A stretch of 64,000 nucleotides of DNA from Streptomyces mayonensis (GTDB lineage: Bacteria > Actinomycetota > Actinomycetes > Streptomycetales > Streptomycetaceae), in NCBI RefSeq assembly GCF_018982965.1, contig NZ_JACBYP010000006.1, positions 62,001 to 126,000 of the forward strand, written 5' to 3'. Of this stretch, positions 1 to 64,000 are shown one piece after another (position 1 is the stretch's first letter; each line of letters opens with the position of its first letter). The position numbers were made by a program, and so were the translations under genes. A model generated the notes under the pieces. The model made no database searches. It saw only the letters and a program-made list of their open reading frames with translations, and was not told the origin of the DNA.

Positions 1-437
1 CTCTGACTGTGTGCGGAATCGTTGTCGCCCTGGTGGTGATCGGGCTCTTCGTCTTCGGTCTGCGCCGCCGGCTGATCCAGCGTTCCGGCGGCACCTTCGA
101 CTGCTCCCTGCGCTGGGACGCCCCCAAGGAGGCCGACAGCGGCGGCAAGGGCTGGTCCTACGGGGTGGCCCGCTACAGCGGCGACCGGGTCGAGTGGTAC
201 CGCGTCTTCTCCTACTCCCCGCGCCCGCGCCGGGTGCTGGAACGCTCCGCCATCGAGGTGGCCGGCCGCCGGGTGCCGGACGGGGAGGAGGAGCTGGCGC
301 TGCTCTCCGACGCCGTGGTCCTGACCTGTCTGCACCGCGGCACCCGGCTGGAACTGGCGATGAGCGAAGACGCCTTGACCGGGTTCCTCGCCTGGCTGGA
401 GGCGGCCCCGCCCGGCCAGCGCGTGAACGTGGCCTGA
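1..437 (+). CDS. DUF2550 family membrane protein (5' end outside window)
   Basis: The reading frame is open from the window edge, so the true start lies upstream. The GTG at position 9 is internal by comparison with relatives as I remember them. An N-terminal hydrophobic helix (VVALVVIGLFVFGLR) is followed directly by basic residues (RRRLIQR), giving one membrane anchor with a cytoplasmic domain of about 120 residues. That domain has the GGTFDCSLRW start and RGTRLELAMS core I associate with actinobacterial DUF2550 proteins. In S. coelicolor the equivalent gene follows the ATP synthase operon, which would lie just to the left. The function is unknown. The gene is convergent with the chitinase, with a strong hairpin between them. 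Confidence 0.8.
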   Translation, partial: LTVCGIVVALVVIGLFVFGLRRRLIQRSGGTFDCSLRWDAPKEADSGGKGWSYGVARYSGDRVEWYRVFSYSPRPRRVLERSAIEVAGRRVPDGEEELALLSDAVVLTCLHRGTRLELAMSEDALTGFLAWLEAAPPGQRVNVA

Positions 438-516
438 CCCGGCCGGGGCTCGGCACGCGGCGGGAGGGCGCCCGGCGCCGCCCCGCCTGCCCGCGGGCTG
501 ACTGCCGACGACGGCC

Positions 517-549
517 GAAGCGCCCCCGGACGACGTCCGGGGGCGCTTC
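517..549. terminator. Bidirectional hairpin terminator between DUF2550 gene and chiC
   Basis: A perfect inverted repeat with 16-nt arms (GAAGCGCCCCCGGACG and its complement) around a single central base. It lies between two convergent stop codons and can end transcription from both sides. Confidence 0.85.
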
Positions 550-591
550 TGTGGGGGGTGGCGGTGACGGGCCGGCGGCTGCGGCCGACTG

Positions 592-2415
<1,824 letters not shown>

Positions 2416-2477
2416 GCTGCGCCTCCTTATGTGGTTGTCGGCGCGGGCCGACTGAGCCATCGGCCCGCAGTGCCGCG

Positions 2478-2506
2478 AATATAGAAAGGTCTGGACCTTA
2501 GGTCAA
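2478..2506 (-). promoter_or_regulatory. chiC promoter (-35 TTGACC, -10 TATATT)
   Basis: On the minus strand, TTGACC (2506-2501) and TATATT (2483-2478) are separated by exactly 17 bp, a good sigma-70/HrdB-type promoter facing chiC. The predicted start of transcription near 2471 leaves a leader of about 55 nt. Confidence 0.75.
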
Positions 2507-2519
2507 TAGGTCTGGACCA
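2487..2519 (-). promoter_or_regulatory. Pair of 12-bp direct repeats in the chitinase promoter
   Basis: Two near-identical 12-mers on the minus strand, TGGTCCAGACCT (2519-2508) and AGGTCCAGACCT (2498-2487), start exactly 21 bp apart. One lies upstream of the -35 box and one between -35 and -10. This arrangement matches the paired direct repeats known in Streptomyces chitinase promoters, which mediate chitin induction and glucose repression. The core also resembles the DasR site (TGGTCTAGACCA). Regulator identity is inferred. Confidence 0.8.
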
Positions 2520-2549
2520 GTGCTCGCGCAGCTCCGGCCGCCGCTCTCC

Positions 2550-3191
2550 TCAGACGCCCAACTCCTGTGCCAGCACCGCCGCTTGCACCCTGCTGCGCAG
2601 TCCGAGCTTGCCCAGCAACCGGCTGACATGCGTCTTCACCGTGGCCTCCGCCATGTCCAGCCGCTCGGCGACCGCCGCGTTGGACAGGCCCTCGCCGAGA
2701 CACGACAGCACCTCGCGCTCCCGCCGGGTCAGGTCGCGCAGCACCGACGGATCGGTGGCCGGCTCGCGGACCGGTTTCGCCGCGAACTCGGCGATCAGCC
2801 GCCGGGTGACGGCCGGGGCCACGATGCCCTCGCCGGACGCCACCGTGCGCACCGCCGCGATCAGGTCCTTGGCGTCCGTGTTCTTCAGCAGGAACCCGGC
2901 GGCGCCCGCCCGAAGGGCCCCGAAGACGTACTCGTCCAGGTCGAAGGTGGTCAGCACCAGCACGTCGGCGAGTCCCTCCCCGACCACCGTCCGGGTCGCC
3001 GACACGCCGTCCAGGCGGGGCATCTGCACGTCCATCAGCACCAGGTCCGGCCGCAGCTCGCGGGCGAGGGCCACCGCCTGCTCGCCGTCCGCGGCCTCCC
3101 CGGCCACCTCGATGTCCGGGGCGCTGCCCAGGATCAGCACCAGCCCCGCGCGGACGGCGGACTGGTCCTCGGCGACGAGGACGCGGATCAT
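2550..3191 (-). CDS. NarL/LuxR-family response regulator
   Basis: Cytoplasmic transcription regulator of 213 aa. The receiver domain has the acidic pair ED (8-9), phospho-acceptor Asp54 in VLMDVQMP, and a conserved Lys in LLKNTDAKD. The C-terminal LuxR helix-turn-helix (about 148-213) carries the LTRREREVL start and TVKTHVSRLL recognition helix. The ATG overlaps the stop of the upstream sensor kinase (ATGA), so the two are translationally coupled. The longer frame starting 18 codons upstream is unlikely because it adds an Arg/Pro-rich extension lying inside the kinase gene. Target genes are unknown; chiC lies downstream but has its own promoter. Confidence 0.92.
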   Translation of the reverse strand: MIRVLVAEDQSAVRAGLVLILGSAPDIEVAGEAADGEQAVALARELRPDLVLMDVQMPRLDGVSATRTVVGEGLADVLVLTTFDLDEYVFGALRAGAAGFLLKNTDAKDLIAAVRTVASGEGIVAPAVTRRLIAEFAAKPVREPATDPSVLRDLTRREREVLSCLGEGLSNAAVAERLDMAEATVKTHVSRLLGKLGLRSRVQAAVLAQELGV

Positions 3192-4402
3192 GCGGGGTCT
3201 CCTTCGGTCGGGGGCTGGGCGGCGGTCAGGGGCAGCGTGGCGCACACGGACCAGATCCTGTCGCCCGCCACGTCGGGCTCCGGCGCCGGCCCCGCCTCGA
3301 ACGTGCCGTGCAGCAGCGCGGCCCGCTCCCGCATGCCGACCAGACCGGCGCCGGAGCCGGGGGCGCGCGGGGTGTCGCGGTCGCCGTACGGGCTGGTCAC
3401 CCGGACCCGCAGGGCGTCCGCGTGCCGGGCGAGCCGGACGTGGACCGGGCCCTTCGAGGCGTGCTTGAGCGCATTGGTGAGGGACTCCTGCACGATCCGG
3501 TACGCGGCGAGTTCGACCGGCGCGGGCAGGTTCTCGCCGTGCGCCGCGTCCAGGGTGACGTCGAGCCCGTTGGCACGGGCGCCCTCGACCAGTGCGCCGA
3601 GGCCGTCGAGGGTGGGTGCGGCGGCGGGTTCGGTGTCACCGCCGTCGTCCCGCAGGATGCCGATCAGGCGTCGCATCTCGGCCAGTCCCGCCACGCTGTT
3701 CTCCCGGATCACGCCGAGCGCCTGCCGGGTGGTCGCGGCGTCGTCCAGGGAGAGCGCGGCCGTGGAGTGGATGGCGATCGCGGAGAGGTGGTTGGCGACC
3801 ATGTCGTGCAGCTCGCGGGCCATCCGGGAGCGCTCCGCGGTCACCGCCTGGACCCGGTCCATCTCGGCGAGGAGCGCGGTCTGCTCGGCCCGCAGCAGGG
3901 CGGCGTCGGCGGCCTCGCGGTGGTTGCGCACGATCAGGCCGGTGGAGGCGGGTGCGAAGGACACGATCCCGACGCCCACGCCGATCAGCAGCGCCTCGGG
4001 CGTCCGCCACAGCGCGAACGGTACCACGGTCCCGGCCACCGTGAGCAGCCCGGTGATCCACGGGATGCGCCGGGCGGAGGCGGGCGGGCCGTAGAGCACG
4101 GCGGCGTACATCACGTCGGTGTACAGGATCACCGTGACCAGGCTGCCCTGGGTCACCGTGTCCGCGGCCAGCGCCGCGGTGCCGACGAGCAGGCCGGTGC
4201 GCGGAGCGTCACGGCGCAGCAGTTCGCAGCCCGCCATGACGACGAGCGGGACCAGCAGCGGCCAGCGGCCGTCGAACAGCACGAGCGGCTCGCCGGCGGG
4301 CCGCACGCCCAGCCCGATGGCCCACAGCAGCAGCCCGCCCAGCACTCCGCCCACGGCGACACAGACGTCGAAGCGGTGCGGGCGGGGGAGTCGTACGGCC
4401 AT
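3188..4402 (-). CDS. NarL-type (HisKA_3) sensor histidine kinase
   Basis: Membrane sensor of 404 aa. The N-terminal half (about 15-155) holds five or six hydrophobic helices with very short loops, so the signal is probably read in or near the membrane. The dimerisation domain contains His199 in MARELHDMVANH, typical of HisKA_3 kinases. The HATPase domain shows the N box (QESLTNALKHA) and a glycine-rich GAGLVGMRERA motif. It forms a two-gene operon with the overlapping response regulator. The ATG at 4402 was preferred over upstream starts because the extra residues are Arg/Gly-rich; its ribosome-binding site is weak, so the start is less certain than the function. The stimulus cannot be inferred. 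Confidence 0.9.
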   Translation of the reverse strand: MAVRLPRPHRFDVCVAVGGVLGGLLLWAIGLGVRPAGEPLVLFDGRWPLLVPLVVMAGCELLRRDAPRTGLLVGTAALAADTVTQGSLVTVILYTDVMYAAVLYGPPASARRIPWITGLLTVAGTVVPFALWRTPEALLIGVGVGIVSFAPASTGLIVRNHREAADAALLRAEQTALLAEMDRVQAVTAERSRMARELHDMVANHLSAIAIHSTAALSLDDAATTRQALGVIRENSVAGLAEMRRLIGILRDDGGDTEPAAAPTLDGLGALVEGARANGLDVTLDAAHGENLPAPVELAAYRIVQESLTNALKHASKGPVHVRLARHADALRVRVTSPYGDRDTPRAPGSGAGLVGMRERAALLHGTFEAGPAPEPDVAGDRIWSVCATLPLTAAQPPTEGDPA

Positions 4403-4554
4403 ACCACCATCCAACACGGCCCGCGCCCCGCCCGCCTGGTCCCGCGGAACGGTCCCGTGCTGCATCTTTCGATGTACCGGAGGTTCGTCACCGGCGACGA
4501 CGAAAGCGGCGGATTCCGGCGGGAGCCTGGAAGGGCGAACGAAGGGAGTGTGTC

Positions 4555-5145
4555 GTGGTCGTCGCGTTGATCATCATCTGCGAGGTCGGTTTCTGGGTGC
4601 TCCTCGCCCTCGGTCTCGGCGCCCGCTACCTGCTGAGGTGGCGGCGCACCAGTGTCGTCCTGCTGCTGTGCGAGCCGGTACTGGAACTGGTGCTGTTCGC
4701 CGCCACGGCGTGGGACCTGAAGAACGGCGCCGAGCCGGGCTGGGCGCACGGTCTGGCGGCGGTCTACATCGGGTACACGGTCGCCTACGGCCACTACACG
4801 ATCCGCTGGCTCGACGGCCACGCCGCCCACCGCCTGGCCGGCGGCCCGCGACCGGCCGGGCCCCCGCGGTACGGCATGCCCCGCGCCCGGCACGAGGGCG
4901 CCCTGTGGCTGCGCACCCTGCTCGCCGCGGCCGTGGCGACGGCACTGCTCCAGGGCGCGGTCTGGTACGTCGGTGACGGGGGCGACGTCTCGTCCCTGCG
5001 GTCCTTCCAGTGGACGGCGCTGCGGGCCGCCGCCCTCCACGGCCTGATCGCCCTCACGTACCTGGTCTGGCCGAAGAAGGCCCCGGCGGGGACGGCAGGG
5101 CTTCCCGTGGAGGCGCGGACGGAGAAGGAGGGGGCGCGCCGATGA
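4555..5145 (+). CDS. Integral membrane protein of unknown function
   Basis: 196-aa hydrophobic protein with about four predicted helices: 1-24 (VALIIICEVGFWVLLALGLG), 35-55, 65-85 and a later one near 120-140. A more polar stretch (HRLAGGPRPAG) lies in the middle and a charged tail at the C-terminus. The GTG start has a GAAGGGAG ribosome-binding site. It faces away from the two-component pair upstream and overlaps the next gene by ATGA, forming a two-gene operon of small membrane proteins. No family motif is recognised and no function is proposed. Confidence 0.75.
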   Translation: MVVALIIICEVGFWVLLALGLGARYLLRWRRTSVVLLLCEPVLELVLFAATAWDLKNGAEPGWAHGLAAVYIGYTVAYGHYTIRWLDGHAAHRLAGGPRPAGPPRYGMPRARHEGALWLRTLLAAAVATALLQGAVWYVGDGGDVSSLRSFQWTALRAAALHGLIALTYLVWPKKAPAGTAGLPVEARTEKEGARR

Positions 5146-5429
5146 GGTACCTGTCCGAGCGGAACCTGTGGGAGGGCGCGGCCACCCTCGTGGCCGGCCT
5201 CGCCCTGTGGCTGTTCGCCGGGGACGTGGAGGTCCCCGTCGTCGACCTGGCGAAGGCCGGCGTCGTGATGATGTGCGTCGGCGGCGCGCAGACCGGGTGG
5301 GGCGTCGTCCGGTCCGCGCGCCGGCTGAACGGTCAGCGTTCGCCGCCCGGCACCCACAGCACGTCGCCGGTCTCCTTGTTGGCGACGCGCGCCAGGATGA
5401 AGAGCAGGTCGGAGAGGCGGTTCAGATAG
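5142..5429 (+). CDS. Small membrane protein, 3' end overlaps the adenosyltransferase gene
   Basis: 95-aa frame starting at an ATG that overlaps the preceding stop (ATGA), so it is probably translated by coupling. Residues 9-25 and 30-50 are hydrophobic (ATLVAGLALWLFAG; AGVVMMCVGGAQTGW), suggesting two helices. After about residue 62 the frame runs antisense through the last 97 bp of the convergent adenosyltransferase gene, and its composition turns Ser/Arg-rich. The first 60 residues look genuine; the tail may be only read-through to the next stop. Function unknown. Confidence 0.55.
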   Translation: MRYLSERNLWEGAATLVAGLALWLFAGDVEVPVVDLAKAGVVMMCVGGAQTGWGVVRSARRLNGQRSPPGTHSTSPVSLLATRARMKSRSERRFR

Positions 5430-5905
5430 GTCGCCGTCAGCGGGTTCATCGACTCGCCGTGGACCTCCAGCGCCGCCCACGTGGAGCGCTCGGCCCGGCG
5501 GACCACCGTGCACGCCTGGTGCAGCAGGGCCGCGCCGGGGGTGCCGCCGGGCAGGATGAAGGAGCGGAGCTTCTCCACCTCGGGCAGGTAGCGGTCGCAG
5601 TCCGCCTCCAGCCGGTCGACGTAGAACTGCTCGACCCGCAGCGGCGGGTACTGAGGCTCTTCCACCACCGGCGTCGACAGGTCCGCGCCCACGTCGAACA
5701 GGTCGTTCTGGACGCGGACGAGGACCTTGACGACCTCCTCGGCCAGGCCGCCCAGCGCGATCGCCGTGCCGATCACCGCGTTGGCCTCGTTGGCGTCGGC
5801 GTACGCGGAGATCCTGAGGTCGGTCTTGGGGACCCGGCTCATGTCACCGAGGGCCGTGGTGCCCTGGTCGCCGGTGCGGGTGTAGATGCGCGTCAGGTTG
5901 ACCAT
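5333..5905 (-). CDS. PduO-type ATP:cob(I)alamin adenosyltransferase
   Basis: 190 aa, normal family length. It transfers the 5'-deoxyadenosyl group of ATP to reduced cobalamin, making adenosylcobalamin. The N-terminal ATP-binding motif YTRTGDQGTTALGD, the RISAYADANEANA segment and the C-terminal NRLSDLLFILAR helix are characteristic of the PduO/MMAB trimer. The cofactor is needed by B12-dependent mutases such as the isobutyryl-CoA mutase encoded later in this window. The gene is monocistronic or first before the ABC permease, and its 3' end overlaps the convergent small membrane gene. Confidence 0.95.
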   Translation of the reverse strand: MVNLTRIYTRTGDQGTTALGDMSRVPKTDLRISAYADANEANAVIGTAIALGGLAEEVVKVLVRVQNDLFDVGADLSTPVVEEPQYPPLRVEQFYVDRLEADCDRYLPEVEKLRSFILPGGTPGAALLHQACTVVRRAERSTWAALEVHGESMNPLTATYLNRLSDLLFILARVANKETGDVLWVPGGER

Positions 5906-5918
5906 CGGGCCAGCGTAG

Positions 5919-6668
5919 TCAGGCTCCGGCGGTGCGGAAGACGCGTGTGCCCACGGTCACGGCCAGCGCGGTGAGGGCGAGGCCGACCAGGACGCCGTAC
6001 AGCATGTGGGCCGTCGCGTAGCTGCCGACGTAGGCGTCCCGCATCGCGTCCACCAGATGGCGGAACGGCATCAGGCGCGAGAGCACGTCCAGCCACGCCG
6101 GGCCCAGGGACATCGGCAGCATCAGGCCCGACAGCAGCATCGAGGGCATCGTCAGGGCGTTGATCGTCGGCCCGAACTCCTGCGGCGTACGGACCTTCAT
6201 CGCCAGCGCGTACGACAGGGAGGCCAGCGACACCGTGAGCAGGGCGACGAAGGCGAAGCCGATCAGCACACCGGGCAGTGGCGCGCGCAGGCCCATCACC
6301 AGCGCCGCCAGCACCAGCAGCACCGCCTGGAAGGCGAAGACGGTGGCGTCCCGCAGCACCCGGCCGAGCAGCAGCGCCAGGCGGCTGACGGGTGTCACCC
6401 GCATCCGCTCGACCACGCCCTGGCTGTTCTCGACGATGAGCGAGAAGCCGGCGAAAGAAGCGCCGAACAGGCCGAGTTGGAGCAGCAGGCCGGGCACGAG
6501 CACCTGCCAGGAAGTGCCCTGCCCGCCGAGCGGCAGCCCGGTCAGCAGCGGGCCGAAGAAGAGCAGGTACAGCAGTGGCATCAGCACGCCGAACAGCAGC
6601 GCGAAGCGGGAGCGCAGGGACTGGCGCAGATAGCGGCCGTAGATCAGGCCGGTGTCGTGGAGCAGCAT
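5919..6668 (-). CDS. ABC-2 type exporter permease (DrrB-like)
   Basis: 249-aa membrane subunit with six predicted helices and the ABC-2 region around MRVTPVSRLALLLGR, GPTINALTMPSMLLSGLMLP and PFRHLVDAMRDA. These are typical of daunorubicin-resistance-type permeases (DrrB). It lies 49 nt downstream of its ATPase gene on the same strand, so the two form an exporter operon. A divergent TetR gene suggests drug- or metabolite-inducible expression. The substrate is unknown. The gene ends 13 bp upstream of the adenosyltransferase start. Confidence 0.9.
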   Translation of the reverse strand: MLLHDTGLIYGRYLRQSLRSRFALLFGVLMPLLYLLFFGPLLTGLPLGGQGTSWQVLVPGLLLQLGLFGASFAGFSLIVENSQGVVERMRVTPVSRLALLLGRVLRDATVFAFQAVLLVLAALVMGLRAPLPGVLIGFAFVALLTVSLASLSYALAMKVRTPQEFGPTINALTMPSMLLSGLMLPMSLGPAWLDVLSRLMPFRHLVDAMRDAYVGSYATAHMLYGVLVGLALTALAVTVGTRVFRTAGA

Positions 6669-6717
6669 CGGGATCTTCCGGTTCTCGAGGTGGGGACGGA
6701 CGGCTGCGTGCGGGGCC

Positions 6718-7500
6718 TCACACCGCCACGGGCGTCGTGTCGGCCGGGGCGGCCCCGCGGCCGGTGATCGCGAGGAACGTGTCCTGGAGCGGGGCGTCGG
6801 GAGAGCCGCCGTACTCCCGCTTCAGGGCGGCCGGCGTGCCCTCGGCGGCCACGGTGCCGCCGTCCACCACGACCAGGCGGTCGGAGAGGGCGTCGGCCTC
6901 GTCGAGGTAGTGGGTGGTCAGGAAGACCGTCGTGCCGTGCTCGTCGCGCAGCCGCCGGACCAGGTCCCACAGGTCGGCCCGGCTGCCCGGGTCGAGACCG
7001 GTGGTCGGCTCGTCCAGGAAGAGCACCCGCGGCCGGTGCGTGAGCGCCATCGCGATGTCCAGCCGGCGCCGCTGACCGCCCGAGAGCGCACCGCACCTGC
7101 GGTCGAGCAGCCCGGCGAGGTCCAGGTCCCGGGCCAGTTCCTCGGCCCGCTCGGCGGCCCGCGCCCGGGACAGCCGGTACAGGCGGCCCTGGGTGACCAG
7201 TTCCTCGCGCACGCTGATCTGCGGGTCCACCCCGCCCGACTGCGCCACGTACCCGCAGGCCCGGCGCACCCCCGCGGCGTCGGATGCCAGGTCGTGCCCG
7301 GCGACGGTGGCGGCGCCGCCGGTAGGGGCGAGCAGTGTGGTGAGCATCCGCAGGGTGGTCGTCTTGCCGGCGCCGTTGGGGCCCAGGAAGCCGAGGATCT
7401 CGCCCTCGCGGACGGTGAGGTCGATGCCCCGCACGGCCTCCACCGGGCCGCCTTTCGTCACGAAGGTACGGGCCAGTCCGGCCGCGCTGATGATTGCCAT
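6718..7500 (-). CDS. ABC transporter ATP-binding protein (DrrA-like)
   Basis: 260-aa ATPase. Walker A GPNGAGKTT (Lys46), the ABC signature LSGGQRRRLDIA, Walker B VLFLDEPTTGLD and the switch His in TTHYLDEAD are all intact. The length and C-terminal PLQDTFLAITG segment fit the DrrA class, which works with a two-protein ABC-2 channel; the partner permease follows at once. The ATG at 7500 begins the conserved domain, but its GGGAGG sits only 1 nt away, so an alternative start up to 15 codons earlier cannot be excluded. Expression is probably controlled by the divergent TetR protein. Confidence 0.9.
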   Translation of the reverse strand: MAIISAAGLARTFVTKGGPVEAVRGIDLTVREGEILGFLGPNGAGKTTTLRMLTTLLAPTGGAATVAGHDLASDAAGVRRACGYVAQSGGVDPQISVREELVTQGRLYRLSRARAAERAEELARDLDLAGLLDRRCGALSGGQRRRLDIAMALTHRPRVLFLDEPTTGLDPGSRADLWDLVRRLRDEHGTTVFLTTHYLDEADALSDRLVVVDGGTVAAEGTPAALKREYGGSPDAPLQDTFLAITGRGAAPADTTPVAV

Positions 7501-7580
7501 GCCTCCCAGAAAAACAGAGTCACTTAAATTTTGCAACGGCCCCAAAGTTTCAGTGCGTCCAGTGAAGCTAGGATTGCGGC
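7501..7580. promoter_or_regulatory. Divergent promoter region of the Drr-like exporter and its TetR
   Basis: 80-bp, unusually AT-rich gap between divergent start codons. On the plus strand TAGGAT (7569-7574) sits 6 nt before the TetR ATG, so the TetR mRNA may be leaderless. The AT-rich core (CTTAAATTTTGCAA) is the likely operator area, but I found no convincing perfect palindrome. Confidence 0.5.
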
Positions 7581-8222
7581 ATGGCCGAGGGACTCAGGGA
7601 ACGGAAGAAGCGGCAGACCCGGCAGTACATCTCCGATGTCGCCACGGGGCTGTTCCTGGAGCGCGGCTTCGAGGCCGTGACCGTGGCGGAGGTCGCGGAC
7701 GCCGCCGACGTCTCCGTCAACACCGTCTACAACTACTTCCCGGCCAAGGAGGACCTCTTCCTCGACCGCTCCAAGGGTGTGGTCGACCGGCTCTCCCGCT
7801 GGGTGCGCGGCCGGCGCGACGGGGAGTCGGCAGCGGGCGCCGTCCTGCGGGAGCTGCGCGAGGAGGTCGAGTCGGTCTCCCCGCGCGTCGGCCTGATGGA
7901 GGGGTACGCCGCGTTCATGAAGGTGATCCAGGACTCGCCCGCGCTGCGCTCACGGATGTGGGCCACCGGGCAGGAGGTGCTCCTGAACCTGGAGCGGACC
8001 CTGCGCGAGGAGACCGGGGCGGCCGAGGACGACATGGCACCCGTTCTGATGGCCGGTCAGATCAACTGGCTGCACGGGACGGTCATCGCGACCATCGGGC
8101 AGCGCATGGTCGACGGCGGGAAGCCGTCGGAGGTCTCCCGTGACGTGATGCTGCTGCTCGACGAGATGGAGGGGCTGCTGAGCGAGAAGGTGCTCAACTA
8201 CGCCGTACGGGGCGTCCGGTGA
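7581..8222 (+). CDS. TetR-family transcriptional regulator
   Basis: 213 aa. The N-terminal TetR_N helix-turn-helix (about 10-56) shows the classical VAEVADAADVSVNTVYNYFPAKEDLF pattern. The helical C-terminal domain should bind a small ligand. It is divergent from the Drr-like ABC exporter with an 80-bp gap, the usual layout for a local repressor of an efflux pump. The ATG lies just downstream of a TAGGAT -10 element and has no ribosome-binding site, fitting a leaderless transcript. The ligand is unknown. Confidence 0.9.
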   Translation: MAEGLRERKKRQTRQYISDVATGLFLERGFEAVTVAEVADAADVSVNTVYNYFPAKEDLFLDRSKGVVDRLSRWVRGRRDGESAAGAVLRELREEVESVSPRVGLMEGYAAFMKVIQDSPALRSRMWATGQEVLLNLERTLREETGAAEDDMAPVLMAGQINWLHGTVIATIGQRMVDGGKPSEVSRDVMLLLDEMEGLLSEKVLNYAVRGVR

Positions 8223-8360
8223 CACCCGAATGGCGCCCCACGGTGTGATGTCCGTCATGTGAGACGTGACGCGCGTTACTAACGGGTCACACAGCCCGTC
8301 ACTCCCGCTAATCTCCGGCCCAGAGACGAGAATCAGCGCGTATTTCAGGGGAGTCGCACA

Positions 8361-9209
8361 GTGGCACGCAAGCTCGCCGTCATCGGGGCCGGTCTCATGG
8401 GATCGGGCATCGCCCAGGTCTCCGCTCAGGCGGGCTGGGACGTCGTCCTGCGGGACGTCACCGACGGGGCGCTGCGCCGCGGGACCGACGGCATCAAGGC
8501 CTCCTACGACAAGTTCGTCGCCAAGGGGAAGCTCGACGCCGACGACGCCGGGGCCGCCCTCGCGCGCATCACGGCGACCACCGACCTGGACGCGGCCGCG
8601 GACGCGGACGTGGTCGTCGAGGCCGTCTTCGAGAAGCTCGAGGTCAAGCACGAGATCTTCCGCACCCTCGACAAGCTGGTGAAGGACGGGGCGATCCTCG
8701 CGTCCAACACCTCCGCCATCCCGATCACGAAGATCGCGGCCGTCACCGAGCGCCCCGAACGGGTCGTCGGCACCCACTTCTTCTCGCCGGTACCGATGAT
8801 GCAGCTGTGCGAGCTGGTGCGCGGCTACAAGACCAGCGACGAAACCCTCGCCGCCGCACGGGAGTTCGCCGAGTCCACCGGCAAGACCTGCATCGTCGTC
8901 AACCGCGACGTCGCCGGTTTTGTGACCACCCGGCTCATCTCCGCCCTCGTCGTCGAGGCCGCGAAGCTCTACGAGTCGGGCGTGGCCACCGCCGAGGACA
9001 TCGACCTCGCCTGCAAGCTGGGCTTCGGCCATGCCATGGGACCGCTGGCCACCGCCGACCTCACGGGCGTCGACATCCTGCTGCACGCCACGGGCAACAT
9101 CTACACCGAGTCCCAGGACGAGAAGTTCGCCCCGCCGGAGCTGATGCGCCGGATGGTGGACGCCGGTGACATCGGCCGCAAGAGCGGGCAGGGCTTCTAC
9201 AAGCACTGA
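8361..9209 (+). CDS. 3-hydroxybutyryl-CoA dehydrogenase
   Basis: 282 aa, standard length. NAD(P)-dependent oxidoreductase interconverting acetoacetyl-CoA and 3-hydroxybutyryl-CoA, used in fatty-acid oxidation and in butyryl-CoA/ethylmalonyl-CoA supply. The Rossmann motif GAGLMGSGIAQ is at residues 9-19. The catalytic region has the Ser/His/Asn set typical of the family (SNTSAIPIT, GTHFFSPVPMMQL), and the C-terminal domain ends GRKSGQGFYKH. The GTG start is preceded by GGGGAG. It is monocistronic, after a 138-bp gap. It fits the acyl-CoA theme of the window (thiolase, epimerase, isobutyryl-CoA mutase). Confidence 0.95.
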   Translation: MARKLAVIGAGLMGSGIAQVSAQAGWDVVLRDVTDGALRRGTDGIKASYDKFVAKGKLDADDAGAALARITATTDLDAAADADVVVEAVFEKLEVKHEIFRTLDKLVKDGAILASNTSAIPITKIAAVTERPERVVGTHFFSPVPMMQLCELVRGYKTSDETLAAAREFAESTGKTCIVVNRDVAGFVTTRLISALVVEAAKLYESGVATAEDIDLACKLGFGHAMGPLATADLTGVDILLHATGNIYTESQDEKFAPPELMRRMVDAGDIGRKSGQGFYKH

Positions 9210-9399
9210 GGTCACGCCGGCCCCGGCAAACGTCACACGCCGGGGTGAATTCGGTATCGGTTCGCTTACAGGCGGCAACCTCCGGTCGTTTCGGCCAGTC
9301 AGAGGGTGCAACACCTGATATCGCCGAGAGACCACACGCGCAGAACGCACCGCAGAGACGACAGAGACGACAGAGAAAGACGCACGCCGGGGAGCGCAT

Positions 9400-9723
9400 A
9401 TGCACATCAGGGGCGACCACGTCGAGCTGGTCGTCGGGGGCCGCCTCGACGTCCGCAGCGCGGCGGACGCCCGTACGGTCCTGCACTCGGCCGTCGACGA
9501 CGGAGCCGGCGATCTGGTGCTCGACCTGTCCGAACTGGACTCCTGGGACGCCACGGGACTCGGCGTGATCATGGGAGCCCACCGGCGGGCCGGCCGCTGC
9601 GGCCGGCGCCTGGTGCTGCGCGACGTACCGCCGCAGATGCAGCGCCTGCTGGTGGCCACCCGGCTGCACCGGATCCTCGCCATCGAGGGCGGCATCGGCG
9701 TGGAGACCCTGCCCCGGGTGTGA
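9400..9723 (+). CDS. STAS-domain anti-sigma factor antagonist-like protein
   Basis: 107-aa single-domain protein of the SpoIIAA/RsbV type. The switch-helix region reads SWDATGLGVIMG where SpoIIAA has DSSGLG; a Thr replaces the serine that is phosphorylated in SpoIIAA, so reversible phosphorylation by an RsbW-type kinase is possible but not certain. It starts at an ATG with a GGGGAG site. No anti-sigma kinase or sigma factor is adjacent, so its partner must be elsewhere. Confidence 0.85.
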   Translation: MHIRGDHVELVVGGRLDVRSAADARTVLHSAVDDGAGDLVLDLSELDSWDATGLGVIMGAHRRAGRCGRRLVLRDVPPQMQRLLVATRLHRILAIEGGIGVETLPRV

Positions 9724-10138
9724 GGACGCCCCGGCCCGGGGGCAGGCCGGCCCGCACACCCCGGCAGCCGGCCGCCCCCCCCGCACCTGAACGGTCGGGA
9801 ACGGTCCCGGTCGGCCGGTGACGGCAGGTGAGCGGTTGCGGAACGGTCGGTGACGGCAGGTGAGCGGTTGCGGAACGGCACTGATCGGCACGCGAGCGGT
9901 TCCGACAAACACCCGACGCGGGCCCGACCCGCGCAATCCTCACGAGACCGTGACGTCTCGGACGGGCCGACACCCCGGACTGTCGGAGATACTGGACGAA
10001 GGTTTAGGGTCTGGCTGCCCGCCCTTTTGCAACCCACCGGCGGGCCCGGACCAGAAGCGACAGCGCGGTGTGCGGCAAGGCCGGGAGGGTGGCCCCGCCC
10101 GGGGCCCTGCACACGACGCTTTTGGGGGGCTTGAACCA
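9724..10138. other. 415-bp intergenic region with a 31-bp tandem duplication
   Basis: There is no convincing gene here. It holds a 31-nt sequence repeated exactly in tandem (9816-9846 and 9848-9878), plus shorter ACGGTC/GAACGG repeats. Further on, a stretch near 10000-10020 (GGTTTAGGGTCTGG) and a G-run just before the next gene probably form its promoter and leader. Confidence 0.7.
9816..9878. repeat. Perfect 31-bp direct repeat, two copies
   Basis: Two identical 31-nt units separated by one base and beginning CGGTGACGGCAGG. Only two units are present and they are adjacent, so this is a local duplication and not a CRISPR. The shadow frames through it are not credible genes. Confidence 0.85.
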
Positions 10139-12733
10139 ATGGACCCGAACAGCCGGGGACCTGAGGAGTACGGCCAAGACGGCGACCACCAGGCGCCGCG
10201 CCCGCGCTCGCCCAGGGACCCCTTCACACCCGACTTCGGCCAGCCCGCGCCCGCGCTGGCCCGCACCGTGCAGCTCGTCTCCGGCGACTTCCTGCTCACG
10301 GTCAACCCGGTGGACGGCAGCGAGATCGAGGTCTGCCCGCCCGTCGAACGCCCCGCCCGGCCCGAGAAGCTCACCGCGGCCGAGCGCGCCGAAACGGAGC
10401 GCGCCGGACGGCCACCCGTCCCGCCGGGACCGGTCCGCACGGTCCTGGGCCTGCTGGCCCGCGAGGACGAGCGCGAACGCCTGGTGCGGCTGCTCGCCCG
10501 CGGCCGCTCCGTCCGCCTCACCGGCCCCGGCGGCTCCGGCCGCAGCAGCCTCCTCGACCTCGTCGCCGAGGACTGCGCCGGTCTCGCGCCCGACGGCGTC
10601 GTCCGCCTGAGCGGCTTCCACCGCACCGTCGACGACCTGCTCCACGACCTCTTCCACGCCGTCCACCGCGCGCCCCTGCACCGACCGGGCCGCCAGGAAC
10701 TGCTCGGGCACCTGAGCGAGGTGGGCGCGGTCGTCGTCCTGGACGACGTCGAGTTCGGCGGAGCCGCCCTCGACGAACTCCTCGACGCCACCCCGGAGTG
10801 CGCCTTCCTGTTCGGCGCGACCCCGGACGTGCCCGCACCCTCCGCCGACTCGGCCGTCGAGGAGGTCTTCCTCACCGGACTGGACCGCTCGGACGGCGTG
10901 GAGCTGCTGGAGCGCGCCGCCGGCCGCACCCTCACCGAGGAGGAGGCCAACTGGGCGGGCGACCTCTGGTTCGAGTCCGAGGGCCTGCCGCTGCGCTTCG
11001 TCCAGGCCGGTGCCCTGCTGCGCCGCCGCGACCGGCTGCGGGCCGGCGCCGACGCGGTCGACGAGTTCGGCGTCTTCGCCGGGACACGCCCGGCCGACGA
11101 CACGCCCTACGAGTCCACCGAGTCCGCCGACGCCGACGAGGCGCCCCTGCCGTCCCTCGGCGAGGCCGCGGCGCCCGCCCCGCTGCTCGCCTCCCGGCTC
11201 AGCTCCTCCGCCCGCGCCACCCTGGAGTTCGCCGTCGCGCTCGGCGGCGAGGTGCCGCACCAGGCGCACCTGCCCGCCCTGGTCGGCGACACCCACGCCG
11301 ACGCCGCCCTCGGCGAACTGGCCGACTGCGCGCTGATCTCACCGGTCGGCTCCCGCTACCGGCTGGCCGCCGGCGTGCTCACCCAGCTGGAGAGCGCCGG
11401 GTACGCCGACGACGCCCCGGCGCGTGCCCTGTCCGCCGCCCAGCACTACTCCTGGTGGGCCGGGCACCCCTCGGTCACCCCGGAGAGGGTCTGCGCCGAG
11501 GCCGACGCCGTGCTCGCCGCCCTCGCGGCGCTGGTGCCGGCGACGACCCGGACCGCGGACGACGAGGAGAGCACCGCCGTCCAGCTCGCCCGCACCGCCG
11601 CGCCGGCCTTCGCCTCCGGGCTGCACTGGAGCGCCTGGGAACGGGCGCTGCGCTCCGGCACCGAGGCCTCCCGGCTCTCCGGCGACGTCGCCGAACAGGC
11701 CTACTTCCACCACGAACTCGGCGTCCTCGCCCTGTGCGAGGACCACCTCGACCGGGCCCGCGCCGAGCTGGAGGCCTCCATCGGGCTGCGCGGCGCGCTC
11801 TCCGACAAGCGCGGCGCCGTCGCCGGCCGCCGCGCCCTCGCGCTCGTCGCCGACCGGACCGGGGACACCCCGGGCCTGGGCAGCGGCGCCGACGCCTTCG
11901 GCGCCGCCGGTCTCGGCGCCGTCGGCGCCGGACCCGGTCCCACGGCGGGCGAGGAGGTTCCCGACACCCGCGACGAGGCGTCGGCATCGCCGTCGGCGGG
12001 CGTCCCCGCGCCCTTCCCGCCGCTCCAGCCGCCTCCGCAGTCCCCGACCCTCGTCACCAGCCGCGCGGAGCCCGACGAGCCGTCCCGCACGGTCGGCAGC
12101 GGCATCAAGGGCTTCGCCCGCCGCAACCTGGTGGCGGCCGGGGCGGGCGCGCTGCTCGTCGCGGTGCTCGGCACGGTGGTGACCCTCGGCGCCACGTCCG
12201 ACGGCGGCGCGGGCGACCCCTCCGACGAGGTCGGCGTCAACCCGTCGGCCAGCCAGGGCATCGACGACGGCGACCTCGGCGCCGACCGGCCCTCGGACGA
12301 CGGGCAGGGCCAGGACACCCCCGACAGCCCCTCCGGCACCGGTGCGCCCAGCACGTCGGACGCCCCGTCGCCGACGAAGTCGGGGCAGCCCTCGGACGGG
12401 CCCAGCAGCACCGGCAGCAGCGGCCCCGGCGACGACGACGAGAGCCCGGACGACCCCGGTTCGCCGAACGAGCCGAGCAAGTCGCCGAGCTCCCCGCCGA
12501 CCGAGCCGACGCCGCCGGACCCGACGGAGAGCGAACCGGACGACCCCTCCACGCCGCCGGACTCGCCCGACCCGAGCCCCACCCAGTCGGAGACGGAGGA
12601 ACCGCCGCCGTCCCCCGACGACCCGCCCGTCTCCAACAGCGCCAGCGGCACCGCCGGCCCGACCGCCTCGCAGAGCAGCGCGGGAGCGGGCACGCCGACC
12701 GGCTCCGACCCGGCGACGGAGCAGATCATCTGA
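10139..12733 (+). CDS. Membrane-anchored P-loop (STAND/AAA-like) protein with Ser/Pro-rich tail
   Basis: 864 aa. The N-terminal region (about 95-560) looks like a STAND/ORC-type NTPase. A phosphate-binding loop TGPGGSGRSS is at 128-137, with Arg135 in the place of the invariant Walker A lysine. A Walker B-like VVVLDDVEF follows, then a long helical part rich in Ala/Leu pairs that could form TPR-like repeats (EQAYFHHELGVLALCEDHLDRA). One transmembrane helix is near 663-685 (LVAAGAGALLVAVLGTVVTLG). The last 180 residues are an extended Ser/Pro/Asp-rich tail, presumably outside the cell. The ATG with GGGGGG upstream is chosen; the open frame extends 93 codons further up through repeats. Function unknown; possibly a signalling scaffold. 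Confidence 0.8.
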   Translation: MDPNSRGPEEYGQDGDHQAPRPRSPRDPFTPDFGQPAPALARTVQLVSGDFLLTVNPVDGSEIEVCPPVERPARPEKLTAAERAETERAGRPPVPPGPVRTVLGLLAREDERERLVRLLARGRSVRLTGPGGSGRSSLLDLVAEDCAGLAPDGVVRLSGFHRTVDDLLHDLFHAVHRAPLHRPGRQELLGHLSEVGAVVVLDDVEFGGAALDELLDATPECAFLFGATPDVPAPSADSAVEEVFLTGLDRSDGVELLERAAGRTLTEEEANWAGDLWFESEGLPLRFVQAGALLRRRDRLRAGADAVDEFGVFAGTRPADDTPYESTESADADEAPLPSLGEAAAPAPLLASRLSSSARATLEFAVALGGEVPHQAHLPALVGDTHADAALGELADCALISPVGSRYRLAAGVLTQLESAGYADDAPARALSAAQHYSWWAGHPSVTPERVCAEADAVLAALAALVPATTRTADDEESTAVQLARTAAPAFASGLHWSAWERALRSGTEASRLSGDVAEQAYFHHELGVLALCEDHLDRARAELEASIGLRGALSDKRGAVAGRRALALVADRTGDTPGLGSGADAFGAAGLGAVGAGPGPTAGEEVPDTRDEASASPSAGVPAPFPPLQPPPQSPTLVTSRAEPDEPSRTVGSGIKGFARRNLVAAGAGALLVAVLGTVVTLGATSDGGAGDPSDEVGVNPSASQGIDDGDLGADRPSDDGQGQDTPDSPSGTGAPSTSDAPSPTKSGQPSDGPSSTGSSGPGDDDESPDDPGSPNEPSKSPSSPPTEPTPPDPTESEPDDPSTPPDSPDPSPTQSETEEPPPSPDDPPVSNSASGTAGPTASQSSAGAGTPTGSDPATEQII

Positions 12734-12767
12734 CCCCGCCGGGCGGCTGAGACGTGACAACGGAGAA

Positions 12768-12798
12768 AGGGCCGGGTCCGCGCGTCGGACCCGGCCCT
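12768..12798. terminator. Bidirectional terminator, 13-bp stem
   Basis: AGGGCCGGGTCCG (12768-12780) and its exact complement (12786-12798) around a 5-nt loop, between the convergent P-loop protein and nucS genes. Confidence 0.85.
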
Positions 12799-12823
12799 CC
12801 CGTACGGCACTAGTGCCGCGGCC

Positions 12824-13495
12824 TCAGAACAGCCGCAGCTTGTCGTCCTCGATGCCCCGCAGGGCGTCGTAGTCCAGCACCTGGCAGCCGATCCCGCGGT
12901 CCGTGGCCAGCACCCGGGCCTGCGGCTTGATCTCCTGGGCGGCGAAGACGCCGCGCACCGGCGCCAGATGGGGATCGCGGTTCAACAGCTCCAGGTAGCG
13001 CGTGAGCTGCTCCACGCCGTCGATCTCGCCGCGCCGCTTGATCTCGACCGCGACCGTTGCGCCCTCGGCGTCCCGGCACAGGATGTCGACGGGGCCGATG
13101 GCGGTCATGTACTCGCGGCGGATGAGCGTGTAGCCCTCGCCCAGCGTGTCGATGCGGTCGGCCAGCAGCTCCTGGAGGTGCGCTTCCACGCCGTCCTTGA
13201 TCAGGCCGGGATCGACGCCCAGTTCGTGCGAGGAGTCGTGCAGGATCTCCTCCATCGTGATGATGAGCTTCTCGCCCGCCTTGTTGACGACCGTCCAGAC
13301 GCCGTCCTCCTCGCCCGTGCCCTCCTTCAGAGTGCAGGGCGGCGACATCCAGTTGAGGGGCTTGTAGGCCCGGTCGTCGGCGTGGATCGAGACGCTGCCG
13401 TCGGCCTTGACCAGGATCAGCCGGGGGGCCGCTGGGAGGTGGGCGGTGAGCCGCCCGGCGTAGTCGACGGAGCAACGGGCAATGACGAGACGCAT
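12824..13495 (-). CDS. nucS: Mismatch-specific endonuclease NucS/EndoMS
   Basis: 223 aa. NucS makes double-strand cuts at mismatches (G-T, G-G, T-T) and provides the MutS/MutL-independent mismatch repair of actinobacteria. The C-terminal RecB-like nuclease core is visible: Asp137 in GPVDILC and Glu151-x-Lys153 in VEIKRRG, followed by [12 protein letters not shown]. The last residues DKLRLF form the short motif that docks on the sliding clamp. The ATG at 13495 begins the conserved [16 protein letters not shown]; a longer frame 34 codons upstream is Arg-rich and ignored. Single gene with terminator downstream. Confidence 0.96.
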
Positions 13496-13742
13496 GGTCG
13501 GCAACGCTACTCGACGCGCCCGGTGCGACGCGATTCGCCCGCGTGCGTGCGCCCCCGCGGGCTGTCCCACTTCTCCCCTTGGCCCCACCTTGCCCACTGG
13601 CCGATTGTGTGCCTACCCGAGGGTGTCCATATCGGCAATCTCCTGGTGCGGTCACGATCGGTTGCTTACGGTATTGAACGGGAGGTCGCGAACTGTGTAC
13701 GCAGCGTGTTCACGGTCGCGCACTCCCTTTAACTGTCCGGCA

Positions 13743-13761
13743 ACCCCCGCTGATCGGGGGT
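13743..13761 (+). promoter_or_regulatory. Leader hairpin before the SCO5389-family gene
   Basis: ACCCCCG, a 5-nt loop and CGGGGGT form a short hairpin that ends just before the GAGAGGAG ribosome-binding site. It could modulate translation initiation or stabilise the 5' end of the mRNA; its role is inferred. Confidence 0.4.
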
Positions 13762-13776
13762 GCGAGAGGAGAACCC

Positions 13777-14169
13777 ATGTCGCTCGACGTCTCACCGGCC
13801 CTACTCGATCAGGCCGAGCGAGGCGAGGTCGACGAAGCAGCCTTCGTCGACTGCGTCCGGACCTCCCTGCCCTACGCATGGGAGATGGTCAGCTCCCTGG
13901 TGGCACAGCTGAAGGTCGACGGCGGAGCCTTCGCCGACAACCAGACGCCCCCGCCGGACGAGCAGGCGCGCGGCCAGCTGCTGCGGGCCCTCGCGAGTGA
14001 CGCCATACGCGGTGCACTGCAGCGGCACTTCGGGGTGCGGCTGGCGTTCCAGAACTGCCACCGGGTGGCGGTGTTCCCGTTGGATTCCTCCGTCGACGAG
14101 AAGCTGACCCGCTTCACCTCGGTGCGCAGCCAGATCTTGAACCAGTCGCCCGAACTGCGCGACTGCTGA
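13777..14169 (+). CDS. SCO5389-family actinobacterial conserved protein
   Basis: 130-aa soluble protein with no signal peptide or membrane helix. It matches the streptomycete SCO5389 family as I remember it (MSLDVSPALLDQAERGEVDE start, PYAWEMVSSLVAQL helix, LTRFTSVRSQILNQSPELRDC end). Predicted mostly helical with one short strand region around NCHRVAVFPLD. The ATG follows GAGAGGAG. It has its own promoter region (13496-13776) divergent from nucS, and a strong bidirectional terminator after it. Strict conservation in the group suggests a housekeeping or developmental role; no biochemical function is proposed. Confidence 0.85.
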   Translation: MSLDVSPALLDQAERGEVDEAAFVDCVRTSLPYAWEMVSSLVAQLKVDGGAFADNQTPPPDEQARGQLLRALASDAIRGALQRHFGVRLAFQNCHRVAVFPLDSSVDEKLTRFTSVRSQILNQSPELRDC

Positions 14170-14186
14170 GGCGTTCGGGGTCGTCC

Positions 14187-14234
14187 GCTTGCCGCTCCGC
14201 ACGCGGGAGGTGCGGTGCCACCGGAGCGGCAAGC
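14187..14234. terminator. Bidirectional hairpin terminator, 13-bp stem
   Basis: GCTTGCCGCTCCG (14187-14199) pairs perfectly with 14222-14234. The 22-nt loop contains a further short GC-rich pairing. It sits between convergent genes. Confidence 0.75.
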
Positions 14235-14317
14235 CCCCTCCCCGGCACTGTGCCCGACCGGAGCGGACCCGACCCGACCCGGTCCGAACGCAGCGGGCAG
14301 GGCGCCCGTCGGCCGTC

Positions 14318-15346
14318 TCAGCGGAGCCGGGGGAGTACCTCGGCCCCGAGCCGTCGTACGTTCTCCTCGGTCGCCGCGAGGTCCCCGGACCCCTCGACGA
14401 GCAGGGCGAAACGCGAGACGCCGGTCCGCTCGGCGGTCGCCGCGAGCCGGTCCGCGCACAGCCGGGGCGGGCCCACCGGGTGCAGCCCGCAGAGCAGTTC
14501 GGTGTAGGCGTGCGGGTCGCGCATCCGCCGCTCCCGGCCGTCCACCGTGACGTGTGCGCCCAGGCCCTGCCGAAGCCAGCCCGGCATCGCCTTCAGCAGG
14601 GTCTCGGCCGCGTCCGTGCGCCGGTCGGCGATCTGGCAGACGCCGGCCGAGACGTGCGCGGCGCCGCGCACCCGGTCCGCCGGGTGCCCGGCGGCGCGGG
14701 CGTGGCGCCGCCACAGGGCGACCATCTCCGCCTTCTCCTCGTCGCCGACGTGCATGCCGAGCAGCATCGCAAGGCCCCGCTCGGCCGCCGTCCGCACGCC
14801 GGCCGGGGAGGTGCAGGCGACGACGACCTCCGGGCCCGGTTCCTCCGACAGGGACTCCGAGGGGCGCGGGACGACGGGGACCTCGCGGAACCGGAAACGG
14901 TCGCCGACGGCGCCGACGGCCGGCTCGCGCAGCCAGCGCACCAGCAGGTCGAGCGACTCCCCGAACCCCTTCTCGTACGCCTCGAGACCCGCGCCGAACA
15001 CCTCCAGGTCCACCCAGGGCCCGCCCCGGCCCACGCCCAGCGAGAACCGGCCGCCGCTCGTGACGTGCAGCAGCGCGGCCTGCTCGCCGAGCGCCACCGG
15101 GTGGACGGTGGGCAGCACGCTGACCGCGGTGCCGACCCGGACCCGCCGGGTGCGGCCCAGCAGCAGCGCGGCCAGCGTCACGGCCGAGGGGCACGTGCCG
15201 TACGGCACGAAGTGGTGCTCGGCCAGCCAGACCGTGTCGAGCCCGGCCTCGTCGGCGACCTCGGCCGAGCGGACCGCGCGGTGCAGCGCCTCCCCCTGGC
15301 CCTGGCCCGGGAACTGGGCACCCAACACGAAACTTCCTACGCGCAT
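14318..15346 (-). CDS. LLM-class (luciferase-like) flavin-dependent monooxygenase
   Basis: 342-aa TIM-barrel enzyme of the bacterial luciferase/F420-dependent family. Supporting motifs: WLAEHHFVPYG near residue 43, RVRVGTAVSVLPTVHPVALGEQAA, the flavin/phosphate region SGGRFSLGVGRGGP, and the C-terminal ADRLAATAERTGVSRFALL. Whether it uses FMN or F420 and its substrate cannot be told from sequence; the EHH motif is common in both. The ATG at 15346 begins MRVGSFVLGAQFP with a GGAAAAGG site; the longer frame (93 more codons) is compositionally unlike protein. Single gene. Confidence 0.88.
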   Translation of the reverse strand: MRVGSFVLGAQFPGQGQGEALHRAVRSAEVADEAGLDTVWLAEHHFVPYGTCPSAVTLAALLLGRTRRVRVGTAVSVLPTVHPVALGEQAALLHVTSGGRFSLGVGRGGPWVDLEVFGAGLEAYEKGFGESLDLLVRWLREPAVGAVGDRFRFREVPVVPRPSESLSEEPGPEVVVACTSPAGVRTAAERGLAMLLGMHVGDEEKAEMVALWRRHARAAGHPADRVRGAAHVSAGVCQIADRRTDAAETLLKAMPGWLRQGLGAHVTVDGRERRMRDPHAYTELLCGLHPVGPPRLCADRLAATAERTGVSRFALLVEGSGDLAATEENVRRLGAEVLPRLR

Positions 15347-15599
15347 TGCCTTTTCCTGCTTCCTCGGCTCCGACACGGAGCTCCCCCACAGGGCATAACC
15401 GCCTGACACGTGCCGAGGACACGGCCGGACGGATGGATTTGCGGATTGTCTGCAGAATCGACCGTTGTGGGAGGGTGTGCGGGCCCGGACGGAGAACCCG
15501 TACGGGGGAGTTGCGGTGTTTGGCGGTGTACGCGCACCCTGTCCGTGCCGCGTAGGCTGGATGCCGCCCTGCTTCCTGTATAGCTCCGTGAGGTGTCCT

Positions 15600-15932
15600 G
15601 TGTCCCCGCGTCGCAACCGACCCAAGGGAGCCGGTCCGTCCGGCCGGAGCGCCGAGGACGACGGCGGCGGCCGCTACGGCGGCTGGCAGTCGTCGGAGAG
15701 CTGGCAGGGCGAGGACTGGAGCGTACGGCACGTGGCGGGCGCGAGTGCCCAGGGGAAGTCGTACCGCTGCCCCGGCTGCGACCAGTTGATCCCGGACGGT
15801 GTCCCGCACGTGGTGGCCTGGCCGGCCCACGCGGGTGTCGACGACCGCAGGCACTGGCACAAGTCGTGCTGGAACGCGAAGGACCGCCGCACCACGCGGG
15901 TGCAGCGGTCCCGTAACGCGCCGAGGTTCTGA
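15600..15932 (+). CDS. Small zinc-ribbon-like protein
   Basis: 110 aa. The basic, Gly/Ser-rich N-terminus (about 1-45) is followed by a compact metal-binding module: CPGCDQLIPDG, then HVVAWP, then HWHKSCW, giving C-x2-C...H...H-x3-C spacing reminiscent of a treble-clef or HNH-like zinc fold. It lacks an obvious HNH catalytic pair. The tail is Arg-rich, hinting at nucleic-acid contact. The GTG at 15600 was chosen because translation upstream becomes incoherent; its ribosome-binding site is GTGAGG. From memory the S. coelicolor homologue is simply called ATP/GTP-binding, which the sequence does not support. It ends 10 nt from the convergent ABC gene. Confidence 0.75.
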   Translation: MSPRRNRPKGAGPSGRSAEDDGGGRYGGWQSSESWQGEDWSVRHVAGASAQGKSYRCPGCDQLIPDGVPHVVAWPAHAGVDDRRHWHKSCWNAKDRRTTRVQRSRNAPRF

Positions 15933-15942
15933 GCGGCCCCCG

Positions 15943-17937
15943 TCAGACGTCCCGCCGCTCCAGCAGGGCGAAGGCACCGGCGAACACGACCGCCGTCACG
16001 CCGAGCACGATCCACAGCGGGTCCCAGCCCGAGGGCCCGGAATCGGAGAGCGAGTTGGCGTAGAAGATGCTCATCTGGTTCGGGATCGAGTACTCGAACA
16101 GCGCCTGCTGCAGCCCCTTGAGCGACTCGGCGAACATGAACAGCGCGATCACCAGCGGGGCGAGCAGGACACCGATCATGATGGTGATGGCGCCCGCCGA
16201 GTGCCGGATGACGGAACCGACGGCCAGCGAGAGCAGCCCGAGCAGCGCGACGAAGAGCGACACGCCGACGGTGCCCTTCAGCCACTCCGAGCCGGTGGGG
16301 TCCGCCGCGCCGCTGTCCTCCAGCATGGTCACGTGGGCCAGGCCGACCAGCGTCGAGGAGGCCAGGGTCACCACGAACGCCACCAGGAAGAACACGACCG
16401 CCTTCGCCGTGAGCACCCGGCCGCGGCTCGGGCAGGCGGTCATCGTCGTCCGGATCATGCCCGTGCCGTACTCCGAGGCGCTGGTCAGCACTCCGAGCGT
16501 GATGATGCACATGCTGCCGAGGAGCAGGCCGAAGAAGCCGAGGCTCAGCGGGCTCTCCCCGGCCAGGTCGGAGGACGAGCCCGCCACCACGGCGCCGGTC
16601 AGCAGCCCGATGCCGACGACCAGCAGCACGAACACGCCGATCGTCCACATCGTCGAGCGCACCGACTTGATCTTCGTCCACTCGGAGGCGATCGCGTGCA
16701 CGAGGGTCGTGCGCACCACCGGGATCGGCGACGTGTAGGTCGGGAACGGCGAACCGGGCGCCTGGGGCGGCTGCGGGGCCTGCTGGGCCGGCGGCGGCTG
16801 CTGGGCCGCGTACGGGTTGGCCGTCTGCTGTCCGCCCGGTACTCCGCCGGGCATCGCGCCGGGCGCCCCCGGGGCGCCGTACGGCCCCGCCGGGGCCTGG
16901 CCCGGCGCGCCCTGCTGGGGCGGCGGCGGGGCGTACCAGTCAGGCTGACCCTGCCCGGGAACCGGCATCGGCGGCTGCTCGCCCGGCGCCAGCGGCTGCT
17001 GGAGCCCGGCCTTCTGGTCGGTGGTCGACCGGTAGTCGACGGCGCCCTGCGTCATCCGCATGTACGCCTCCTCCAGGGAGGCCTGGTGCGGCGACAGCTC
17101 CCACAGCCGTACGCCGGTGTCGTGCGCGATGTCGCTGATCCGGGGGAGGACGAGGCCGGTCACCCGCAGCGCGCCGTCCTGCTCGGGCAGCACGTGGCCG
17201 CCCGCCTCGGTCAGCGCGGCGGTCAGCTTCTCGCGCAGCTGCGGTTCCGGGTCCGGCGTCCGCACGCGGGCGAAGTCGGCGGAGTTGGCCGAGATGAAGT
17301 CCTTCACGCTCATGTCGGCCATCAGCTGACCGCGGCCGATGACGATGAGGTGGTCGGCGGTGAGCGCCATCTCGCTCATCAGGTGCGAGGAGACGAAGAC
17401 CGTGCGCCCCTCGGCGGCGAGCGCCTTCATCAGGTTGCGCACCCAGTGGATGCCCTCGGGGTCGAGGCCGTTGACCGGCTCGTCGAAGAGCAGGACCTGC
17501 GGGTCGCCCAGGAGGGCGGCGGCGATGCCGAGCCGCTGGCCCATGCCCAGGGAGAAGCCCTTGGAACGCCGCTTGGCCACGTCCTGCAGGCCGACCACGC
17601 CGAGCACCTCGTCCACCCGCCGGGCCGGGATGCCGGACAGCTGGGCGAGGCTCAGCAGGTGGCTGCGGGCGGACCGGCCGCCGTGCACCGCCTTGGCGTC
17701 GAGCAGCGCCCCGACGTGGCGCGCGGCGTTCGGCAGCCTGCGGTACGGGTGGCCGCCGATCGTCACGTGCCCCGCGGTGGGGTTGTCCAGGCCCAGGATC
17801 ATGCGCATCGTCGTCGACTTGCCCGAGCCGTTGGGCCCGAGGAAGCCGGTGACGGCGCCGGGCCGTACCTGGAAGGACAGGTTGTACACAGCGGTCTTGT
17901 CGCCGTAGCGCTTGGTCAGGCCGACTGCTTCGATCAT
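15943..17937 (-). CDS. ABC transporter: ATPase and ABC-2 permease fused in one chain
   Basis: 664 aa. The N-terminal ATPase (1-310) has Walker A GPNGSGKST (Lys40), the variant signature SLGMGQRLGIA, Walker B VLLFDEPVNGLDPEG and switch SSHLMSEM. A Pro/Gln/Gly-rich linker of about 90 residues (315-405) leads to a membrane domain with six helices beginning HAIASEWTKIKSVRSTMW. The downstream-encoded neighbour pair (18138-19900) has the same two halves as separate proteins, so this gene looks like a fusion of a duplicated operon. A GTG three codons earlier is an alternative start. Substrate unknown. Confidence 0.9.
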   Translation of the reverse strand: MIEAVGLTKRYGDKTAVYNLSFQVRPGAVTGFLGPNGSGKSTTMRMILGLDNPTAGHVTIGGHPYRRLPNAARHVGALLDAKAVHGGRSARSHLLSLAQLSGIPARRVDEVLGVVGLQDVAKRRSKGFSLGMGQRLGIAAALLGDPQVLLFDEPVNGLDPEGIHWVRNLMKALAAEGRTVFVSSHLMSEMALTADHLIVIGRGQLMADMSVKDFISANSADFARVRTPDPEPQLREKLTAALTEAGGHVLPEQDGALRVTGLVLPRISDIAHDTGVRLWELSPHQASLEEAYMRMTQGAVDYRSTTDQKAGLQQPLAPGEQPPMPVPGQGQPDWYAPPPPQQGAPGQAPAGPYGAPGAPGAMPGGVPGGQQTANPYAAQQPPPAQQAPQPPQAPGSPFPTYTSPIPVVRTTLVHAIASEWTKIKSVRSTMWTIGVFVLLVVGIGLLTGAVVAGSSSDLAGESPLSLGFFGLLLGSMCIITLGVLTSASEYGTGMIRTTMTACPSRGRVLTAKAVVFFLVAFVVTLASSTLVGLAHVTMLEDSGAADPTGSEWLKGTVGVSLFVALLGLLSLAVGSVIRHSAGAITIMIGVLLAPLVIALFMFAESLKGLQQALFEYSIPNQMSIFYANSLSDSGPSGWDPLWIVLGVTAVVFAGAFALLERRDV

Positions 17938-18087
17938 GCTCCGCACCCATCGGAAGGTTCAGGGACAGCAGGGCACACGCCCCCGTAAGGGTAAGGAGGA
18001 TATCCAGGTCCCAACGGTTCCGTTCAAGCCCGGGCAAAATCCGACGCTCCCGGGACCCGGCCGGAACATCCTCGGAACCCTTTCCGG

Positions 18088-18168
18088 GCGTCCCTGCTCC
18101 TCAGGACGTTCCAGGCGTCCCTGCCCTCCGGAACGTTCTAGGCGTCCCTGCTCTTCAGGACGGCGTAC
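18088..18168. repeat. Three 27-bp tandem units including the 3' end of the permease gene
   Basis: The element GCGTCCCTG plus following bases recurs at 18088, 18115 and 18142, exactly 27 bp apart. The 18142 unit encodes the C-terminal residues KSRDA and stop of the permease; the other two lie just beyond its stop and are diverged, non-coding copies. Confidence 0.8.
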
Positions 18169-18908
18169 CCGCCGGCCAGCGCCGCGATCACCCAGAGCAC
18201 CATGATGCCCAGGCCGCCCCACGGACCGTACGGCACGTCGTCGTCGAGGGGCGTGACCACCTGCATGATCCTGCTGCCGGCCTGGTCGGGCAGGAACCGG
18301 CCGACCTTCTCCGTCGCCGGGACGTTGCCCAGGATGTTGGAGATCAGGAAGAAGAACGGCATCAGGATGCCCAGCGACAGCATCGGGGAGCGCAGCATCG
18401 CGGCGACACCCATCGAGAACATCGCGATGAGCGTCATGTAGAGACCGCCGCCGAACACCGCGCGGAGCACGCCGGGGTCGCCGATGGACGCCTTGAGGTC
18501 GCCCAGCATCGCCTGCCCGAGGAAGAAGGCGGCGAAACTGGTGATCATGGAGACGACCAGGGCGAGGACCGTGGCCACCAGGATCTTGCCGGCCAGGAAC
18601 GTCCCGCGCCGCGGCACGGCCGCCAGCGAGGTGCGGATCATGCCGGAGCTGTACTCGTTGCCCACGACCAGCACGCCGAACACGATCATCGCCAGCTGGC
18701 CGAGGCTGGTGCCGGCGAAGCTGACGAAGGTCGGGTCGAAGGAGAGCTGGTCCCGCTCGCTCAGGCCGGAGAACTCGTTCTTCGACAGCGCCGAGATCAG
18801 CATGCCGAGGGCGATGGTGACGACCACGGCCAGGCCCAGCGTCCACACCGTGGACGCGACCGACCGGATCTTGGTCCACTCGGACCGGACGACCTGTGCC
18901 GCCGCCAT
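18138..18908 (-). CDS. ABC-2 type permease subunit
   Basis: 256-aa membrane protein with six predicted helices. It starts QVVRSEWTKIRSVASTVW, closely similar to the start of the membrane half of the neighbouring fused transporter. Its middle segment GNEYSSGMIRTSLAAVPRRGTFLAGK is typical of this ABC-2 subfamily. It begins 2 nt after the ATPase stop (TGAGCATG), so the two form an operon. A Gly-rich conserved loop (DDDVPYGPWGGLGIMVLW) precedes the last helix. Substrate unknown. The 3' end has been tandemly duplicated (see repeat). Confidence 0.9.
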   Translation of the reverse strand: MAAAQVVRSEWTKIRSVASTVWTLGLAVVVTIALGMLISALSKNEFSGLSERDQLSFDPTFVSFAGTSLGQLAMIVFGVLVVGNEYSSGMIRTSLAAVPRRGTFLAGKILVATVLALVVSMITSFAAFFLGQAMLGDLKASIGDPGVLRAVFGGGLYMTLIAMFSMGVAAMLRSPMLSLGILMPFFFLISNILGNVPATEKVGRFLPDQAGSRIMQVVTPLDDDVPYGPWGGLGIMVLWVIAALAGGYAVLKSRDA

Positions 18909-18910
18909 GC

Positions 18911-19900
18911 TCAACCCCTCTTCCAGTCGCTGCCCCACGGCTGCTGCGGTGGCCGGCCGGGCGGCTGCTGCCCGGGGACCGCGCCGGGCGGCTGTCCGTC
19001 GTGCGCGTGGTACTCCACCGACTCCGCGGTCAGCTGCATGAACGCCTCCTCCAGCGAGGCCCGCTGCGGGCTCAGCTCGTGCAGCACGATCTGGTGGCGC
19101 GCCGCCAGCTCCCCGACGGTCTGCGACGTGTCGCCGTCCACCTCGAGCACCTCGGCCTCCGGCCGGGCGACCCGGATGCCGGCGCCGTGCAGCGCGTCGA
19201 GCAGCTGTTCGCGCTGCGGGGTGCGGATCCGGACGTAGCTGCGCGAGTTCTCCGCGATGAAGTCGGCCATCGAGGTGTCCGCCAGCAGCCGCCCCTGGCC
19301 GATGACCACCAGGTGGTCGGCGGTCAGCGCCATCTCGCTCATCAGGTGGGAGGAGACGAAGACCGTACGGCCCTGGGCCGCCAGCGTCTTCATCAGGTTG
19401 CGGATCCAGTGGATGCCCTCGGGGTCCAGCCCGTTGACCGGCTCGTCGAACATCAGCATCCGCGGGTCGCCGAGGAGCGCGCCGGCGATGCCGAGCCGCT
19501 GGCCCATGCCGAGCGAGAAGCCCTTGGTCTTCTTCCGGGCGACCGCCGTGAGCCCCACCGTGTCCAGCACCTCGCGGACCCGGCTCGCCGGGATGCCGTT
19601 GCTCTGCGCGAGGCACAGCAGGTGGTTGTAGGCGCTGCGCCCGCCGTGCCAGGCCTTGGCCTCCAGGAGCGCGCCGATGTACGTCAGCGGGTCCTTGAGC
19701 TGGTCGTAGTGCTTGCCGTCGATCCGCACGTCACCGGAGGTGGGCCGGTCCAGGCCCAGCACCATCCGCATGGTCGTCGACTTGCCCGCACCGTTGGGGC
19801 CGAGGAAGCCCGTGATGATGCCGGGTCGGACGGTGAAGGAGAGATTGTTGACCGCCACCTTCTCGCCGTACCGCTTGGTCAGCCCCTCGAGCTCGATCAT
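18911..19900 (-). CDS. ABC transporter ATP-binding protein (partner of ABC-2 permease)
   Basis: 329 aa. Walker A GPNGAGKST (Lys40), signature SLGMGQRLGIA, Walker B LMFDEPVNGLDPEG and SSHLMSEM are intact. An extra C-terminal part (230-300) ends in the SPQRASLEEAFMQLT motif typical of this exporter class, followed by a Pro/Gln-rich tail. It is clearly paralogous to the ATPase half of the fused transporter at 15943-17937. The start at ATG 19900 mirrors that paralogue (MIEL versus MIEA); a GTG three codons upstream is possible. There is no clear ribosome-binding site. Confidence 0.9.
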   Translation of the reverse strand: MIELEGLTKRYGEKVAVNNLSFTVRPGIITGFLGPNGAGKSTTMRMVLGLDRPTSGDVRIDGKHYDQLKDPLTYIGALLEAKAWHGGRSAYNHLLCLAQSNGIPASRVREVLDTVGLTAVARKKTKGFSLGMGQRLGIAGALLGDPRMLMFDEPVNGLDPEGIHWIRNLMKTLAAQGRTVFVSSHLMSEMALTADHLVVIGQGRLLADTSMADFIAENSRSYVRIRTPQREQLLDALHGAGIRVARPEAEVLEVDGDTSQTVGELAARHQIVLHELSPQRASLEEAFMQLTAESVEYHAHDGQPPGAVPGQQPPGRPPQQPWGSDWKRG

Positions 19901-19918
19901 GGCGCCCACGCTAGAACG

Positions 19919-19960
19919 GGACGAGGCCCACTGCCACCCCAGTGGCAGAAGGCCTCGTCC
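19919..19960. terminator. Nested double hairpin after filP
   Basis: Outer stem GGACGAGGCC (19919-19928) with 19951-19960; inner stem CTGCCAC (19931-19937) with GTGGCAG (19942-19948). It lies between the filP stop and the ABC operon start on the minus strand, so it probably ends filP transcription. Confidence 0.75.
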
Positions 19961-20004
19961 TTCGTTCGTACCCCTCGGTACCGCGTCAGTGGCTGTACGA
20001 CCCG

Positions 20005-20937
20005 TCAGCGGGACTGCTGGGCCGGCACCCCGCGGGCGACCGACTCGTCCTCGGCCGGCGAACCGGCGGCCACCGCGGCGCCCGTGAGGGACGCCAGCAT
20101 CTCGCGCACGTTCGTCAGCTGCGCGTTGATGGAGTCGCGGCGGTTGGTGAGGGCGGCCAGCTCGCGCTCCGACTCCGAACGGATCCGGTCGGCCTTGGCG
20201 TTGGCGTCGGCCACGATGTCCTCGGACTGGCGCTGCGCCGTCTCGACGGTCTGGCGGGCGCGGCGCTCGGCGTCCGTGCGCAGCTTCTCCGCCTCCAGGC
20301 GCAGCTGCTCCGCGCGGTGCTCGATCTCCGCGAGCCGCTTCTCCGCCTTGGCCTGACGGGAGGCCAGGTCCCGCTCGGACTGCTCGCGGCGCTTGGCGAG
20401 GTTCGTCTCGAAGTCCGCGGCGGCCTGCGCGGCCTTGGCGCGGGTCTCCTCGAAGAGGGCGTCGGCCTCGTCGCGCTTGGACTGCGCGTCCTTCTGCGCC
20501 TCGGAGCGCAGCTGGGACGCGTCGCCCTTGGCCTTCTCGACGATCCGGACGCCCTCGTCCTCGGCCTTGGCCTTGCGCTCGGCGGCGTACGACTCCGCGT
20601 CGTTGCGCACCTGCTGGGCCGAGGACTCGGCCAGCTCACGGTGCTGCTCGGCCGCGCGCCGGGCCTCCTCGCGCAGGTCCTTCGCCTCTTCCTCGGCGAG
20701 CCGCAGGATCTTCTCGACCCGGGCACCGAGACCGGCGTACGACGGCTCGGCGTCGTTGACCTGGGCCTGGGCGTTCTGAGTCTCGAGGTGGAGCTCCTCG
20801 ATGCGCTTTTCCAGAGCGGTGATGCGGGACAGAGCGCTGTCACGGTCGGAGACGAGCTTGGAGATACGTTCGTCCACCTGAGCGCGGTCGTACCCACGCC
20901 GCACAAGCTCGAAGCCGTAGGGGGAAGTGTCGCTCAT
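20005..20937 (-). CDS. filP: FilP, coiled-coil cytoskeletal protein of hyphal tips
   Basis: 310 aa, the length I recall for S. coelicolor FilP. The N-terminal DivIVA-like motif (YGFELVRRGYDRAQVDERI) is followed by a nearly continuous coiled coil rich in Ala/Glu/Arg/Lys (about 30-280) and a short Ala/Ser tail. FilP assembles into filaments that give hyphae stiffness and interacts with DivIVA and Scy in the polarisome. The ATG at 20937 has AGGAA upstream and begins MSDTSPYG; the frame 50 codons further up is non-conserved in character. It lies downstream of scy on the same strand with a 207-bp gap, so it probably has its own promoter. Confidence 0.95.
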   Translation of the reverse strand: MSDTSPYGFELVRRGYDRAQVDERISKLVSDRDSALSRITALEKRIEELHLETQNAQAQVNDAEPSYAGLGARVEKILRLAEEEAKDLREEARRAAEQHRELAESSAQQVRNDAESYAAERKAKAEDEGVRIVEKAKGDASQLRSEAQKDAQSKRDEADALFEETRAKAAQAAADFETNLAKRREQSERDLASRQAKAEKRLAEIEHRAEQLRLEAEKLRTDAERRARQTVETAQRQSEDIVADANAKADRIRSESERELAALTNRRDSINAQLTNVREMLASLTGAAVAAGSPAEDESVARGVPAQQSR

Positions 20938-21144
20938 GGGGTTCCTGTCGAAAGAGACCGGGTGAGGTGATAGAGGGAATCCTAGGCGCCAATGCGGTGT
21001 GTCATCGAGCGGATGCACGTTTGATACGGAGAATGACACCTCTTTTGAGTGGCTGAGCCGCGGACGGCTTGCCAAAGTTCTGGTCAAGGGTCCAAGCAGG
21101 ACTCGGCCAAAGATCTCCAGGAGACACCGAATCCGCCCTGAAGG

Positions 21145-24100
21145 CTAGCTGTCTGACGACTTGCCACCCGAACGTGGGGCGCCCACCGTCGCTCCGGCCT
21201 TCACCCCGTTGTCCTTGCCGCCCCCCGGCGCCTCGAAGGACTCCAGCGCCTCGAGGACGTCCTGGACCCGGGAGATCTCCGCGTTGATGTCCTCGCGGCG
21301 CCGCACCAGGACCTCCAGCTCGCGTTTGCCCTCCTCGACCGTGCGCCGGGCCTCCTCGACCGCCTCGGCCTTCAGCTCATCGGCCTCGCGCACCAGGGTG
21401 GCCTTCTTCTGCTCGGCCTCCTTCAGCAGCCCCTCGGCCTTCTTGACGGCGGCGATGCGCACCTTGCCGGCCTCGGAGTTGGCCTCCGACACCAGCTCCT
21501 TGGCCTTCGCGCCCGCCTTGGCCAACTGCTCCTCGGCGGCCTTGATGAGCGCGTCGCAGCGGTCGCCGGCCGACTTCATCGTCTCGGCGGCCTCGCGGCG
21601 GGCCCGCTCGTGCAGCTCCTCGATCTCGGAGGTGAGCCGCTCGCGCAGCTCCTCCGCGCGCTCCCTTATGGCGGTCGCGTCCCGGCGGGCGCCGACCAGC
21701 AGCTCGTCCGCGTCCGTACGGGCCTTCTCCACCCGGGTGTTGCCCTCGACCGTGGCCTCCGAGACGATCCGGTCGGCCTCCGTGCGGGCCGCGCCGACCA
21801 TCGTGTCGGCCTGCGACTCGGCGTCCGCGGTGGTCTTCTGCGCCTGCTGCTGCGCCTCGGTGAGCAGCTTGTCGGCCTCGGCGGTGGTCTCCGTGATGAG
21901 CGTGTCGACCTGCTCGGCCGCCTCCGAACGCCGCTTGTTGGCGTCCTTGCGGGCCTCGTCGAGGGTGCGCTCGGCCTCCTCGCGGGCGGCCGCGGTGACC
22001 CGCTCGGCCTCCGCCGCCGCCTCGGCCCGCACCCGCTCGGCCTCGGTGCGGATCCGCTCGGCGTGCTGCTGCGCGGAGCCCACGGTGTCCGCGGCCTCGG
22101 CCCGCAGCCGCTCCGCCTCCCCGGTGGCCTCCGAGACCAGCTGCTCGGCCCGGGAGCCGGCCTCGGCGCGGACCCGGTCGGCCTCGGTGACCGTCTCCTC
22201 GGTCAGCCGCTCGGCCTCCGTGCGCGCCTCGGTCCGCACCCGCGCGGCCTCGTCCGCCGCCTCGGTGCGGACCCGCTCCGCCTCCGCGACGGTCTCCGTG
22301 CGCAGCCGGTCGGTCTCCGCCACCGTCTCCGTGGTCAGCCGCTCCGCCTCGGAACGCGCCTCGGTGATCAGGGTGTCCGCCTGCGTCGCCGCGTCGGACC
22401 GGATGCGGTTGGCGTCCTCACGGGCGTCCGCCCGGGTGCGCGAGGCGGACTGCTCGGCCTCCGCGATGGCGTCGGAGGCCTCCGTACGCACCCGCTGGGC
22501 GTGCTCGGAGACGTCCGCGCGGATCCGGTCGGCCTCCGTGATGGCCTCGGACACCGTCCGCTCGGCCAGCGTCTTGGCGGCCTCCGTCTCCTCCTGCGCC
22601 TCGTGCCTGAGGCGCCCGGCGTCCTCGCTGGCCCGCTCCCGCTCCGCGTAGGCGTCGGCGCGGACCCGGTCCGCCTCCTCCTCGGCCTCGCGCCGGGTGC
22701 GCTCGGCCGCGTGCTCGGCGGCGCTGCGCAGCCCGGTGATCTCCTCCTGGGCCTGCTCGTGCAGCCCGGCGACCGACTCGCGCACCTGGGCCGCGTGCTG
22801 CTCGGCGGCCGACACCATCTCGGTGGCGCGCCGGTCGGCCTCCTCGACCAGCCGGGTCGCCTCGGCCTGTGCCTCCTCGACGCGGTTGCGCGCCGAGGCC
22901 AGCAGTTCCTCGCTCTGCTCGCGGGCCCGCTCCCGCTCCTGGTCGGCCTCCTGCCGGGCGGAACCCAGCAGCTCCTCCGCCTCGCGGCGGCGCCGGGCGG
23001 CCTCCTCCTGGGCGGCGGCCAGCGCCTCGGACGCCTCGGCCGCGATGCGCTCGGCGGCGGTCTGCGCCTCCGCCCGCACCCGGTCGGCGCTCTCCTGCGC
23101 CTCCGACTTCAGCCGCTCCGCCTCGCTGGACGCCTCCGAACGCAGCCGTACGGCGACGGACTCGCCCTCCGCGCGGGAGGCGGACGCGTCGGCGGCGGCC
23201 TCGGTGCGCAGCCGCTCGGCCTCCGTCTCGGCCTGCTGCTGGAGCGTCCGGATCCGCTCCGCCGCCTCCGTGCGCAGCCGCTCGCTCTCCTCGGCGGCCT
23301 CGCGCCGGATCCGCTCGCCCTCCTCGCGGGCCTCGGCCAGTGCCTCCTCGGCGGCCGTGCGGCGCTCCTCCGCCTCGGTGTGCAGCCGCGTCAGGTCCTC
23401 GGCGGCCTCCTCCCGGCGGGCCTCGACGGCGCGCTCGGTCTCCTCGCGCAGCTCGCGGGCGGCCCGCTCGGCCTCCGCCTGGAGTTCCTCGGCGCGCTCG
23501 GCGGCCTCCGTGCGGTGCCGCTCGGCCTCCGCGCGGGTGCGCTCCAGGGTCTCCTCGGCCTGCCGGCGCAGGGTCGTCGCCCGCTCGATGGCCTCGGTGC
23601 GGACCTTCTCGCTGTCCGTCGTCGCGGTCTGCCTGAGCTCGTCCGCGTCCGCCTTGGCCTTGGCGAGCAGCTCCTCGGCGGACTTCGCCGCCTCCTCGAT
23701 CTGCGCCACGGCCTCCTTGCGGGCCTCGGCGCGGATCTTCTCGCCCTCCGCGACCGCGTCCGCCCGCAGCTGCTCGGCCTCGCCGCGCAGCCGGCGCGCC
23801 TCCTCCTGCAGCTCGACGGTCTTGGCGCGGTACTCCTTGGTGTCGTCCTTCGCCGCGCCCTTGAGCTGCTCGGCGATGTCGTGCGCCTCACCGCGCAGCC
23901 GGTCCGCCTCGGCCTCGGCCTCGGTGCGGATCCGCTCGGCCTCCTCGGTGGCGGCCTTCGTGGTCCGCCTGGCGTCCTCCGACGCCTTGTTCAGCACGTC
24001 CTCGGCGGTCTTGGCGGCCTTGGACAGCTGGGTGGCCGACTCCTCGGCCGTGATCGTACGGGCCTTCTCGGCGGCCTCGGCGACGATCCGCTCGGCCTCG

Positions 24101-25125
24101 GTACGGGCGTCCGCGACCACCTGCTCGGCCTCGGACCTGGTGTTCTCGGCGTCCTTGGTGGCCTCGCCGACCAGCCGGGCCACCTGCTCCTTGGCGGTGC
24201 GGGTGCGCTGCTCGTTGGTCGCCTCGGCGCTCGACAGCGCCTTGGCCGCGGCGTCCTCGGCCTCGGCGACCACCTTCTCGGCCTCGGCCTGCGCCTTGCG
24301 CAGCGCCTCCTCGGCCTCGGACATCCGCTGCTCGGCGGCCCGGCTCAGCTCCTGGGACTGGCGGCGGGCCGACTCCGACTCGTCGGCGCTGGAGCTGCGC
24401 AGCTGTTCCGCGTGGTCGGTGGCCTCCTGGGCCTGCGTGGACGCCGCGTTCAGCAGCCGTTCCGCGTCGGCGCGGGCGCGGCGCAGGAGCTGCTCGGCCT
24501 CCGCGCGGGCGCCCTCGGCGTCGCCGCGCAGCCGCTCGCGGGCCTCCGAGGTCAGCCGCTCGGCCTCCGCGCGGGCCGCGGCCAGGGCCTGCTCGGCCTC
24601 GGTGCGGGACTCGTCGAGCAGGCGGCGGGCCTGCTGCTCGGTGCGGGCGCGCAGCTGCTCAGCCCAGGAAACGTTCTCGTTGACGTGCGACTCGACGGTC
24701 TGCCGGCGCTCGGCCAGCTCCTGGTCCAGCTGCTGGCGGCGGGTCACCGCCTCCTGGTGCAGCTCGGCCTGGAGCCGGGCGGCCTGCTCGGCGTGCTCCT
24801 GGAGGATGCGCTGGGTCTGCGCCCGGGCCTGGCTCAGCTCCCGCTCGGCGTCGGCCCGCAGCTGGTCGGCCTGCGTCTGCGCGTTGCGCAGCAACTGCTC
24901 GGCCTGGTACCCGATGTCGCCGCCGTCGAAGGCGGGCCGGGACATGATGGTGCGCCGCGCCTCGTGCAGCTTGGCGCGCAGCACCTCGACCTGGTAGCCG
25001 AGGTCCTCGGCGTGCTGGATCGCCTTTTCCCGCTCGGTCTTCAGCCGCTTCATCTCGGCCTCGAACCGAGAGAGGTGGTCGACGTCAGCCGCCGGCTCTC
25101 GCTCCTGGCTCTCGTAGCCCCGCAC
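21145..25125 (-). CDS. scy: Scy, giant coiled-coil polarity scaffold
   Basis: 1326 aa from the GTG at 25125 (VRGYESQEREP), equal to the S. coelicolor Scy length as I recall it; an upstream GTG at 25197 would add 24 residues. After a short N-terminal domain with a DivIVA-like coil (FEAEMKRLKTEREKAIQHAEDLGYQ), almost the whole protein is a long coiled coil of degenerate repeats around A-E-A-x-R-x-R-x-E-A, based on a 51-residue unit with mixed heptad/hendecad pattern. Scy organises the tip-organising centre with DivIVA and FilP and controls the number of growing tips. The biased codons also keep a huge antisense frame open. A C-terminal non-coil tail (EAPGGGKDNGVK) ends the protein. Confidence 0.95.
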   Translation of the reverse strand: MRGYESQEREPAADVDHLSRFEAEMKRLKTEREKAIQHAEDLGYQVEVLRAKLHEARRTIMSRPAFDGGDIGYQAEQLLRNAQTQADQLRADAERELSQARAQTQRILQEHAEQAARLQAELHQEAVTRRQQLDQELAERRQTVESHVNENVSWAEQLRARTEQQARRLLDESRTEAEQALAAARAEAERLTSEARERLRGDAEGARAEAEQLLRRARADAERLLNAASTQAQEATDHAEQLRSSSADESESARRQSQELSRAAEQRMSEAEEALRKAQAEAEKVVAEAEDAAAKALSSAEATNEQRTRTAKEQVARLVGEATKDAENTRSEAEQVVADARTEAERIVAEAAEKARTITAEESATQLSKAAKTAEDVLNKASEDARRTTKAATEEAERIRTEAEAEADRLRGEAHDIAEQLKGAAKDDTKEYRAKTVELQEEARRLRGEAEQLRADAVAEGEKIRAEARKEAVAQIEEAAKSAEELLAKAKADADELRQTATTDSEKVRTEAIERATTLRRQAEETLERTRAEAERHRTEAAERAEELQAEAERAARELREETERAVEARREEAAEDLTRLHTEAEERRTAAEEALAEAREEGERIRREAAEESERLRTEAAERIRTLQQQAETEAERLRTEAAADASASRAEGESVAVRLRSEASSEAERLKSEAQESADRVRAEAQTAAERIAAEASEALAAAQEEAARRRREAEELLGSARQEADQERERAREQSEELLASARNRVEEAQAEATRLVEEADRRATEMVSAAEQHAAQVRESVAGLHEQAQEEITGLRSAAEHAAERTRREAEEEADRVRADAYAERERASEDAGRLRHEAQEETEAAKTLAERTVSEAITEADRIRADVSEHAQRVRTEASDAIAEAEQSASRTRADAREDANRIRSDAATQADTLITEARSEAERLTTETVAETDRLRTETVAEAERVRTEAADEAARVRTEARTEAERLTEETVTEADRVRAEAGSRAEQLVSEATGEAERLRAEAADTVGSAQQHAERIRTEAERVRAEAAAEAERVTAAAREEAERTLDEARKDANKRRSEAAEQVDTLITETTAEADKLLTEAQQQAQKTTADAESQADTMVGAARTEADRIVSEATVEGNTRVEKARTDADELLVGARRDATAIRERAEELRERLTSEIEELHERARREAAETMKSAGDRCDALIKAAEEQLAKAGAKAKELVSEANSEAGKVRIAAVKKAEGLLKEAEQKKATLVREADELKAEAVEEARRTVEEGKRELEVLVRRREDINAEISRVQDVLEALESFEAPGGGKDNGVKAGATVGAPRSGGKSSDS

Positions 25126-25358
25126 TGCGCGGTCCCATCCGTCCCCTGGTCGCAAGTCTTCCCGTACCAGCTCCGTCCGTCCGCCGGACGGGGCCACCGG
25201 GGAATGGTGTCAGATCAACGGCGGGGCATGTGCTGCTGCCCCGTCGCCCGCCCCCCGAAACACGACCCCGGCGATCCCGCCGTCGCCGACGACAGGACCG
25301 GGTCACCCTGGACTGAGCGGCGACCGCGCCCAACCCTACCGGCCCCTATGTACGGGAG

Positions 25359-25799
25359 TCAGTGCTCAGGTGACTCAACAGCCGCCGATGTGACGAGTTC
25401 TGTCAGTACGCCATGGCAGTCCTTGGGGTGCAGGAAGGTGATCCGCGACCCCATCGAACCCCGGCGCGGCTCGTCGTACAGAACGCGTACGCCCTTCTCG
25501 CGGACGTCCGCGGCGTCCGCGTCCACGTCCGCGGTGCCGAAGGCGATGTGGTGGACGCCCTCGCCGTTCCTGGCGAGCCACTTGCCGACCGCCGAGTCCT
25601 CCCGGGTGGGTTCGAGGAGCTGGAGCCAGGAGGCGCCGCCGTCCGACGTACCGTTGATCCGGATCATGGCCTCGCGGACCCCCTGCTCCTCGTTGACCTC
25701 GGTGTGGGACACCTCGAAGCCGTAGGTGGCACGGTAGAAGGCGACGGTCGCGTCGAGGTCGCGGCAGGCGATTCCGATGTGGTCGATTCGCGTCAGCAT
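25359..25799 (-). CDS. mce: Methylmalonyl-CoA epimerase
   Basis: 146 aa, the usual family length, vicinal-oxygen-chelate fold. It interconverts (2R)- and (2S)-methylmalonyl-CoA, linking propionyl-CoA carboxylase to B12-dependent mutase. Metal-binding positions are visible: His7 (TRIDHIGIA), Gln in SWLQLLEP, His in VHHIAFG and Glu near the C-terminus (GVLTELV). The neighbouring divergent thiolase and meaB genes support a role in C3/C4 acyl-CoA flux. On the same strand as scy but 233 bp upstream, so it is probably transcribed separately. The divergent 149-bp region to the thiolase holds the promoters. Confidence 0.95.
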   Translation of the reverse strand: MLTRIDHIGIACRDLDATVAFYRATYGFEVSHTEVNEEQGVREAMIRINGTSDGGASWLQLLEPTREDSAVGKWLARNGEGVHHIAFGTADVDADAADVREKGVRVLYDEPRRGSMGSRITFLHPKDCHGVLTELVTSAAVESPEH

Positions 25800-25948
25800 G
25801 GACTCAGTGCAGCGCTCGGGAGGTGGTTACGCAACGTGCGCGCGATCACACCGACAGCCCGGTGACGGGCGGGATACCGCTCAGTACATTCGAGTAAACC
25901 CTCGTTCACTCCTCGGCCTGTGCGGGCCGGAAAAGGGGATCGCAGCCC

Positions 25949-27193
25949 ATGTCTTCCGCAGCAGCATCCGGAACCCCCGAAACCTCGGCAACCTCTCCCA
26001 CGCACGGCACGACCTCCGTCATCGTCGCGGGTGCCCGCACTCCGATGGGGCGGCTGCTCGGCTCCCTGAAGTCCTTCTCCGGCGCCGACCTCGGCGGCTT
26101 CGCGATCAAGGCCGCCCTCGACCGCGCGGGGATCGGCGGCGACCAGGTCCAGTACGTGATCATGGGCCAGGTGCTCCAGGCCGGCGCCGGGCAGATCCCC
26201 GCCCGCCAGGCCGCGGTCAAGGCCGGCATCCCCATGAACGTCCCGGCGCTCACGGTCAACAAGGTCTGCCTCTCCGGCCTCGACGCCGTGGCACTCGCCG
26301 ACCAGCTCATTCGCGCGGGTGAATTCGACGTGATCGTCGCCGGCGGCCAGGAGTCCATGACCAACGCCCCGCACCTGCTGCCGAAGTCCCGCGAGGGCTA
26401 CAAGTACGGCGCGGTCGAGATGATCGACTCCATGGCGCACGACGGACTGACCGACTCCTTCGAGAACGTCGCCATGGGCGAGTCGACCGAGAAGCACAAC
26501 ACGCGGCTCGGCATCGCCCGCCCCGAACAGGACGAGATCGCCGCCCTGTCCCACCAGCGCGCCGCCGCCGCCCAGAAGAACGGCGTCTTCGAGGCCGAGA
26601 TCACCCCCGTGGAGATCCCGCAGCGCAAGGGCGACCCGGTGCTGTTCAGCCAGGACGAGGGCATCCGCGGCGACACCACCGCTCAGTCGCTGGCCAAGCT
26701 GCGCCCGGCCTTCGCCAAGGACGGCACGATCACCGCGGGTTCCGCCTCGCAGATCTCCGACGGCGCGGCGGCCGTGGTGGTCATGAGCCGGGCCAAGGCG
26801 GAGGAGCTCGGCCTGGAGTGGATCGCGGAGATCGGCGCCCACGGCAACGTCGCGGGGCCGGACAACTCTTTGCAGTCGCAGCCGTCGAACGCCATCCGGC
26901 ACGCCCTGAAGAAGGAGGGCCTGGAGGTCGGCGACCTCGATCTCGTCGAGATCAACGAGGCCTTCGCGGCCGTCGCCGTGCAGTCAATGAAGGACCTCGG
27001 CGTATCCACTGAAAAGGTGAACGTCAACGGCGGTGCCATCGCCCTGGGCCACCCGATCGGCATGTCCGGCGCGCGGCTGGTCCTGCACCTGGCGCTGGAG
27101 CTCAAGCGGCGCGGCGGCGGGGTCGGCGCTGCGGCGCTGTGCGGCGGGGGCGGTCAGGGCGACGCGCTGATCGTGCGGGTGCCCGGCGCCTGA
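25949..27193 (+). CDS. Acetyl-CoA C-acetyltransferase (thiolase)
   Basis: 414 aa. It condenses two acetyl-CoA to acetoacetyl-CoA or runs the reverse thiolysis. Nucleophile Cys107 is in NKVCLSG; the His of [10 protein letters not shown] and the second Cys in CGGGGQGDA complete the active site, and NEAFAA is present. An N-terminal Ser/Thr/Ala stretch of about 20 residues precedes the domain; the ATG has AAAAGGGGA upstream. meaB follows 60 bp downstream on the same strand, so the two may be cotranscribed. Together with the 3-hydroxybutyryl-CoA dehydrogenase it supplies C4 units. Confidence 0.95.
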
Positions 27194-27253
27194 GCGCGCG
27201 GTACGGCTGAGAACGTGGCGAAACAGAGCTGAGCGGAGCTGAACGGAGCTGTG

Positions 27254-28210
27254 ATGCAGGACGTCTCCTCGCTGGTGGCCCAGGCCCGAGAAGGCCGACC
27301 GCGGGCCGTGGCCCGGCTGATCTCCCTGGTGGAGGGGGCGTCCCCGCAGCTCAGGGAGGTCATGGAGGCCCTCGCGCCGCTCACCGGCAACGCGTACGTC
27401 GTCGGTCTGACCGGCTCACCGGGCGTCGGCAAGTCGACGTCCACCTCGGCGCTGGTGACGGCGTACCGCAAGCAGGGCAAGCGGGTCGGCGTCCTCGCCG
27501 TCGACCCGTCCTCCCCCTTCTCCGGCGGCGCCCTGCTCGGTGACCGCGTCCGGATGTCGGAGCACGCGTCCGACCCCGGCGTCTACATCCGCTCGATGGC
27601 GACCCGCGGCCACCTCGGCGGCCTCGCCTGGGCCGCGCCGCAGGCGATCCGGGTGCTCGACGCGGCCGGCTGCGACGTGGTCCTCGTCGAGACGGTCGGC
27701 GTCGGCCAGTCGGAGGTCGAGATCGCCTCCCAGGCCGACACCTCCGTCGTCCTCCTCGCCCCCGGAATGGGCGACGGCATCCAGGCGGCCAAGGCCGGGA
27801 TCCTGGAGATCGGCGACGTCTACGTGGTCAACAAGGCCGACCGGGACGGCGCCGACGCGACCGCCCGCGAGCTCAACCACATGCTGGGCCTCGGCGAGGC
27901 CCGCGCCGCCGGCGACTGGCGCCCGCCCATCGTCAAGACGGTCGCCGCGCGCGGTGAAGGCGTCGACGAGGTCGTCGAGGCGCTGGAGAAGCACCGCGCG
28001 TGGATGGAGGAACGCGACGTCCTCACCGGACGCCGCCGCGCCCGCGCCGCCCGCGAGGTCGAGACCATCGCCGTCACCACCCTGCGCGAACGCATCGGGG
28101 ACCTGCACGGCGACCGCCGCCTCGGCGCCCTGGCGGAGCGCATCGTGACGGGCGACCTGGACCCCTACCGGGCAGCGGACGAACTGGTGGCGGGCCTGAC
28201 GAACGGCTGA
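27254..28210 (+). CDS. meaB: MeaB/ArgK-type G-protein chaperone of B12 mutase
   Basis: 318 aa. GTPase that protects and reloads adenosylcobalamin-dependent acyl-CoA mutases. G1 loop GSPGVGKST (Lys60), the long SIMIBI-class segment VDPSSPFSGGALLGDRVRM, the ETVGVGQSE switch (G3-type) and the NKAD G4 motif are all present. The C-terminal helical region ends PYRAADELVAGL. I chose the ATG at 27254 because GGAG lies 5 nt away; the overlapping GTG three bases earlier is too close. It probably serves the methylmalonyl- and isobutyryl-CoA mutases; icmA is 8 kb away in this window. Confidence 0.95.
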   Translation: MQDVSSLVAQAREGRPRAVARLISLVEGASPQLREVMEALAPLTGNAYVVGLTGSPGVGKSTSTSALVTAYRKQGKRVGVLAVDPSSPFSGGALLGDRVRMSEHASDPGVYIRSMATRGHLGGLAWAAPQAIRVLDAAGCDVVLVETVGVGQSEVEIASQADTSVVLLAPGMGDGIQAAKAGILEIGDVYVVNKADRDGADATARELNHMLGLGEARAAGDWRPPIVKTVAARGEGVDEVVEALEKHRAWMEERDVLTGRRRARAAREVETIAVTTLRERIGDLHGDRRLGALAERIVTGDLDPYRAADELVAGLTNG

Positions 28211-28403
28211 CGCCGGGCCCCGGCACCGGGGTGCGACGCCGGGCTGCGGCCGGCCCGCGCCACGGTCGGCCGGGCTGCGGCCGGTTGTGCTGTGACGGAC
28301 CGGGCCGCGGCACCGGGGTGCGGTCGGCTGGGCTGTGACGGACCGGGCTGCGGCCGGCCGCGGTGTGACGGACCGGGCTGCGGCCGTGCCGCGGCTGGTG
28401 CGG
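28211..28403. repeat. Intergenic spacer with three copies of a 22-bp element
   Basis: Between convergent meaB and the PepSY gene. The sequence TGTGACGGACCGGGCTGCGG recurs at 28334 and 28364, and with one change at 28291, among other CGGGCTGCGGCCGG repeats. No coding potential is visible. Confidence 0.65.
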
Positions 28404-29207
28404 TCAGTCGTCGTCCGGGTCGGCCGTGACCTCGCCGGTCCTCAGGTCCACCCGCCAGTCCTGCTCGCCGTGGCCGGAGGAGCGCGTCTCGACCTCCCAG
28501 GCCGCCTTGCCGCGGTCGGCCCCTCCGGTTCCGTCGTCGCCGTCCTCTCCGTCGTCGTCCAGGTCCACGGACGTCACCGTGCCTTTGCCCGCCGCGGCCT
28601 GTGCCGCCTCTGCGGCGGTGACGGAGGCGCCCCGCAGCGCCGACCGCACCTCGGCCGTGTCGTCGTCGTCCTCGTCGTCGGCGTGGGAGCCGAGGACCTC
28701 GCCGGTGGCGGGGTCGACCCGGACGCTGTGCCAGGTGCCGTCGCCGGAGACGATGTCGAGCTCCCAGACCGCGCGCTCACGGCGGTCGCCGCGGTCGTCG
28801 TCGCTGTCATCGCCATCGCCATCGCCATCGCCATCGTCGGCGTCGCCATCGCCATCGCCATCGTCGGCGTCGCCGTCGCCGTCCGCGTCGTCCAGTTCGG
28901 CCGAGACGGCCGTGCCCGGCGTGTCCCGCAGCGCGGCGGCGACGGCCTCGGCCGCGGTCACCTTCGCGTTCGCCCCGGACCCGCGGCCCGAGCCGTCGCG
29001 ACTGCTGCCGACCTCGCCGTCGTCCCGGTCGTCGGAGTCGTCCCCTGCGCCGCCGTCGTCCCGTACGCCGCCGTCGTCGGACACGCTCGCGTCGGCCCGG
29101 GGCGCCGTGCCCCTGCCGTCGTCCCCCGACGTCGCCAGCGCGGTCGCCGTACCGCCTCCGACCAGTGCGGCGGCGGTGACGGCGGCGATCACGATGTTGC
29201 GCCTCAT
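28404..29207 (-). CDS. Secreted, Asp-rich PepSY-domain protein
   Basis: 267 aa. A signal peptide (1-25, RRNIVIAAVTAAALVGGG...ALA) leads to a secreted protein with two PepSY-type modules, about 80-175 (AAALRDTPG...WELDIV...DPATGEVLG) and 180-267 (AAAGKGTVTSVDLD...WEVET...RTGEVTADPDDD). They are interrupted by very acidic Asp/Gly stretches, the longest encoded by a GCCATC-type microsatellite near 28805-28865. Such DGDGD runs may bind calcium. The ATG has GGAGG. It is divergent from an OmpR-type two-component system across 124 bp, suggesting that it is a target or accessory sensor of that system. PepSY proteins often inhibit proteases; no substrate can be named. Confidence 0.85.
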   Translation of the reverse strand: MRRNIVIAAVTAAALVGGGTATALATSGDDGRGTAPRADASVSDDGGVRDDGGAGDDSDDRDDGEVGSSRDGSGRGSGANAKVTAAEAVAAALRDTPGTAVSAELDDADGDGDADDGDGDGDADDGDGDGDGDDSDDDRGDRRERAVWELDIVSGDGTWHSVRVDPATGEVLGSHADDEDDDDTAEVRSALRGASVTAAEAAQAAAGKGTVTSVDLDDDGEDGDDGTGGADRGKAAWEVETRSSGHGEQDWRVDLRTGEVTADPDDD

Positions 29208-29280
29208 GCGTTTTCCTCCGAGTCGTCCTGAGTCCAGTGGTTTTCGATGACTTCACTGTCACGGACCGACGCTGAGGCCA

Positions 29281-29310
29281 GGCTGAAGCCGCCTGAAGGG
29301 ATCTTCAGCC
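29281..29310. promoter_or_regulatory. CTGAAG direct repeats / GGCTGAAG inverted repeat
   Basis: CTGAAG occurs at 29283 and 29293, 10 bp apart, and the reverse CTTCAG at 29303. GGCTGAAG (29281-29288) and CTTCAGCC (29303-29310) form a dyad. It lies 22 bp before the response-regulator start, in the divergent gap. The 10-bp spacing fits OmpR-family dimers, so this is a candidate autoregulatory site. Confidence 0.55.
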
Positions 29311-29331
29311 GGCCTTTGGGACTCTTGACGC

Positions 29332-30054
29332 ATGCACCCGCCCGTCACCCACCACCACCCTGTTCGAGACGCTTCGCGCCACCCCTTTCGATTCCTGATC
29401 GTGGAGGACGAGAAGCGTCTCGCCGTGTCGCTCGCCAAGGGCCTCACCGCGGAGGGGTACGTCGTGGACGTCGTCCACGACGGCCTGGAGGGGCTGCACC
29501 GGGCCGGCGAGGGCGTGTACGACCTCGTGATCCTCGACATCATGCTGCCCGGCCTCAACGGCTACCGCGTCTGCGCCGCCCTGCGCGCCGCCGGACACGA
29601 GGTGCCGATCCTGATGCTCACCGCCAAGGACGGCGAGTACGACGAGGCGGAGGGCCTGGACACGGGGGCCGACGACTACCTCACCAAGCCCTTCTCGTAC
29701 GTCGTCCTCGTCGCCCGCGTGAAGGCCCTGCTGCGGCGGCGGGGGCAGGGCGGCGGCGCCTCCCCCGTGCACGTCCACGGCGACCTCAAGGTGGACACCG
29801 CCGCCCGCCGGGTGTTCCTCGGCGAGGACGAAGTGACCCTCACGGCGAAGGAGTTCGCGGTCCTGGAGCAGCTCGTGGTGCGGGCCGGGCAGGTCGTCTC
29901 CAAGGCGCAGATCCTGGAGCACGTCTGGGACTTCGCCTACGACGGGGACCCCAACATCGTCGAGGTCTACGTCAGCACCCTCAGGCGCAAGCTGCGGGCC
30001 GAGCTGATCCGGACCGTGCGCGGCGCCGGCTACCGGCTGGAGGCCGGGCGGTGA
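29332..30054 (+). CDS. OmpR/PhoB-family response regulator
   Basis: 240 aa. The receiver domain begins after an unusual His/Pro-rich N-terminal stretch of about 20 residues (HPPVTHHHPVRD). The acidic pair is in LIVEDE, phospho-acceptor Asp69 in VILDIMLPG, and Lys in LTKPFSY. The C-terminal winged helix (about 140-235) shows LTAKEFAVLEQL and VEVYVSTLRRKL. There is no clear ribosome-binding site at the ATG, so a start nearer LIVEDE or a leaderless mRNA is possible. The stop overlaps the kinase GTG (GTGA). Likely targets include its own operon and the divergent PepSY gene. Confidence 0.92.
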   Translation: MHPPVTHHHPVRDASRHPFRFLIVEDEKRLAVSLAKGLTAEGYVVDVVHDGLEGLHRAGEGVYDLVILDIMLPGLNGYRVCAALRAAGHEVPILMLTAKDGEYDEAEGLDTGADDYLTKPFSYVVLVARVKALLRRRGQGGGASPVHVHGDLKVDTAARRVFLGEDEVTLTAKEFAVLEQLVVRAGQVVSKAQILEHVWDFAYDGDPNIVEVYVSTLRRKLRAELIRTVRGAGYRLEAGR

Positions 30055-31535
30055 GCCGCCCCTTCGCCTCCGTGCGGGCCCGCGCCACGCTCGCCGCGAC
30101 CCTGGTCGTCGCCGTCGCCCTGATCGCGGCCGGTACGGCCGTCCTGCTCTCCCTGCGCTCCAACCTGCTCGGCGAGGCCGGCACCCAGGCGGAGCGCTCC
30201 GCGCGGGAGGTCGCTACAGAGCTGGCCGTCGGCACGGCGTACGGCGAACTGTCGCTGGACGTCGACGACCGGCCGGTGCAGGTCGTCGACGAGGAGGGGA
30301 GACTGGTCGCGGCCAGTGAGGACCTGGAGCGGATCAGTGGCACGGGCGTCGACGCGGTGAAGCCGCAGCCGGCCGCACCCGCCCCCGCCGACGGCGAGGA
30401 CGGCGGCGCGGACGACGACGCGGACGACGACGATGACGACTCCGCCGAGTCCCTCGAAGCCGGCGAGATCGGCGCCCGGACCACCGTCAGCGACGGCTCG
30501 GCCACCATCGACGGCGACACGGAGGACTACCGGTTCGCCGCCGTCCCCGTGGAGACCGAGGACCGCGGCCGGCTCACCGTGTACGCCGGTGCCCCGCTCT
30601 CCGCCGAACACGGCGCCGTGAACACCGCGCTGACCGTCATGCTGATCGGTTTCCCGGCGCTGCTCGCGGTCGTCGCGTGGGTGACCTGGCTGGTCACCCG
30701 GCGTGCGCTGCGTCCGGTGGAGGGGATCAGACGCGAGATGGCCGCGATCACCGCCAGCGAGGACCTGGCCCGCCGGGTGCCGGTGCCGGGCACCCACGAC
30801 GAGGTGGCCAGGCTCGCCTCGACCACCAACGAGACACTGACCGCCCTGGAGTCCTCGGTGGAGCGGCAGCGCCGGTTCGTCGCCGACGCCTCGCACGAAC
30901 TGCGCAGTCCGATCGCCTCGCTGCGCACCCAGCTGGAGGTCGCCGCGGCCCACCCCGAGCTGCTGGACCTGGACGGGGCGGTGGAGGACACCGTACGGCT
31001 GCAGCGGCTCGCCGCCGACCTGCTGCTTCTCGCGCGACTCGACGCGGGGGAGCGGCCCGCGGACGTCCGGGTCGACCTCGCGGCGCTCGCGCGGGAGGAG
31101 GCCGAGGGGCGCCGCGGGGTGAGCGTGCGGGCCGACCCGGGCGTGACGGTGGCCGGGGCGCGGGGGCAGCTGGGCCGGGTGCTGGCCAATCTGCTGGACA
31201 ACGCACAGCGGCACGCCCGTTCGACGGTGGAGGTGTCCGTGCGGCGGGACGCCGCGCCGAGGGAGGGGGACACGGTCGGCGGGGGCGGCAGCGGGGAAGG
31301 CGGGGTGGCCGTGGTCGCCGTGGCGGACGACGGCGAGGGGGTACCGGAGGCCGACCGGGAGCGGATCTTCGAGCGGTTCGTACGGCTCGACGCGGCCCGC
31401 AGCCGCGACGACGGCGGGGCCGGTCTGGGGCTGGCCATCGCCCGGGACGTCGCCGTGCGGCACGGCGGGACGCTCACGGTGCACGACGCACCGGCAGGCG
31501 GCGCCCTGTTCGAGCTCCGCCTGCCGGGTGCCTAG
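30051..31535 (+). CDS. Sensor histidine kinase with acidic extracellular loop
   Basis: 494 aa, two-helix membrane kinase. TM1 about 10-32 (ATLAATLVVAVALIAAGTAVLL); an extracellular sensor about 33-185 containing a remarkable acidic run (DDDADDDDDDSAES); TM2 about 190-212; HAMP domain (RRALRPVEGIRREM); HisKA with His in FVADASHELRSPI; HATPase with NLLDNAQRHA and GAGLGLAIARD. GTG start overlaps the regulator stop by 4 nt. The acidic loop resembles the Asp-rich linkers of the divergently encoded PepSY protein, which suggests cation sensing or a shared ligand. It ends in a very strong bidirectional terminator. Confidence 0.93.
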   Translation: MSRPFASVRARATLAATLVVAVALIAAGTAVLLSLRSNLLGEAGTQAERSAREVATELAVGTAYGELSLDVDDRPVQVVDEEGRLVAASEDLERISGTGVDAVKPQPAAPAPADGEDGGADDDADDDDDDSAESLEAGEIGARTTVSDGSATIDGDTEDYRFAAVPVETEDRGRLTVYAGAPLSAEHGAVNTALTVMLIGFPALLAVVAWVTWLVTRRALRPVEGIRREMAAITASEDLARRVPVPGTHDEVARLASTTNETLTALESSVERQRRFVADASHELRSPIASLRTQLEVAAAHPELLDLDGAVEDTVRLQRLAADLLLLARLDAGERPADVRVDLAALAREEAEGRRGVSVRADPGVTVAGARGQLGRVLANLLDNAQRHARSTVEVSVRRDAAPREGDTVGGGGSGEGGVAVVAVADDGEGVPEADRERIFERFVRLDAARSRDDGGAGLGLAIARDVAVRHGGTLTVHDAPAGGALFELRLPGA

Positions 31536-31544
31536 CCAGGAGTG

Positions 31545-31592
31545 CTGGGGGGTGCCATGGGGTGCCCAGGGGTGCCCCATGGCACCCCCCAG
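31545..31592. terminator. Bidirectional terminator, perfect 18-bp stem
   Basis: CTGGGGGGTGCCATGGGG (31545-31562) pairs perfectly with 31575-31592 around a 12-nt loop, located between the convergent sensor-kinase and absC genes. Confidence 0.9.
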
Positions 31593-31630
31593 CGGGCCCG
31601 GCCCCCGTAATCCCGTCCCCTCAGCTCCCC

Positions 31631-32107
31631 TCAGCCGCGTCCCCGTTGCCCGCGCAGGTGTTCCGCGATGGGCTTGAGCGCCTTGTCCAGCTCGGTGAGG
31701 GTCTCCGGGGCCAGCAGGTCGATGAAGTGCCGGCGGACGGAGGCCACATGGTGCGGGGCGACCCTCCGCATCGTCTCCATGCCGTGCTCGGTGAGGACGG
31801 CGTAGAGCCCGCGGCGGTCGGACTCGCAGTTCTCCCGGCGGACCAGGTTCGCGTTCTCCATGCGGGTGATCTGGTGGGAGAGGCGGCTCTTGGACTGCAT
31901 CGTGGCCGTGGCCAGGTCACTCATCCGCATCCGGTCGTCGTCCGACTCGGAGAGGTTCACCAGGATCTCGTAGTCGTTCATTGTCAGGCCGAACGGCTGC
32001 AGGTCCTTCTCTAGCTGGTGCGTCAACAGCCTGTTGACCTCCAGGTGGGTGCGCCAAGCACACTGCTCCGTATCGGTCAGCCAGCGAGTGGCCGTCTCGG
32101 TCTCCAT
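31631..32107 (-). CDS. absC: AbsC, zinc-responsive MarR-family regulator
   Basis: 158 aa, closely matching S. coelicolor AbsC as I remember it, in length and in motifs (TEQCAWRTHLEVNRLL, FGLTMNDYEILVNLSES, LSHQITRMENANLVRRE, VAPHHVASVRRHFIDLL). AbsC is a MarR winged-helix repressor reported to act in zinc-limited conditions together with Zur on antibiotic and zincophore genes. The winged helix spans about 40-115. The ATG has only a weak ribosome-binding site. It lies downstream of three AIM24-family genes on the same strand with a 102-bp gap; separate transcription is likely. The specific assignment rests on remembered similarity and synteny. Confidence 0.88.
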   Translation of the reverse strand: METETATRWLTDTEQCAWRTHLEVNRLLTHQLEKDLQPFGLTMNDYEILVNLSESDDDRMRMSDLATATMQSKSRLSHQITRMENANLVRRENCESDRRGLYAVLTEHGMETMRRVAPHHVASVRRHFIDLLAPETLTELDKALKPIAEHLRGQRGRG

Positions 32108-32209
32108 GAATGAAGTCTACCTAAAAGGTTGAAAGGCGAACTAGTGAGAGGTCATTCGTGACGGGTGACGGTGCGCACGCGTTCGATGTCACACTCCGCA
32201 GATTACCGC

Positions 32210-32986
32210 TCACAGCCCGAAGCGGCGCTGGAGGTCTCCCAGCTGTCCGGGAAGGCCCGGTGTCCCGGACCGGCCTCCCTGTGCTCCGGAGGATCCTCCG
32301 CCGGGCACTCCCGCCTGCTGCGGAGGAGCTCCCACGGACTGCTCCGCCATCAGCGCCTCGCTCGACTGCAGCAGTACCGTCCCCGCTCCCACGAACTCGA
32401 ACTGGTGCTCCTCCCCGGAAGCCCCGCCGAGCCCCGTCATCGCACGTAGACCGCCCAGCAGGCCGGTCATGTACCCGTGGTCGTAGTGGTGGCACGGAGA
32501 GGGGCAGTCGGCCCAGCCGACCAGGGCCTGCGGGTCGACCCGGATCGGGGGTTCCATGAACACCACCGGGCCGTTGGACGCGGCCACGAACTTTCCGGTT
32601 CCGATGAGTGTCAGAAAGCCCGGCACAATCGACTGTTTGAGAGCGAGACTTGGCTGAAAAGCGAGCAGGTTGCCTGAGCGAATGGTCAGGTTGCCGTCCT
32701 CGAGGTCGTAGGAATTGACGTCGAAGGCCCGGTCGGCGAGGAGCATCTTGCCCGAGCCCTCGGCCACCACCCAGTCGCTCGCGTGCAGAGGCGAATGAAA
32801 CGACGTGCGCGTCAGGTGGTCCAGTCGGCCGTGTCCGATGCCGTTGAAGTCGATCGTCCCGTAGTAGGCGATCATCTTCCCCTTCTGCAGGAACCACTGG
32901 CTCCCCTTGAGCTCCACGCAGAAGGTGTACGCGTTGACGTTGTCGTCGGCCGGCAGCGTCGCCGGATCGTGGTGGACCGTGCTCAC
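32210..32986 (-). CDS. AIM24-family protein, paralogue 1 (longest)
   Basis: 258 aa, the third gene of a three-gene AIM24 cluster. The all-beta AIM24/TIGR00266-like fold, related to tryptophan RNA-binding attenuator modules, is suggested by repeated short strands with small residues (GKMIAYYGTIDFNG, AEGSGKMLLADRA, SGNLLAFQPSL, GTGKFVAAS). It differs from its neighbours by a Cys/His cluster (WADCPSPCHHYDH) and by an extra Gly/Pro/Gln-rich C-terminal tail. The GTG start overlaps the stop of the previous paralogue (GTGA). No signal peptide, so cytoplasmic or membrane-associated. Function unknown. Confidence 0.85.
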   Translation of the reverse strand: MSTVHHDPATLPADDNVNAYTFCVELKGSQWFLQKGKMIAYYGTIDFNGIGHGRLDHLTRTSFHSPLHASDWVVAEGSGKMLLADRAFDVNSYDLEDGNLTIRSGNLLAFQPSLALKQSIVPGFLTLIGTGKFVAASNGPVVFMEPPIRVDPQALVGWADCPSPCHHYDHGYMTGLLGGLRAMTGLGGASGEEHQFEFVGAGTVLLQSSEALMAEQSVGAPPQQAGVPGGGSSGAQGGRSGTPGLPGQLGDLQRRFGL

Positions 32987-33633
32987 AGTTTCTCCTCCGA
33001 CGCCTGGACGAACACCGTGCCGCTGCCGCTCAGCTCCAGCTGGAACGCCTCGCCCGAGCCGCGCCCCACCATGTCCCGCCAGCCCAGGGCGGTGGACAGT
33101 TTGTTGCGCACGTCCCCGTGGTGGGCGACGTACGCCTGCGGGTCGACGCGCACCGGACGCTGCGGGGTGATGGGCACCTCGAAGACGCCGCCGTGAGCCA
33201 TCACCGCCACCGAGCCGTGACCCCTCAGTGAGGTGGTGAACAGCCCCTGCCCGCTGACCTGGCCGCGCACCATGCCCATCACCCCGCCCTGCGACCCGAG
33301 GAACACCGTGCTCTGCTCCAGGGTGCCCTCGAAGGCGAGGAGGCGGTCCGCCTCCACGTACAGGGTGTCGCCCGAAAGGTTGATCACCTGGACGTGGTGG
33401 CCGCCGTGCCCGAAGAAGACCGTGCCGCTGCCCTCGACGGTCATCAGGGGTGTGTCCTCGTTCGCCACCCGGCGCCCGATCATCGACATGACGCCGCCCC
33501 GGCCGCCCGTCAGGTTCGGGGTGAAGGAGACCTCGCCCTGGTAGGCGAGCATGGCGCCGCGCTGGCTGAACAGCCGCTGCCCGGGGGAGACGACCGCCCG
33601 GACCATCTTGGAATTGATCTCCTCGAAGGCCAT
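32983..33633 (-). CDS. AIM24-family protein, paralogue 2
   Basis: 216 aa from the ATG at 33633 (MAFEEINSKMV), one base after the upstream stop and preceded by GGGGGA; an ATG at 33642 is an alternative. Shows the family pattern of beta strands and glycine turns: RGAMLAYQGEVSF, VEGSGTVFFGHGGHHVQVINL, DTLYVEADRLLAFEG, SGQGLFTTSLRGHGSVAVMAHGG, then RVDPQAYVAHHGDV and an end in ELSGSGTVFVQAS. Middle gene of the cluster. Family members are widespread in bacteria and have a mitochondrial relative (AIM24); no biochemical activity is established. Confidence 0.88.
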   Translation of the reverse strand: MAFEEINSKMVRAVVSPGQRLFSQRGAMLAYQGEVSFTPNLTGGRGGVMSMIGRRVANEDTPLMTVEGSGTVFFGHGGHHVQVINLSGDTLYVEADRLLAFEGTLEQSTVFLGSQGGVMGMVRGQVSGQGLFTTSLRGHGSVAVMAHGGVFEVPITPQRPVRVDPQAYVAHHGDVRNKLSTALGWRDMVGRGSGEAFQLELSGSGTVFVQASEEKL

Positions 33634-33634
33634 C

Positions 33635-34267
33635 TCACACATCCCCCGCGATCGTGTTCCGCTCGCTCGGCTGCACGTACACCAGCCCGTCGCCCTCGAA
33701 GCGGATCTGGAAGGCCTCTCCGCCGCCCTCCCCGAACAGCGTGCGGAACGTCACGCCCGACTGGAAGGACTGCCGCAGATTCCCCTGGTGCGCGACGTAC
33801 GCCCCCGGGTCGACGGTCAGCGGGTACTGCGCGCCGACCCGCAGCACCACCGCCGGGCCGTCCGACATGATCGCCACCTGCCCGTGCCCCTCGACGGTCG
33901 TGGTGAACAGCCCGTTCCCCTGCGAGGCGCCGCGCGTGCCGGTGAAGCTCGTGCCGGTACGCAGCCCGGCGTCGGCCGCCAGGAAGTTGCTCGACTCGAC
34001 GTACAGCTTGTCGCCCTGCAGGCGTACCAGGTTGATCTCCGAGGCCCGGTCCGCGAACCAGCAGGTCCCGTGCCCCTTCACCTCCATCACCGTCATCTGC
34101 TCGCCGGTGATCCGCCGGGTCACCATGCCCCGGATGCCCTCACCGCCGCCGGTCAGCTTCTTGAACGCCATCTCTCCGTCGTACGCGACCATCGAGCCGT
34201 TCTTCGCCTTCACGGCGTCCCCGGTCATGTCGACGGCGAGCACCTTGCTGTCTTGAAGTCGGAACAT
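33635..34267 (-). CDS. AIM24-family protein, paralogue 3 (first gene)
   Basis: 210 aa. Typical motifs are [88 protein letters not shown] and an end in [12 protein letters not shown]. About 40% similar by eye to paralogue 2 over its length. The ATG at 34267 starts [14 protein letters not shown]; the open frame 60 codons upstream is Gly/Pro/Arg-rich and unlikely. First gene of the cluster; the promoter should be in 34268-34430, divergent from a DUF3817 gene. Function unknown. Confidence 0.88.
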
Positions 34268-34430
34268 CGCCACAAATGCGAAGGTAGCCCCCCGGGCGGG
34301 TGGACCGACAGGTCCCGCGGGTGGAGACGGTCCCCGATTCCAGCCCTTAGGGGCCCGAGGGCCGGCGCCACCGGTCCCCGCTGACCCCCTCGCCCGGGCG
34401 CGCCGCGAGGTTTGCCACAATGGACGCGCG

Positions 34431-34450
34431 TTTGTGCGTACGTTCACAAA
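34431..34450. promoter_or_regulatory. TTTGTG-N8-CACAAA dyad in the AIM24/DUF3817 divergent region
   Basis: A perfect 6-bp inverted repeat with an 8-bp spacer lies between divergent genes, flanked by GCGCG on both sides. Candidate regulator-binding site; the regulator is unknown. Confidence 0.35.
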
Positions 34451-34518
34451 GCGCGCGGCAGGAGTGCGGCCCAGCGCTCCCGATCCGCCTCTCGCTCCTC
34501 CTCCACCGAAGGTGACCC

Positions 34519-34863
34519 GTGGACCTCAAGACCGCCAGTGCCCTCCGCCGCCTCCGCCTGGTATCGGCCCCCGAGGCGATCTCGTTCCTCCTCCTGCTGG
34601 TCTGCTCCGTCCTGAAGCGGACCAGCGACTTCAACGCGGTGCCGGCCATGGGCATGATCCACGGCGTCCTCTTCGTGCTGTACGTGGTCTTCTGGGCGGA
34701 CGCCTGGAACCGGGCCAAGTGGCCGCTGAAGAACGCCGCCCTCTACTTCGTCCTCTCGGTGCTCCCGACCGGCGGCTTCTTCGCGGACCGCAGGCTCAAG
34801 CGCGAGGCCGAGGACGCGGTCATCGCCACCCGCGCCCGCCGCGAGGGGGTGGTGGGCGCATGA
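34519..34863 (+). CDS. DUF3817-family membrane protein 1
   Basis: 114 aa. Three predicted helices: about 20-35 ([14 protein letters not shown]), 45-65 ([20 protein letters not shown]) and 75-93 ([19 protein letters not shown]). The HG...LY..Y/F pattern, the [10 protein letters not shown] segment and the charged C-terminal tail are characteristic of DUF3817/YdzA-like proteins. The GTG has GAAGGTGA upstream. Overlaps the next gene (ATGA), so the pair is cotranslated. A second DUF3817 gene lies 1.5 kb downstream. Function unknown. Confidence 0.9.
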
Positions 34864-35153
34864 TCGTCGCCTTCTCCGTGACGCCGCTCGGCGTCGGCGA
34901 GGACGTGGGGGAGTACGTCGCCGACGCCGTCCGCGTGGTCCGCGAGTCCGGCCTGCCCCACCGTACGGACGCCATGTTCACGTCGGTGGAGGGCGAGTGG
35001 GACGAGGTCATGGACGTCGTCCACCGCGCGGTCGCCGCCGTCGAGGCCCGGTCGCCGCGCGTGTCCCTGGTCCTGAAGGCGGACATCCGCCCCGGGGTGA
35101 CGGACGGCCTCACCTCCAAGGTGGAGACGGTGGAGCGCCACCTCGCGCAGTAG
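34860..35153 (+). CDS. MTH1187/YkoF-like thiamine-binding family protein
   Basis: 97-aa ferredoxin-fold protein of the UPF0045 family (thiamine_BP). Start [31 protein letters not shown], then [22 protein letters not shown], then [13 protein letters not shown]. Some members bind thiamine or related pyrimidines; others have no known ligand. Coupled to the upstream DUF3817 gene by an ATGA overlap, so the two probably act together, perhaps in uptake or sensing of a small molecule (inference). No thiamine riboswitch is visible upstream. Confidence 0.85.
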
Positions 35154-35301
35154 CCGCGCGCGGAGGGCGGTGTCCGGTGGGCCCGGCCCCCGGTCCCCGG
35201 TTGCCGAGACCGGCCCGGGGTTCACTGGCCCCCTCCCGCGGCCTGCCCGCCCGGCGGACGGGTGGTCGCTTCGGTGGCCGTCTGGCCGCAGGAGTGGGGA
35301 C

Positions 35302-35362
35302 TGGGCACTTTGTCCCGGCGACACGCCGCACGGAACGGCGTGTCGCCGGGACAAAGTGCCCA
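35302..35362. repeat. Perfect 27-bp inverted repeat with 7-nt loop
   Basis: The left arm 35302-35328 (starts TGGGCACTTTGTCCCGG) is the exact reverse complement of 35336-35362; the loop is CACGGAA. It is in the 294-bp gap after the thiamine-binding-family gene and 85 bp before the MarR gene. It is far longer than a normal terminator stem. Candidate terminator, structured RNA or small dispersed palindromic element. Confidence 0.8.
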
Positions 35363-35447
35363 ATCGGCCTCGCCCCGCGTCCGGCGCCGGTATCGAAAGG
35401 CGAGACGGGGCTGACCGGTATGTGACCGGCCGGTAAGGTCTGGTGCC

Positions 35448-35957
35448 GTGTCCAAGCCCCTCAGTCTCTCCTTCGACCCCATCGCCCGCGCCGACGAACA
35501 CTGGAAGCAGCACTGGGGCGGTGCGCCGTCCATGGCCGCGATCACCTCGATCATGCGGGCGCAGCAGATCCTGCTGGCCGAGGTCGACGCGGTGGTCAAG
35601 CCGTACGGGCTGACGTTCGCGCGGTACGAGGCCCTGGTGCTGCTCACCTTCTCCAAGTCGGGCGAACTGCCGATGTCCAAGATCGGCGAGCGCCTCATGG
35701 TGCATCCGACCTCGGTGACGAACACCGTCGACCGGCTGGTGCGCTCCGGCCTGGTCGACAAGCGCCCCAACCCCAACGACGGCCGCGGCACGCTCGCCAC
35801 CATCACCGACAGGGGCCGCGAGGTCGTCGAGGAGGCCACCCGCGACCTGATGGCGATGGACTTCGGCCTGAGCGCGTACGACGCCGAGGAGTGCGGCGAG
35901 ATCTTCGCGATGCTGCGACCGCTGAGGGTCGCCGCGGGGGACTTCGAGGACGAGTGA
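35448..35957 (+). CDS. MarR-family transcriptional regulator
   Basis: 169 aa. Winged helix about 55-130 with LTFARYEALVLLTFSKSGELPMS, recognition helix VHPTSVTNTVDRLVRSGLV and wing DKRPNPNDGRGTLATIT. The GTG start lies 8 nt after a TAAGGT -10-like element (35434-35439), so the transcript may be leaderless. Upstream TGACCGG repeats (about 35412-35432) could be its own operator. A DUF3817 gene and isobutyryl-CoA mutase follow on the same strand; either could be a target. Ligand unknown. Confidence 0.9.
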   Translation: MSKPLSLSFDPIARADEHWKQHWGGAPSMAAITSIMRAQQILLAEVDAVVKPYGLTFARYEALVLLTFSKSGELPMSKIGERLMVHPTSVTNTVDRLVRSGLVDKRPNPNDGRGTLATITDRGREVVEEATRDLMAMDFGLSAYDAEECGEIFAMLRPLRVAAGDFEDE

Positions 35958-36022
35958 GCGGGCCGGGCGGGTCCCTCGACCCGCCCGAAGATCGCGCGAA
36001 TCGTGCCGTTACGCTCGTAGCC

Positions 36023-36364
36023 ATGAAAAAGAGCGTGCTGACCCGCTACCGGGTCATGGCGTACGTCACCGGTGTGCTGCTGATCGCGCTGTGCCTTGGC
36101 ATGATCGCCAAGTACGGGCTGGATCTGGGCGGCGCCGCCGACTTCACCCAGGTCGTCAGCATCGCCCACGGCTGGCTGTACGTGATCTACCTGGTCTTCG
36201 CCTTCGACCTGGGGTCCAAGGCGAAGTGGCCGGTGAAGAAGCAGCTCTGGGTGCTGCTCGCCGGGACCGTTCCGACAGCCGCGTTCTTCGTGGAGCGCAA
36301 GGTCAGCCAGGAGCTGGAGGCCAAGGTCGCCGCCGCCGAGGCGCCCGCTGCCGCAAAGGCGTAA
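36023..36364 (+). CDS. DUF3817-family membrane protein 2
   Basis: 113 aa. Helices about 7-27 (RYRVMAYVTGVLLIALCLGM), 45-62 (AHGWLYVIYLVFAFDLG) and 70-88 (QLWVLLAGTVPTAAFFVERKV), with the WPVKKQLWVL segment shared with the DUF3817 protein at 34519-34863. The ATG at 36023 was chosen over upstream in-frame GTGs because it begins the conserved RYRVMAYVTG; no ribosome-binding site precedes it, so it may be leaderless. Charged Ala-rich tail. Function unknown; two copies within 1.5 kb suggest a duplicated unit. Confidence 0.9.
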   Translation: MKKSVLTRYRVMAYVTGVLLIALCLGMIAKYGLDLGGAADFTQVVSIAHGWLYVIYLVFAFDLGSKAKWPVKKQLWVLLAGTVPTAAFFVERKVSQELEAKVAAAEAPAAAKA

Positions 36365-36429
36365 CCGGGGCGTCGAGAGCCCTTCCACCGCCGTGCGCAG
36401 ACCCGTACGGCGGTGCGCCATCGACAATT

Positions 36430-36445
36430 ACTTGGACGTCCTAGT
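36430..36445. promoter_or_regulatory. Palindrome ACTTGGACGTCCTAGT upstream of icmA
   Basis: 16-bp near-perfect palindrome with GGACGTCC at its centre and one mismatched pair, ending 12 bp before the icmA ATG. It sits where a -10/+1 region would be expected, so it is a candidate repressor operator. The regulator is unknown; the local MarR protein is one option. Confidence 0.55.
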
Positions 36446-36457
36446 AAATTTGAAGAC

Positions 36458-38158
36458 ATGGACGCTCACGCCATAGACGAGGGCCGCCGTCGCTGGCAGG
36501 CCCGGTACGACGCGGCACGCAAGCGCGACGCGGACTTCAGCACGCTCTCCGGCGATCCCGTGGAGCCGGTCTACGGGCCCCGGCCCGGGGACGAGTACGA
36601 GGGCTTCGAGCGGATCGGCTGGCCGGGGGAGTACCCGTTCACCCGCGGCCTGTATCCGACCGGGTACCGGGGGCGCACGTGGACGATCCGGCAGTTCGCC
36701 GGGTTCGGCAACGCGGAGCAGACCAACGAGCGGTACAAGATGATCCTCCGCAACGGCGGCGGAGGGCTGTCCGTCGCCTTCGACATGCCGACGCTGATGG
36801 GCCGCGACTCCGACGACCCGCGCTCCCTCGGCGAGGTCGGGCACTGCGGGGTGGCCGTCGACTCGGCCGCCGACATGGAGGCGCTGTTCAAGGACATCCC
36901 GCTCGGGGACGTCACCACCTCCATGACGATCAGCGGACCGGCCGTACCCGTCTTCTGCATGTACCTGGTCGCCGCCGAGCGGCAGGGCGTCGACGCGGGC
37001 GTGCTCAACGGCACGCTGCAGACCGACATCTTCAAGGAGTACATCGCCCAGAAGGAGTGGCTCTTCCAGCCCGAGCCCCACCTGCGCCTCATCGGCGACC
37101 TCATGGAGTACTGCGCGGCCGGCATCCCCGCCTACAAGCCGCTGTCGGTCTCCGGCTACCACATCCGCGAGGCCGGGTCGACGGCCGCACAGGAGCTGGC
37201 GTACACCCTCGCCGACGGCTTCGGGTACGTGGAACTGGGGCTCAGCCGGGGGCTGGACGTGGACGTCTTCGCGCCCGGGCTCTCCTTCTTCTTCGACGCG
37301 CACGTCGACTTCTTCGAGGAGATCGCCAAGTTCCGCGCGGCGCGCCGGATCTGGGCGCGCTGGATGCGCGACGTGTACGGAGCGAAGAGCGAGAAGGCGC
37401 AGTGGCTGCGGTTCCACACCCAGACCGCCGGTGTGTCGCTGACCGCGCAGCAGCCGTACAACAACGTCGTACGGACCGCCGTGGAGGCGCTCGCGGCCGT
37501 GCTCGGAGGCACCAACTCCCTGCACACCAACGCGCTGGACGAGACCCTCGCCCTGCCCAGCGAGCAGGCCGCCGAGATCGCCCTGCGCACCCAGCAGGTG
37601 CTGATGGAGGAGACCGGCGTCGCCAACGTCGCCGACCCGCTGGGCGGTTCCTGGTTCGTCGAGCAGCTGACGGACCGGATCGAGGCCGACGCCGAGAAGA
37701 TCTTCGAGCAGATCAAGGAGCGGGGGCTGCGGGCCCACCCCGACGGGCAGCACCCGATCGGCCCGGTCACCTCGGGCATCCTGCGCGGCATAGAGGACGG
37801 CTGGTTCACCGGTGAGATCGCCGAGTCCGCCTTCCGCTACCAGCAGGCCCTGGAGAAGGACGACAAGAAGGTGGTCGGCGTCAACGTCCACACCGGCTCC
37901 GTCACCGGCGACCTGGAGATCCTCCGGGTCAGCCACGAGGTCGAGCGCGAGCAGGTGCGGGAGCTGGCCGAGCGCAAGGGCGCCCGCGACGACGCGGCCG
38001 TGCGCGGTGCCCTGGACGGCATGCTCGCCGCGGCCCGCTCCGGCGGCAACATGATCGGGCCGATGCTGGACGCGGTGCGCGCGGAGGCGACGCTCGGTGA
38101 GATCTGCGGCGTGCTGCGCGACGAGTGGGGGGTGTACACGGAGCCGGCCGGCTTCTGA
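36458..38158 (+). CDS. icmA: Isobutyryl-CoA mutase large subunit
   Basis: 566 aa from ATG 36458, the exact length I recall for IcmA. It interconverts isobutyryl-CoA and n-butyryl-CoA, linking valine catabolism to polyketide and fatty-acid precursors. It has only the substrate-binding barrel and no B12-binding domain, so it needs a separate small subunit (IcmB), not found here. The two residues that distinguish isobutyryl- from methylmalonyl-CoA mutase are both of the isobutyryl type: Phe80 (TIRQFAGF) and Gln198 (EYIAQKEW). The start 15 codons upstream is rejected; the chosen start gives MDAHAIDEGRRRWQARYD. Confidence 0.95.
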   Translation: MDAHAIDEGRRRWQARYDAARKRDADFSTLSGDPVEPVYGPRPGDEYEGFERIGWPGEYPFTRGLYPTGYRGRTWTIRQFAGFGNAEQTNERYKMILRNGGGGLSVAFDMPTLMGRDSDDPRSLGEVGHCGVAVDSAADMEALFKDIPLGDVTTSMTISGPAVPVFCMYLVAAERQGVDAGVLNGTLQTDIFKEYIAQKEWLFQPEPHLRLIGDLMEYCAAGIPAYKPLSVSGYHIREAGSTAAQELAYTLADGFGYVELGLSRGLDVDVFAPGLSFFFDAHVDFFEEIAKFRAARRIWARWMRDVYGAKSEKAQWLRFHTQTAGVSLTAQQPYNNVVRTAVEALAAVLGGTNSLHTNALDETLALPSEQAAEIALRTQQVLMEETGVANVADPLGGSWFVEQLTDRIEADAEKIFEQIKERGLRAHPDGQHPIGPVTSGILRGIEDGWFTGEIAESAFRYQQALEKDDKKVVGVNVHTGSVTGDLEILRVSHEVEREQVRELAERKGARDDAAVRGALDGMLAAARSGGNMIGPMLDAVRAEATLGEICGVLRDEWGVYTEPAGF

Positions 38159-38189
38159 CCGGCTCAGTTTCTGACCGACTCCGTACGGC

Positions 38190-39200
38190 TCACTCCGCGG
38201 CGCGGAAGGTGCGGCGGTACGCCGACGGGGCGACCCCCGCCCGGGCCGCCAGGTGCCGCCGCAGCGAGGTCGCCGTGGCGAAGCCGACCTCGTGGGCGAC
38301 CCGCTCCACCGGGAGGTCGCTGGACTCCAGCAGGTGCTGCGCCCTGCGCAGCCGCTGCTGGGTCAGCCAGCGGCCGGGGCTCAGACCGGTCTCCTCCCGG
38401 AAGCGCCGGGCGAAGGTGCGGGTGCTCATCGCCGCGTGCGCGGCCATCTCGTCCAGCGACAGGGGCTCCGCCAGCCGCCCCAGCGCCCAGTCGCGGGTCG
38501 GACCGGTGCCGGCCGTGCTTGCCGGGGGCAGCGGCTGCTCGATGTACTGCGCCTGCCCGCCGTCCCGGTAGGGCGGCACGACGCAGCGGCGGGCGACGTG
38601 GTTGGCCACCTCGCTGCCGTGGTCCTGGCGCACCAGGTGCAGGCAGACGTCGACTCCGCTCGCCGCCCCCGCCGAGGTGAGCACGTCGCCGTGGTCGACG
38701 AAGAGCACCCCGGCGTCCAGCTCCACCTCGGGGAACAGCTCCCGGAAGTGGTCGGCGAGCGCCCAGTGGGTGGTGGCCCGCCGCCCGTCCAGGAGACCGG
38801 CGGCAGCCAGCAGGAAGGCGCCGGTGCAGATGGACACCAGCCTGGCGCCGGGCCGGACGCGGGACAGGGCGGCCAGGGCCCGAGGGTCCGCGGCGACGGC
38901 CGACGCGGCGGTGACGGCGTACGGCGGAATGACCACGGTGTCCGCCTCCGCCAGCACCTCGGGGCCGTGCCCCGGCGTGACGGTCAGGTCCGAGTCGGTG
39001 CGCACGGGGTGTCCGTCCACGCTCGCGGAGCGCACGTCGTAGCGGCCGTCGGCGGAGCCCAGGACGCGGTGCGGGATGCCGAGTTCGAAGGGGTAGACGC
39101 CGTCCAGGGCAAGGACGACGACGCGGTGGGCGCCGGGCCGCGGGACGGGGCGCATCCGGCGCTCCAGTTCGGCCGTGCGCGCGGCGGGGTCGGTGAGCAT
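38190..39200 (-). CDS. GlxA/FtrA-type regulator: DJ-1/PfpI domain plus AraC HTH
   Basis: 336 aa. N-terminal DJ-1/PfpI-like domain (about 25-200) with VVVLALDGVYPFELGIP, the nucleophile-elbow-like SICTGAFLLAAAGLLDG (Cys present) and DVLTSAGAASGVDVCLHLV. C-terminal AraC domain (about 235-335) has two helix-turn-helices, DEMAAHAAMSTRTFARRF and VERVAHEVGFATATSLRRHL. Family members usually activate catabolic genes. Divergent from the oxidoreductase gene across 70 bp, a likely target. ATG at 39200 has a poor ribosome-binding site; longer frames upstream enter the oxidoreductase leader. Confidence 0.92.
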   Translation of the reverse strand: MLTDPAARTAELERRMRPVPRPGAHRVVVLALDGVYPFELGIPHRVLGSADGRYDVRSASVDGHPVRTDSDLTVTPGHGPEVLAEADTVVIPPYAVTAASAVAADPRALAALSRVRPGARLVSICTGAFLLAAAGLLDGRRATTHWALADHFRELFPEVELDAGVLFVDHGDVLTSAGAASGVDVCLHLVRQDHGSEVANHVARRCVVPPYRDGGQAQYIEQPLPPASTAGTGPTRDWALGRLAEPLSLDEMAAHAAMSTRTFARRFREETGLSPGRWLTQQRLRRAQHLLESSDLPVERVAHEVGFATATSLRRHLAARAGVAPSAYRRTFRAAE

Positions 39201-39270
39201 GGCACAAATGTATCGGAGGATGACCTTCTTGCCATGGCCCCGGGGCACGCCCCCCGGCGAGGATCGGGGC

Positions 39271-40257
39271 ATGACCACGACGGACACCCCCGAGAACCCC
39301 GCCGCCGCTTCGGACGGCGCCCCCGTGATGCTCGCCCTGCACCAGACGGTGCTCGGCGGCCCCGAGGTGCTGGAGCCGACCGAACTGCCGCGGCCCGAGC
39401 CCGGCCCCGGCGAGATCCTCGTCGCCGTGCACGCGGCCGGACTCAACCCCACGGACTACAAGCACCGCGCCGCGAAGCTCTTCCTGCCGCCCCCGCCGTT
39501 CACCCTCGGGTGGGACGTCTCCGGCACCGTGGTGGAGGCCGGCTTCGGCGTCACCCTCTTCCGGCCGGGCGACGAGGTCTTCGGCATGCTGCCCTACCCG
39601 TACGGGGCCGGCTCCCACGCCGAGTACGTGACCGGCCCGGCCCGCGCCTTCGCCGCCAAGCCCGCCGGGACCGACCACGTCCAGGCGGCCGCCCTGCCGC
39701 TGGCCGCGCTCACCGCCTGGCAGGCCCTCGTCGACACCGCGGACCTGCGGGCCGGACAGCGGGTGCTGATCCACGCGGCGGCCGGCGGCGTCGGCCACCT
39801 CGCCGTGCAGATCGCCAAGGAGCGCGGCGCGCACGTCACCGGCACGGCGAGCGCCCCCAAGCACGCCTTCCTGCGCGAGCTGGGCGCCGACGCCTGCGTC
39901 GACCACCGCACCGAGGACTTCACCGACACCGGTGAGCGCTACGACGTCGTCCTGGACGCCGTCGGCGGCGACACCGCCCTGCGTTCCGTGGACGTACTGC
40001 GCCCCGGCGGTGTCGTCGTGTCCCTGCTCCCGGTGGACGCGGACACCCGGGCCGCGGCCGAGAAGGCGGACGCCCGGGCCGTCGGCATGCTGGTCGAGCA
40101 CGACCACGCCGGAATGAGCGCCATCGCGTCCCTCGTCGAACGGGGCCTGCTGCGCGCCCACGTCTCCGGCACCTTCCCGCTCGCCGAGGGCGCCCGGGCC
40201 CACGCCCAGGGGGAGACCGGCCGTACGACGGGGAAGCTGGTCCTCACCGTGCGCTGA
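39271..40257 (+). CDS. NADPH:quinone oxidoreductase-like (MDR) protein
   Basis: 328 aa, zinc-independent medium-chain dehydrogenase/reductase. N-terminal catalytic GroES-like fold (VHAAGLNPTDYKHR, GWDVSGTVVEAG, PGDEVFGM), then a Rossmann domain with nucleotide motif HAAAGGVGHLAVQIA and ELGADACVD. No zinc-ligand cysteines typical of alcohol dehydrogenases. ATG with GGATCGGGG upstream; about 15 residues of Thr/Pro/Ala precede the domain. Divergent from the GlxA-type regulator, which may control it. The physiological substrate (quinone or reactive enone) is unknown. Confidence 0.9.
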   Translation: MTTTDTPENPAAASDGAPVMLALHQTVLGGPEVLEPTELPRPEPGPGEILVAVHAAGLNPTDYKHRAAKLFLPPPPFTLGWDVSGTVVEAGFGVTLFRPGDEVFGMLPYPYGAGSHAEYVTGPARAFAAKPAGTDHVQAAALPLAALTAWQALVDTADLRAGQRVLIHAAAGGVGHLAVQIAKERGAHVTGTASAPKHAFLRELGADACVDHRTEDFTDTGERYDVVLDAVGGDTALRSVDVLRPGGVVVSLLPVDADTRAAAEKADARAVGMLVEHDHAGMSAIASLVERGLLRAHVSGTFPLAEGARAHAQGETGRTTGKLVLTVR

Positions 40258-40633
40258 GCGGACGCGGGGTCCCCTGCCGGAACGCCGATCGGCCGCGTCC
40301 TCCGGGGCGCGGCCGGTCGACGGGGGCCTGTGGGGCGCGCCCGTATGCACGGGCCCGGGGCCGGGTCCCGCGGAGGCGCCGCCGGGGCCGTGCCCACCTG
40401 GCCGCGCCCCGGTTTCGCCCGGGCCGTGCCCGGCGGAGTCGGCGCCCGCTGCGGCACGCGCGGTGGGGTCCTGTCGCGGGGTCCTGTGGAGGTGGGCAGG
40501 TTTCGGGGTGGCGGGGTGTGTCGTGCCGGGTTCCGGTTCCGGTGCTGACCGGGATGTGTCCTGCCGGGTTCCGGTCCGGTCCTGCCGGGTCCAGGTTCCG
40601 GTGCTGTCCGGGGCGTGGCCGGGCGGTCGGAGG
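40258..40633. other. 376-bp intergenic region with TTCCGG-rich repeats
   Basis: Between convergent genes. It is rich in repeated CCGGGTTCCGGT and CCTGCCGGGT elements (about 40505-40615). I see no gene, no clean terminator hairpin and no promoter. Confidence 0.6.
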
Positions 40634-41272
40634 CTACGTCGGCGTGGCCGGTTCCTGGGCCGTGCCGGCCAGGCCCGTCAGCAGTACCCGGGACAGGTCG
40701 CGCACCCACTCCTCGTCCGCGGCGCCGGCGCTGACCAGGGTGCGGTGCACCACCGCGCCCGCGACCAGGTCGAAGATCAGGTCCACGGTGCGTCCGGCCT
40801 GGGCGGCGTCCGGCTCGGGCGGCAGCTCGCCCCGGGCCTCGGCACGGGCCCTGCCCTCCAGGACCAGACGCTTCTGCCGCTCCACGATCGACGTGCGGAT
40901 GCGCTCGCGCAGCGCGTCGTCGCGGGTGGACTCGGCGACCACGGCCATCAGGCCGCTCTTGGCCTCCGGGCGGGCCAGGATCGTCGCGAACTGCAGCACC
41001 ACGCCCTCGATGTCGGCGGCCAGGGAGCCGCTGTCGGGCAGTTCCAGCTCGTCGAAGAGTTCCGCCACCGCGTCCACGACCAGTTCGTTCTTGCCCGCCC
41101 AGCGACGGTAGAGCGTCGTCTTTGCAACCCCGGCCCGCGTTGCCACGTCTCCCAGGGTGAGCTTCGACCAGCCGAGGTCGACCAGCGCGGCCCGCGTCGC
41201 GGCCAGGATCGCGGTGTCCGCCGCGGCACTGCGCGGGCGTCCGGCACGGCCGGCGGGGGTGCTGCTCTGCAT
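40634..41272 (-). CDS. TetR-family transcriptional regulator
   Basis: 212 aa. DNA-binding domain about 20-65 with ILAATRAALVDLG, LTLGDVATRAGVAKTTLYRRWAGKNELV. C-terminal domain of the TetR_C_16-like type (ESTRDDALRERIRTSIVERQKRLV; DLIFDLVAGAVVHRTLVSAG). The ATG at 41272 follows no strong ribosome-binding site. Divergent from the thioredoxin/TPR gene across 233 bp that contains a perfect TetR-type dyad (41356-41372), probably its operator. Ligand unknown. Confidence 0.92.
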   Translation of the reverse strand: MQSSTPAGRAGRPRSAAADTAILAATRAALVDLGWSKLTLGDVATRAGVAKTTLYRRWAGKNELVVDAVAELFDELELPDSGSLAADIEGVVLQFATILARPEAKSGLMAVVAESTRDDALRERIRTSIVERQKRLVLEGRARAEARGELPPEPDAAQAGRTVDLIFDLVAGAVVHRTLVSAGAADEEWVRDLSRVLLTGLAGTAQEPATPT

Positions 41273-41355
41273 GCCCCGACCATAACCGGCGGGTTCTGTG
41301 CGGCCGTGAGGGAGATCACCGGGGAGGACTGTTCCGGCAGCCCCTTCCGGTATTA

Positions 41356-41372
41356 CGCTACGAGCCGTAGCG
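41356..41372. promoter_or_regulatory. Candidate TetR operator CGCTACG-AGC-CGTAGCG
   Basis: Perfect 7-bp inverted repeat with a 3-bp spacer (17 bp in all), flanked by TTA and AAA, in the region between the divergent TetR and thioredoxin-like genes. Size and symmetry fit TetR dimers. Confidence 0.65.
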
Positions 41373-41505
41373 AAAGCACGGGTGCGCCCGTGCCCCAGCG
41401 ACGACCACGGGCGTGGGGTGGGGACCCGGCGCCCAACAGCACACGTCCGGGCGGGCTTTCGACCCGCTTTTCACACGCGCGCGCAGGACGGGGGAGGATA
41501 GACCC

Positions 41506-42483
41506 ATGCAGCCACGGAACATGTCCATGAGCGGGGTCGTCGACCTCGCCGCGGTGAAGGCGGCCCAGGAGGCCAAGACGAAGGCGGAGCAGGCGCGCGC
41601 CGAGGCGGCCAGGACCGGCGGCGCGGGCGCCGTCTCCCCGGCCGACCTCGTCATCGACGTCGACGAGGCCGGCTTCGAGAGCGATGTCCTGCAGCGGTCC
41701 ACCGAGGTCCCGGTCGTCATCGACTTCTGGGCCGAGTGGTGCGAGCCCTGCAAGCAGTTGAGCCCGGTCCTGGAGCGGCTGGCCGTCGAGTACAACGGGC
41801 GTTTCCTGCTCGCCAAGATCGACGTGGACGCCAACCAGACGCTGATGCAGCAGTTCGGCGTCCAGGGCATCCCCGCCGTCTTCGCGGTCGTGGCCGGGCA
41901 GGCGCTGCCGCTCTTCCAGGGGGCCGCGGGCGAGGCGCAGATCCGCCAGACCCTGGACCAGCTGGTGCAGGTCGGCGAGGAGCGCTTCGGCCTGACCGGC
42001 CTCACCGTCGACCCCGAGGCCGAGCCCGGTGCCGCGCAGGCCGCCGCCCCGGAGCGCCCGGCCTCACCGCACGACGCCGCACTCGAGGCCGCCGTGCGGG
42101 CCCTTGACGCGGGCGACCTGAGCGGCGCCGTCCAGGCGTACAAGAACGTGCTGGCCGACGAGCCGGCCAACACCGAGGCCAAAGTGGGCCTGGCCCAGGC
42201 CGAGTTGCTCCAGCGGGTGCAGGACGCCGACCCGCAGCGGGTCCGGCAGGAGGCCGCGGACAAGCCGGGCGATGCCCAGGCGCAGATCGCCGCGGCCGAC
42301 CTGGACCTGGTGGGCGGTCACGTGGAGGACGCCTTCGGCCGCCTGGTCGACGCGGTGCGCGTCACGGCGGGCGACGAGCGCAACGCCGTACGGGTGCGGC
42401 TCCTCGAGCTGTTCGAGGTGGTCGGTGGGGACGACCCACGGGTGGCGGCGGCACGCAGGGCGCTCTCCCGCGCCTTGTTCTAG
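41506..42483 (+). CDS. Thioredoxin-fold plus TPR protein (YbbN/CnoX-like)
   Basis: 325 aa. An N-terminal Ala/Lys-rich helix (about 15-40) is followed by a thioredoxin domain (about 45-160) with redox site WCEPC (Cys79, Cys82) and cis-Pro in GIPAVFA, then a C-terminal TPR-like region (about 185-325; LEAAVRALDAGDLSGAVQAYKNVL). This architecture matches YbbN/CnoX, a holdase that passes oxidation-sensitive proteins to GroEL/DnaK. Here both active-site cysteines are retained, unlike E. coli YbbN. ATG with GGGGAGG. Cytoplasmic. Confidence 0.92.
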   Translation: MQPRNMSMSGVVDLAAVKAAQEAKTKAEQARAEAARTGGAGAVSPADLVIDVDEAGFESDVLQRSTEVPVVIDFWAEWCEPCKQLSPVLERLAVEYNGRFLLAKIDVDANQTLMQQFGVQGIPAVFAVVAGQALPLFQGAAGEAQIRQTLDQLVQVGEERFGLTGLTVDPEAEPGAAQAAAPERPASPHDAALEAAVRALDAGDLSGAVQAYKNVLADEPANTEAKVGLAQAELLQRVQDADPQRVRQEAADKPGDAQAQIAAADLDLVGGHVEDAFGRLVDAVRVTAGDERNAVRVRLLELFEVVGGDDPRVAAARRALSRALF

Positions 42484-42515
42484 ACGGGTACCGGGTCCGG
42501 ACGGGCGCCGGGTCC

Positions 42516-42659
42516 CGGGCGGGTGCCGGCAATCGGACGCGCACCGAAACCCGGGCGGGTGCCGGCGCTCGGACGAGCACCGGAATCCGGACGGGGACCG
42601 GCAACCGGACGAGCGCCGGAATCCGGGCGGGTGCCGGATTCCGGTTCGGGGCCGGTGCG
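42516..42659. repeat. Four degenerate 36-bp tandem units
   Basis: Units start at 42516, 42552, 42588 and 42624, most beginning CGGGCGGGTGCCGG, with partial copies before. Each unit itself looks like two related 18-bp halves (GGTGCCGG / GCACCGG). Confidence 0.7.
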
Positions 42660-42732
42660 TCGTCCGTTGGCCGGCCGTTCAAACGCTCGTCCGGTGTGAC
42701 CCGTGTGAAGGAGCTGTCGACGAGTCGTCACT

Positions 42733-42770
42733 GCGGCCGCGCTTTACCAAAACTTGGTAATCGCGGCCGC
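42733..42770. promoter_or_regulatory. Nested inverted repeat around TTACCAAAACTTGGTAA
   Basis: Outer arms GCGGCCGCG (42733-42741) and CGCGGCCGC (42762-42770) enclose TTACCAA (42744-42750), AAC, TTGGTAA (42754-42760). It is the first of three TTAC...GTAA palindromes upstream of the DUF6230 operon. Confidence 0.6.
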
Positions 42771-42772
42771 TG

Positions 42773-42785
42773 TTACTGGCAGTAA
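42773..42785. promoter_or_regulatory. Palindrome TTACTGGCAGTAA
   Basis: Perfect 6-bp inverted repeat around one central G, 2 bp after the preceding nested repeat. Candidate regulator operator. Confidence 0.6.
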
Positions 42786-42900
42786 GTCCAGTGCGTCGAT
42801 CTGTCGGAGTCTGTCCGCCGATCCATGGTTTTGTTCCGGCCTCGGGGCGCACCCAGCGTCGCCGTTCGGAGGCGGTGTGTCGTCCTCCGGTTATCCGTCC

Positions 42901-42916
42901 GTTACTAGCCAGTAAC
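42901..42916. promoter_or_regulatory. Palindrome GTTACTAGCCAGTAAC
   Basis: 16-bp palindrome with one mismatched pair, sharing the TTACT/AGTAA ends of the site at 42773-42785. The centres are about 130 bp apart. Confidence 0.6.
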
Positions 42917-43297
42917 GAACCCCCTTGTGCCGAGGGCGAGAATGCACCACGATCGGCGACGCTCGGTCCATTCCCGTTCCCCGAAAGCCAGTCGGGTCGC
43001 GGGTGCTCCTGGGTCCCCACCGAGCAGGGTCGGTTGCAGTGGAGCCGGCCCTTGGGCAGGGGGGTCTTCGTCCAACCGGCGAAGCCTGCCCAGCAGGGTT
43101 GTGCGTGATGCGTGTCAGGCGCGACCAGTGGTTGTCGCTCGGGGGTGATCGCCGGTGATCCGGGGCGCGTGGTACGTGCCGCCGAGCGCAGGCGCTCTCC
43201 TTCCCGAGGACGTAGCACTTCTCCCATCCCTGCCAGCCGCGCCGCCGAACCGGAGGCCGGACGAGGCCAGGAGATGTACGTCCGAGAAGGAGGAAAT

Positions 43298-43930
43298 ATG
43301 GAGTCCCAGGTGCGTGGCGGGACCAGATGGAAGCGGTTCGCTGTGGTCATGGTGCCCAGCGTCGCCGCGACGGCTGCGATAGGTGTCGCGCTCGCGCAGG
43401 GCGCTCTCGCGGCGTCGTTCAGCGTCTCCGGGCAGTCGTTCAAGGTGACGGCGGACCGGCTCGACGGCACGGGCTTCTCCCAGTACGGGGCGGTCGACCA
43501 GGGCTACACGCTGAAGGGCGAGAAGGCGGCTCACCCCGTCGCGGTCTCGGCGTTCAAGTCCGCGACGATCAAGAACCTGTGCCAGTCGGTGGTCACCCCG
43601 GACATCCCGCTGATCGGTTCCGTCAGCCTCACGCTGAAGGCCGGCGGTGGTGAGAAGCCGGTCGAGGCCGAGAACCTGTACATCGACATCGAGGACCTGC
43701 AGGCCGATGCCACGTTCCGCAACATCGACATCGGTGTCGCGGCCAAGGACGCCGACAAGGGTCCCGGCATCAAGAAGGGCGACACCACCAACCCCAACGG
43801 GTTCGCCCAGCAGGCCGACACGGCCACGCTGACCGGTGTGAAGCAGACGGCGTGGGCGACCACCGCCGGAACCTTCAAGCTCAGCGGTCTGAAGATGTCG
43901 CTGTCCAAGGGTGTCAAGGAGTGCTACTAA
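43298..43930 (+). CDS. DUF6230-family secreted/envelope protein
   Basis: 210 aa. Signal peptide or anchor at 1-39 (basic WKRFAVVMVPS, hydrophobic AATAAIGVALAQGALA). The mature part is predicted mostly beta and contains FSVSGQSFKVTADRLDGTGF, AENLYIDIEDLQADATFRNI and LSGLKMSLSKGVKECY, with two Cys (NLCQSV and the C-terminal ECY) able to form a disulfide. Homologues have sometimes been labelled cholesterol esterase, but I see no GxSxG esterase motif. ATG with AAGGAGG at 4 nt. First gene of an apparent operon with a DUF6114 membrane protein and an acidic secreted protein. Function unknown. Confidence 0.85.
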   Translation: MESQVRGGTRWKRFAVVMVPSVAATAAIGVALAQGALAASFSVSGQSFKVTADRLDGTGFSQYGAVDQGYTLKGEKAAHPVAVSAFKSATIKNLCQSVVTPDIPLIGSVSLTLKAGGGEKPVEAENLYIDIEDLQADATFRNIDIGVAAKDADKGPGIKKGDTTNPNGFAQQADTATLTGVKQTAWATTAGTFKLSGLKMSLSKGVKECY

Positions 43931-44046
43931 GCGCTCCCTGAAGGGCGGGGGAGCCACGGCGCCCCCGCCCGTCCACTCTCCGGCCGCGTCGTCGCACGCG
44001 GTCCACGTCTCCACCACAGCAAAGCCGTACCAGGGAGCTGTTTTCC

Positions 44047-44700
44047 ATGAGCGCCGAGACTCCTGCCGCAGCCGGCCAGTTCACCCGCCGGAGGCTGCAG
44101 TTCCGTGCCTGGCGAGGCGGGCGGCCGTTCTGGGCCGGCCTGTTCATCGCGCTCGGCGGCCTCCCCATCGCCTACTTCCCGTACGCGAACCTCCAGATCG
44201 GTCACCTGACGCTGGCGATGGCCACCACCGCGGGCGCCGGGTCGCTGATCATCGGAGTCCTGCTGGTCGTCCTGGGCATCAGCCTGTGGTTCCAGAAGCA
44301 CGTCCGGGTCTTCGCGGGTGTGGCGGCGATCCTGCTGGCGCTGGTATCCATCCCCGTGTCCAACCTCGGCGGTTTCCTGATCGGCTTCCTGCTCGCACTG
44401 GTCGGCGGCGCGATGGCCGTGTCCTGGGTGCCGGGCGAGCCGCCGCAGGCCGAGCCGCCGGCCAAGGGCGGGGAGACGGACGACACGCCCGAGGGTGCGG
44501 CCCCCGGCGCCCCCGCCGACGACACCGCGTTCCCCGGCTTCCCGGAGCCCGGCACGCGCGGGGCCGACGGCGCGGTGCCGAAGCCGAGGGACGGGATGGA
44601 CGACGGGAGTCCCGCGCAGGCCTACGCGGCACTGCGGGCGAACGATCTGTCAGGAACGAGCCCGGCCAACGGGGCGAACGGGAGGCACAGTGCCGGCTGA
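44047..44700 (+). CDS. DUF6114-family membrane protein
   Basis: 217 aa. After a basic N-terminus (RRRLQFRAWRGGRPF) come four predicted helices in two hairpins: about 29-47 (WAGLFIALGGLPIAYFPY), 55-80 (LTLAMATTAGAGSLIIGVLLVVLGISLWF), 86-105 and 110-130 (LGGFLIGFLLALVGGAMAVSW). The last 85 residues are a Pro/Glu/Asp-rich hydrophilic tail. This pattern (FRAWRGGRPFWAGL) recalls DUF6114 proteins, which pair with DUF6230 proteins. It begins 116 bp after the DUF6230 gene and overlaps the next gene by 11 nt. Function unknown, presumably an envelope complex. Confidence 0.85.
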   Translation: MSAETPAAAGQFTRRRLQFRAWRGGRPFWAGLFIALGGLPIAYFPYANLQIGHLTLAMATTAGAGSLIIGVLLVVLGISLWFQKHVRVFAGVAAILLALVSIPVSNLGGFLIGFLLALVGGAMAVSWVPGEPPQAEPPAKGGETDDTPEGAAPGAPADDTAFPGFPEPGTRGADGAVPKPRDGMDDGSPAQAYAALRANDLSGTSPANGANGRHSAG

Positions 44701-46147
44701 CGAGGTGACCCGCGGGGCTGACGTGGAGTCCTCCCGCGTGAGAACCGGGCCGCGCCACGCGGCACCCAAGAAGCCGTTGTTCACCAGGTTCCACATGCCG
44801 GCCGGCAAGGCGATAGCCATCGCAGCGATGCCCACGGCCGTCCTGATGGGGATGGGGTTCACCCCGACGCTGGCCATCGCCGACGGCAACGAAGCGGCGC
44901 CGCCGACCTCCAACAGCCTGACGGCCGACGAGTACAAGGACTGCGTGGCGGCCCTGGAGGACGCCGGGAAGGACCCGTCCGGGTCGCCGTCGCCGTCGGC
45001 CACCGACGAGGCGGACAAGGGCGACGAGGGCGGCAAGGACGCCGACGAGGACGGCAAGGACGCAGACAAGGGCGACAAGGACGACAAGGGCAAGGACGGC
45101 GCCGAGAAGCCCGGCGACTCGGCCTCCGGTGCGGACGCGGGCAAGGACCGGTCCTCTTCGTCGGATTCAGGTTCCGACGACGAGGACGGCAAGGACGGCG
45201 CGTCCGAGCCCGCCCCGAGCCCGTCCGAGTCCCAGGGCCAGGGTTCGGCCGGCGCGAGCGCCGCGGAGCCTTCCCCCTCCGAGTCGGAGAAGGGCGGCCT
45301 GCTCGAGGGCATCGGCGACGCCCTCGAAGGCATCTTCACCGGCGGCAAGAAGGACGGGGAGAGCGCGAGTCCCACGCCCACCCCCTCGGCGTCCGAGAGC
45401 GCCGGCGACGACGCCTCCGACGCCGTGAAGGAGACCACCGGCAAGGTCACCGACACGGTGGAGGACACCGTGTCCGGCGTGACCGACAAGGCGTCGGAGG
45501 CGGCCGAGGACACCAAGGACACGGTGGACAAGGCGGCCGAGGCGGCGAAGGAGGCGGCCGACAAGGCCGAGGAGGACGCGGAGAAGGCCAAGGAGGACGC
45601 CGAGAAGGCCAAGGACGACGCCACCGGGACGCCTTCCCCCGGCGCCTCCGGGAGTGCCGGCACGGACGCGGACGACTGCCCGGTCGCCACCGACGACGAG
45701 GGCGGCGTCGACAACAAGGTGCCGCTGCCGGACGACCCCTGGTACCTCAACGCCAGCTCGCTGCTGCTGAAGGGCGCCTCCTACAAGGGCATCGTCGAGG
45801 TGAAGACGGCCAACGGCACCACCAAGAAGGTGCTGAAGTACGTCATCTCCAACGGCACCGACATCGGCGACCTGCACCAGACGGTCGACGACAAGCAGGC
45901 CGGCAAGACGTACCACGTCCAGGCGGCCGAGGGCTCGACGTCCACCATCCGCGACGGCGAGACGGTGATGTACACCGAGAGCATCTCGGGCAACCTGCTC
46001 GGGCTGATCCCGATCACCTTCGACCCGGACAACCCGCCGCCGCTGGACATCCCGCTCATCTACTTCACGAAGGTGACGGTCGTCCAGGCCGGGCAGTTCG
46101 GCGGCACGCTCCACGTACCGGGACTGCACCAGTACACGACGGACTGA
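44690..46147 (+). CDS. Secreted/anchored acidic repeat protein with C-terminal beta domain
   Basis: 485 aa from a GTG with GGAGG upstream, overlapping the DUF6114 stop. Basic N-terminus, one hydrophobic segment about 40-63 (AIAIAAMPTAVLMGMGF). A very long low-complexity middle (about 85-330) rich in Asp/Lys/Glu/Ser includes a helical run of KAxExAKEAADKAEEDAEKA type that could form a coiled coil. The C-terminal domain (about 345-485) is compact and beta-rich (ASYKGIVEVKTANGTTKKVLKYV ... VTVVQAGQFGGTLHVPGLHQY). The C-terminal domain may contact the DUF6230 protein or lipids. Function unknown; likely surface exposed. Confidence 0.8.
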   Translation: MPADEVTRGADVESSRVRTGPRHAAPKKPLFTRFHMPAGKAIAIAAMPTAVLMGMGFTPTLAIADGNEAAPPTSNSLTADEYKDCVAALEDAGKDPSGSPSPSATDEADKGDEGGKDADEDGKDADKGDKDDKGKDGAEKPGDSASGADAGKDRSSSSDSGSDDEDGKDGASEPAPSPSESQGQGSAGASAAEPSPSESEKGGLLEGIGDALEGIFTGGKKDGESASPTPTPSASESAGDDASDAVKETTGKVTDTVEDTVSGVTDKASEAAEDTKDTVDKAAEAAKEAADKAEEDAEKAKEDAEKAKDDATGTPSPGASGSAGTDADDCPVATDDEGGVDNKVPLPDDPWYLNASSLLLKGASYKGIVEVKTANGTTKKVLKYVISNGTDIGDLHQTVDDKQAGKTYHVQAAEGSTSTIRDGETVMYTESISGNLLGLIPITFDPDNPPPLDIPLIYFTKVTVVQAGQFGGTLHVPGLHQYTTD

Positions 46148-46199
46148 GACCGGCGAGGAACACGACGGACTGAGACCGGCGAGGACGCCGGACGGCACC

Positions 46200-46230
46200 G
46201 AGGGCGCCCCCTGTCGCAGGGGGCGCCCTC
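46200..46230. terminator. Bidirectional terminator, perfect 14-bp stem
   Basis: GAGGGCGCCCCCTG (46200-46213), loop TCG, exact complement 46217-46230. Between the acidic-protein gene and the convergent pyruvate kinase gene. Confidence 0.9.
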
Positions 46231-46267
46231 AGCGTCGTACCGGGCCCGTACGGGGCGGCGGCGTCCG

Positions 46268-47698
46268 TCAGCCGCGCCGGGTCTCGCCCAGGTGGTGGAC
46301 GCGGACCATGTTGGTGGTGCCGGGCACGCCGGGGGGCGAACCGGCGGTGATCACGACGATGTCTCCGTCGCTGAACCGGCCCAGACGCATCGTCTCCTGG
46401 TCCACCAGGTCGACCATCTCGTCGGTGCTGTGCACGAACGGCACCACGTGCGGCTCCACGCCCCAGCTGAGCGCCAGCTGGTTGCGGGTCGACTCGTCGG
46501 TGGTGAAGGCCAGGATCGGCTGCGCCGCGCGGTAGCGCGACAGGCGGCGGGCGGTGTCACCGGACTGCGTGAAGGCCACCAGGCCCTTGCCGCCCAGGAA
46601 GTCGGCGATCTCGGCGGCCGCGCGGGCCACCGAACCGCCCTGCGTGCGCGGCTTCTTGCCCGGCACCAGCGGCTGCAGACCCTTGGAGAGCAGCTCGCCC
46701 TCGGCGGCCGTGACGATCTTCGACATCGTCTTGACGGTCTCGATCGGATACGCGCCCACGGACGACTCCGCCGACAGCATGACCGCGTCCGCGCCGTCCA
46801 GGATCGCGTTGGCCACGTCGGAGGCCTCGGCGCGGGTCGGACGGGAGTTGGTGATCATCGACTCCATCATCTGGGTCGCCACGATCACCGGCTTGGCGTT
46901 GCGCCGGCACAGCTCGATCAGGCGCTTCTGCACCATGGGGACCTTCTCGAGCGGGTACTCGACGGCCAGGTCGCCACGGGCGACCATCACGCCGTCGAAC
47001 GCCATCACGACGCCCTCCATGTTCTCGACCGCCTGCGGCTTCTCCACCTTGGCGACGACGGGGACGCGGCGGCCCTCCTCGTCCATCACCCGGTGCACGT
47101 CGGCGACGTCCTTGGCGTCCCGGACGAAGGACAGGGCGACCAGGTCGCAGCCCATGCGGAGGGCGAAACGGAGGTCCTCGACGTCCTTGTCGCTCAGCGC
47201 CGGGACGTTGACCGCGGCGCCGGGCAGGTTGATGCCCTTGTGGTCGGAGATGACGCCGCCCTCGATGACGATCGTCTTCACCCGCGGGCCCTCGACCTCG
47301 GTGACCTTCAGCTCGACGTTGCCGTCGTTGATGAGCACCTGGTCGCCCTTGGTGACGTCACCGGGCAGACCCTTGTACGTCGTGCCGCAGATCGTCCGGT
47401 CGCCCGGCACGTCCTCGGTGGTGATGGTGAACTCGTCACCGCGCACCAGCTCGACGGGGCCCTCGGCGAAGGTCTCCAGACGGATCTTCGGGCCCTGCAG
47501 GTCGGCCAGGACCCCGATGGCCCGGCCGGTCTCCTTGGCGGCGGCCCGCACCCGGTCGTAACGCCCCTGGTGCTCGGCGTGGCTGCCGTGGCTGAAGTTG
47601 AAGCGGGCCACGTTCATGCCGGCCTCGATCAGCGAGACGAGCTGCTCGTGGGAGTCGACCGCGGGGCCGAGAGTACAGACGATTTTCGAACGGCGCAT
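46268..47698 (-). CDS. pyk: Pyruvate kinase
   Basis: 476 aa, normal length. Catalyses phosphoenolpyruvate + ADP to pyruvate + ATP, last step of glycolysis. Motifs: MNVARFNFSHGSH, LADLQGPKIRLE (substrate/metal), VAKVEKPQAVENM with catalytic Lys, MVARGDLAVEYPLEKVP, and ATQMMESMITNSRPTRAEASDVANAILDGAD region. Streptomyces have two pyruvate kinases; this one corresponds to pyk2 by remembered synteny. It lies 73 bp downstream of ackA. A TAGGAT element (minus strand, 47710-47705) ends 6 nt before the ATG, so a private, leaderless transcript is possible. Confidence 0.96.
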   Translation of the reverse strand: MRRSKIVCTLGPAVDSHEQLVSLIEAGMNVARFNFSHGSHAEHQGRYDRVRAAAKETGRAIGVLADLQGPKIRLETFAEGPVELVRGDEFTITTEDVPGDRTICGTTYKGLPGDVTKGDQVLINDGNVELKVTEVEGPRVKTIVIEGGVISDHKGINLPGAAVNVPALSDKDVEDLRFALRMGCDLVALSFVRDAKDVADVHRVMDEEGRRVPVVAKVEKPQAVENMEGVVMAFDGVMVARGDLAVEYPLEKVPMVQKRLIELCRRNAKPVIVATQMMESMITNSRPTRAEASDVANAILDGADAVMLSAESSVGAYPIETVKTMSKIVTAAEGELLSKGLQPLVPGKKPRTQGGSVARAAAEIADFLGGKGLVAFTQSGDTARRLSRYRAAQPILAFTTDESTRNQLALSWGVEPHVVPFVHSTDEMVDLVDQETMRLGRFSDGDIVVITAGSPPGVPGTTNMVRVHHLGETRRG

Positions 47699-47704
47699 GG
47701 GGCG

Positions 47705-47710
47705 ATCCTA
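47705..47710 (-). promoter_or_regulatory. -10 element TAGGAT just before pyk
   Basis: TAGGAT on the minus strand lies 6 nt upstream of the pyk ATG, placing the predicted transcription start on or next to the start codon. No good -35 box is visible; a GGAATATTCC palindrome lies further upstream (about 47728-47737). Confidence 0.45.
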
Positions 47711-47771
47711 TCGGTTTGTTTCGGCGCGGAATATTCCGGCCGGCGGAAAATACAAAAGGGCGGGATGCCGC

Positions 47772-49046
47772 TCAGGTGAGATTGCCGGAATCGCCGGCAC
47801 CGGAATCGCCGGCACCGGAATCGCCGGCACCGGAATCACTGACACCGGAACTCCTGACAAGCGCGTAGGTCTGTGTCGCGATCTCCATTTCCTCGTCCGT
47901 CGGCACCACCGCCACCGCCACCCGCGCGCCGGCGGGCGAGATCAGCCGGGCCCCGTCCCCGCGTGCGGCGTTCAGCTCGCCGTCCAGTTCCAGGCCGAAC
48001 CCCTCCAGGCCCGCCACGGCCGCCTCGCGCACCGGTGCCGAGTTCTCCCCGACCCCGGCCGTGAACGCCAGCGCGTCCACACGCCCGAGAACGGCCGAAT
48101 AGGCCCCGATGTACTTCTTCAGCCGGTGAACGTAGATGTCGAACGCCAGCTGTGCCCGCTCGTCCCCGGCGTCCACCCGGCGGCGGATCTCCCGCATGTC
48201 GTTGTCGCCGCACAGCCCGATCAGACCGCTCCTCTTGTTGAGGAGAGTGTCGATCTCGTCGGCGGACATTTCACCAACCCGCATCAAATGGAAGATGACG
48301 GCCGGGTCCATGTCTCCCGAGCGCGTACCCATCACGAGCCCCTCCAAGGGCGTCAGCCCCATGGAGGTGTCCACGCAGCGGCCGCCGCGCACCGCCGAGG
48401 CCGACGCCCCGTTGCCCAGGTGCAGCACGATCACGTTCACGTCCTCGGGCGCGCGGCCGAGCAGCCGCGCCGTCTCGCGCGAGACGTACGCGTGCGAGGT
48501 GCCGTGGAAGCCGTAGCGCCTGATGCGGTGCGCGTCGGCGGTCTCCACGTCGATCGCGTAGCGGGCCGCGGACTCCGGCATCGTCGTGTGGAAGGCGGTG
48601 TCGAACACGGCGACCTGCGGCAGGTCCGGGCGCAGTGCCTGCGCGGTACGGATGCCGGTCAGGTTGGCCGGGTTGTGCAGCGGGGCGACCGGGATGAGCC
48701 GCTCGATCTCGGCGAGTACGGCGTCGTCGACCACGGTCGGCTGCGTGAAGTGCTTGCCGCCGTGCACCACCCGGTGCCCGATCGCGGCCAGCTCGGGCGA
48801 GTCGAGGCCGAGGCCGTCCCTGGCCAGCTCGGCCGCGACCGCCTTCAGGGCGGCGTCGTGGTCGGCGACCGGGTCCGACCACTCGCGGCTCTCGCCGTCC
48901 GCAGGCGTGTGCTTCAGCCGCGAGGTCTCCTCACCGATGCGCTCCACCAGGCCCACCGCGAGCCGGTCGCCGCCGCGCATGTCGATGAGCTGGTACTTCA
49001 CGGACGAGGAGCCGGAGTTGAGGACGAGGACACGGGTGCCGTTCAC
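47772..49046 (-). CDS. ackA: Acetate kinase
   Basis: 424 aa. Converts acetyl phosphate + ADP to acetate + ATP. ASKHA-fold motifs: LVLNSGSSSVKYQLID, GHRVVHGGKHF, FDTAFHTTMP, YGFHGTSHAYV, VLHLGNGASAS, LTPLEGLVMGTRSGD, FTAGVGENS. The family usually stops near residue 400; here a tail of DSGAG repeats (about 402-424), encoded by 15-bp tandem units, has been added. GTG start overlaps the pta stop (GTGA), so pta-ackA is an operon in the usual overflow-acetate order. Confidence 0.96.
   Translation of the reverse strand: MNGTRVLVLNSGSSSVKYQLIDMRGGDRLAVGLVERIGEETSRLKHTPADGESREWSDPVADHDAALKAVAAELARDGLGLDSPELAAIGHRVVHGGKHFTQPTVVDDAVLAEIERLIPVAPLHNPANLTGIRTAQALRPDLPQVAVFDTAFHTTMPESAARYAIDVETADAHRIRRYGFHGTSHAYVSRETARLLGRAPEDVNVIVLHLGNGASASAVRGGRCVDTSMGLTPLEGLVMGTRSGDMDPAVIFHLMRVGEMSADEIDTLLNKRSGLIGLCGDNDMREIRRRVDAGDERAQLAFDIYVHRLKKYIGAYSAVLGRVDALAFTAGVGENSAPVREAAVAGLEGFGLELDGELNAARGDGARLISPAGARVAVAVVPTDEEMEIATQTYALVRSSGVSDSGAGDSGAGDSGAGDSGNLT
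47785..47850. repeat. 15-bp tandem repeats at the 3' end of ackA
   Basis: Unit CCGGAATCGCCGGCA at 47785, 47800 and 47815, then diverged copies at 47830 and 47845. In frame, it encodes repeated DSGAG pentapeptides on the minus strand. Confidence 0.9.
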
Positions 49047-51196
49047 TGCTCGGACGCCTTCTCGGTGGGGGACTTCTCGGTCGGGGACTGCCCGGTGGGG
49101 GACTGGCCGCCCGGGGGCTGCCCGGCCGGGGACTGCTGAGCCTGGATCGCCGTGATGGCGACGGTGTTGACGATGTCCTGGACGAGCGCGCCCCGGGACA
49201 GGTCGTTGACCGGCTTGCGCAGCCCCTGGAGCACCGGGCCGACGGCGATGGCGCCGGCCGAGCGCTGTACGGCCTTGTACGTGTTGTTGCCGGTGTTCAG
49301 GTCGGGGAAGACCAGCACGCTGGCCTGCCCGGCGACCGCCGAGCCGGGCAGCTTGGTCGCGGCCACCGACGGCTCGACCGCGGCGTCGTACTGGATCGGC
49401 CCCTCGATGCTGAGGTCCGGGCGGCGCGCGCGGACCAGCTCGGTCGCCTCGCGCACCTTGTCGACGTCCGCGCCCGTGCCGGACGTGCCCGTCGAGTACG
49501 ACAGCATCGCGATCCGCGGCTCCACCCCGAACTGCGCCGCCGTCGCCGCCGACTGGGTCGCGATGTCGGCGAGCTGCTCGGCGTCCGGGTCGGGGTTGAC
49601 CGCGCAGTCGCCGTAGACCAGGACCTTGTCGGCCAGGCACATGAAGAAGACGGACGAGACGATCGCCGCCTCCCGCTTTGTCTTGATGATCTCGAAGGCC
49701 GGGCGGATGGTCGCCGCCGTCGAGTGCACCGACCCCGACACCATGCCGTCGGCGAACCCCTCCTGCACCATCAGCGTGCCGAAGTAGTTCACGTCGGAGA
49801 CCACGTCGTACGCCAGCTCCACCGTCACGCCCTTGTGCGCCCGCAGGGCGGCGTACTTCTCGGCGAAGGAGTCGCGCAGCTCGCTGGCGGCCGGGTCGAT
49901 CAGCTCGGCGCCGGCCAGGTCGATGCCCAGGTCGGCGGCCTTCTTGCGGATCTGTTCGGCGGGGCCGAGCAGGGTCAGCTCGCACACCCCGCGGCGCAGC
50001 AGCACCTCGGCCGCGTGCAGCACCCGCTCCTCGGTGCCCTCGGGCAGGACGACCCGGCGCAGGTCGGAGCGGGCCTGTTCGAGCAGCGAGTGCTCGAACA
50101 TCATCGGCGTGACCCGGTCGCTGCTCGGCGCGGAGACCCGCCGGCTCAGTTCCGCGGTCTCGACGTACCGCTCGAACAGGCCGAGGGCGGTCTCCGCCTT
50201 GCGCGGGGTGGCCGCGCCCAGCTTGCCCTCCAGGGAGAACAGCCGTTCGGCGGTGGGGAAGCTGTTGCCGGTCACCGAGAGTACGGGGGTGCCGGGGGCC
50301 AGCCGGCCGGCGAGGGTGAGGATGCCCTCGCCGGGCACCTCGTCCAGGGTCAGCAGCACGCCGGCTATCGGCGGGGTGCCGGCGCTGTGCGCGGCCAGCG
50401 TGCCGACGACCAGGTCGGCCCGGTCGCCCGGCGTGATCACCAGGCAGCCCGGGGTCAGGGCGGCCAGCAGGTTGGGCAGCATGGCCCCGCCGAAGACGAA
50501 GTCCAGCGCGTCGCGGGCGAGCCCGGAGTCGTCGCCGAGCACCACCTCGGCGCCCAGGGCGTGGGCGATCTGGGACACGGTCGGCGCGGACAGGGCGGGC
50601 TCGTCCGGCACCACCCAGCACGGCACCGGCAGCCGGTCGGTCAGCCGCTCGGCGATCGGGTCCCGGTCCTCGCGGGCGACCCGGTTGGTCACCATCGCCA
50701 GGACGTCGCAGCCCAGGGTGTCGTAGGCGCGGAAGGCGTTGACGGTCTCGGCGAGCACGGAGTCCGCGCTCTGCCCGCGGCCGCCGACGACGGGGACGAC
50801 CGAGGCGCCGAACTCGTTGGCGAGCCGGGCGTTCAGCGAGAGTTCGTCCGGGAACTGGGTGTCGGCGTAGTCGGTGCCGAGGACGAGGACCACGTCGTAG
50901 TCCCGGGCGACCAGGTGGAAGCGGCCGACCAGCGCGGACACCAGCTCGTCCGTGCCCTGTTCGGCCTGGAGCGCGGAGGCCTCCTGGTAGTCCATGCCGT
51001 AGACCGTCGAGGAGTCCTGCGCGAGCCGGTAGCGGGAGCGCAGCAGTTCGAACAGCCGGTCGGGCCCGTCGTGCACCAGGGGACGGAAGACGCCGACGCG
51101 GTCGACCTGCCGGGTGAGGAGCTCCATCACCCCCAGTTCGACGACCTGGCGGCCGTCGCCGCGGTCGATGCCGGTCACGTACACGCTGCGCGTCAC
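49043..51196 (-). CDS. pta: Phosphate acetyltransferase (long form)
   Basis: 717 aa. Makes acetyl phosphate from acetyl-CoA. N-terminal P-loop-like domain (YVTGIDRGDGRQVVELGVMELL, residues about 1-200), central DRTGG domain (about 215-325) and C-terminal catalytic PTA_PTB domain (about 375-690; VVLPEGTEERVLHAAEVL, DGMVSGSVHSTAATIRPAF, GPIQYDAAV, FPDLNTGNNTYKAVQR). This matches enteric-type long Pta. The C-terminus carries a repetitive Gln/Ser/Pro tail (QSPTGQSPTEKSPTEK). The GTG at 51196 was chosen because GGAGA lies 6 nt away; the upstream frame is not conserved in character. First gene of the pta-ackA operon, divergent from pfkA. Confidence 0.95.
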   Translation of the reverse strand: MTRSVYVTGIDRGDGRQVVELGVMELLTRQVDRVGVFRPLVHDGPDRLFELLRSRYRLAQDSSTVYGMDYQEASALQAEQGTDELVSALVGRFHLVARDYDVVLVLGTDYADTQFPDELSLNARLANEFGASVVPVVGGRGQSADSVLAETVNAFRAYDTLGCDVLAMVTNRVAREDRDPIAERLTDRLPVPCWVVPDEPALSAPTVSQIAHALGAEVVLGDDSGLARDALDFVFGGAMLPNLLAALTPGCLVITPGDRADLVVGTLAAHSAGTPPIAGVLLTLDEVPGEGILTLAGRLAPGTPVLSVTGNSFPTAERLFSLEGKLGAATPRKAETALGLFERYVETAELSRRVSAPSSDRVTPMMFEHSLLEQARSDLRRVVLPEGTEERVLHAAEVLLRRGVCELTLLGPAEQIRKKAADLGIDLAGAELIDPAASELRDSFAEKYAALRAHKGVTVELAYDVVSDVNYFGTLMVQEGFADGMVSGSVHSTAATIRPAFEIIKTKREAAIVSSVFFMCLADKVLVYGDCAVNPDPDAEQLADIATQSAATAAQFGVEPRIAMLSYSTGTSGTGADVDKVREATELVRARRPDLSIEGPIQYDAAVEPSVAATKLPGSAVAGQASVLVFPDLNTGNNTYKAVQRSAGAIAVGPVLQGLRKPVNDLSRGALVQDIVNTVAITAIQAQQSPAGQPPGGQSPTGQSPTEKSPTEKASEQ

Positions 51197-51463
51197 GCGG
51201 GCTCTCCGTTTCGTCGGGTGCGATTCGTCTTCGACGGGTGCGGTCCGTCCGTCTTCGGCGGGTGCGATGCGTCCGGCTGGTGCCCAGAAAACGCCCACCG
51301 GGGTGAGCGGAACCCTCTTGACAATACCTTCGGCGATGGTTACGGCGCCTGCCGGTGTCGGCCTGTGCCCGGCCGTTCACGGCGCCGATGTCCACCGCCC
51401 TGTGGGCCATGGAACAATTGGAACGGCTCACAGGTGCCCACAGCGAGCAGGAGACACAGCACG
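51197..51463. promoter_or_regulatory. Divergent pta / pfkA promoter region
   Basis: 267 bp between the start codons. The pta-proximal third holds three imperfect copies of a CGTCTTCGNCGGGTGCG element (about 51207-51275). I did not find a DasR- or PhoP-like site by eye. Confidence 0.5.
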
Positions 51464-52489
51464 ATGCGTATCGGAGTTCTCACCGCAGGCGGCGACTGCC
51501 CCGGCCTGAACGCAGTGATCCGGTCGGTCGTGCACCGAGCGGTCGACAACTACGGCGACGAGGTCATCGGCTTCGAGGACGGCTACGCGGGCCTGCTGGA
51601 CGGCCGCTACCGCACCCTCGACCTCAACGCGGTCAGCGGCATCCTCGCCCGCGGCGGCACCATCCTCGGCTCCTCCCGCCTGGAGCGCGACCGGCTCCGC
51701 GAGGCCTGCGAGAACGCCTCGGACATGATCCAGAACTTCGGCATCGACGCCCTGATCCCGATCGGCGGCGAGGGCACGCTCACGGCGGCCCGGATGCTGT
51801 CCGACGCCGGTCTGCCGGTCGTCGGCGTACCGAAGACGATCGACAACGACATCTCCTCCACCGACCGCACCTTCGGCTTCGACACCGCCGTCGGCGTGGC
51901 AACCGAGGCGATGGACCGGCTCAAGACCACCGCCGAGTCCCACCAGCGCGTGATGGTCGTCGAGGTCATGGGACGGCACGCCGGCTGGATCGCCCTGGAG
52001 TCGGGCATGGCCGCCGGCGCCCACGGCATCTGCCTGCCCGAGCGCCCCTTCGACCCGGCCGACCTGGTCAAGATGGTCGAGGAGCGGTTCGCCCGCGGCA
52101 AGAAGTTCGCCGTCGTCTGCGTCGCCGAGGGCGCCCACCCCGCCGAGGGCTCCATGGACTACGGCAAGGGCGCCATAGACAAGTTCGGCCACGAGCGCTT
52201 CCAGGGCATCGGCACCGCCCTCGCCCACGAGCTGGAGCGCCGGCTCGGCAAGGAGGCCAAGCCGGTCATCCTCGGCCACGTTCAGCGCGGCGGCGTGCCG
52301 ACCGCGTACGACAGGGTGCTCGCCACCCGCTTCGGCTGGCACGCGGTGGAGGCCGCGCACCGGGGCGACTTCGGCCGGATGACCGCGCTGCGGGGCACCG
52401 ACGTCGTGATGGTGCCGCTGGCGGAGGCCGTCACCGAGCTGAAGACGGTCCCGAAGGACCGGATGGACGAGGCGGAGTCGGTCTTCTAG
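51464..52489 (+). CDS. pfkA: 6-phosphofructokinase
   Basis: 341 aa, bacterial single-domain length. Phosphorylates fructose 6-phosphate. Nucleotide/phosphate loop LTAGGDCPGLNAVIR at 6-20, PIGGEGTLTAARML, catalytic PKTIDNDI region, MGRHAGWIAL, substrate site VCVAEGAHP and HVQRGGVPTAYDR. Of the three streptomycete isozymes it corresponds to pfkA2 by remembered synteny; ATP is the expected donor, though GGEGT differs from the GGDGS of the E. coli enzyme. ATG with GCAGGAG about 8 nt upstream. Divergent from pta-ackA, giving a carbon-flux cluster. Confidence 0.95.
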   Translation: MRIGVLTAGGDCPGLNAVIRSVVHRAVDNYGDEVIGFEDGYAGLLDGRYRTLDLNAVSGILARGGTILGSSRLERDRLREACENASDMIQNFGIDALIPIGGEGTLTAARMLSDAGLPVVGVPKTIDNDISSTDRTFGFDTAVGVATEAMDRLKTTAESHQRVMVVEVMGRHAGWIALESGMAAGAHGICLPERPFDPADLVKMVEERFARGKKFAVVCVAEGAHPAEGSMDYGKGAIDKFGHERFQGIGTALAHELERRLGKEAKPVILGHVQRGGVPTAYDRVLATRFGWHAVEAAHRGDFGRMTALRGTDVVMVPLAEAVTELKTVPKDRMDEAESVF

Positions 52490-52528
52490 GGAGCCGCCGC
52501 CCTGTCCTTTCAGGTTTCCCGCGAGCCG

Positions 52529-52552
52529 GGCGGCCGCCGGCCGTCGGCCGCC
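52529..52552. terminator. Possible short terminator between pfkA and the HTH gene
   Basis: GGCGGCCG (52529-52536) and CGGCCGCC (52545-52552) with an 8-nt loop, touching the HTH gene stop. Weak compared with the other terminators of the window. Confidence 0.4.
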
Positions 52553-53262
52553 TACGGGTGCTTCTCCACCGCCGACCAGAAGTGCTCCACGACCCGGTCG
52601 AGGAAGTCGCGGCCGCCGGCGTCCGAGCCGGCGGCGCCGCCCCAGCCGAGGGTGGCGGTCATCCGCCCCTGGTAGTCCTGGTGCAGCACCTGCAGCACGT
52701 TCTCCAGGACGCGCCGGTCCAGCGGGACCAGCTTGGCGACCGGACGGACGCAGCCCTGCCAGCGGGTGGTCACGGCGCTGACCAGCAGGCCGGCGAGCTT
52801 CTCCTCCCGTCCCGTGACGACCACGAAGTCCGGCAGCGAGAGCCCGAGCGCGTCGGCGAGCAGCGCCGACTGCCGGTCGGTGCCCTGCCAGTCGTCCGCC
52901 TCCTCCATCCGCCGGTAGGCGGGGAGCCCGAGCCCCACGGCCCGTGCCACGTCCTCCGGCGCCAGACCGCGGGCCACGCGGTGCTCGCGCAGCGACTGCG
53001 GCCGGCCGACCAGCTCGCCGGGGGAGCACCAGAGCATCCCGGCGAGCGCGGTCAGCTCCGGGCCCCGGGGCGAGACCGTCCCCCGCTCCCAGGCGGCGAC
53101 GAGGTCCGGGGTGACGTACGGCAGCCCGTACGAGACCTGGATGCCGTGGGCGACGTGTTCGGGCCTCATGTTGAGGGCGGCACGCAGCCGGCGGGCGGCG
53201 AGGGCGTTGAACGGGGGGCCCGACGGGGTCGGGCCGGGTGAGGGTCGGCGCACGCGCCACAC
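52552..53262 (-). CDS. XRE-type helix-turn-helix protein with two HTH motifs
   Basis: 236 aa. Two helix-turn-helix candidates in tandem: about 20-75 (ARRLRAALNMRPEHVAHGIQVSYGLPYVTPDLVAAWERG) and about 92-135 (REHRVARGLAPEDVARAVGLGLPAYRRMEEAD). Both have the LR...RG...V A...G pattern of Cro/XRE proteins. The C-terminal half (about 140-236) is unfamiliar, with WQGCVRPVAKLVPLD and FLDRVVEHFWSAVEKHP. GTG at 53262 is the first start in frame; a GTG three codons later is equally possible. Monocistronic; possible targets are the ABC importer next to it. Family and role uncertain. Confidence 0.75.
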   Translation of the reverse strand: MWRVRRPSPGPTPSGPPFNALAARRLRAALNMRPEHVAHGIQVSYGLPYVTPDLVAAWERGTVSPRGPELTALAGMLWCSPGELVGRPQSLREHRVARGLAPEDVARAVGLGLPAYRRMEEADDWQGTDRQSALLADALGLSLPDFVVVTGREEKLAGLLVSAVTTRWQGCVRPVAKLVPLDRRVLENVLQVLHQDYQGRMTATLGWGGAAGSDAGGRDFLDRVVEHFWSAVEKHP

Positions 53263-53353
53263 CGTAGGGGTCCGGGACGCCGCTGGCTACGGACTGTTCG
53301 AGCAGCGATACGTATTGTAGGAACATACGGAGGGTGCGCGGCCGGTCCCGCGC

Positions 53354-54262
53354 TCACCCCTTCACCGCGCCGCCCAGCGCGAAGCCCCCTCCCAGCCGCC
53401 GCGAGATCAGCACGTACAGCAGCACGACCGGCGTCGAGTAGACGATCGAGAACGCCGCCAGCTGTCCGTACGCCACCATGCCGCGGTTGCCGAAGAAGTC
53501 GTTGATGCTGACCGAGGCGGGCATCTGGTCCGGGGAGAGCAGCAGCATGAAGGGGACGAAGAAGTTCCCCCACATCATCACGAACGAGAACACCGTCACC
53601 ACCGCGACCCCGGGCCCCATCAGCGGCAGCACGACCCGCAGCAGCCCCTGGAACGACGACGCGCCGTCCGTCCAGGCCGCCTCCTCCAGCTCCTTGGGCA
53701 CGCCGTCCATGAAATTCTTCATCAGCCAGATCGCGAACGGCAGTTGCGAGGCGGCGAAGAAGAAGATCGTCCCCTGCATGGTGTCGATCATGTTCACGCG
53801 CACGAACAACGCGTAGACCGGCACCATGATCGCCGTGATGGGAAGGCTGGTCGCGAAGAGGACGGTCAGCAGGAACGGACGGTTCAGGCGGGAGCGGAAA
53901 CGCGAGAGCGGGTACGCCGCGAGCGTCGCGCACACCACCGTCAGCAGTGTCGCACCGCCGCACAGGATCAGGCTGTTGAGCAGCGGGGTGAAGGTGATCT
54001 CGGGGGTGAGGATCGCGTCGAAGTTGTCGAGCGTCACCCCGTCGGGGACCTTCACCCGCAGGCTCGCGTGCGGGTCCAGGGCGGACAGCACCACCCAGGC
54101 GAGCGGCAGGACGAACGCCGCGGCCACCACGAGCAGTCCGGCGTCCGCGGCGGCCCGGTTCCGGTTCCGCCGGCCGGTGGGCGTGGTGCGCGTTCGCGGG
54201 CCCGGTGAGGTGCGCTTCGTGCGGGGTGCCGGTGGCGTTCCGGGCGTGAGTGTGTCCGCCAT
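53354..54262 (-). CDS. Carbohydrate ABC transporter permease (MalG type)
   Basis: 302 aa. A Pro/Arg/Thr-rich N-terminus of about 38 residues is followed by six helices typical of binding-protein-dependent sugar permeases. EAA loop ELEEAAWTDGASSFQGLLRVVLP, which docks on the ATPase. Last gene of a three-gene operon (binding protein, permease, permease) whose ATPase is missing, so it probably uses the shared MsiK ATPase known in streptomycetes. ATG start lies just downstream of the partner permease stop. Confidence 0.93.
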   Translation of the reverse strand: MADTLTPGTPPAPRTKRTSPGPRTRTTPTGRRNRNRAAADAGLLVVAAAFVLPLAWVVLSALDPHASLRVKVPDGVTLDNFDAILTPEITFTPLLNSLILCGGATLLTVVCATLAAYPLSRFRSRLNRPFLLTVLFATSLPITAIMVPVYALFVRVNMIDTMQGTIFFFAASQLPFAIWLMKNFMDGVPKELEEAAWTDGASSFQGLLRVVLPLMGPGVAVVTVFSFVMMWGNFFVPFMLLLSPDQMPASVSINDFFGNRGMVAYGQLAAFSIVYSTPVVLLYVLISRRLGGGFALGGAVKG

Positions 54263-54263
54263 G

Positions 54264-55205
54264 TCAGACCTCCGTGCGCAGCAGGCGCAGATACACGACC
54301 GAGAACAGCGAGCCGATCAGCAACAGCAGCAGCGCCACCGCCGTGCCGTAGCCGATCAGGCTGTTCTGGAAGGCCTGTTCGTACATGAACAGCGGCAGCG
54401 TCTGGCTCTTGCCGCTCGGCCCGCCCCGCGTCATCACCCAGATCAGCCCGAAGACCGACAGGGTCTGCAGGGTGTTGAGCATCAGGTTGGTGCCGATGGA
54501 GCGCCGGATCATCGGCAGCGTGACGTGCCACATGCGGCGCCAGCCGTTCGCGCCGTCGACCTCGGCGGCCTCGGTGACCTCCTTCGGGATCTCGTTCAGC
54601 GCGGCGGAGTACACCAGCATCGAGAACGCCGTGCCCCGCCAGACGTTGGCGAAGGACACCGCCAGGATCGGCAGCGTGAACAGCCAGTTCTGGGAGGGCA
54701 GATGGAGCCAGTCCAGGACGGCGTTGAGGGTGCCCTCGCGCCGGAAGAACGCGTAGAGCAGGAAACCGGCCACGACTTCCGGCAGCACCCAGGCCGTGAC
54801 AACGATGCCACCGGTGAGTGTGCGGACCGGTTTTGAGGCACGCTGCATCAGCGAGGCCAGCGCGAGCCCCAGGGTGTTCTGCCCGACCAGCGACGACAGC
54901 ACCGTGAACACCAGCGTCAGCCATACGGCGTTGAGGAACGCCTCGTCCTTGAAGGCGCGGGTGAAGTTGTCGAAGCCGACGAAGGACTCCTCGGCCTGAC
55001 CGGTGAGCTGGAGGTCCGTGAAGGCGATGACCACGCAGTAGACGATCGGTCCGGCGAGGAAGAGCAGCAGCAGGACGACGGCGGGTGAGACGGGCAGGGC
55101 CCGCAGGAGCGAGCGGCGGGCGGTGCCGGGGCGTGCGCCGGAGGCCGGAGGCGGCGGAGCCTTGCCCGCCCCCGGCTCCGCGTGCGGGGGTGTGGTCGTG
55201 GTCAC
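54264..55205 (-). CDS. Carbohydrate ABC transporter permease (MalF type)
   Basis: 313 aa. After a cytoplasmic Pro/Ala-rich start come six helices, beginning SPAVVLLLLFLAGPIVYCVVIAF. EAA loop IPKEVTEAAEVDGANGWRRMWHVTLP. GTG start overlaps the solute-binding-protein stop (GTGA); the stop is 1 nt from the MalG-type gene. Together they form a heterodimeric importer channel for a sugar or oligosaccharide. Confidence 0.93.
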   Translation of the reverse strand: MTTTTPPHAEPGAGKAPPPPASGARPGTARRSLLRALPVSPAVVLLLLFLAGPIVYCVVIAFTDLQLTGQAEESFVGFDNFTRAFKDEAFLNAVWLTLVFTVLSSLVGQNTLGLALASLMQRASKPVRTLTGGIVVTAWVLPEVVAGFLLYAFFRREGTLNAVLDWLHLPSQNWLFTLPILAVSFANVWRGTAFSMLVYSAALNEIPKEVTEAAEVDGANGWRRMWHVTLPMIRRSIGTNLMLNTLQTLSVFGLIWVMTRGGPSGKSQTLPLFMYEQAFQNSLIGYGTAVALLLLLIGSLFSVVYLRLLRTEV

Positions 55206-56572
55206 TTGCCGACCACCTGGTTGTCCGTGGCGTCCTTGAGCGCCTCGTCGTAGCCGCTCGCCGCCTCCGCGACCGACTTGTCGCCGGTCGTCACGCCCTC
55301 CATGGCCTCCTGGATCGCGACGGACACCTTCGGATACGCCGGGTAGGCGGGCCGGAAGTGGGTGTCGGCGACGAGGTCGGTGAAGAACTTGATGCCGGGC
55401 TGAGCGCCGACGTACGAGGGGTCCTTCGCGACGTCGTCACGCAGGGAGATGCCGGAGTTGGCGATGTACCACTTCTGGGCGTTCGCCTTGCTCTGCATCG
55501 TCTTGATGAACTCGAAGGCCAGGTCGGGGTTGCCCGCCTTGGCCGGAACGGACCAGGCCCAGCCGCCGGACATGCTCACCCGGCCCGGCGCCTGCCCGTT
55601 CTGCGTGGGCATGGCCGCGATCCCCAGCTTCTTCGACCACTCGGGCCACTCGTGCCCGCTGCCCTTCTGCCAGTCCTGCGGCAGCCACGAGCCGTCGAGT
55701 GCTATGCCGAGCTTGCCCTGCGGCAGCAGCTCACCGCGCACCTTCGTGCCGTAGTTGGGGTCCAGCGCGTCGGACACCTCCGGGCCGAGCTTCTCCTTGT
55801 AGACGCTCTCCACGAAGGCGAGGGAGTCCTTGAACCCCTGCCCGGCCGTGATCCACTTCTTGCTGTCCTTGTCGTACAGCGGGTCCGCGGCCCCGTCGCC
55901 CGTGCCGTACAGCAGCATCTCGAAGCCCTGCATGGTGGAGGCCTCACCGGCGGGCTTGCCCGTGTAGACGTTGAGCGGCGTGACGCCGGGGACCTTCTCC
56001 TTGATGGTGCGGGCGGCGTCGAGGACCTCGGCCCAGTTCTTCGGCTGCCAGTCGGCGGGCAGGCCGGCCTTGGCGAAGACGTCCTTGCTGAACCACAGCC
56101 CGCGGGTGTCGGTGCCGTCCGGCACGCCGTACGTCTTGCCGTCCTCGCCCGTGACGGCGTCCTTCGCCGTGTCGATGTACTGCTCCCAGTCCTTCCACTT
56201 GGCGAGGTAGTCGTCGAGCGGCTTCAGGTACCCGCTGGTGATGTCGGAGTTGATGAGGAAGGTGTCCTCGTAGACCAGGTCCGGAGCGGTCTTGGGGGAG
56301 CGCAGCATCTGCTGGAGCTTGGTGTAGTACTCCGCGTCCGGCGCCTTGATGGGGACGAGTTCGACCTTCTTCCCCGGGTTGGCCTTCTCGAACTGCTTCT
56401 TGATGTCGGCGAGATAGGTGTCCATCACCTTGACGGAATTGTCCGTCGACTGTTTGAAGGACACCTTCACCGTGTCCGGATCGCTGCCGGAGCCGCTGCC
56501 GCAGGCGGCCAGGGCGGTGGAGGCGAGCGCGGTGACGGTGAGCAGGGCGGCGAATCTGGTGGTGGGACGCAT
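55202..56572 (-). CDS. Extracellular sugar-binding lipoprotein
   Basis: 456 aa. Lipoprotein signal with lipobox ALAAC, Cys24 being the lipidated residue, followed by a GSGSGS linker. Family-1-type substrate-binding protein: KVSFKQSTDNSVKVMDTYLADIKKQFEKANPGKKVELVPI at the start, YTKLQQMLRSPKTAPDLVYEDT and GIALDGSWLPQDW later. Usual size for the family. ATG with AGGAGG at about 9 nt. First gene of the importer operon; the promoter must lie in 56573-56721. The sugar cannot be named. Confidence 0.93.
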   Translation of the reverse strand: MRPTTRFAALLTVTALASTALAACGSGSGSDPDTVKVSFKQSTDNSVKVMDTYLADIKKQFEKANPGKKVELVPIKAPDAEYYTKLQQMLRSPKTAPDLVYEDTFLINSDITSGYLKPLDDYLAKWKDWEQYIDTAKDAVTGEDGKTYGVPDGTDTRGLWFSKDVFAKAGLPADWQPKNWAEVLDAARTIKEKVPGVTPLNVYTGKPAGEASTMQGFEMLLYGTGDGAADPLYDKDSKKWITAGQGFKDSLAFVESVYKEKLGPEVSDALDPNYGTKVRGELLPQGKLGIALDGSWLPQDWQKGSGHEWPEWSKKLGIAAMPTQNGQAPGRVSMSGGWAWSVPAKAGNPDLAFEFIKTMQSKANAQKWYIANSGISLRDDVAKDPSYVGAQPGIKFFTDLVADTHFRPAYPAYPKVSVAIQEAMEGVTTGDKSVAEAASGYDEALKDATDNQVVGK

Positions 56573-56721
56573 GGGGACGACCTCCTACGGGCCACGACCC
56601 TGTGGCCGGGTCGGCTGCTCGGTGAACGTAAGAGGAGCGGTCTGTTCAGGTCAATGAGTGTGCGGTGGACAACCTGTGTTCATCGACCGGTTCACGGTGG
56701 CGGTCCGTACCAACGGCCGTG

Positions 56722-57423
56722 TCACCGGCCCCGGTCCCCGCCCCGGACCCACCGGTACACCAGTTCCGGACGGCCCACCTGCCCGTACTGCGGGCTCCGA
56801 CCCGCCCGCCCCGCGTCCACCAGGTGCTCCAGATAGCGGCGGGCGGTGATGCGGGAGATGCCCACGGCCTCGGCCACCCCGGCCGCCGTCAGGCCCTCGT
56901 CCGAGCCGCGCAGGACGCCGGTGACCCGTTCCAGGGTCGGACCGCTCAGGCCCTTCGGGAGGGCGGCCGGCCCCGGGGCACGCAGCGTGGCCAGGGCCTG
57001 GTCCACCTCCTCCTGGCCGCTCGCCTCCCCGGCGGCGCCCCGGAACTCGGCGTACCGCACCAGGCGGTCGCGCAGGGTGGCGAAGGTGAACGGCTTCAGC
57101 ACGTACTGCACGACACCCAGCGACACGCCCTCGCGCACCACCGTCAGGTCCCGCGCCGACGTCACCGCTATCACGTCGGTCTGGTGCCCCGCCGCCCGCA
57201 GCGAGCGCGCCAGCTGCAGCCCGTGCACGTCCGGCAGGTGCAGGTCCAGCAGGATCAGGTCCACTGGCGTGCGGTCCAGCATCCGCCGGGCCTCGGCCCC
57301 GGTGTGGGCCTTGCCGACGGGCGTGAAGCCCGGGACCCGGCCGACGTACAGCACGTGCGCGTCGGCGGCGACGGGATCGTCCTCGACGACCAGGACCCGG
57401 ATGGGCTGTGCGGCGCCGCTCAC
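56722..57423 (-). CDS. CitB/DcuR-type response regulator
   Basis: 233 aa. Receiver with VVEDDP, phospho-acceptor Asp60 in LILLDLHLPD and Lys in VLKPFTF. The C-terminal domain (about 160-233) is the winged/IclR-like HTH of citrate/C4-dicarboxylate regulators (GLTAAGVAEAVGISRITARRYLEHLVDAGRA). GTG start overlaps the sensor stop by 4 nt. Forms a pair with the CitA-type kinase, and that pair is divergent from dctA, so it most likely controls C4-dicarboxylate uptake. Confidence 0.93.
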   Translation of the reverse strand: MSGAAQPIRVLVVEDDPVAADAHVLYVGRVPGFTPVGKAHTGAEARRMLDRTPVDLILLDLHLPDVHGLQLARSLRAAGHQTDVIAVTSARDLTVVREGVSLGVVQYVLKPFTFATLRDRLVRYAEFRGAAGEASGQEEVDQALATLRAPGPAALPKGLSGPTLERVTGVLRGSDEGLTAAGVAEAVGISRITARRYLEHLVDAGRAGRSPQYGQVGRPELVYRWVRGGDRGR

Positions 57424-59468
57424 ACGGCACCTCCGCTCCGCGGTCTGCCGGCCGGGCCGGACGGCGTCGCCGTGCCCTCACCGGTGCCGGTGCCGGTGCT
57501 GCTGCCGCCGCTGCCGCCGCTGCCGCCGCTGCCGCCGCCCAGCGGCAGCCGCGCCTCGAAGCGGGCGCCGCCGCCTTCGGCGTCCGCCACGCTCAGGGTG
57601 CCGCCGTGCCGCCGCACCGCCTGCCGCACCAGGGCGAGGCCCAGGCCGCGCCCGCCCTCGTCGGCCGGTTTCGTCGAGTAGCCCCGCTGGAATACCAGGT
57701 CGGCGTGGGCGGGATCGACCCCGGCGCCGGTGTCCGACACCCGCAGCACCAGCTCGGAGCCGCCGTACCCGGGGGCCTCCGTGCGGGTTGCTTCGGTGCT
57801 GGTGGTCTTCCCGACGGCCGTCCCGGCGCCGGTCGTCCTGGTACCGGCCGCTTCCGTGTCGGTTGCTTCGGTGCCGGTCGTCTCCCCGCCGGCCGTCCCG
57901 GTACTGACCGCTTCCGTGCCGGCCTCCGCCTTGCTGTCCGCGCCCGTGCCTGCCGTCCCGGTGCCGTCCGTACCCGTGCCGGTCGCACTCGTATCTGCCG
58001 CCCCTGCACGAGCGACCCCTGCACGAGCGACCCCGGCACCGTCCGTCCCGGCACCGTCCGTCCCGGCACCGTCCGTCCCGGCACCGTTCGCCCCCGTGCC
58101 CACCGCCTCCGTGTACGCCGCCACCGTCACCCGCGAGGGCACCGCGCCCTGGGCCGCGTCCACCGCGTTGTCCACCAGGTTGCCCAGGATCGTCACCAGG
58201 TCACGCGCGGGCAGGGACGGCGGTAGCAGTCCGTCGTCCAGTCGGCTCTCCTGCGACACCACCAGCTCCACTCCCCGCTCGTTGGCCTGAGCCGTCTTGC
58301 CCAGCAGCAGCGCCGCAAGCACCGGCTCGCCCACCGCCGCCACCACCTGGTCGGTCAGCGCCTGCGCCAGCTCCAGTTCCGCCGTGGCGAAGTCCACGGC
58401 CTCCTCCGCCCGCCCCAGCTCGATCAGCGAGACCACCGTGTGCAACCGGTTCGCCGCCTCGTGCGCCTGCGAGCGCAACGCCTGCGAGAAACCCCGCTCC
58501 GAGTTCAACTCGCCCGTCAGCGACTGCAGCTCGGTCACGTCCCGCAGCGTCACCACCGTGCCGCGCCGCTCACCGCCGGAGACCGGAGAGGTGTTCACCA
58601 CCAGCACCCGCTCCGCCGCCAGGTGCACCTCGTCCACCCGCGGCTCCGACGCCAGCAGCGCACCCGTCAGCTGCGACGGCAGCCCCAGGTCGGCGACCGA
58701 GGCGCCCACCACGTCACCGGTCACCCCGAGCAGCTCCCGTCCTCCGTCGTTGATCAGCGCGACGCGGTACTGCCCGTCCAGCATCAGCAGCCCCTCGCGC
58801 ACCGCGTGCAGCGCCGCCTGATGGTAGTCGTGCATCCGGCTCAGTTCGTCCGCGTTCATCCCGTGCGTGTGCCGGCGCAGCCGCGCGTTGATCACGTACG
58901 TGCCGACCGCGCCGAGCAGCAGCGCCCCGGCCGCCACCCCCGTCAGCGCCGCCAGCTGCTCCTGGGCCCGTTTGCTGATCTCCTCCACCCTGATCCCGGC
59001 GCTCACGAGCCCGACGACCCGCCCGCCGTCCTTGATCGGCGTCACCGCCCGCACCGAGGGCCCGAGCGTGCCCGTGTAGGTCTCCGTGAAGGTCCGGCCC
59101 CGCTGCGCGCGCTCGATGTGCCCCTGGAAGGGGTGGCCGATTTGGTCCGGGTCGGGATGGGTCCAGCGGATCCCGTGCGGATCCATGATCGTCACGAAGT
59201 CCACGTCCGTGTCCTCCATGACCCGCACCGCGTACGGCTGCAGCAGCGCCGACGGATCGGGGGTGCGGACCGCCTCCGCGACGGACGGGGCGTCGGCGAT
59301 CGCCAGGGAAACCGCCCTGGCCTGCCGCCCGGCGGCCGCCTCGGCCTGCCCGCGGTCGCTGATGTAGCTGAACAGCGCGTACCCCACCACGACGACCGCT
59401 ATCAGTACGGCCTGCATGGCGAAGAGCTGCCCGGCCAGGCTCCGGGGTCTCGGGTGGGGGAGGCGCAT
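57420..59468 (-). CDS. CitA/DcuS-type sensor kinase with low-complexity insert
   Basis: 682 aa. TM1 about 15-37, extracellular PAS/CACHE-like sensor (about 40-170; FVTIMDPHGIRWTHPDPDQIGHPF), TM2 about 174-194, cytoplasmic PAS (about 215-310), SPOB-like dimerisation helix with His336 in RSQAHEAANRLH, then the ATPase domain. N box LGNLVDNAVDAA (428-439) and G1 DTGAGVDP (579-586) are separated by about 115 residues of Gly/Thr/Ala/Glu repeats (457-571), and a GGS-repeat tail follows the GRGLGLALV motif. ATG at 59468 has GGAGGGAGA; the upstream ORF extension is rejected. Confidence 0.92.
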   Translation of the reverse strand: MRLPHPRPRSLAGQLFAMQAVLIAVVVVGYALFSYISDRGQAEAAAGRQARAVSLAIADAPSVAEAVRTPDPSALLQPYAVRVMEDTDVDFVTIMDPHGIRWTHPDPDQIGHPFQGHIERAQRGRTFTETYTGTLGPSVRAVTPIKDGGRVVGLVSAGIRVEEISKRAQEQLAALTGVAAGALLLGAVGTYVINARLRRHTHGMNADELSRMHDYHQAALHAVREGLLMLDGQYRVALINDGGRELLGVTGDVVGASVADLGLPSQLTGALLASEPRVDEVHLAAERVLVVNTSPVSGGERRGTVVTLRDVTELQSLTGELNSERGFSQALRSQAHEAANRLHTVVSLIELGRAEEAVDFATAELELAQALTDQVVAAVGEPVLAALLLGKTAQANERGVELVVSQESRLDDGLLPPSLPARDLVTILGNLVDNAVDAAQGAVPSRVTVAAYTEAVGTGANGAGTDGAGTDGAGTDGAGVARAGVARAGAADTSATGTGTDGTGTAGTGADSKAEAGTEAVSTGTAGGETTGTEATDTEAAGTRTTGAGTAVGKTTSTEATRTEAPGYGGSELVLRVSDTGAGVDPAHADLVFQRGYSTKPADEGGRGLGLALVRQAVRRHGGTLSVADAEGGGARFEARLPLGGGSGGSGGSGGSSTGTGTGEGTATPSGPAGRPRSGGAV
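57756..58100. repeat. Repetitive insert encoded within the kinase ATPase domain
   Basis: Includes 15-bp tandem units such as GCACCGTCCGTCCCG (58036-58080) and GCACGAGCGACCCCT (near 58006-58035), plus looser TGCCGGTC-type units. All remain in frame. Confidence 0.85.
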
Positions 59469-59514
59469 GCCGCAAGTCTCCCTCCTGGCTTGATTGTGAA
59501 CTAAATGAACGCAA

Positions 59515-59550
59515 GGGTGACCGCGCTCACACGCTGCGAGATAGTCACCC
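59515..59550. promoter_or_regulatory. GGGTGAC ... GTCACCC dyad upstream of dctA
   Basis: GGGTGAC (59515-59521) and GTCACCC (59544-59550), 22-bp spacer, in the 155-bp gap between the CitA-type kinase and dctA. Candidate binding site for the CitB-type regulator or another regulator. Confidence 0.45.
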
Positions 59551-59623
59551 CATCCCCTGATAAACACCCCCGGACGTGAGCCGCACGCCGGTGATGCCGA
59601 CGACGTCGTCAAGGAGGGCCGCC

Positions 59624-61018
59624 GTGACCAGCAACGCCGCTACGGCACCTGCCGCACCCAAAGCCAAGCGCGACCGCACGCACTATCTCTACATCGCGGT
59701 GATCATCGCGGTCGTCCTCGGCATCGCGGTCGGCCTGCTCGCACCCGACTTCGCGACCGAGCTGAAGCCGTTGGGCGAAGGCTTCGTGAACCTGATCAAG
59801 ATGATGATCTCGCCGATCATCTTCTGCACGATCGTGCTGGGCATCGGATCGGTCCGCAAGGCCGCCAAGGTCGGCGCCGTCGGCGGCATCGCCCTGGTCT
59901 ACTTCTTCGTGATGTCCCTGGTCGCGCTCGCCATCGGCCTGATCGTCGGCAACATCCTCGACCCGGGCACGGGCCTCGCGGTCACCGACGCCGTCAAGGA
60001 CACCGGCCAGGCGCAGGTCGACGCGGAGGCCAAGGGCACCACCGAGTTCCTCCTCGGCATCATCCCGACGACGATCGTCTCGGCGTTCACCGCGGGCGAG
60101 GTCCTGCAGACCCTGCTGATCGCCCTGCTGTGCGGCTTCGCCCTGCAGGCCATGGGCAACGCCGGGCTGCCCGTCCTGCGCGGCATCGAGCACATCCAGC
60201 GGCTGGTCTTCCGCGTCCTGGCCATGATCATGTGGGCCGCCCCGATCGGCGCCTTCGGTGCCATCGCCGCCGTCACCGGCTCGGCCGGCCTCGACGCCCT
60301 CAAGAGCCTGGCCGTGCTGATGCTCGGCTTCTACGTGACCTGTGTCCTCTTCCTCTTCCTGGTGCTGGGCACGCTGCTGCGCGTCATCTCCGGCGTCAAC
60401 GTCTTCGCGCTCTTCAAGTACCTGGGCCGCGAGTTCCTGCTGATCCTGTCCACCTCCTCGTCGGAGTCGGCGCTGCCGCGCCTCATCGCGAAGATGGAGC
60501 ACCTGGGCGTCAGCAAGCCGGTGGTCGGCATCACCGTCCCGACCGGCTACTCGTTCAACCTCGACGGCACCATGATCTACATGACCATGGCCTCGCTGTT
60601 CATCTCCGACGCCATGGGTACGCCGATGTCGATCGGTGAGCAGATCCCGCTGCTCCTCTTCCTGCTGGTCGCCTCCAAGGGCGCCGCCGGTGTCTCCGGC
60701 GCCGGTCTGGCGACGCTGGCCGGCGGCCTCCAGTCGCACAAGCCCGCACTGGTCGACGGCATCGGCCTGATCGTCGGCATCGACCGCTTCATGAGCGAGG
60801 CCCGCGCCCTGACCAACTTCGGCGGCAACGCCGTGGCCACCGTCCTGATCGGCACCTGGACCAAGGAGATCGACAAGGACCGGGTCAACGAGGTGCTCGC
60901 GGGCCGCGCCCCGTTCGACGAGAAGACCCTGCTGGACGACGACCACGGCGCCGTCGACGCCGACGACGCGCCGGACCTGCCCGATCAGGGCGGCGAGAAG
61001 GAGCTGGCGAGGGCCTGA
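59624..61018 (+). CDS. dctA: C4-dicarboxylate:cation symporter (DctA)
   Basis: 464 aa. DAACS-family secondary transporter that imports succinate, fumarate and malate with protons or sodium. Eight-helix glutamate-transporter-like fold with reentrant Ser-rich loop STSSSESALPRLIAKM, GYSFNLDGTMIYMT, GAAGVSGAGL and NFGGNAVATVLIGTW. GTG at 59624 has AAGGAGGG at 5 nt; the earlier in-frame start is rejected. It is divergent from a CitA/CitB two-component system, the normal regulatory partner for C4-dicarboxylate uptake. Two hairpins follow it. Confidence 0.96.
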   Translation: MTSNAATAPAAPKAKRDRTHYLYIAVIIAVVLGIAVGLLAPDFATELKPLGEGFVNLIKMMISPIIFCTIVLGIGSVRKAAKVGAVGGIALVYFFVMSLVALAIGLIVGNILDPGTGLAVTDAVKDTGQAQVDAEAKGTTEFLLGIIPTTIVSAFTAGEVLQTLLIALLCGFALQAMGNAGLPVLRGIEHIQRLVFRVLAMIMWAAPIGAFGAIAAVTGSAGLDALKSLAVLMLGFYVTCVLFLFLVLGTLLRVISGVNVFALFKYLGREFLLILSTSSSESALPRLIAKMEHLGVSKPVVGITVPTGYSFNLDGTMIYMTMASLFISDAMGTPMSIGEQIPLLLFLLVASKGAAGVSGAGLATLAGGLQSHKPALVDGIGLIVGIDRFMSEARALTNFGGNAVATVLIGTWTKEIDKDRVNEVLAGRAPFDEKTLLDDDHGAVDADDAPDLPDQGGEKELARA

Positions 61019-61044
61019 CGCCTGCCGGGTCCACGCCCCGCACG

Positions 61045-61085
61045 CCGGGCGGCTGAGGTGCTCCCCCCGTTGCTCAGCCGCCCGG
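61045..61085 (+). terminator. First hairpin after dctA
   Basis: CCGGGCGGCTGAG (61045-61057) pairs with 61073-61085 around a 15-nt loop. It is 27 bp after the dctA stop. Confidence 0.8.
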
Positions 61086-61092
61086 TCACCCA

Positions 61093-61126
61093 GAACCCCG
61101 CGCCCTTCCCCCCCGGCGCGGGGTTC
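61093..61126 (+). terminator. Second hairpin after dctA
   Basis: GAACCCCGCGCC (61093-61104) pairs with 61115-61126 and is followed by TCTCGT. Backup terminator, and insulator from the next operon. Confidence 0.8.
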
Positions 61127-61174
61127 TCTCGTGCGTCCCGCCCCGCCGCGGGGTTCTTCCGTACGTCCGTCTTG

Positions 61175-61194
61175 CCTTGACGTCGGCGTCAGGG
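61175..61194. promoter_or_regulatory. Candidate MerR operator CCTTGACGTCGGCGTCAGGG
   Basis: 20-bp imperfect dyad centred on TGACG...CGTCA, ending 15 bp before the MerR ATG and containing a TTGACG -35-like box. MerR proteins bind such dyads between -35 and -10; the exact -10 is unclear. Confidence 0.55.
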
Positions 61195-61209
61195 CTTACG
61201 TTCGCCGGT

Positions 61210-61608
61210 ATGCGAATCGGCGAACTGGCCGCACGGGCCGGGACCACGACGCGGGCGCTGCGGTACTACGAGTCGCGGGGCCTGCTGCCCGCGCGGCGCA
61301 CCGGCAACGGGTACCGGACCTACGACGACGGCGACCTGAAGCTGCTGCGGCAGATCATGACGCTGCAGGACTTCGGGTTCGACCTGGAGGAGACGCGCCC
61401 CTTCGTGGAGTGCCTGCGCGCCGGGCACCCCGAGGGCGACTCGTGTCCGGCGTCCCTCGGCGTCTACCGGCGCAAGCTGGCGGAGCTGGACGCGCTGATC
61501 GAGCAGCTCACGTCGGTCCGGGCGCAGGTCGGTGCGCAACTGGCGCGGGCCGAGGCGGCGGTTCCGGGCGGTCCGGAACCGAAATGCGAACTGGGAGGGC
61601 ACGCATGA
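61210..61608 (+). CDS. MerR-family regulator
   Basis: 132 aa. N-terminal winged HTH 1-70 (RIGELAARAGTTTRALRYYESRGLL, RTGNGYRTYDDGD). A dimerisation helix follows, with cysteines at VECLRAGHPEGDSCPAS and PKCELGG near the end; these could sense redox state or metals. ATG at 61210 begins the conserved MRIGEL. Overlaps the thioredoxin gene (ATGA), so a redox- or metal-responsive regulator is coupled to a thiol-redox effector. Confidence 0.93.
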   Translation: MRIGELAARAGTTTRALRYYESRGLLPARRTGNGYRTYDDGDLKLLRQIMTLQDFGFDLEETRPFVECLRAGHPEGDSCPASLGVYRRKLAELDALIEQLTSVRAQVGAQLARAEAAVPGGPEPKCELGGHA

Positions 61609-61937
61609 CGGCGGTCACGGGCGTGGCGGAGGTCACGGACGCGGATTTCGGCACCGAGGTGCTGGGCAGTGAACTGCCCGTGCTGGTGGAGTTCACCGCG
61701 GACTGGTGTCCGCCCTGCCGGCAGATGGCGCCGGTGCTGGCCGCCCTCGCCGAGGAGGAGGCGGGACGGCTGCGGGTGGTGCAGCTGAACGTCGACCGCA
61801 ACCCGGCGACGACGAACGCGTACCGGGTGCTGTCGATGCCGACCTTCATGGTGTTCCGCGAGGGCGAGCCGGTGAAGTCGATGGTGGGCGCCAGGGCGAA
61901 GCGGCGGCTCCTCGCGGAGCTGGCCGACGTCGTCTGA
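61605..61937 (+). CDS. trxA: Thioredoxin with WCPPC active site
   Basis: 110-aa single-domain thioredoxin: EFTADWCPPCRQMAPVLAAL (Cys35, Cys38), cis-Pro in SMPTFMVF, DRNPATTNAYRVL. The active-site dipeptide is Pro-Pro instead of the Gly-Pro of canonical thioredoxin, which should raise or shift redox potential. ATG overlaps the MerR stop and has GGGAGGG. Cytoplasmic. Expression is probably controlled by the coupled MerR protein. Confidence 0.93.
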   Translation: MTAVTGVAEVTDADFGTEVLGSELPVLVEFTADWCPPCRQMAPVLAALAEEEAGRLRVVQLNVDRNPATTNAYRVLSMPTFMVFREGEPVKSMVGARAKRRLLAELADVV

Positions 61938-61981
61938 CCCGCCTGGGCCCCGCACGGGACTCACCTGGGCCCCGCCTGTGT

Positions 61982-62013
61982 CCCGTACGGGACCCGTACG
62001 GGACCCGTACGGG
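61982..62013. repeat. Three CCCGTACGGG palindromes in tandem
   Basis: 10-bp perfect palindromes at 61982, 61993 and 62004, separated by single bases, immediately before the trxA terminator. Confidence 0.9.
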
Positions 62014-62017
62014 ACAC

Positions 62018-62055
62018 AAGAAATCCCCCGAGCAATTGCGCTCGGGGGATTTCTT
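62018..62055 (+). terminator. Strong terminator after trxA
   Basis: AAGAAATCCCCCGAGC (62018-62033), loop AATTGC, exact complement 62040-62055, then TG. Nearly textbook rho-independent form; A/T-rich base makes it bidirectional in principle. Confidence 0.9.
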
Positions 62056-62135
62056 TGCGTATATTCGATGATTCGTGACTTCAGAAAAGAAGCAGTCACA
62101 AAGAAGTTCAGTGACCACAGTATATCCGCGCGGGA

Positions 62136-64000
62136 GTGGAATTGTCAAACAGCCAGGCAAACAGCGAATTGCCGGACGACGAATTGCGGCACGAGCAGGA
62201 ATTCGTCGACGGGCTGTACGCACGTGTGGACGCGCTGCGCGGTGACACCGAGGTGGCGGTGACGGACGCACTCGCGCAGGGCAACACCCCGCAGCAGGCC
62301 AGGCTGGAGCGGGACATCCTGGTCGCCGAGCGCTCCGGGCTGCTCGCCGCGCTCAACGCGGTGGACGGCTCCCTCTGCTTCGGCCGGATCGACCTCGCCT
62401 CCGGCGACGGCCACCACATCGGCCGTATCGGCCTGCGCGCGGACGACGCGGAACGCACCCCGGTCCTCATCGACTGGCGCGCCGACGTCGCCCGCCCCTT
62501 CTACCTGGCGACCGGCCACACCCCGATGGGGCTGCGCCGCCGCCGGCACATCACCAGCGAGGGCCGCCGGGTCACCGCGCTGCATGACGAGATCCTCGAC
62601 CTCGGCGACGAGAGGCGCACCGGCCACGAGGACCCGTCGGGCGACGCCGTGCTGCTGGCCGCGCTGAACTCCGCGCGCACCGGCCGCATGGGCGACATCG
62701 TGCAGACCATCCAGGCCGACCAGGACCGCATCATCCGCGCCCCGCACCGCGGCGTCCTGGTCGTCGAGGGCGGCCCCGGCACCGGCAAGACCGCCGTCGC
62801 CCTGCACCGCGCCGCCTACCTGCTCTACGAGCACCGCGAACTGCTCGCCAAGCGCGCCGTCCTCATCGTCGGACCCAACCCCGCCTTCCTCGGCTACATC
62901 GGCGAGGTGCTGCCTTCGCTCGGCGAGACCGGCGTCCTGCTGTCCACCGTCGGCGAACTGTTCCCCGGCGTGCGGGCCACGGCGGCGGACACGCCGGAAG
63001 CGGCGGCCGTCAAGGGCCGCGCCGGCATGGCCGACGTGCTCGCCGAGGTGGTCCGCGACCGGCAGGCGCTGCCCGACCCGGTGATCGCGATCGAGCACGA
63101 CCGCGAGGTCCTGATGCTGGACGACGACCTGGTCAACGTGGCCCGGGAGCGCACCCGCGCCGCGAAGCTGCCGCACAACGCGGCCCGCGAGCACTTCGAG
63201 GGCCACATCCTCAACACCCTGACCGAGCTGTACGCCGAGCGCATCGGCACCGACCCCTTCGACGGCTCCAGCCTGCTCGACGCGAGCGACATCACCCAGA
63301 TCCGCGACGACCTCGCCGAGAACCCCGAGGTCTGGGCGGCGATCGGCCAACTGTGGCCCCGGCTCACCCCGCACCGCCTGGTCGCCGACTTCCTCGCCGC
63401 CCCCGAGGCCTTCCTGCCCGCGCAGGACGCCGCCGCCGTCCGCCGCCCGGTCACCCGGCGCTGGACCGTCGCCGACGTGCCCCTGCTGGACGAGGCGGCC
63501 GAACTGCTCGGCGTGGACGACCGGGTCGCCCGTTCCCGGGCCGAACGCGAGCGCGAGGAGCAGATCTCCTACGCGCAGGGCGTCCTCGACGTGTCGTACG
63601 CGTCCCGGACCTACGAGTTCGAGGACAAGGACGACGAGGACTCCGAGGTGCTCCTCGCCCACGACGTCATCGACGCCGAGCGCTTCGCCGAACGCCAGGA
63701 GGAGGACGACCACCGCAGCGCCGCCGAACGCGCGGCGGCCGACCGCACCTGGGCGTTCGGGCACATCATCGTGGACGAGGCGCAGGAGCTGTCCCCGATG
63801 GCCTGGCGGCTGCTGATGCGGCGCTGCCCGACCCGCTCGATGACCCTGGTCGGCGACCCGGCCCAGACCGCGGAGGCGGCCGGCGTCGGCTCGTGGTCGA
63901 AGATCCTCGCCCCCTACGTCGAGGACCGCTGGGAGCACACCCGCCTCGGGGTCAACTACCGCACCCCCGCCGAGATCATGGACCTGGCGGCGTCCGTGGT
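62136..64000 (+). CDS. HelD-like UvrD/Rep-family helicase (3' end outside window)
   Basis: The first 621 codons of a UvrD/Rep-like protein run off the window edge with no stop. The frame starts at GTG 62136 (ELSNSQANSELPDD). A helical N-terminal arm (about 12-75; LRHEQEFVDGLYARVDAL), Walker A GGPGTGKTAVAL (Lys218), a large insertion (about 290-520) and Walker B/DEAQ at IIVDEAQELSPMAWRL are visible, then GDPAQT and NYRTPAEIM near the end. This is the architecture of HelD proteins that dissociate stalled RNA polymerase and can give rifampicin tolerance. The ribosome-binding site is weak (GGGA directly before GTG); a TATATC -10-like element at 62121 suggests a very short leader. Confidence 0.92.
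   Translation, partial: MELSNSQANSELPDDELRHEQEFVDGLYARVDALRGDTEVAVTDALAQGNTPQQARLERDILVAERSGLLAALNAVDGSLCFGRIDLASGDGHHIGRIGLRADDAERTPVLIDWRADVARPFYLATGHTPMGLRRRRHITSEGRRVTALHDEILDLGDERRTGHEDPSGDAVLLAALNSARTGRMGDIVQTIQADQDRIIRAPHRGVLVVEGGPGTGKTAVALHRAAYLLYEHRELLAKRAVLIVGPNPAFLGYIGEVLPSLGETGVLLSTVGELFPGVRATAADTPEAAAVKGRAGMADVLAEVVRDRQALPDPVIAIEHDREVLMLDDDLVNVARERTRAAKLPHNAAREHFEGHILNTLTELYAERIGTDPFDGSSLLDASDITQIRDDLAENPEVWAAIGQLWPRLTPHRLVADFLAAPEAFLPAQDAAAVRRPVTRRWTVADVPLLDEAAELLGVDDRVARSRAEREREEQISYAQGVLDVSYASRTYEFEDKDDEDSEVLLAHDVIDAERFAERQEEDDHRSAAERAAADRTWAFGHIIVDEAQELSPMAWRLLMRRCPTRSMTLVGDPAQTAEAAGVGSWSKILAPYVEDRWEHTRLGVNYRTPAEIMDLAASV

Follow-up and report, generated by a model that had tools for sequence, protein, structure and literature searches.

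The transcriptional regulator FasR, as described in passages of PMC7382501, releases DNA on binding C16 and longer acyl-CoA, and the 25-bp DNA used for its crystal structure contains TACTGGCGAGT. The che1 RNA located upstream of SLIV_11405 is given as RNA-seq-validated in an excerpt of PMC8079986, and SCO5420 of Streptomyces coelicolor is reported in sections of PMC7494193 to be about 37-fold up in Tween40 compared with glucose. Another class of related systems comprises the translational riboswitch platforms, which are linked to a ligand and in which one block can enter two mutually exclusive pairings, one of them covering the ribosome-binding site.

In the current analysis we have considered a window of 64,000 nucleotides from Streptomyces mayonensis, in which an 814-bp gap separates the end of a thioredoxin-like gene (42483) from the ATG of a DUF6230 gene (43298). 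The S. coelicolor counterpart of the latter is SCO5420, as placed by synteny, with trxA4 (SCO5419) on one side and pyk2 (SCO5423) on the other. The initial annotation had described an 814-bp leader with three palindromes and three close-set genes, and these features have been confirmed at the positions given and are kept across Streptomyces. An 18-bp repeat, absent from four relatives examined, makes up part of the 814 bp, and the conserved portion of the leader is about 550 nt. The features identified are as follows.

42733..42770, no strand assigned: P1 hairpin, a 9-bp G+C stem enclosing the palindrome TTACCAAAACTTGGTAA (42744-42760)
42773-42785, no strand assigned: P2, 13-bp candidate operator TTACTGGCAGTAA, arms kept and centre free
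42902-42915, no strand assigned: P3, 14-bp candidate operator TTACTAGCCAGTAA
42917..43024, plus strand: conserved stretch GAACCCCCTTGTGC ... ACCACGATCGGC ... GGTCCCCACCG, 5' of che1, from alignments and listed sequences, kept also in the leaders of another family
43027..43051 (approximate), plus strand: covarying hairpin directly before che1, from alifold on 95 unique leaders, with as many as 29 double changes at a single pair
43053..43154, plus strand: che1 RNA, Rfam RF02935, 95.2 bits against a gathering cut-off of 54.1, E 9.7e-15, model positions 1-91 of 91
43132..43155, plus strand: segment U, the 3' part of che1, able to pair with M
43191..43216, plus strand: segment M, conserved block able to pair with U or D
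43273..43297, plus strand: segment D, conserved ribosome-binding region GATGTACGTCCGAGAAGGAGGAAAT, from alignments of leaders
43298-43930, plus strand: DUF6230 gene, 210 aa, PF19741, E 3e-62, 209.6 bits (gathering cut-off 27.5)
44047-44700, plus strand: DUF6114 gene, 217 aa, PF19609, E 2e-34, 119 bits (gathering cut-off 27.9)
44690-46147, plus strand: third gene, GTG start, 485 aa, 11-nt overlap with DUF6114

We consider it likely that the locus is a fatty-acid-induced envelope operon under the control of a FasR-like TetR regulator, with a structured che1 leader. The DUF6230 protein has a signal-peptide-like N-terminus and the DUF6114 protein has hydrophobic stretches of the membrane protein type, both as judged by eye. 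The third protein is comprised of an acidic repeat region and a C-terminal all-beta domain, and has no Pfam family above cut-off. C95 and C209 are kept in 56/56 members of the DUF6230 family. Foldseek searches with the models of DUF6230 (pLDDT 50) and of the beta domain (pLDDT 65) returned nothing at E 0.001 or better, and no fold is claimed because these low-pLDDT models are without a match. Profile sequence searches of the PDB gave no match for DUF6230; for the third domain they gave four weak matches, to ankyrin or repeat proteins, with E values from 0.03 to 0.07. DUF6230 and DUF6114 are paired in 60/62 places and occur in 29/31 genomes; the third gene is found in 20/31 and is nearly restricted to Streptomyces. 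The co-occurrence expected of all three genes therefore holds for the first two, which are inseparable, and not for the third. A search of a plasmid collection yielded 5 records, all below 60% identity. The locus had been termed undescribed and without known function, which is partly wrong since the che1 family of Rfam sits in the leader and SCO5420 is named cholesterol esterase.

Strict patterns applied to 80 named Streptomyces loci recovered P1 in 79, P2 in 77 and P3 in 72, and the palindromes are thus conserved near the orthologous operons beyond what chance would give. The P1-to-P2 spacing is 28 nt in all 76 loci in which both were found and the P2-to-P3 spacing is 129 nt in 69/69, extending to 128 to 130 nt in more distant leaders. 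A first family search of 30 loci had given all three palindromes in 12, P2 and P3 in 5, none in 4 and a P3-like site alone in 9, all of these nine from another family.

P1 differs in kind from the other two. Among 49 distinct relatives picked by the palindrome core, both partners vary at 9 of its 16 pairs, and 8 of these 9 belong to the part of the stem beyond the core; the double-change cells number 40 compared with 12.3 in shuffles. Its pattern has 36 matches in 35/41 genomes (reversed pattern 6), which is about one copy per genome. The DUF6230 position is known for 18 of the matching genomes, and 17 of them have a match just upstream of that gene; one genome (G001) is without a match upstream of DUF6230 and another (G002) has a second match elsewhere. 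This copy number and placement rule out a regulon site, and the copy number together with the covarying stem identifies P1 as a hairpin, an element of another type than P2 and P3, so that the initial picture of one cluster of like palindromes has to be given up. The P1 hairpin probably terminates or insulates the upstream thioredoxin transcript. Searches over 42300-46400 found no sigma-70-type promoter, and a single T-tailed terminator-like site located on the opposite strand within the third gene.

The motif of P2 and P3 is TTACY-N3/4-RGTAA, and variants of P3 among the 80 named loci read TACTAGCGAGT. In tandem form it has 190 matches on both strands of 41 genomes as against 8 for the reversed pattern. 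Among 30 tandem-motif loci that were fetched, 25 are situated at four gene types, namely acyl-CoA dehydrogenase/TetR (14), secreted S15-type hydrolase (6), FabG/thiolase (3) and acyl-CoA ligase (2), and 5 are without assignment. The strict form TTACTN3-4AGTAA occurs at 4 sites in 8.65 Mb, a number equal to that of the reversed-pattern control (4), and the form with Y/R arms at 14 compared with 8. Two of the strict sites are in the leader, one precedes an acyl-CoA ligase gene and one lies between FabG-like and thiolase genes; some single motif sites adjoin unrelated or unassigned genes. Outside Streptomyces, tandem matches are present in 5/16 genomes, in four of which an acyl-CoA dehydrogenase lies no more than about 1.1 kb away, and one genus of another family (g3) has P3-like leaders, yet a tandem match in 0/10 genomes. 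A palindromic operator motif is hence common to several fatty-acid genes and the DUF6230 leader, as in a regulon, and at the level of DNA sequence P2 and P3 carry the motif marking Streptomyces fatty-acid catabolism promoters.

The candidate regulator is the TetR protein encoded beside the acyl-CoA dehydrogenase. Its best solved relatives are 6o6p and 6o6n (E 3e-17), which we take to be the FasR of Mycobacterium tuberculosis. It scores 87-90 bits with the NCBIfam FasR profile (cut-off 330) and by this comparison is a distant relative of FasR, not an ortholog; a protein encoded elsewhere in the genome (C97) is a closer relative with 270 bits. Among the four best FasR-like genes of the genome, the acyl-CoA-dehydrogenase-linked TetR is the sole case with the motif in its own locus. 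The points of comparison with FasR are the sequence kinship, the acyl-CoA ligand of FasR and its DNA, which resembles P3. FasR is, however, reported to activate fatty-acid synthesis genes, whereas the genes here are those of breakdown and of the envelope and repression is predicted.

The motif at fatty-acid genes, the FasR-like TetR and the increase of SCO5420 on Tween together place the operon most likely in a fatty-acid regulon, and it is probably turned on during fatty-acid feeding. The shared operators and the reported Tween response also support the lipid link. Of the proposed tightly regulated surface or lipid-handling system, the regulation, the envelope location (assigned from the type of the proteins) and the lipid link are accordingly retained; the single palindrome cluster and the novelty are not.

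That the same operators serve another regulator is unlikely, though several candidates are available. The C97 protein has the high profile score given above, the FasR-like C99 TetR near FabG/thiolase genes scores 97 bits and has a tandem site at a distance of about 2.6 kb, and a local TetR gene (40634-41272) begins 1.5 kb from the leader. However, TTAC-N4..8-GTAA is absent from the 3.4-3.6 kb loci of C97, C75 and C99, no copy of the 14-bp form turns up at the promoter of the local TetR when up to 3 mismatches are allowed, and the C-terminal domain of this protein is a different one (TetR_C_11 versus TetR_C_32). GlnR boxes have the form GTTAC-N6-GTAAC, in which P3 can also be read, and on this basis P2 and P3 could be GlnR- or MtrA-type boxes of an operon answering nitrogen or envelope signals. 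We hold this very unlikely, as P2 has a gap of 5 nt and the genome-wide companions of the motif are mostly fatty-acid genes. Sven_0933, labelled putative cholesterol esterase, shows an 11.7-fold increase under nitrogen starvation (PMC3087709), but the table in that source gives it no S. coelicolor counterpart. An even slighter probability is given to all three palindromes being parts of the leader RNA in place of protein sites. The covariation of P1 and the symmetrical replacement of T-A by C-G in P3-like sites of other genera would fit such a role; against it, the P2/P3 motif is found again at other promoters, no double change occurs at P2 or P3 among 95 leaders, and in two leaders of another genus (L031 and L032) the P3-like site is located between the promoter-like hexamers TTGACC and TAACTT, 17 nt apart.

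The DUF6230 protein could be no more than a secreted esterase of the cholesterol/Tween type, with the operon as ordinary lipid-feeding gear, a reading that is possible but somewhat unlikely. Tween head-group hydrolysis is assigned to SCO5420 in sections of PMC7494193, and the actinomycete 'cholesterol esterases' (SCO5420 and C9Z6Y6) share the label, SCO5420 being connected by synteny and C9Z6Y6 by label alone. In the aligned domain of 56 DUF6230 members, however, no histidine is kept at 85% or more, which leaves the family as a whole without a Ser-His-Asp triad, and DUF6230 is almost obligately paired with a membrane protein. It is extremely improbable that the leader encodes a small coding gene beyond regulatory DNA and RNA. 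The che1-bearing intergenic region of Streptomyces clavuligerus has capacity for 145 residues according to an excerpt of PMC11678152, and the P2-P3 interval is almost fixed in length, with one codon phase showing less variability (0.57 bits, against 0.82 and 0.84), but none of the six frames is free of stops, the number of sequences with a stop ranging from 17 to 76 out of 77, and in four frames the protein identity is slightly above that of column shuffles, by similar margins and with none prominent. For these reasons a short ORF conserved in the P2-P3 interval (129 being a multiple of three) is not favoured.

The che1 RNA is present in 182/197 genomes of the order. The match to RF02935 is full-length, and unlike the Rfam family the leader has operators, extra hairpins and a block pairing with the ribosome-binding site outside the match. 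The U:M duplex (-27.6 kcal/mol) is equalled by 41 of about 14200 control windows and the M:D duplex (-23.0 kcal/mol) by 567 of 14218. The three segments are near-invariant and the two alternatives are without covariation in the leaders aligned. In 18 usable of 30 leaders entered, M:D pairing of own and swapped segments (-20.4 vs -20.8) gave no advantage and the pairing is lost in 2/18; in L191 and L194 the chosen U and M segments overlap and the U:M figures are artefacts. The first leader alignment comprised 17/30 loci (L010, L015, L018, L021 and L025-L033 were left out because they were paralogs, truncated or members of other families), the alifold set 96/97 leaders, 95 of them distinct (L141 left out as P1 was unmatched), and two further part counts the window with 39 of the 80 named loci and the window with 22. 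The pairing of the che1 leader with the ribosome-binding site may operate as a switch in the manner of the riboswitch platforms, from which it differs in being without covariation support.

In the favoured model of a fatty-acid-induced operon, the FasR-like TetR encoded next to the acyl-CoA dehydrogenase would bind P2 and P3 and block transcription, and long-chain acyl-CoA formed after fatty-acid uptake would cause it to leave the operators. The resulting transcript would bear the long structured leader with che1. Pairing of M with the 3' part of che1 might then free the ribosome-binding site, and pairing of M with that site might close it; less certainly than the transcriptional step, translation would thus be a second checkpoint. 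The secreted DUF6230, the membrane DUF6114 and the acidic third protein may cooperate in envelope lipid or fatty-acid handling. A further proposal, that the che1 leader RNA senses a signal related to lipids and forms with the acyl-CoA-releasable TetR a transcription-then-translation gate for a dedicated envelope device of the three proteins, is quite improbable at present.

These observations tell one cis-acting hairpin apart from two look-alike regulator sites. They name a candidate regulator, its operator and companion genes that are testable in Streptomyces coelicolor, and suggest for the orphan RNA che1 and for DUF6230 and DUF6114, protein families to which Pfam assigns no function, a concrete setting in the use of fatty acids.

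The operon consists of three forward-strand genes behind an 814-bp leader, and the window sequence and its genes bear out the positions of the genes, the leader and its palindromes as the initial annotation gave them.

42744-42760, palindrome P1
42773-42785, palindrome P2
42902-42915, palindrome P3
43053-43154, che1 RNA (Rfam RF02935)
43298-43930, forward strand, DUF6230 gene
44047-44700, forward strand, DUF6114 gene
44690-46147, forward strand, third gene

The genome is of Streptomyces type, and the closest named DUF6230 match, from S. olivaceus, is 98% identical. A thioredoxin/TPR protein gene is the upstream neighbour of the leader, and the protein of the downstream neighbour, on the opposite strand, is by eye presumably a pyruvate kinase. 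Each of the two families has 62 places in 31 genomes, and 60 of these pair them within 1.5 kb on one strand, which makes DUF6230 and DUF6114 inseparable; of the four unpaired cases, two lie at contig ends in a single genome, one is a fragment and one scores below the cut-off. The third gene has been identified in 20 of these genomes, of which 19 belong to the window's genus, counting its own genome, and one does not, and it overlaps DUF6114 by 11 nt in 75 of the 79 named loci (of 80) where both were found. Two cysteines are kept in all 56 DUF6230 family members, and no histidine is conserved across these 56. Excerpts of the literature on S. coelicolor assign trxA4 to SCO5419 (PMC9952706) and pyk2 to SCO5423 (PMC7494193), and SCO5420-5422 should therefore be the counterparts of the three operon genes, by synteny and not by direct alignment. 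The genome has a further DUF6230 gene (G000:C212:68219-68701), which has one TGA within the matched frame and adjoins an intact DUF6114 gene. Tandem doubled DUF6230-DUF6114 pairs of a divergent type are seen on three contigs (G004:C5, G015:C1 and G023:C17).

Strict patterns in the 80 named loci match P1 in 79, P2 in 77 and P3 in 72. The P1-P2 spacing is 28 nt in all 76 loci with both, and that of P2-P3 is 129 nt in all 69, with values of 128 to 130 nt among leaders that are more distant; P2 and P3 have constant arms and a variable centre. Over 41 genomes the P1 pattern matches 36 times, in 35 of them, and its reversed control 6 times. Among 49 distinct P1 sequences, chosen by the palindrome core, 9 of 16 stem pairs have changes on both sides, 8 of the 9 belonging to the flanking stem, which was uninvolved in the choice; double-change cells number 40 against 12.3 in shuffles, and fewer when slid. 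Because its stem covaries, P1 is a hairpin. In four relatives (L105, L106, L110, L119) it sits shortly past the thioredoxin stop codon, hence our guess that it terminates or insulates the thioredoxin transcript. An imperfect 18-bp tandem repeat of CGGACGGGCGCCGG type (42498-42673, 7 copies), directly 3' of the thioredoxin gene, is missing in these relatives and makes the gap of the window longer. In the P2-P3 interval (42786-42901) one codon phase is less variable (0.57 vs 0.82 and 0.84 bits), and no reading frame is open throughout it.

Two leaders of another genus (L031, L032) have a P3-like site that takes up the 17 nt separating TTGACC from TAACTT, the placing expected of a repressor site; no clear promoter hexamers were found in Streptomyces leaders. 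In the same two leaders the DUF6230 gene's promoter-like hexamers are immediately followed by the 11-mer TTGTCGCTCGG, which is identical to the first bases of che1 segment U.

The 8.65-Mb genome has four copies of the strict motif, TTACTN3-4AGTAA: two in this leader, one ahead of an acyl-CoA ligase gene (L001) and one flanked by FabG-like and thiolase genes (L002), a count not enriched over the four of the reversed pattern. Allowing Y/R arms raises the number to 14, against 8 reversed; apart from the tandem loci, single sites adjoin a second ligase gene (L036), what we take by eye to be a biotin carboxylase gene (L039), and elsewhere genes that are unrelated or have no assignment. The tandem form, TTACYN{3,4}RGTAAN{2,15}TTAC, represented in this leader by P2 joined to an arm of P1, has 190 matches against 8 reversed in 41 genomes, counted on both strands so that one place may count twice, with at least one match in 40 of the 41. 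Thirty fetched tandem loci comprise acyl-CoA dehydrogenase/TetR (14), secreted S15-type hydrolase (6), FabG/thiolase (3), ligase (2; 53-55% identical) and unassigned genes (5). Outside the genus, 5 of 16 genomes have tandem matches, 4 of the 5 with an acyl-CoA dehydrogenase within about 1.1 kb. A secreted CocE/S15-type hydrolase repeatedly accompanies the motif (L052, L053, L062, L064) and could belong to the same lipid-feeding response. One genome (G027) carries the motif TTACCGAAAGGTAATCAT at four places (L219, L221, L223, L224), perhaps as a repeated element. The titles and abstract openings found by literature search hold no description of a regulon of this motif.

L037:1643-2299, divergent from the acyl-CoA dehydrogenase gene, candidate TetR regulator with domain TetR_C_32

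The best solved relatives of this protein are 6o6p/6o6n, which are M. tuberculosis FasR. We take SCO1690/SCO1691 to be the acyl-CoA dehydrogenase/TetR pair of S. coelicolor. The candidate scores 87-90 bits with the NCBIfam FasR profile (cut-off 330) and is rejected as a FasR ortholog because another protein scores 270 bits vs 87. Among the best four of 81 matches to this profile, it alone has the motif in its own locus. According to excerpts of PMC7382501, acyl-CoA of C16 or longer releases FasR from DNA, and the 25-bp DNA with which it was crystallised includes TACTGGCGAGT; P3 variants here read TACTAGCGAGT. The FasR-like TetR protein and its ligand are candidates for control of the regulon.

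In published excerpts, RNA of SCO5420 is up almost 37-fold on Tween40 vs glucose, and that of other fatty-acid genes 3- to 12-fold (PMC7494193). C9Z6Y6, labelled cholesterol esterase, accounts for 33-39% of the lipid class in supernatants of S. scabiei PPM cultures (PMC5158115, in part), and its production is not specific to suberin (PMC4098958, in part). Because of shared operators, coherent companion genes and published induction, the operon is most likely a member of a fatty-acid-responsive TetR regulon.

Of the order's 197 genomes, 182 carry a match to the che1 RNA, every one in the window's family; the 15 genomes of the other families have none. Available portions of the literature describe it as a common structured RNA whose function is unknown, credited to Weinberg 2017 (PMC11678152), with an RNA-seq-validated entry upstream of SLIV_11405 (PMC8079986). 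On the 5' side, a different family preserves in its leaders the stretch that runs from P3 to GGTCCCCACCG, and the genomes concerned are without a che1 match. Besides P1, hairpins near 43027-43051 and inside che1 covary in 95 leaders, and segments U (43132-43155), M (43191-43216) and D (43273-43297, the ribosome-binding region) are nearly invariant. The M:U duplex (-27.6 kcal/mol) is equalled by 41 of about 14200 control windows; M:D (-23.0 kcal/mol) is not extreme, since 567 of 14218 are as strong. M:D pairing is kept in 16 of 18 leaders and lost in the two where M is gone, with no own-versus-swapped advantage among the 18. From invariance and anatomy we infer that M may switch between U and D. 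The che1 of the leader is already known but unexplained, and its 3' side may control translation.

The coding test and recounted controls add a little doubt and slightly lower the confidence in this reading; on balance, it is fairly probable that this is an operon of a fatty-acid-responsive TetR regulon with an RNA leader that perhaps controls translation.
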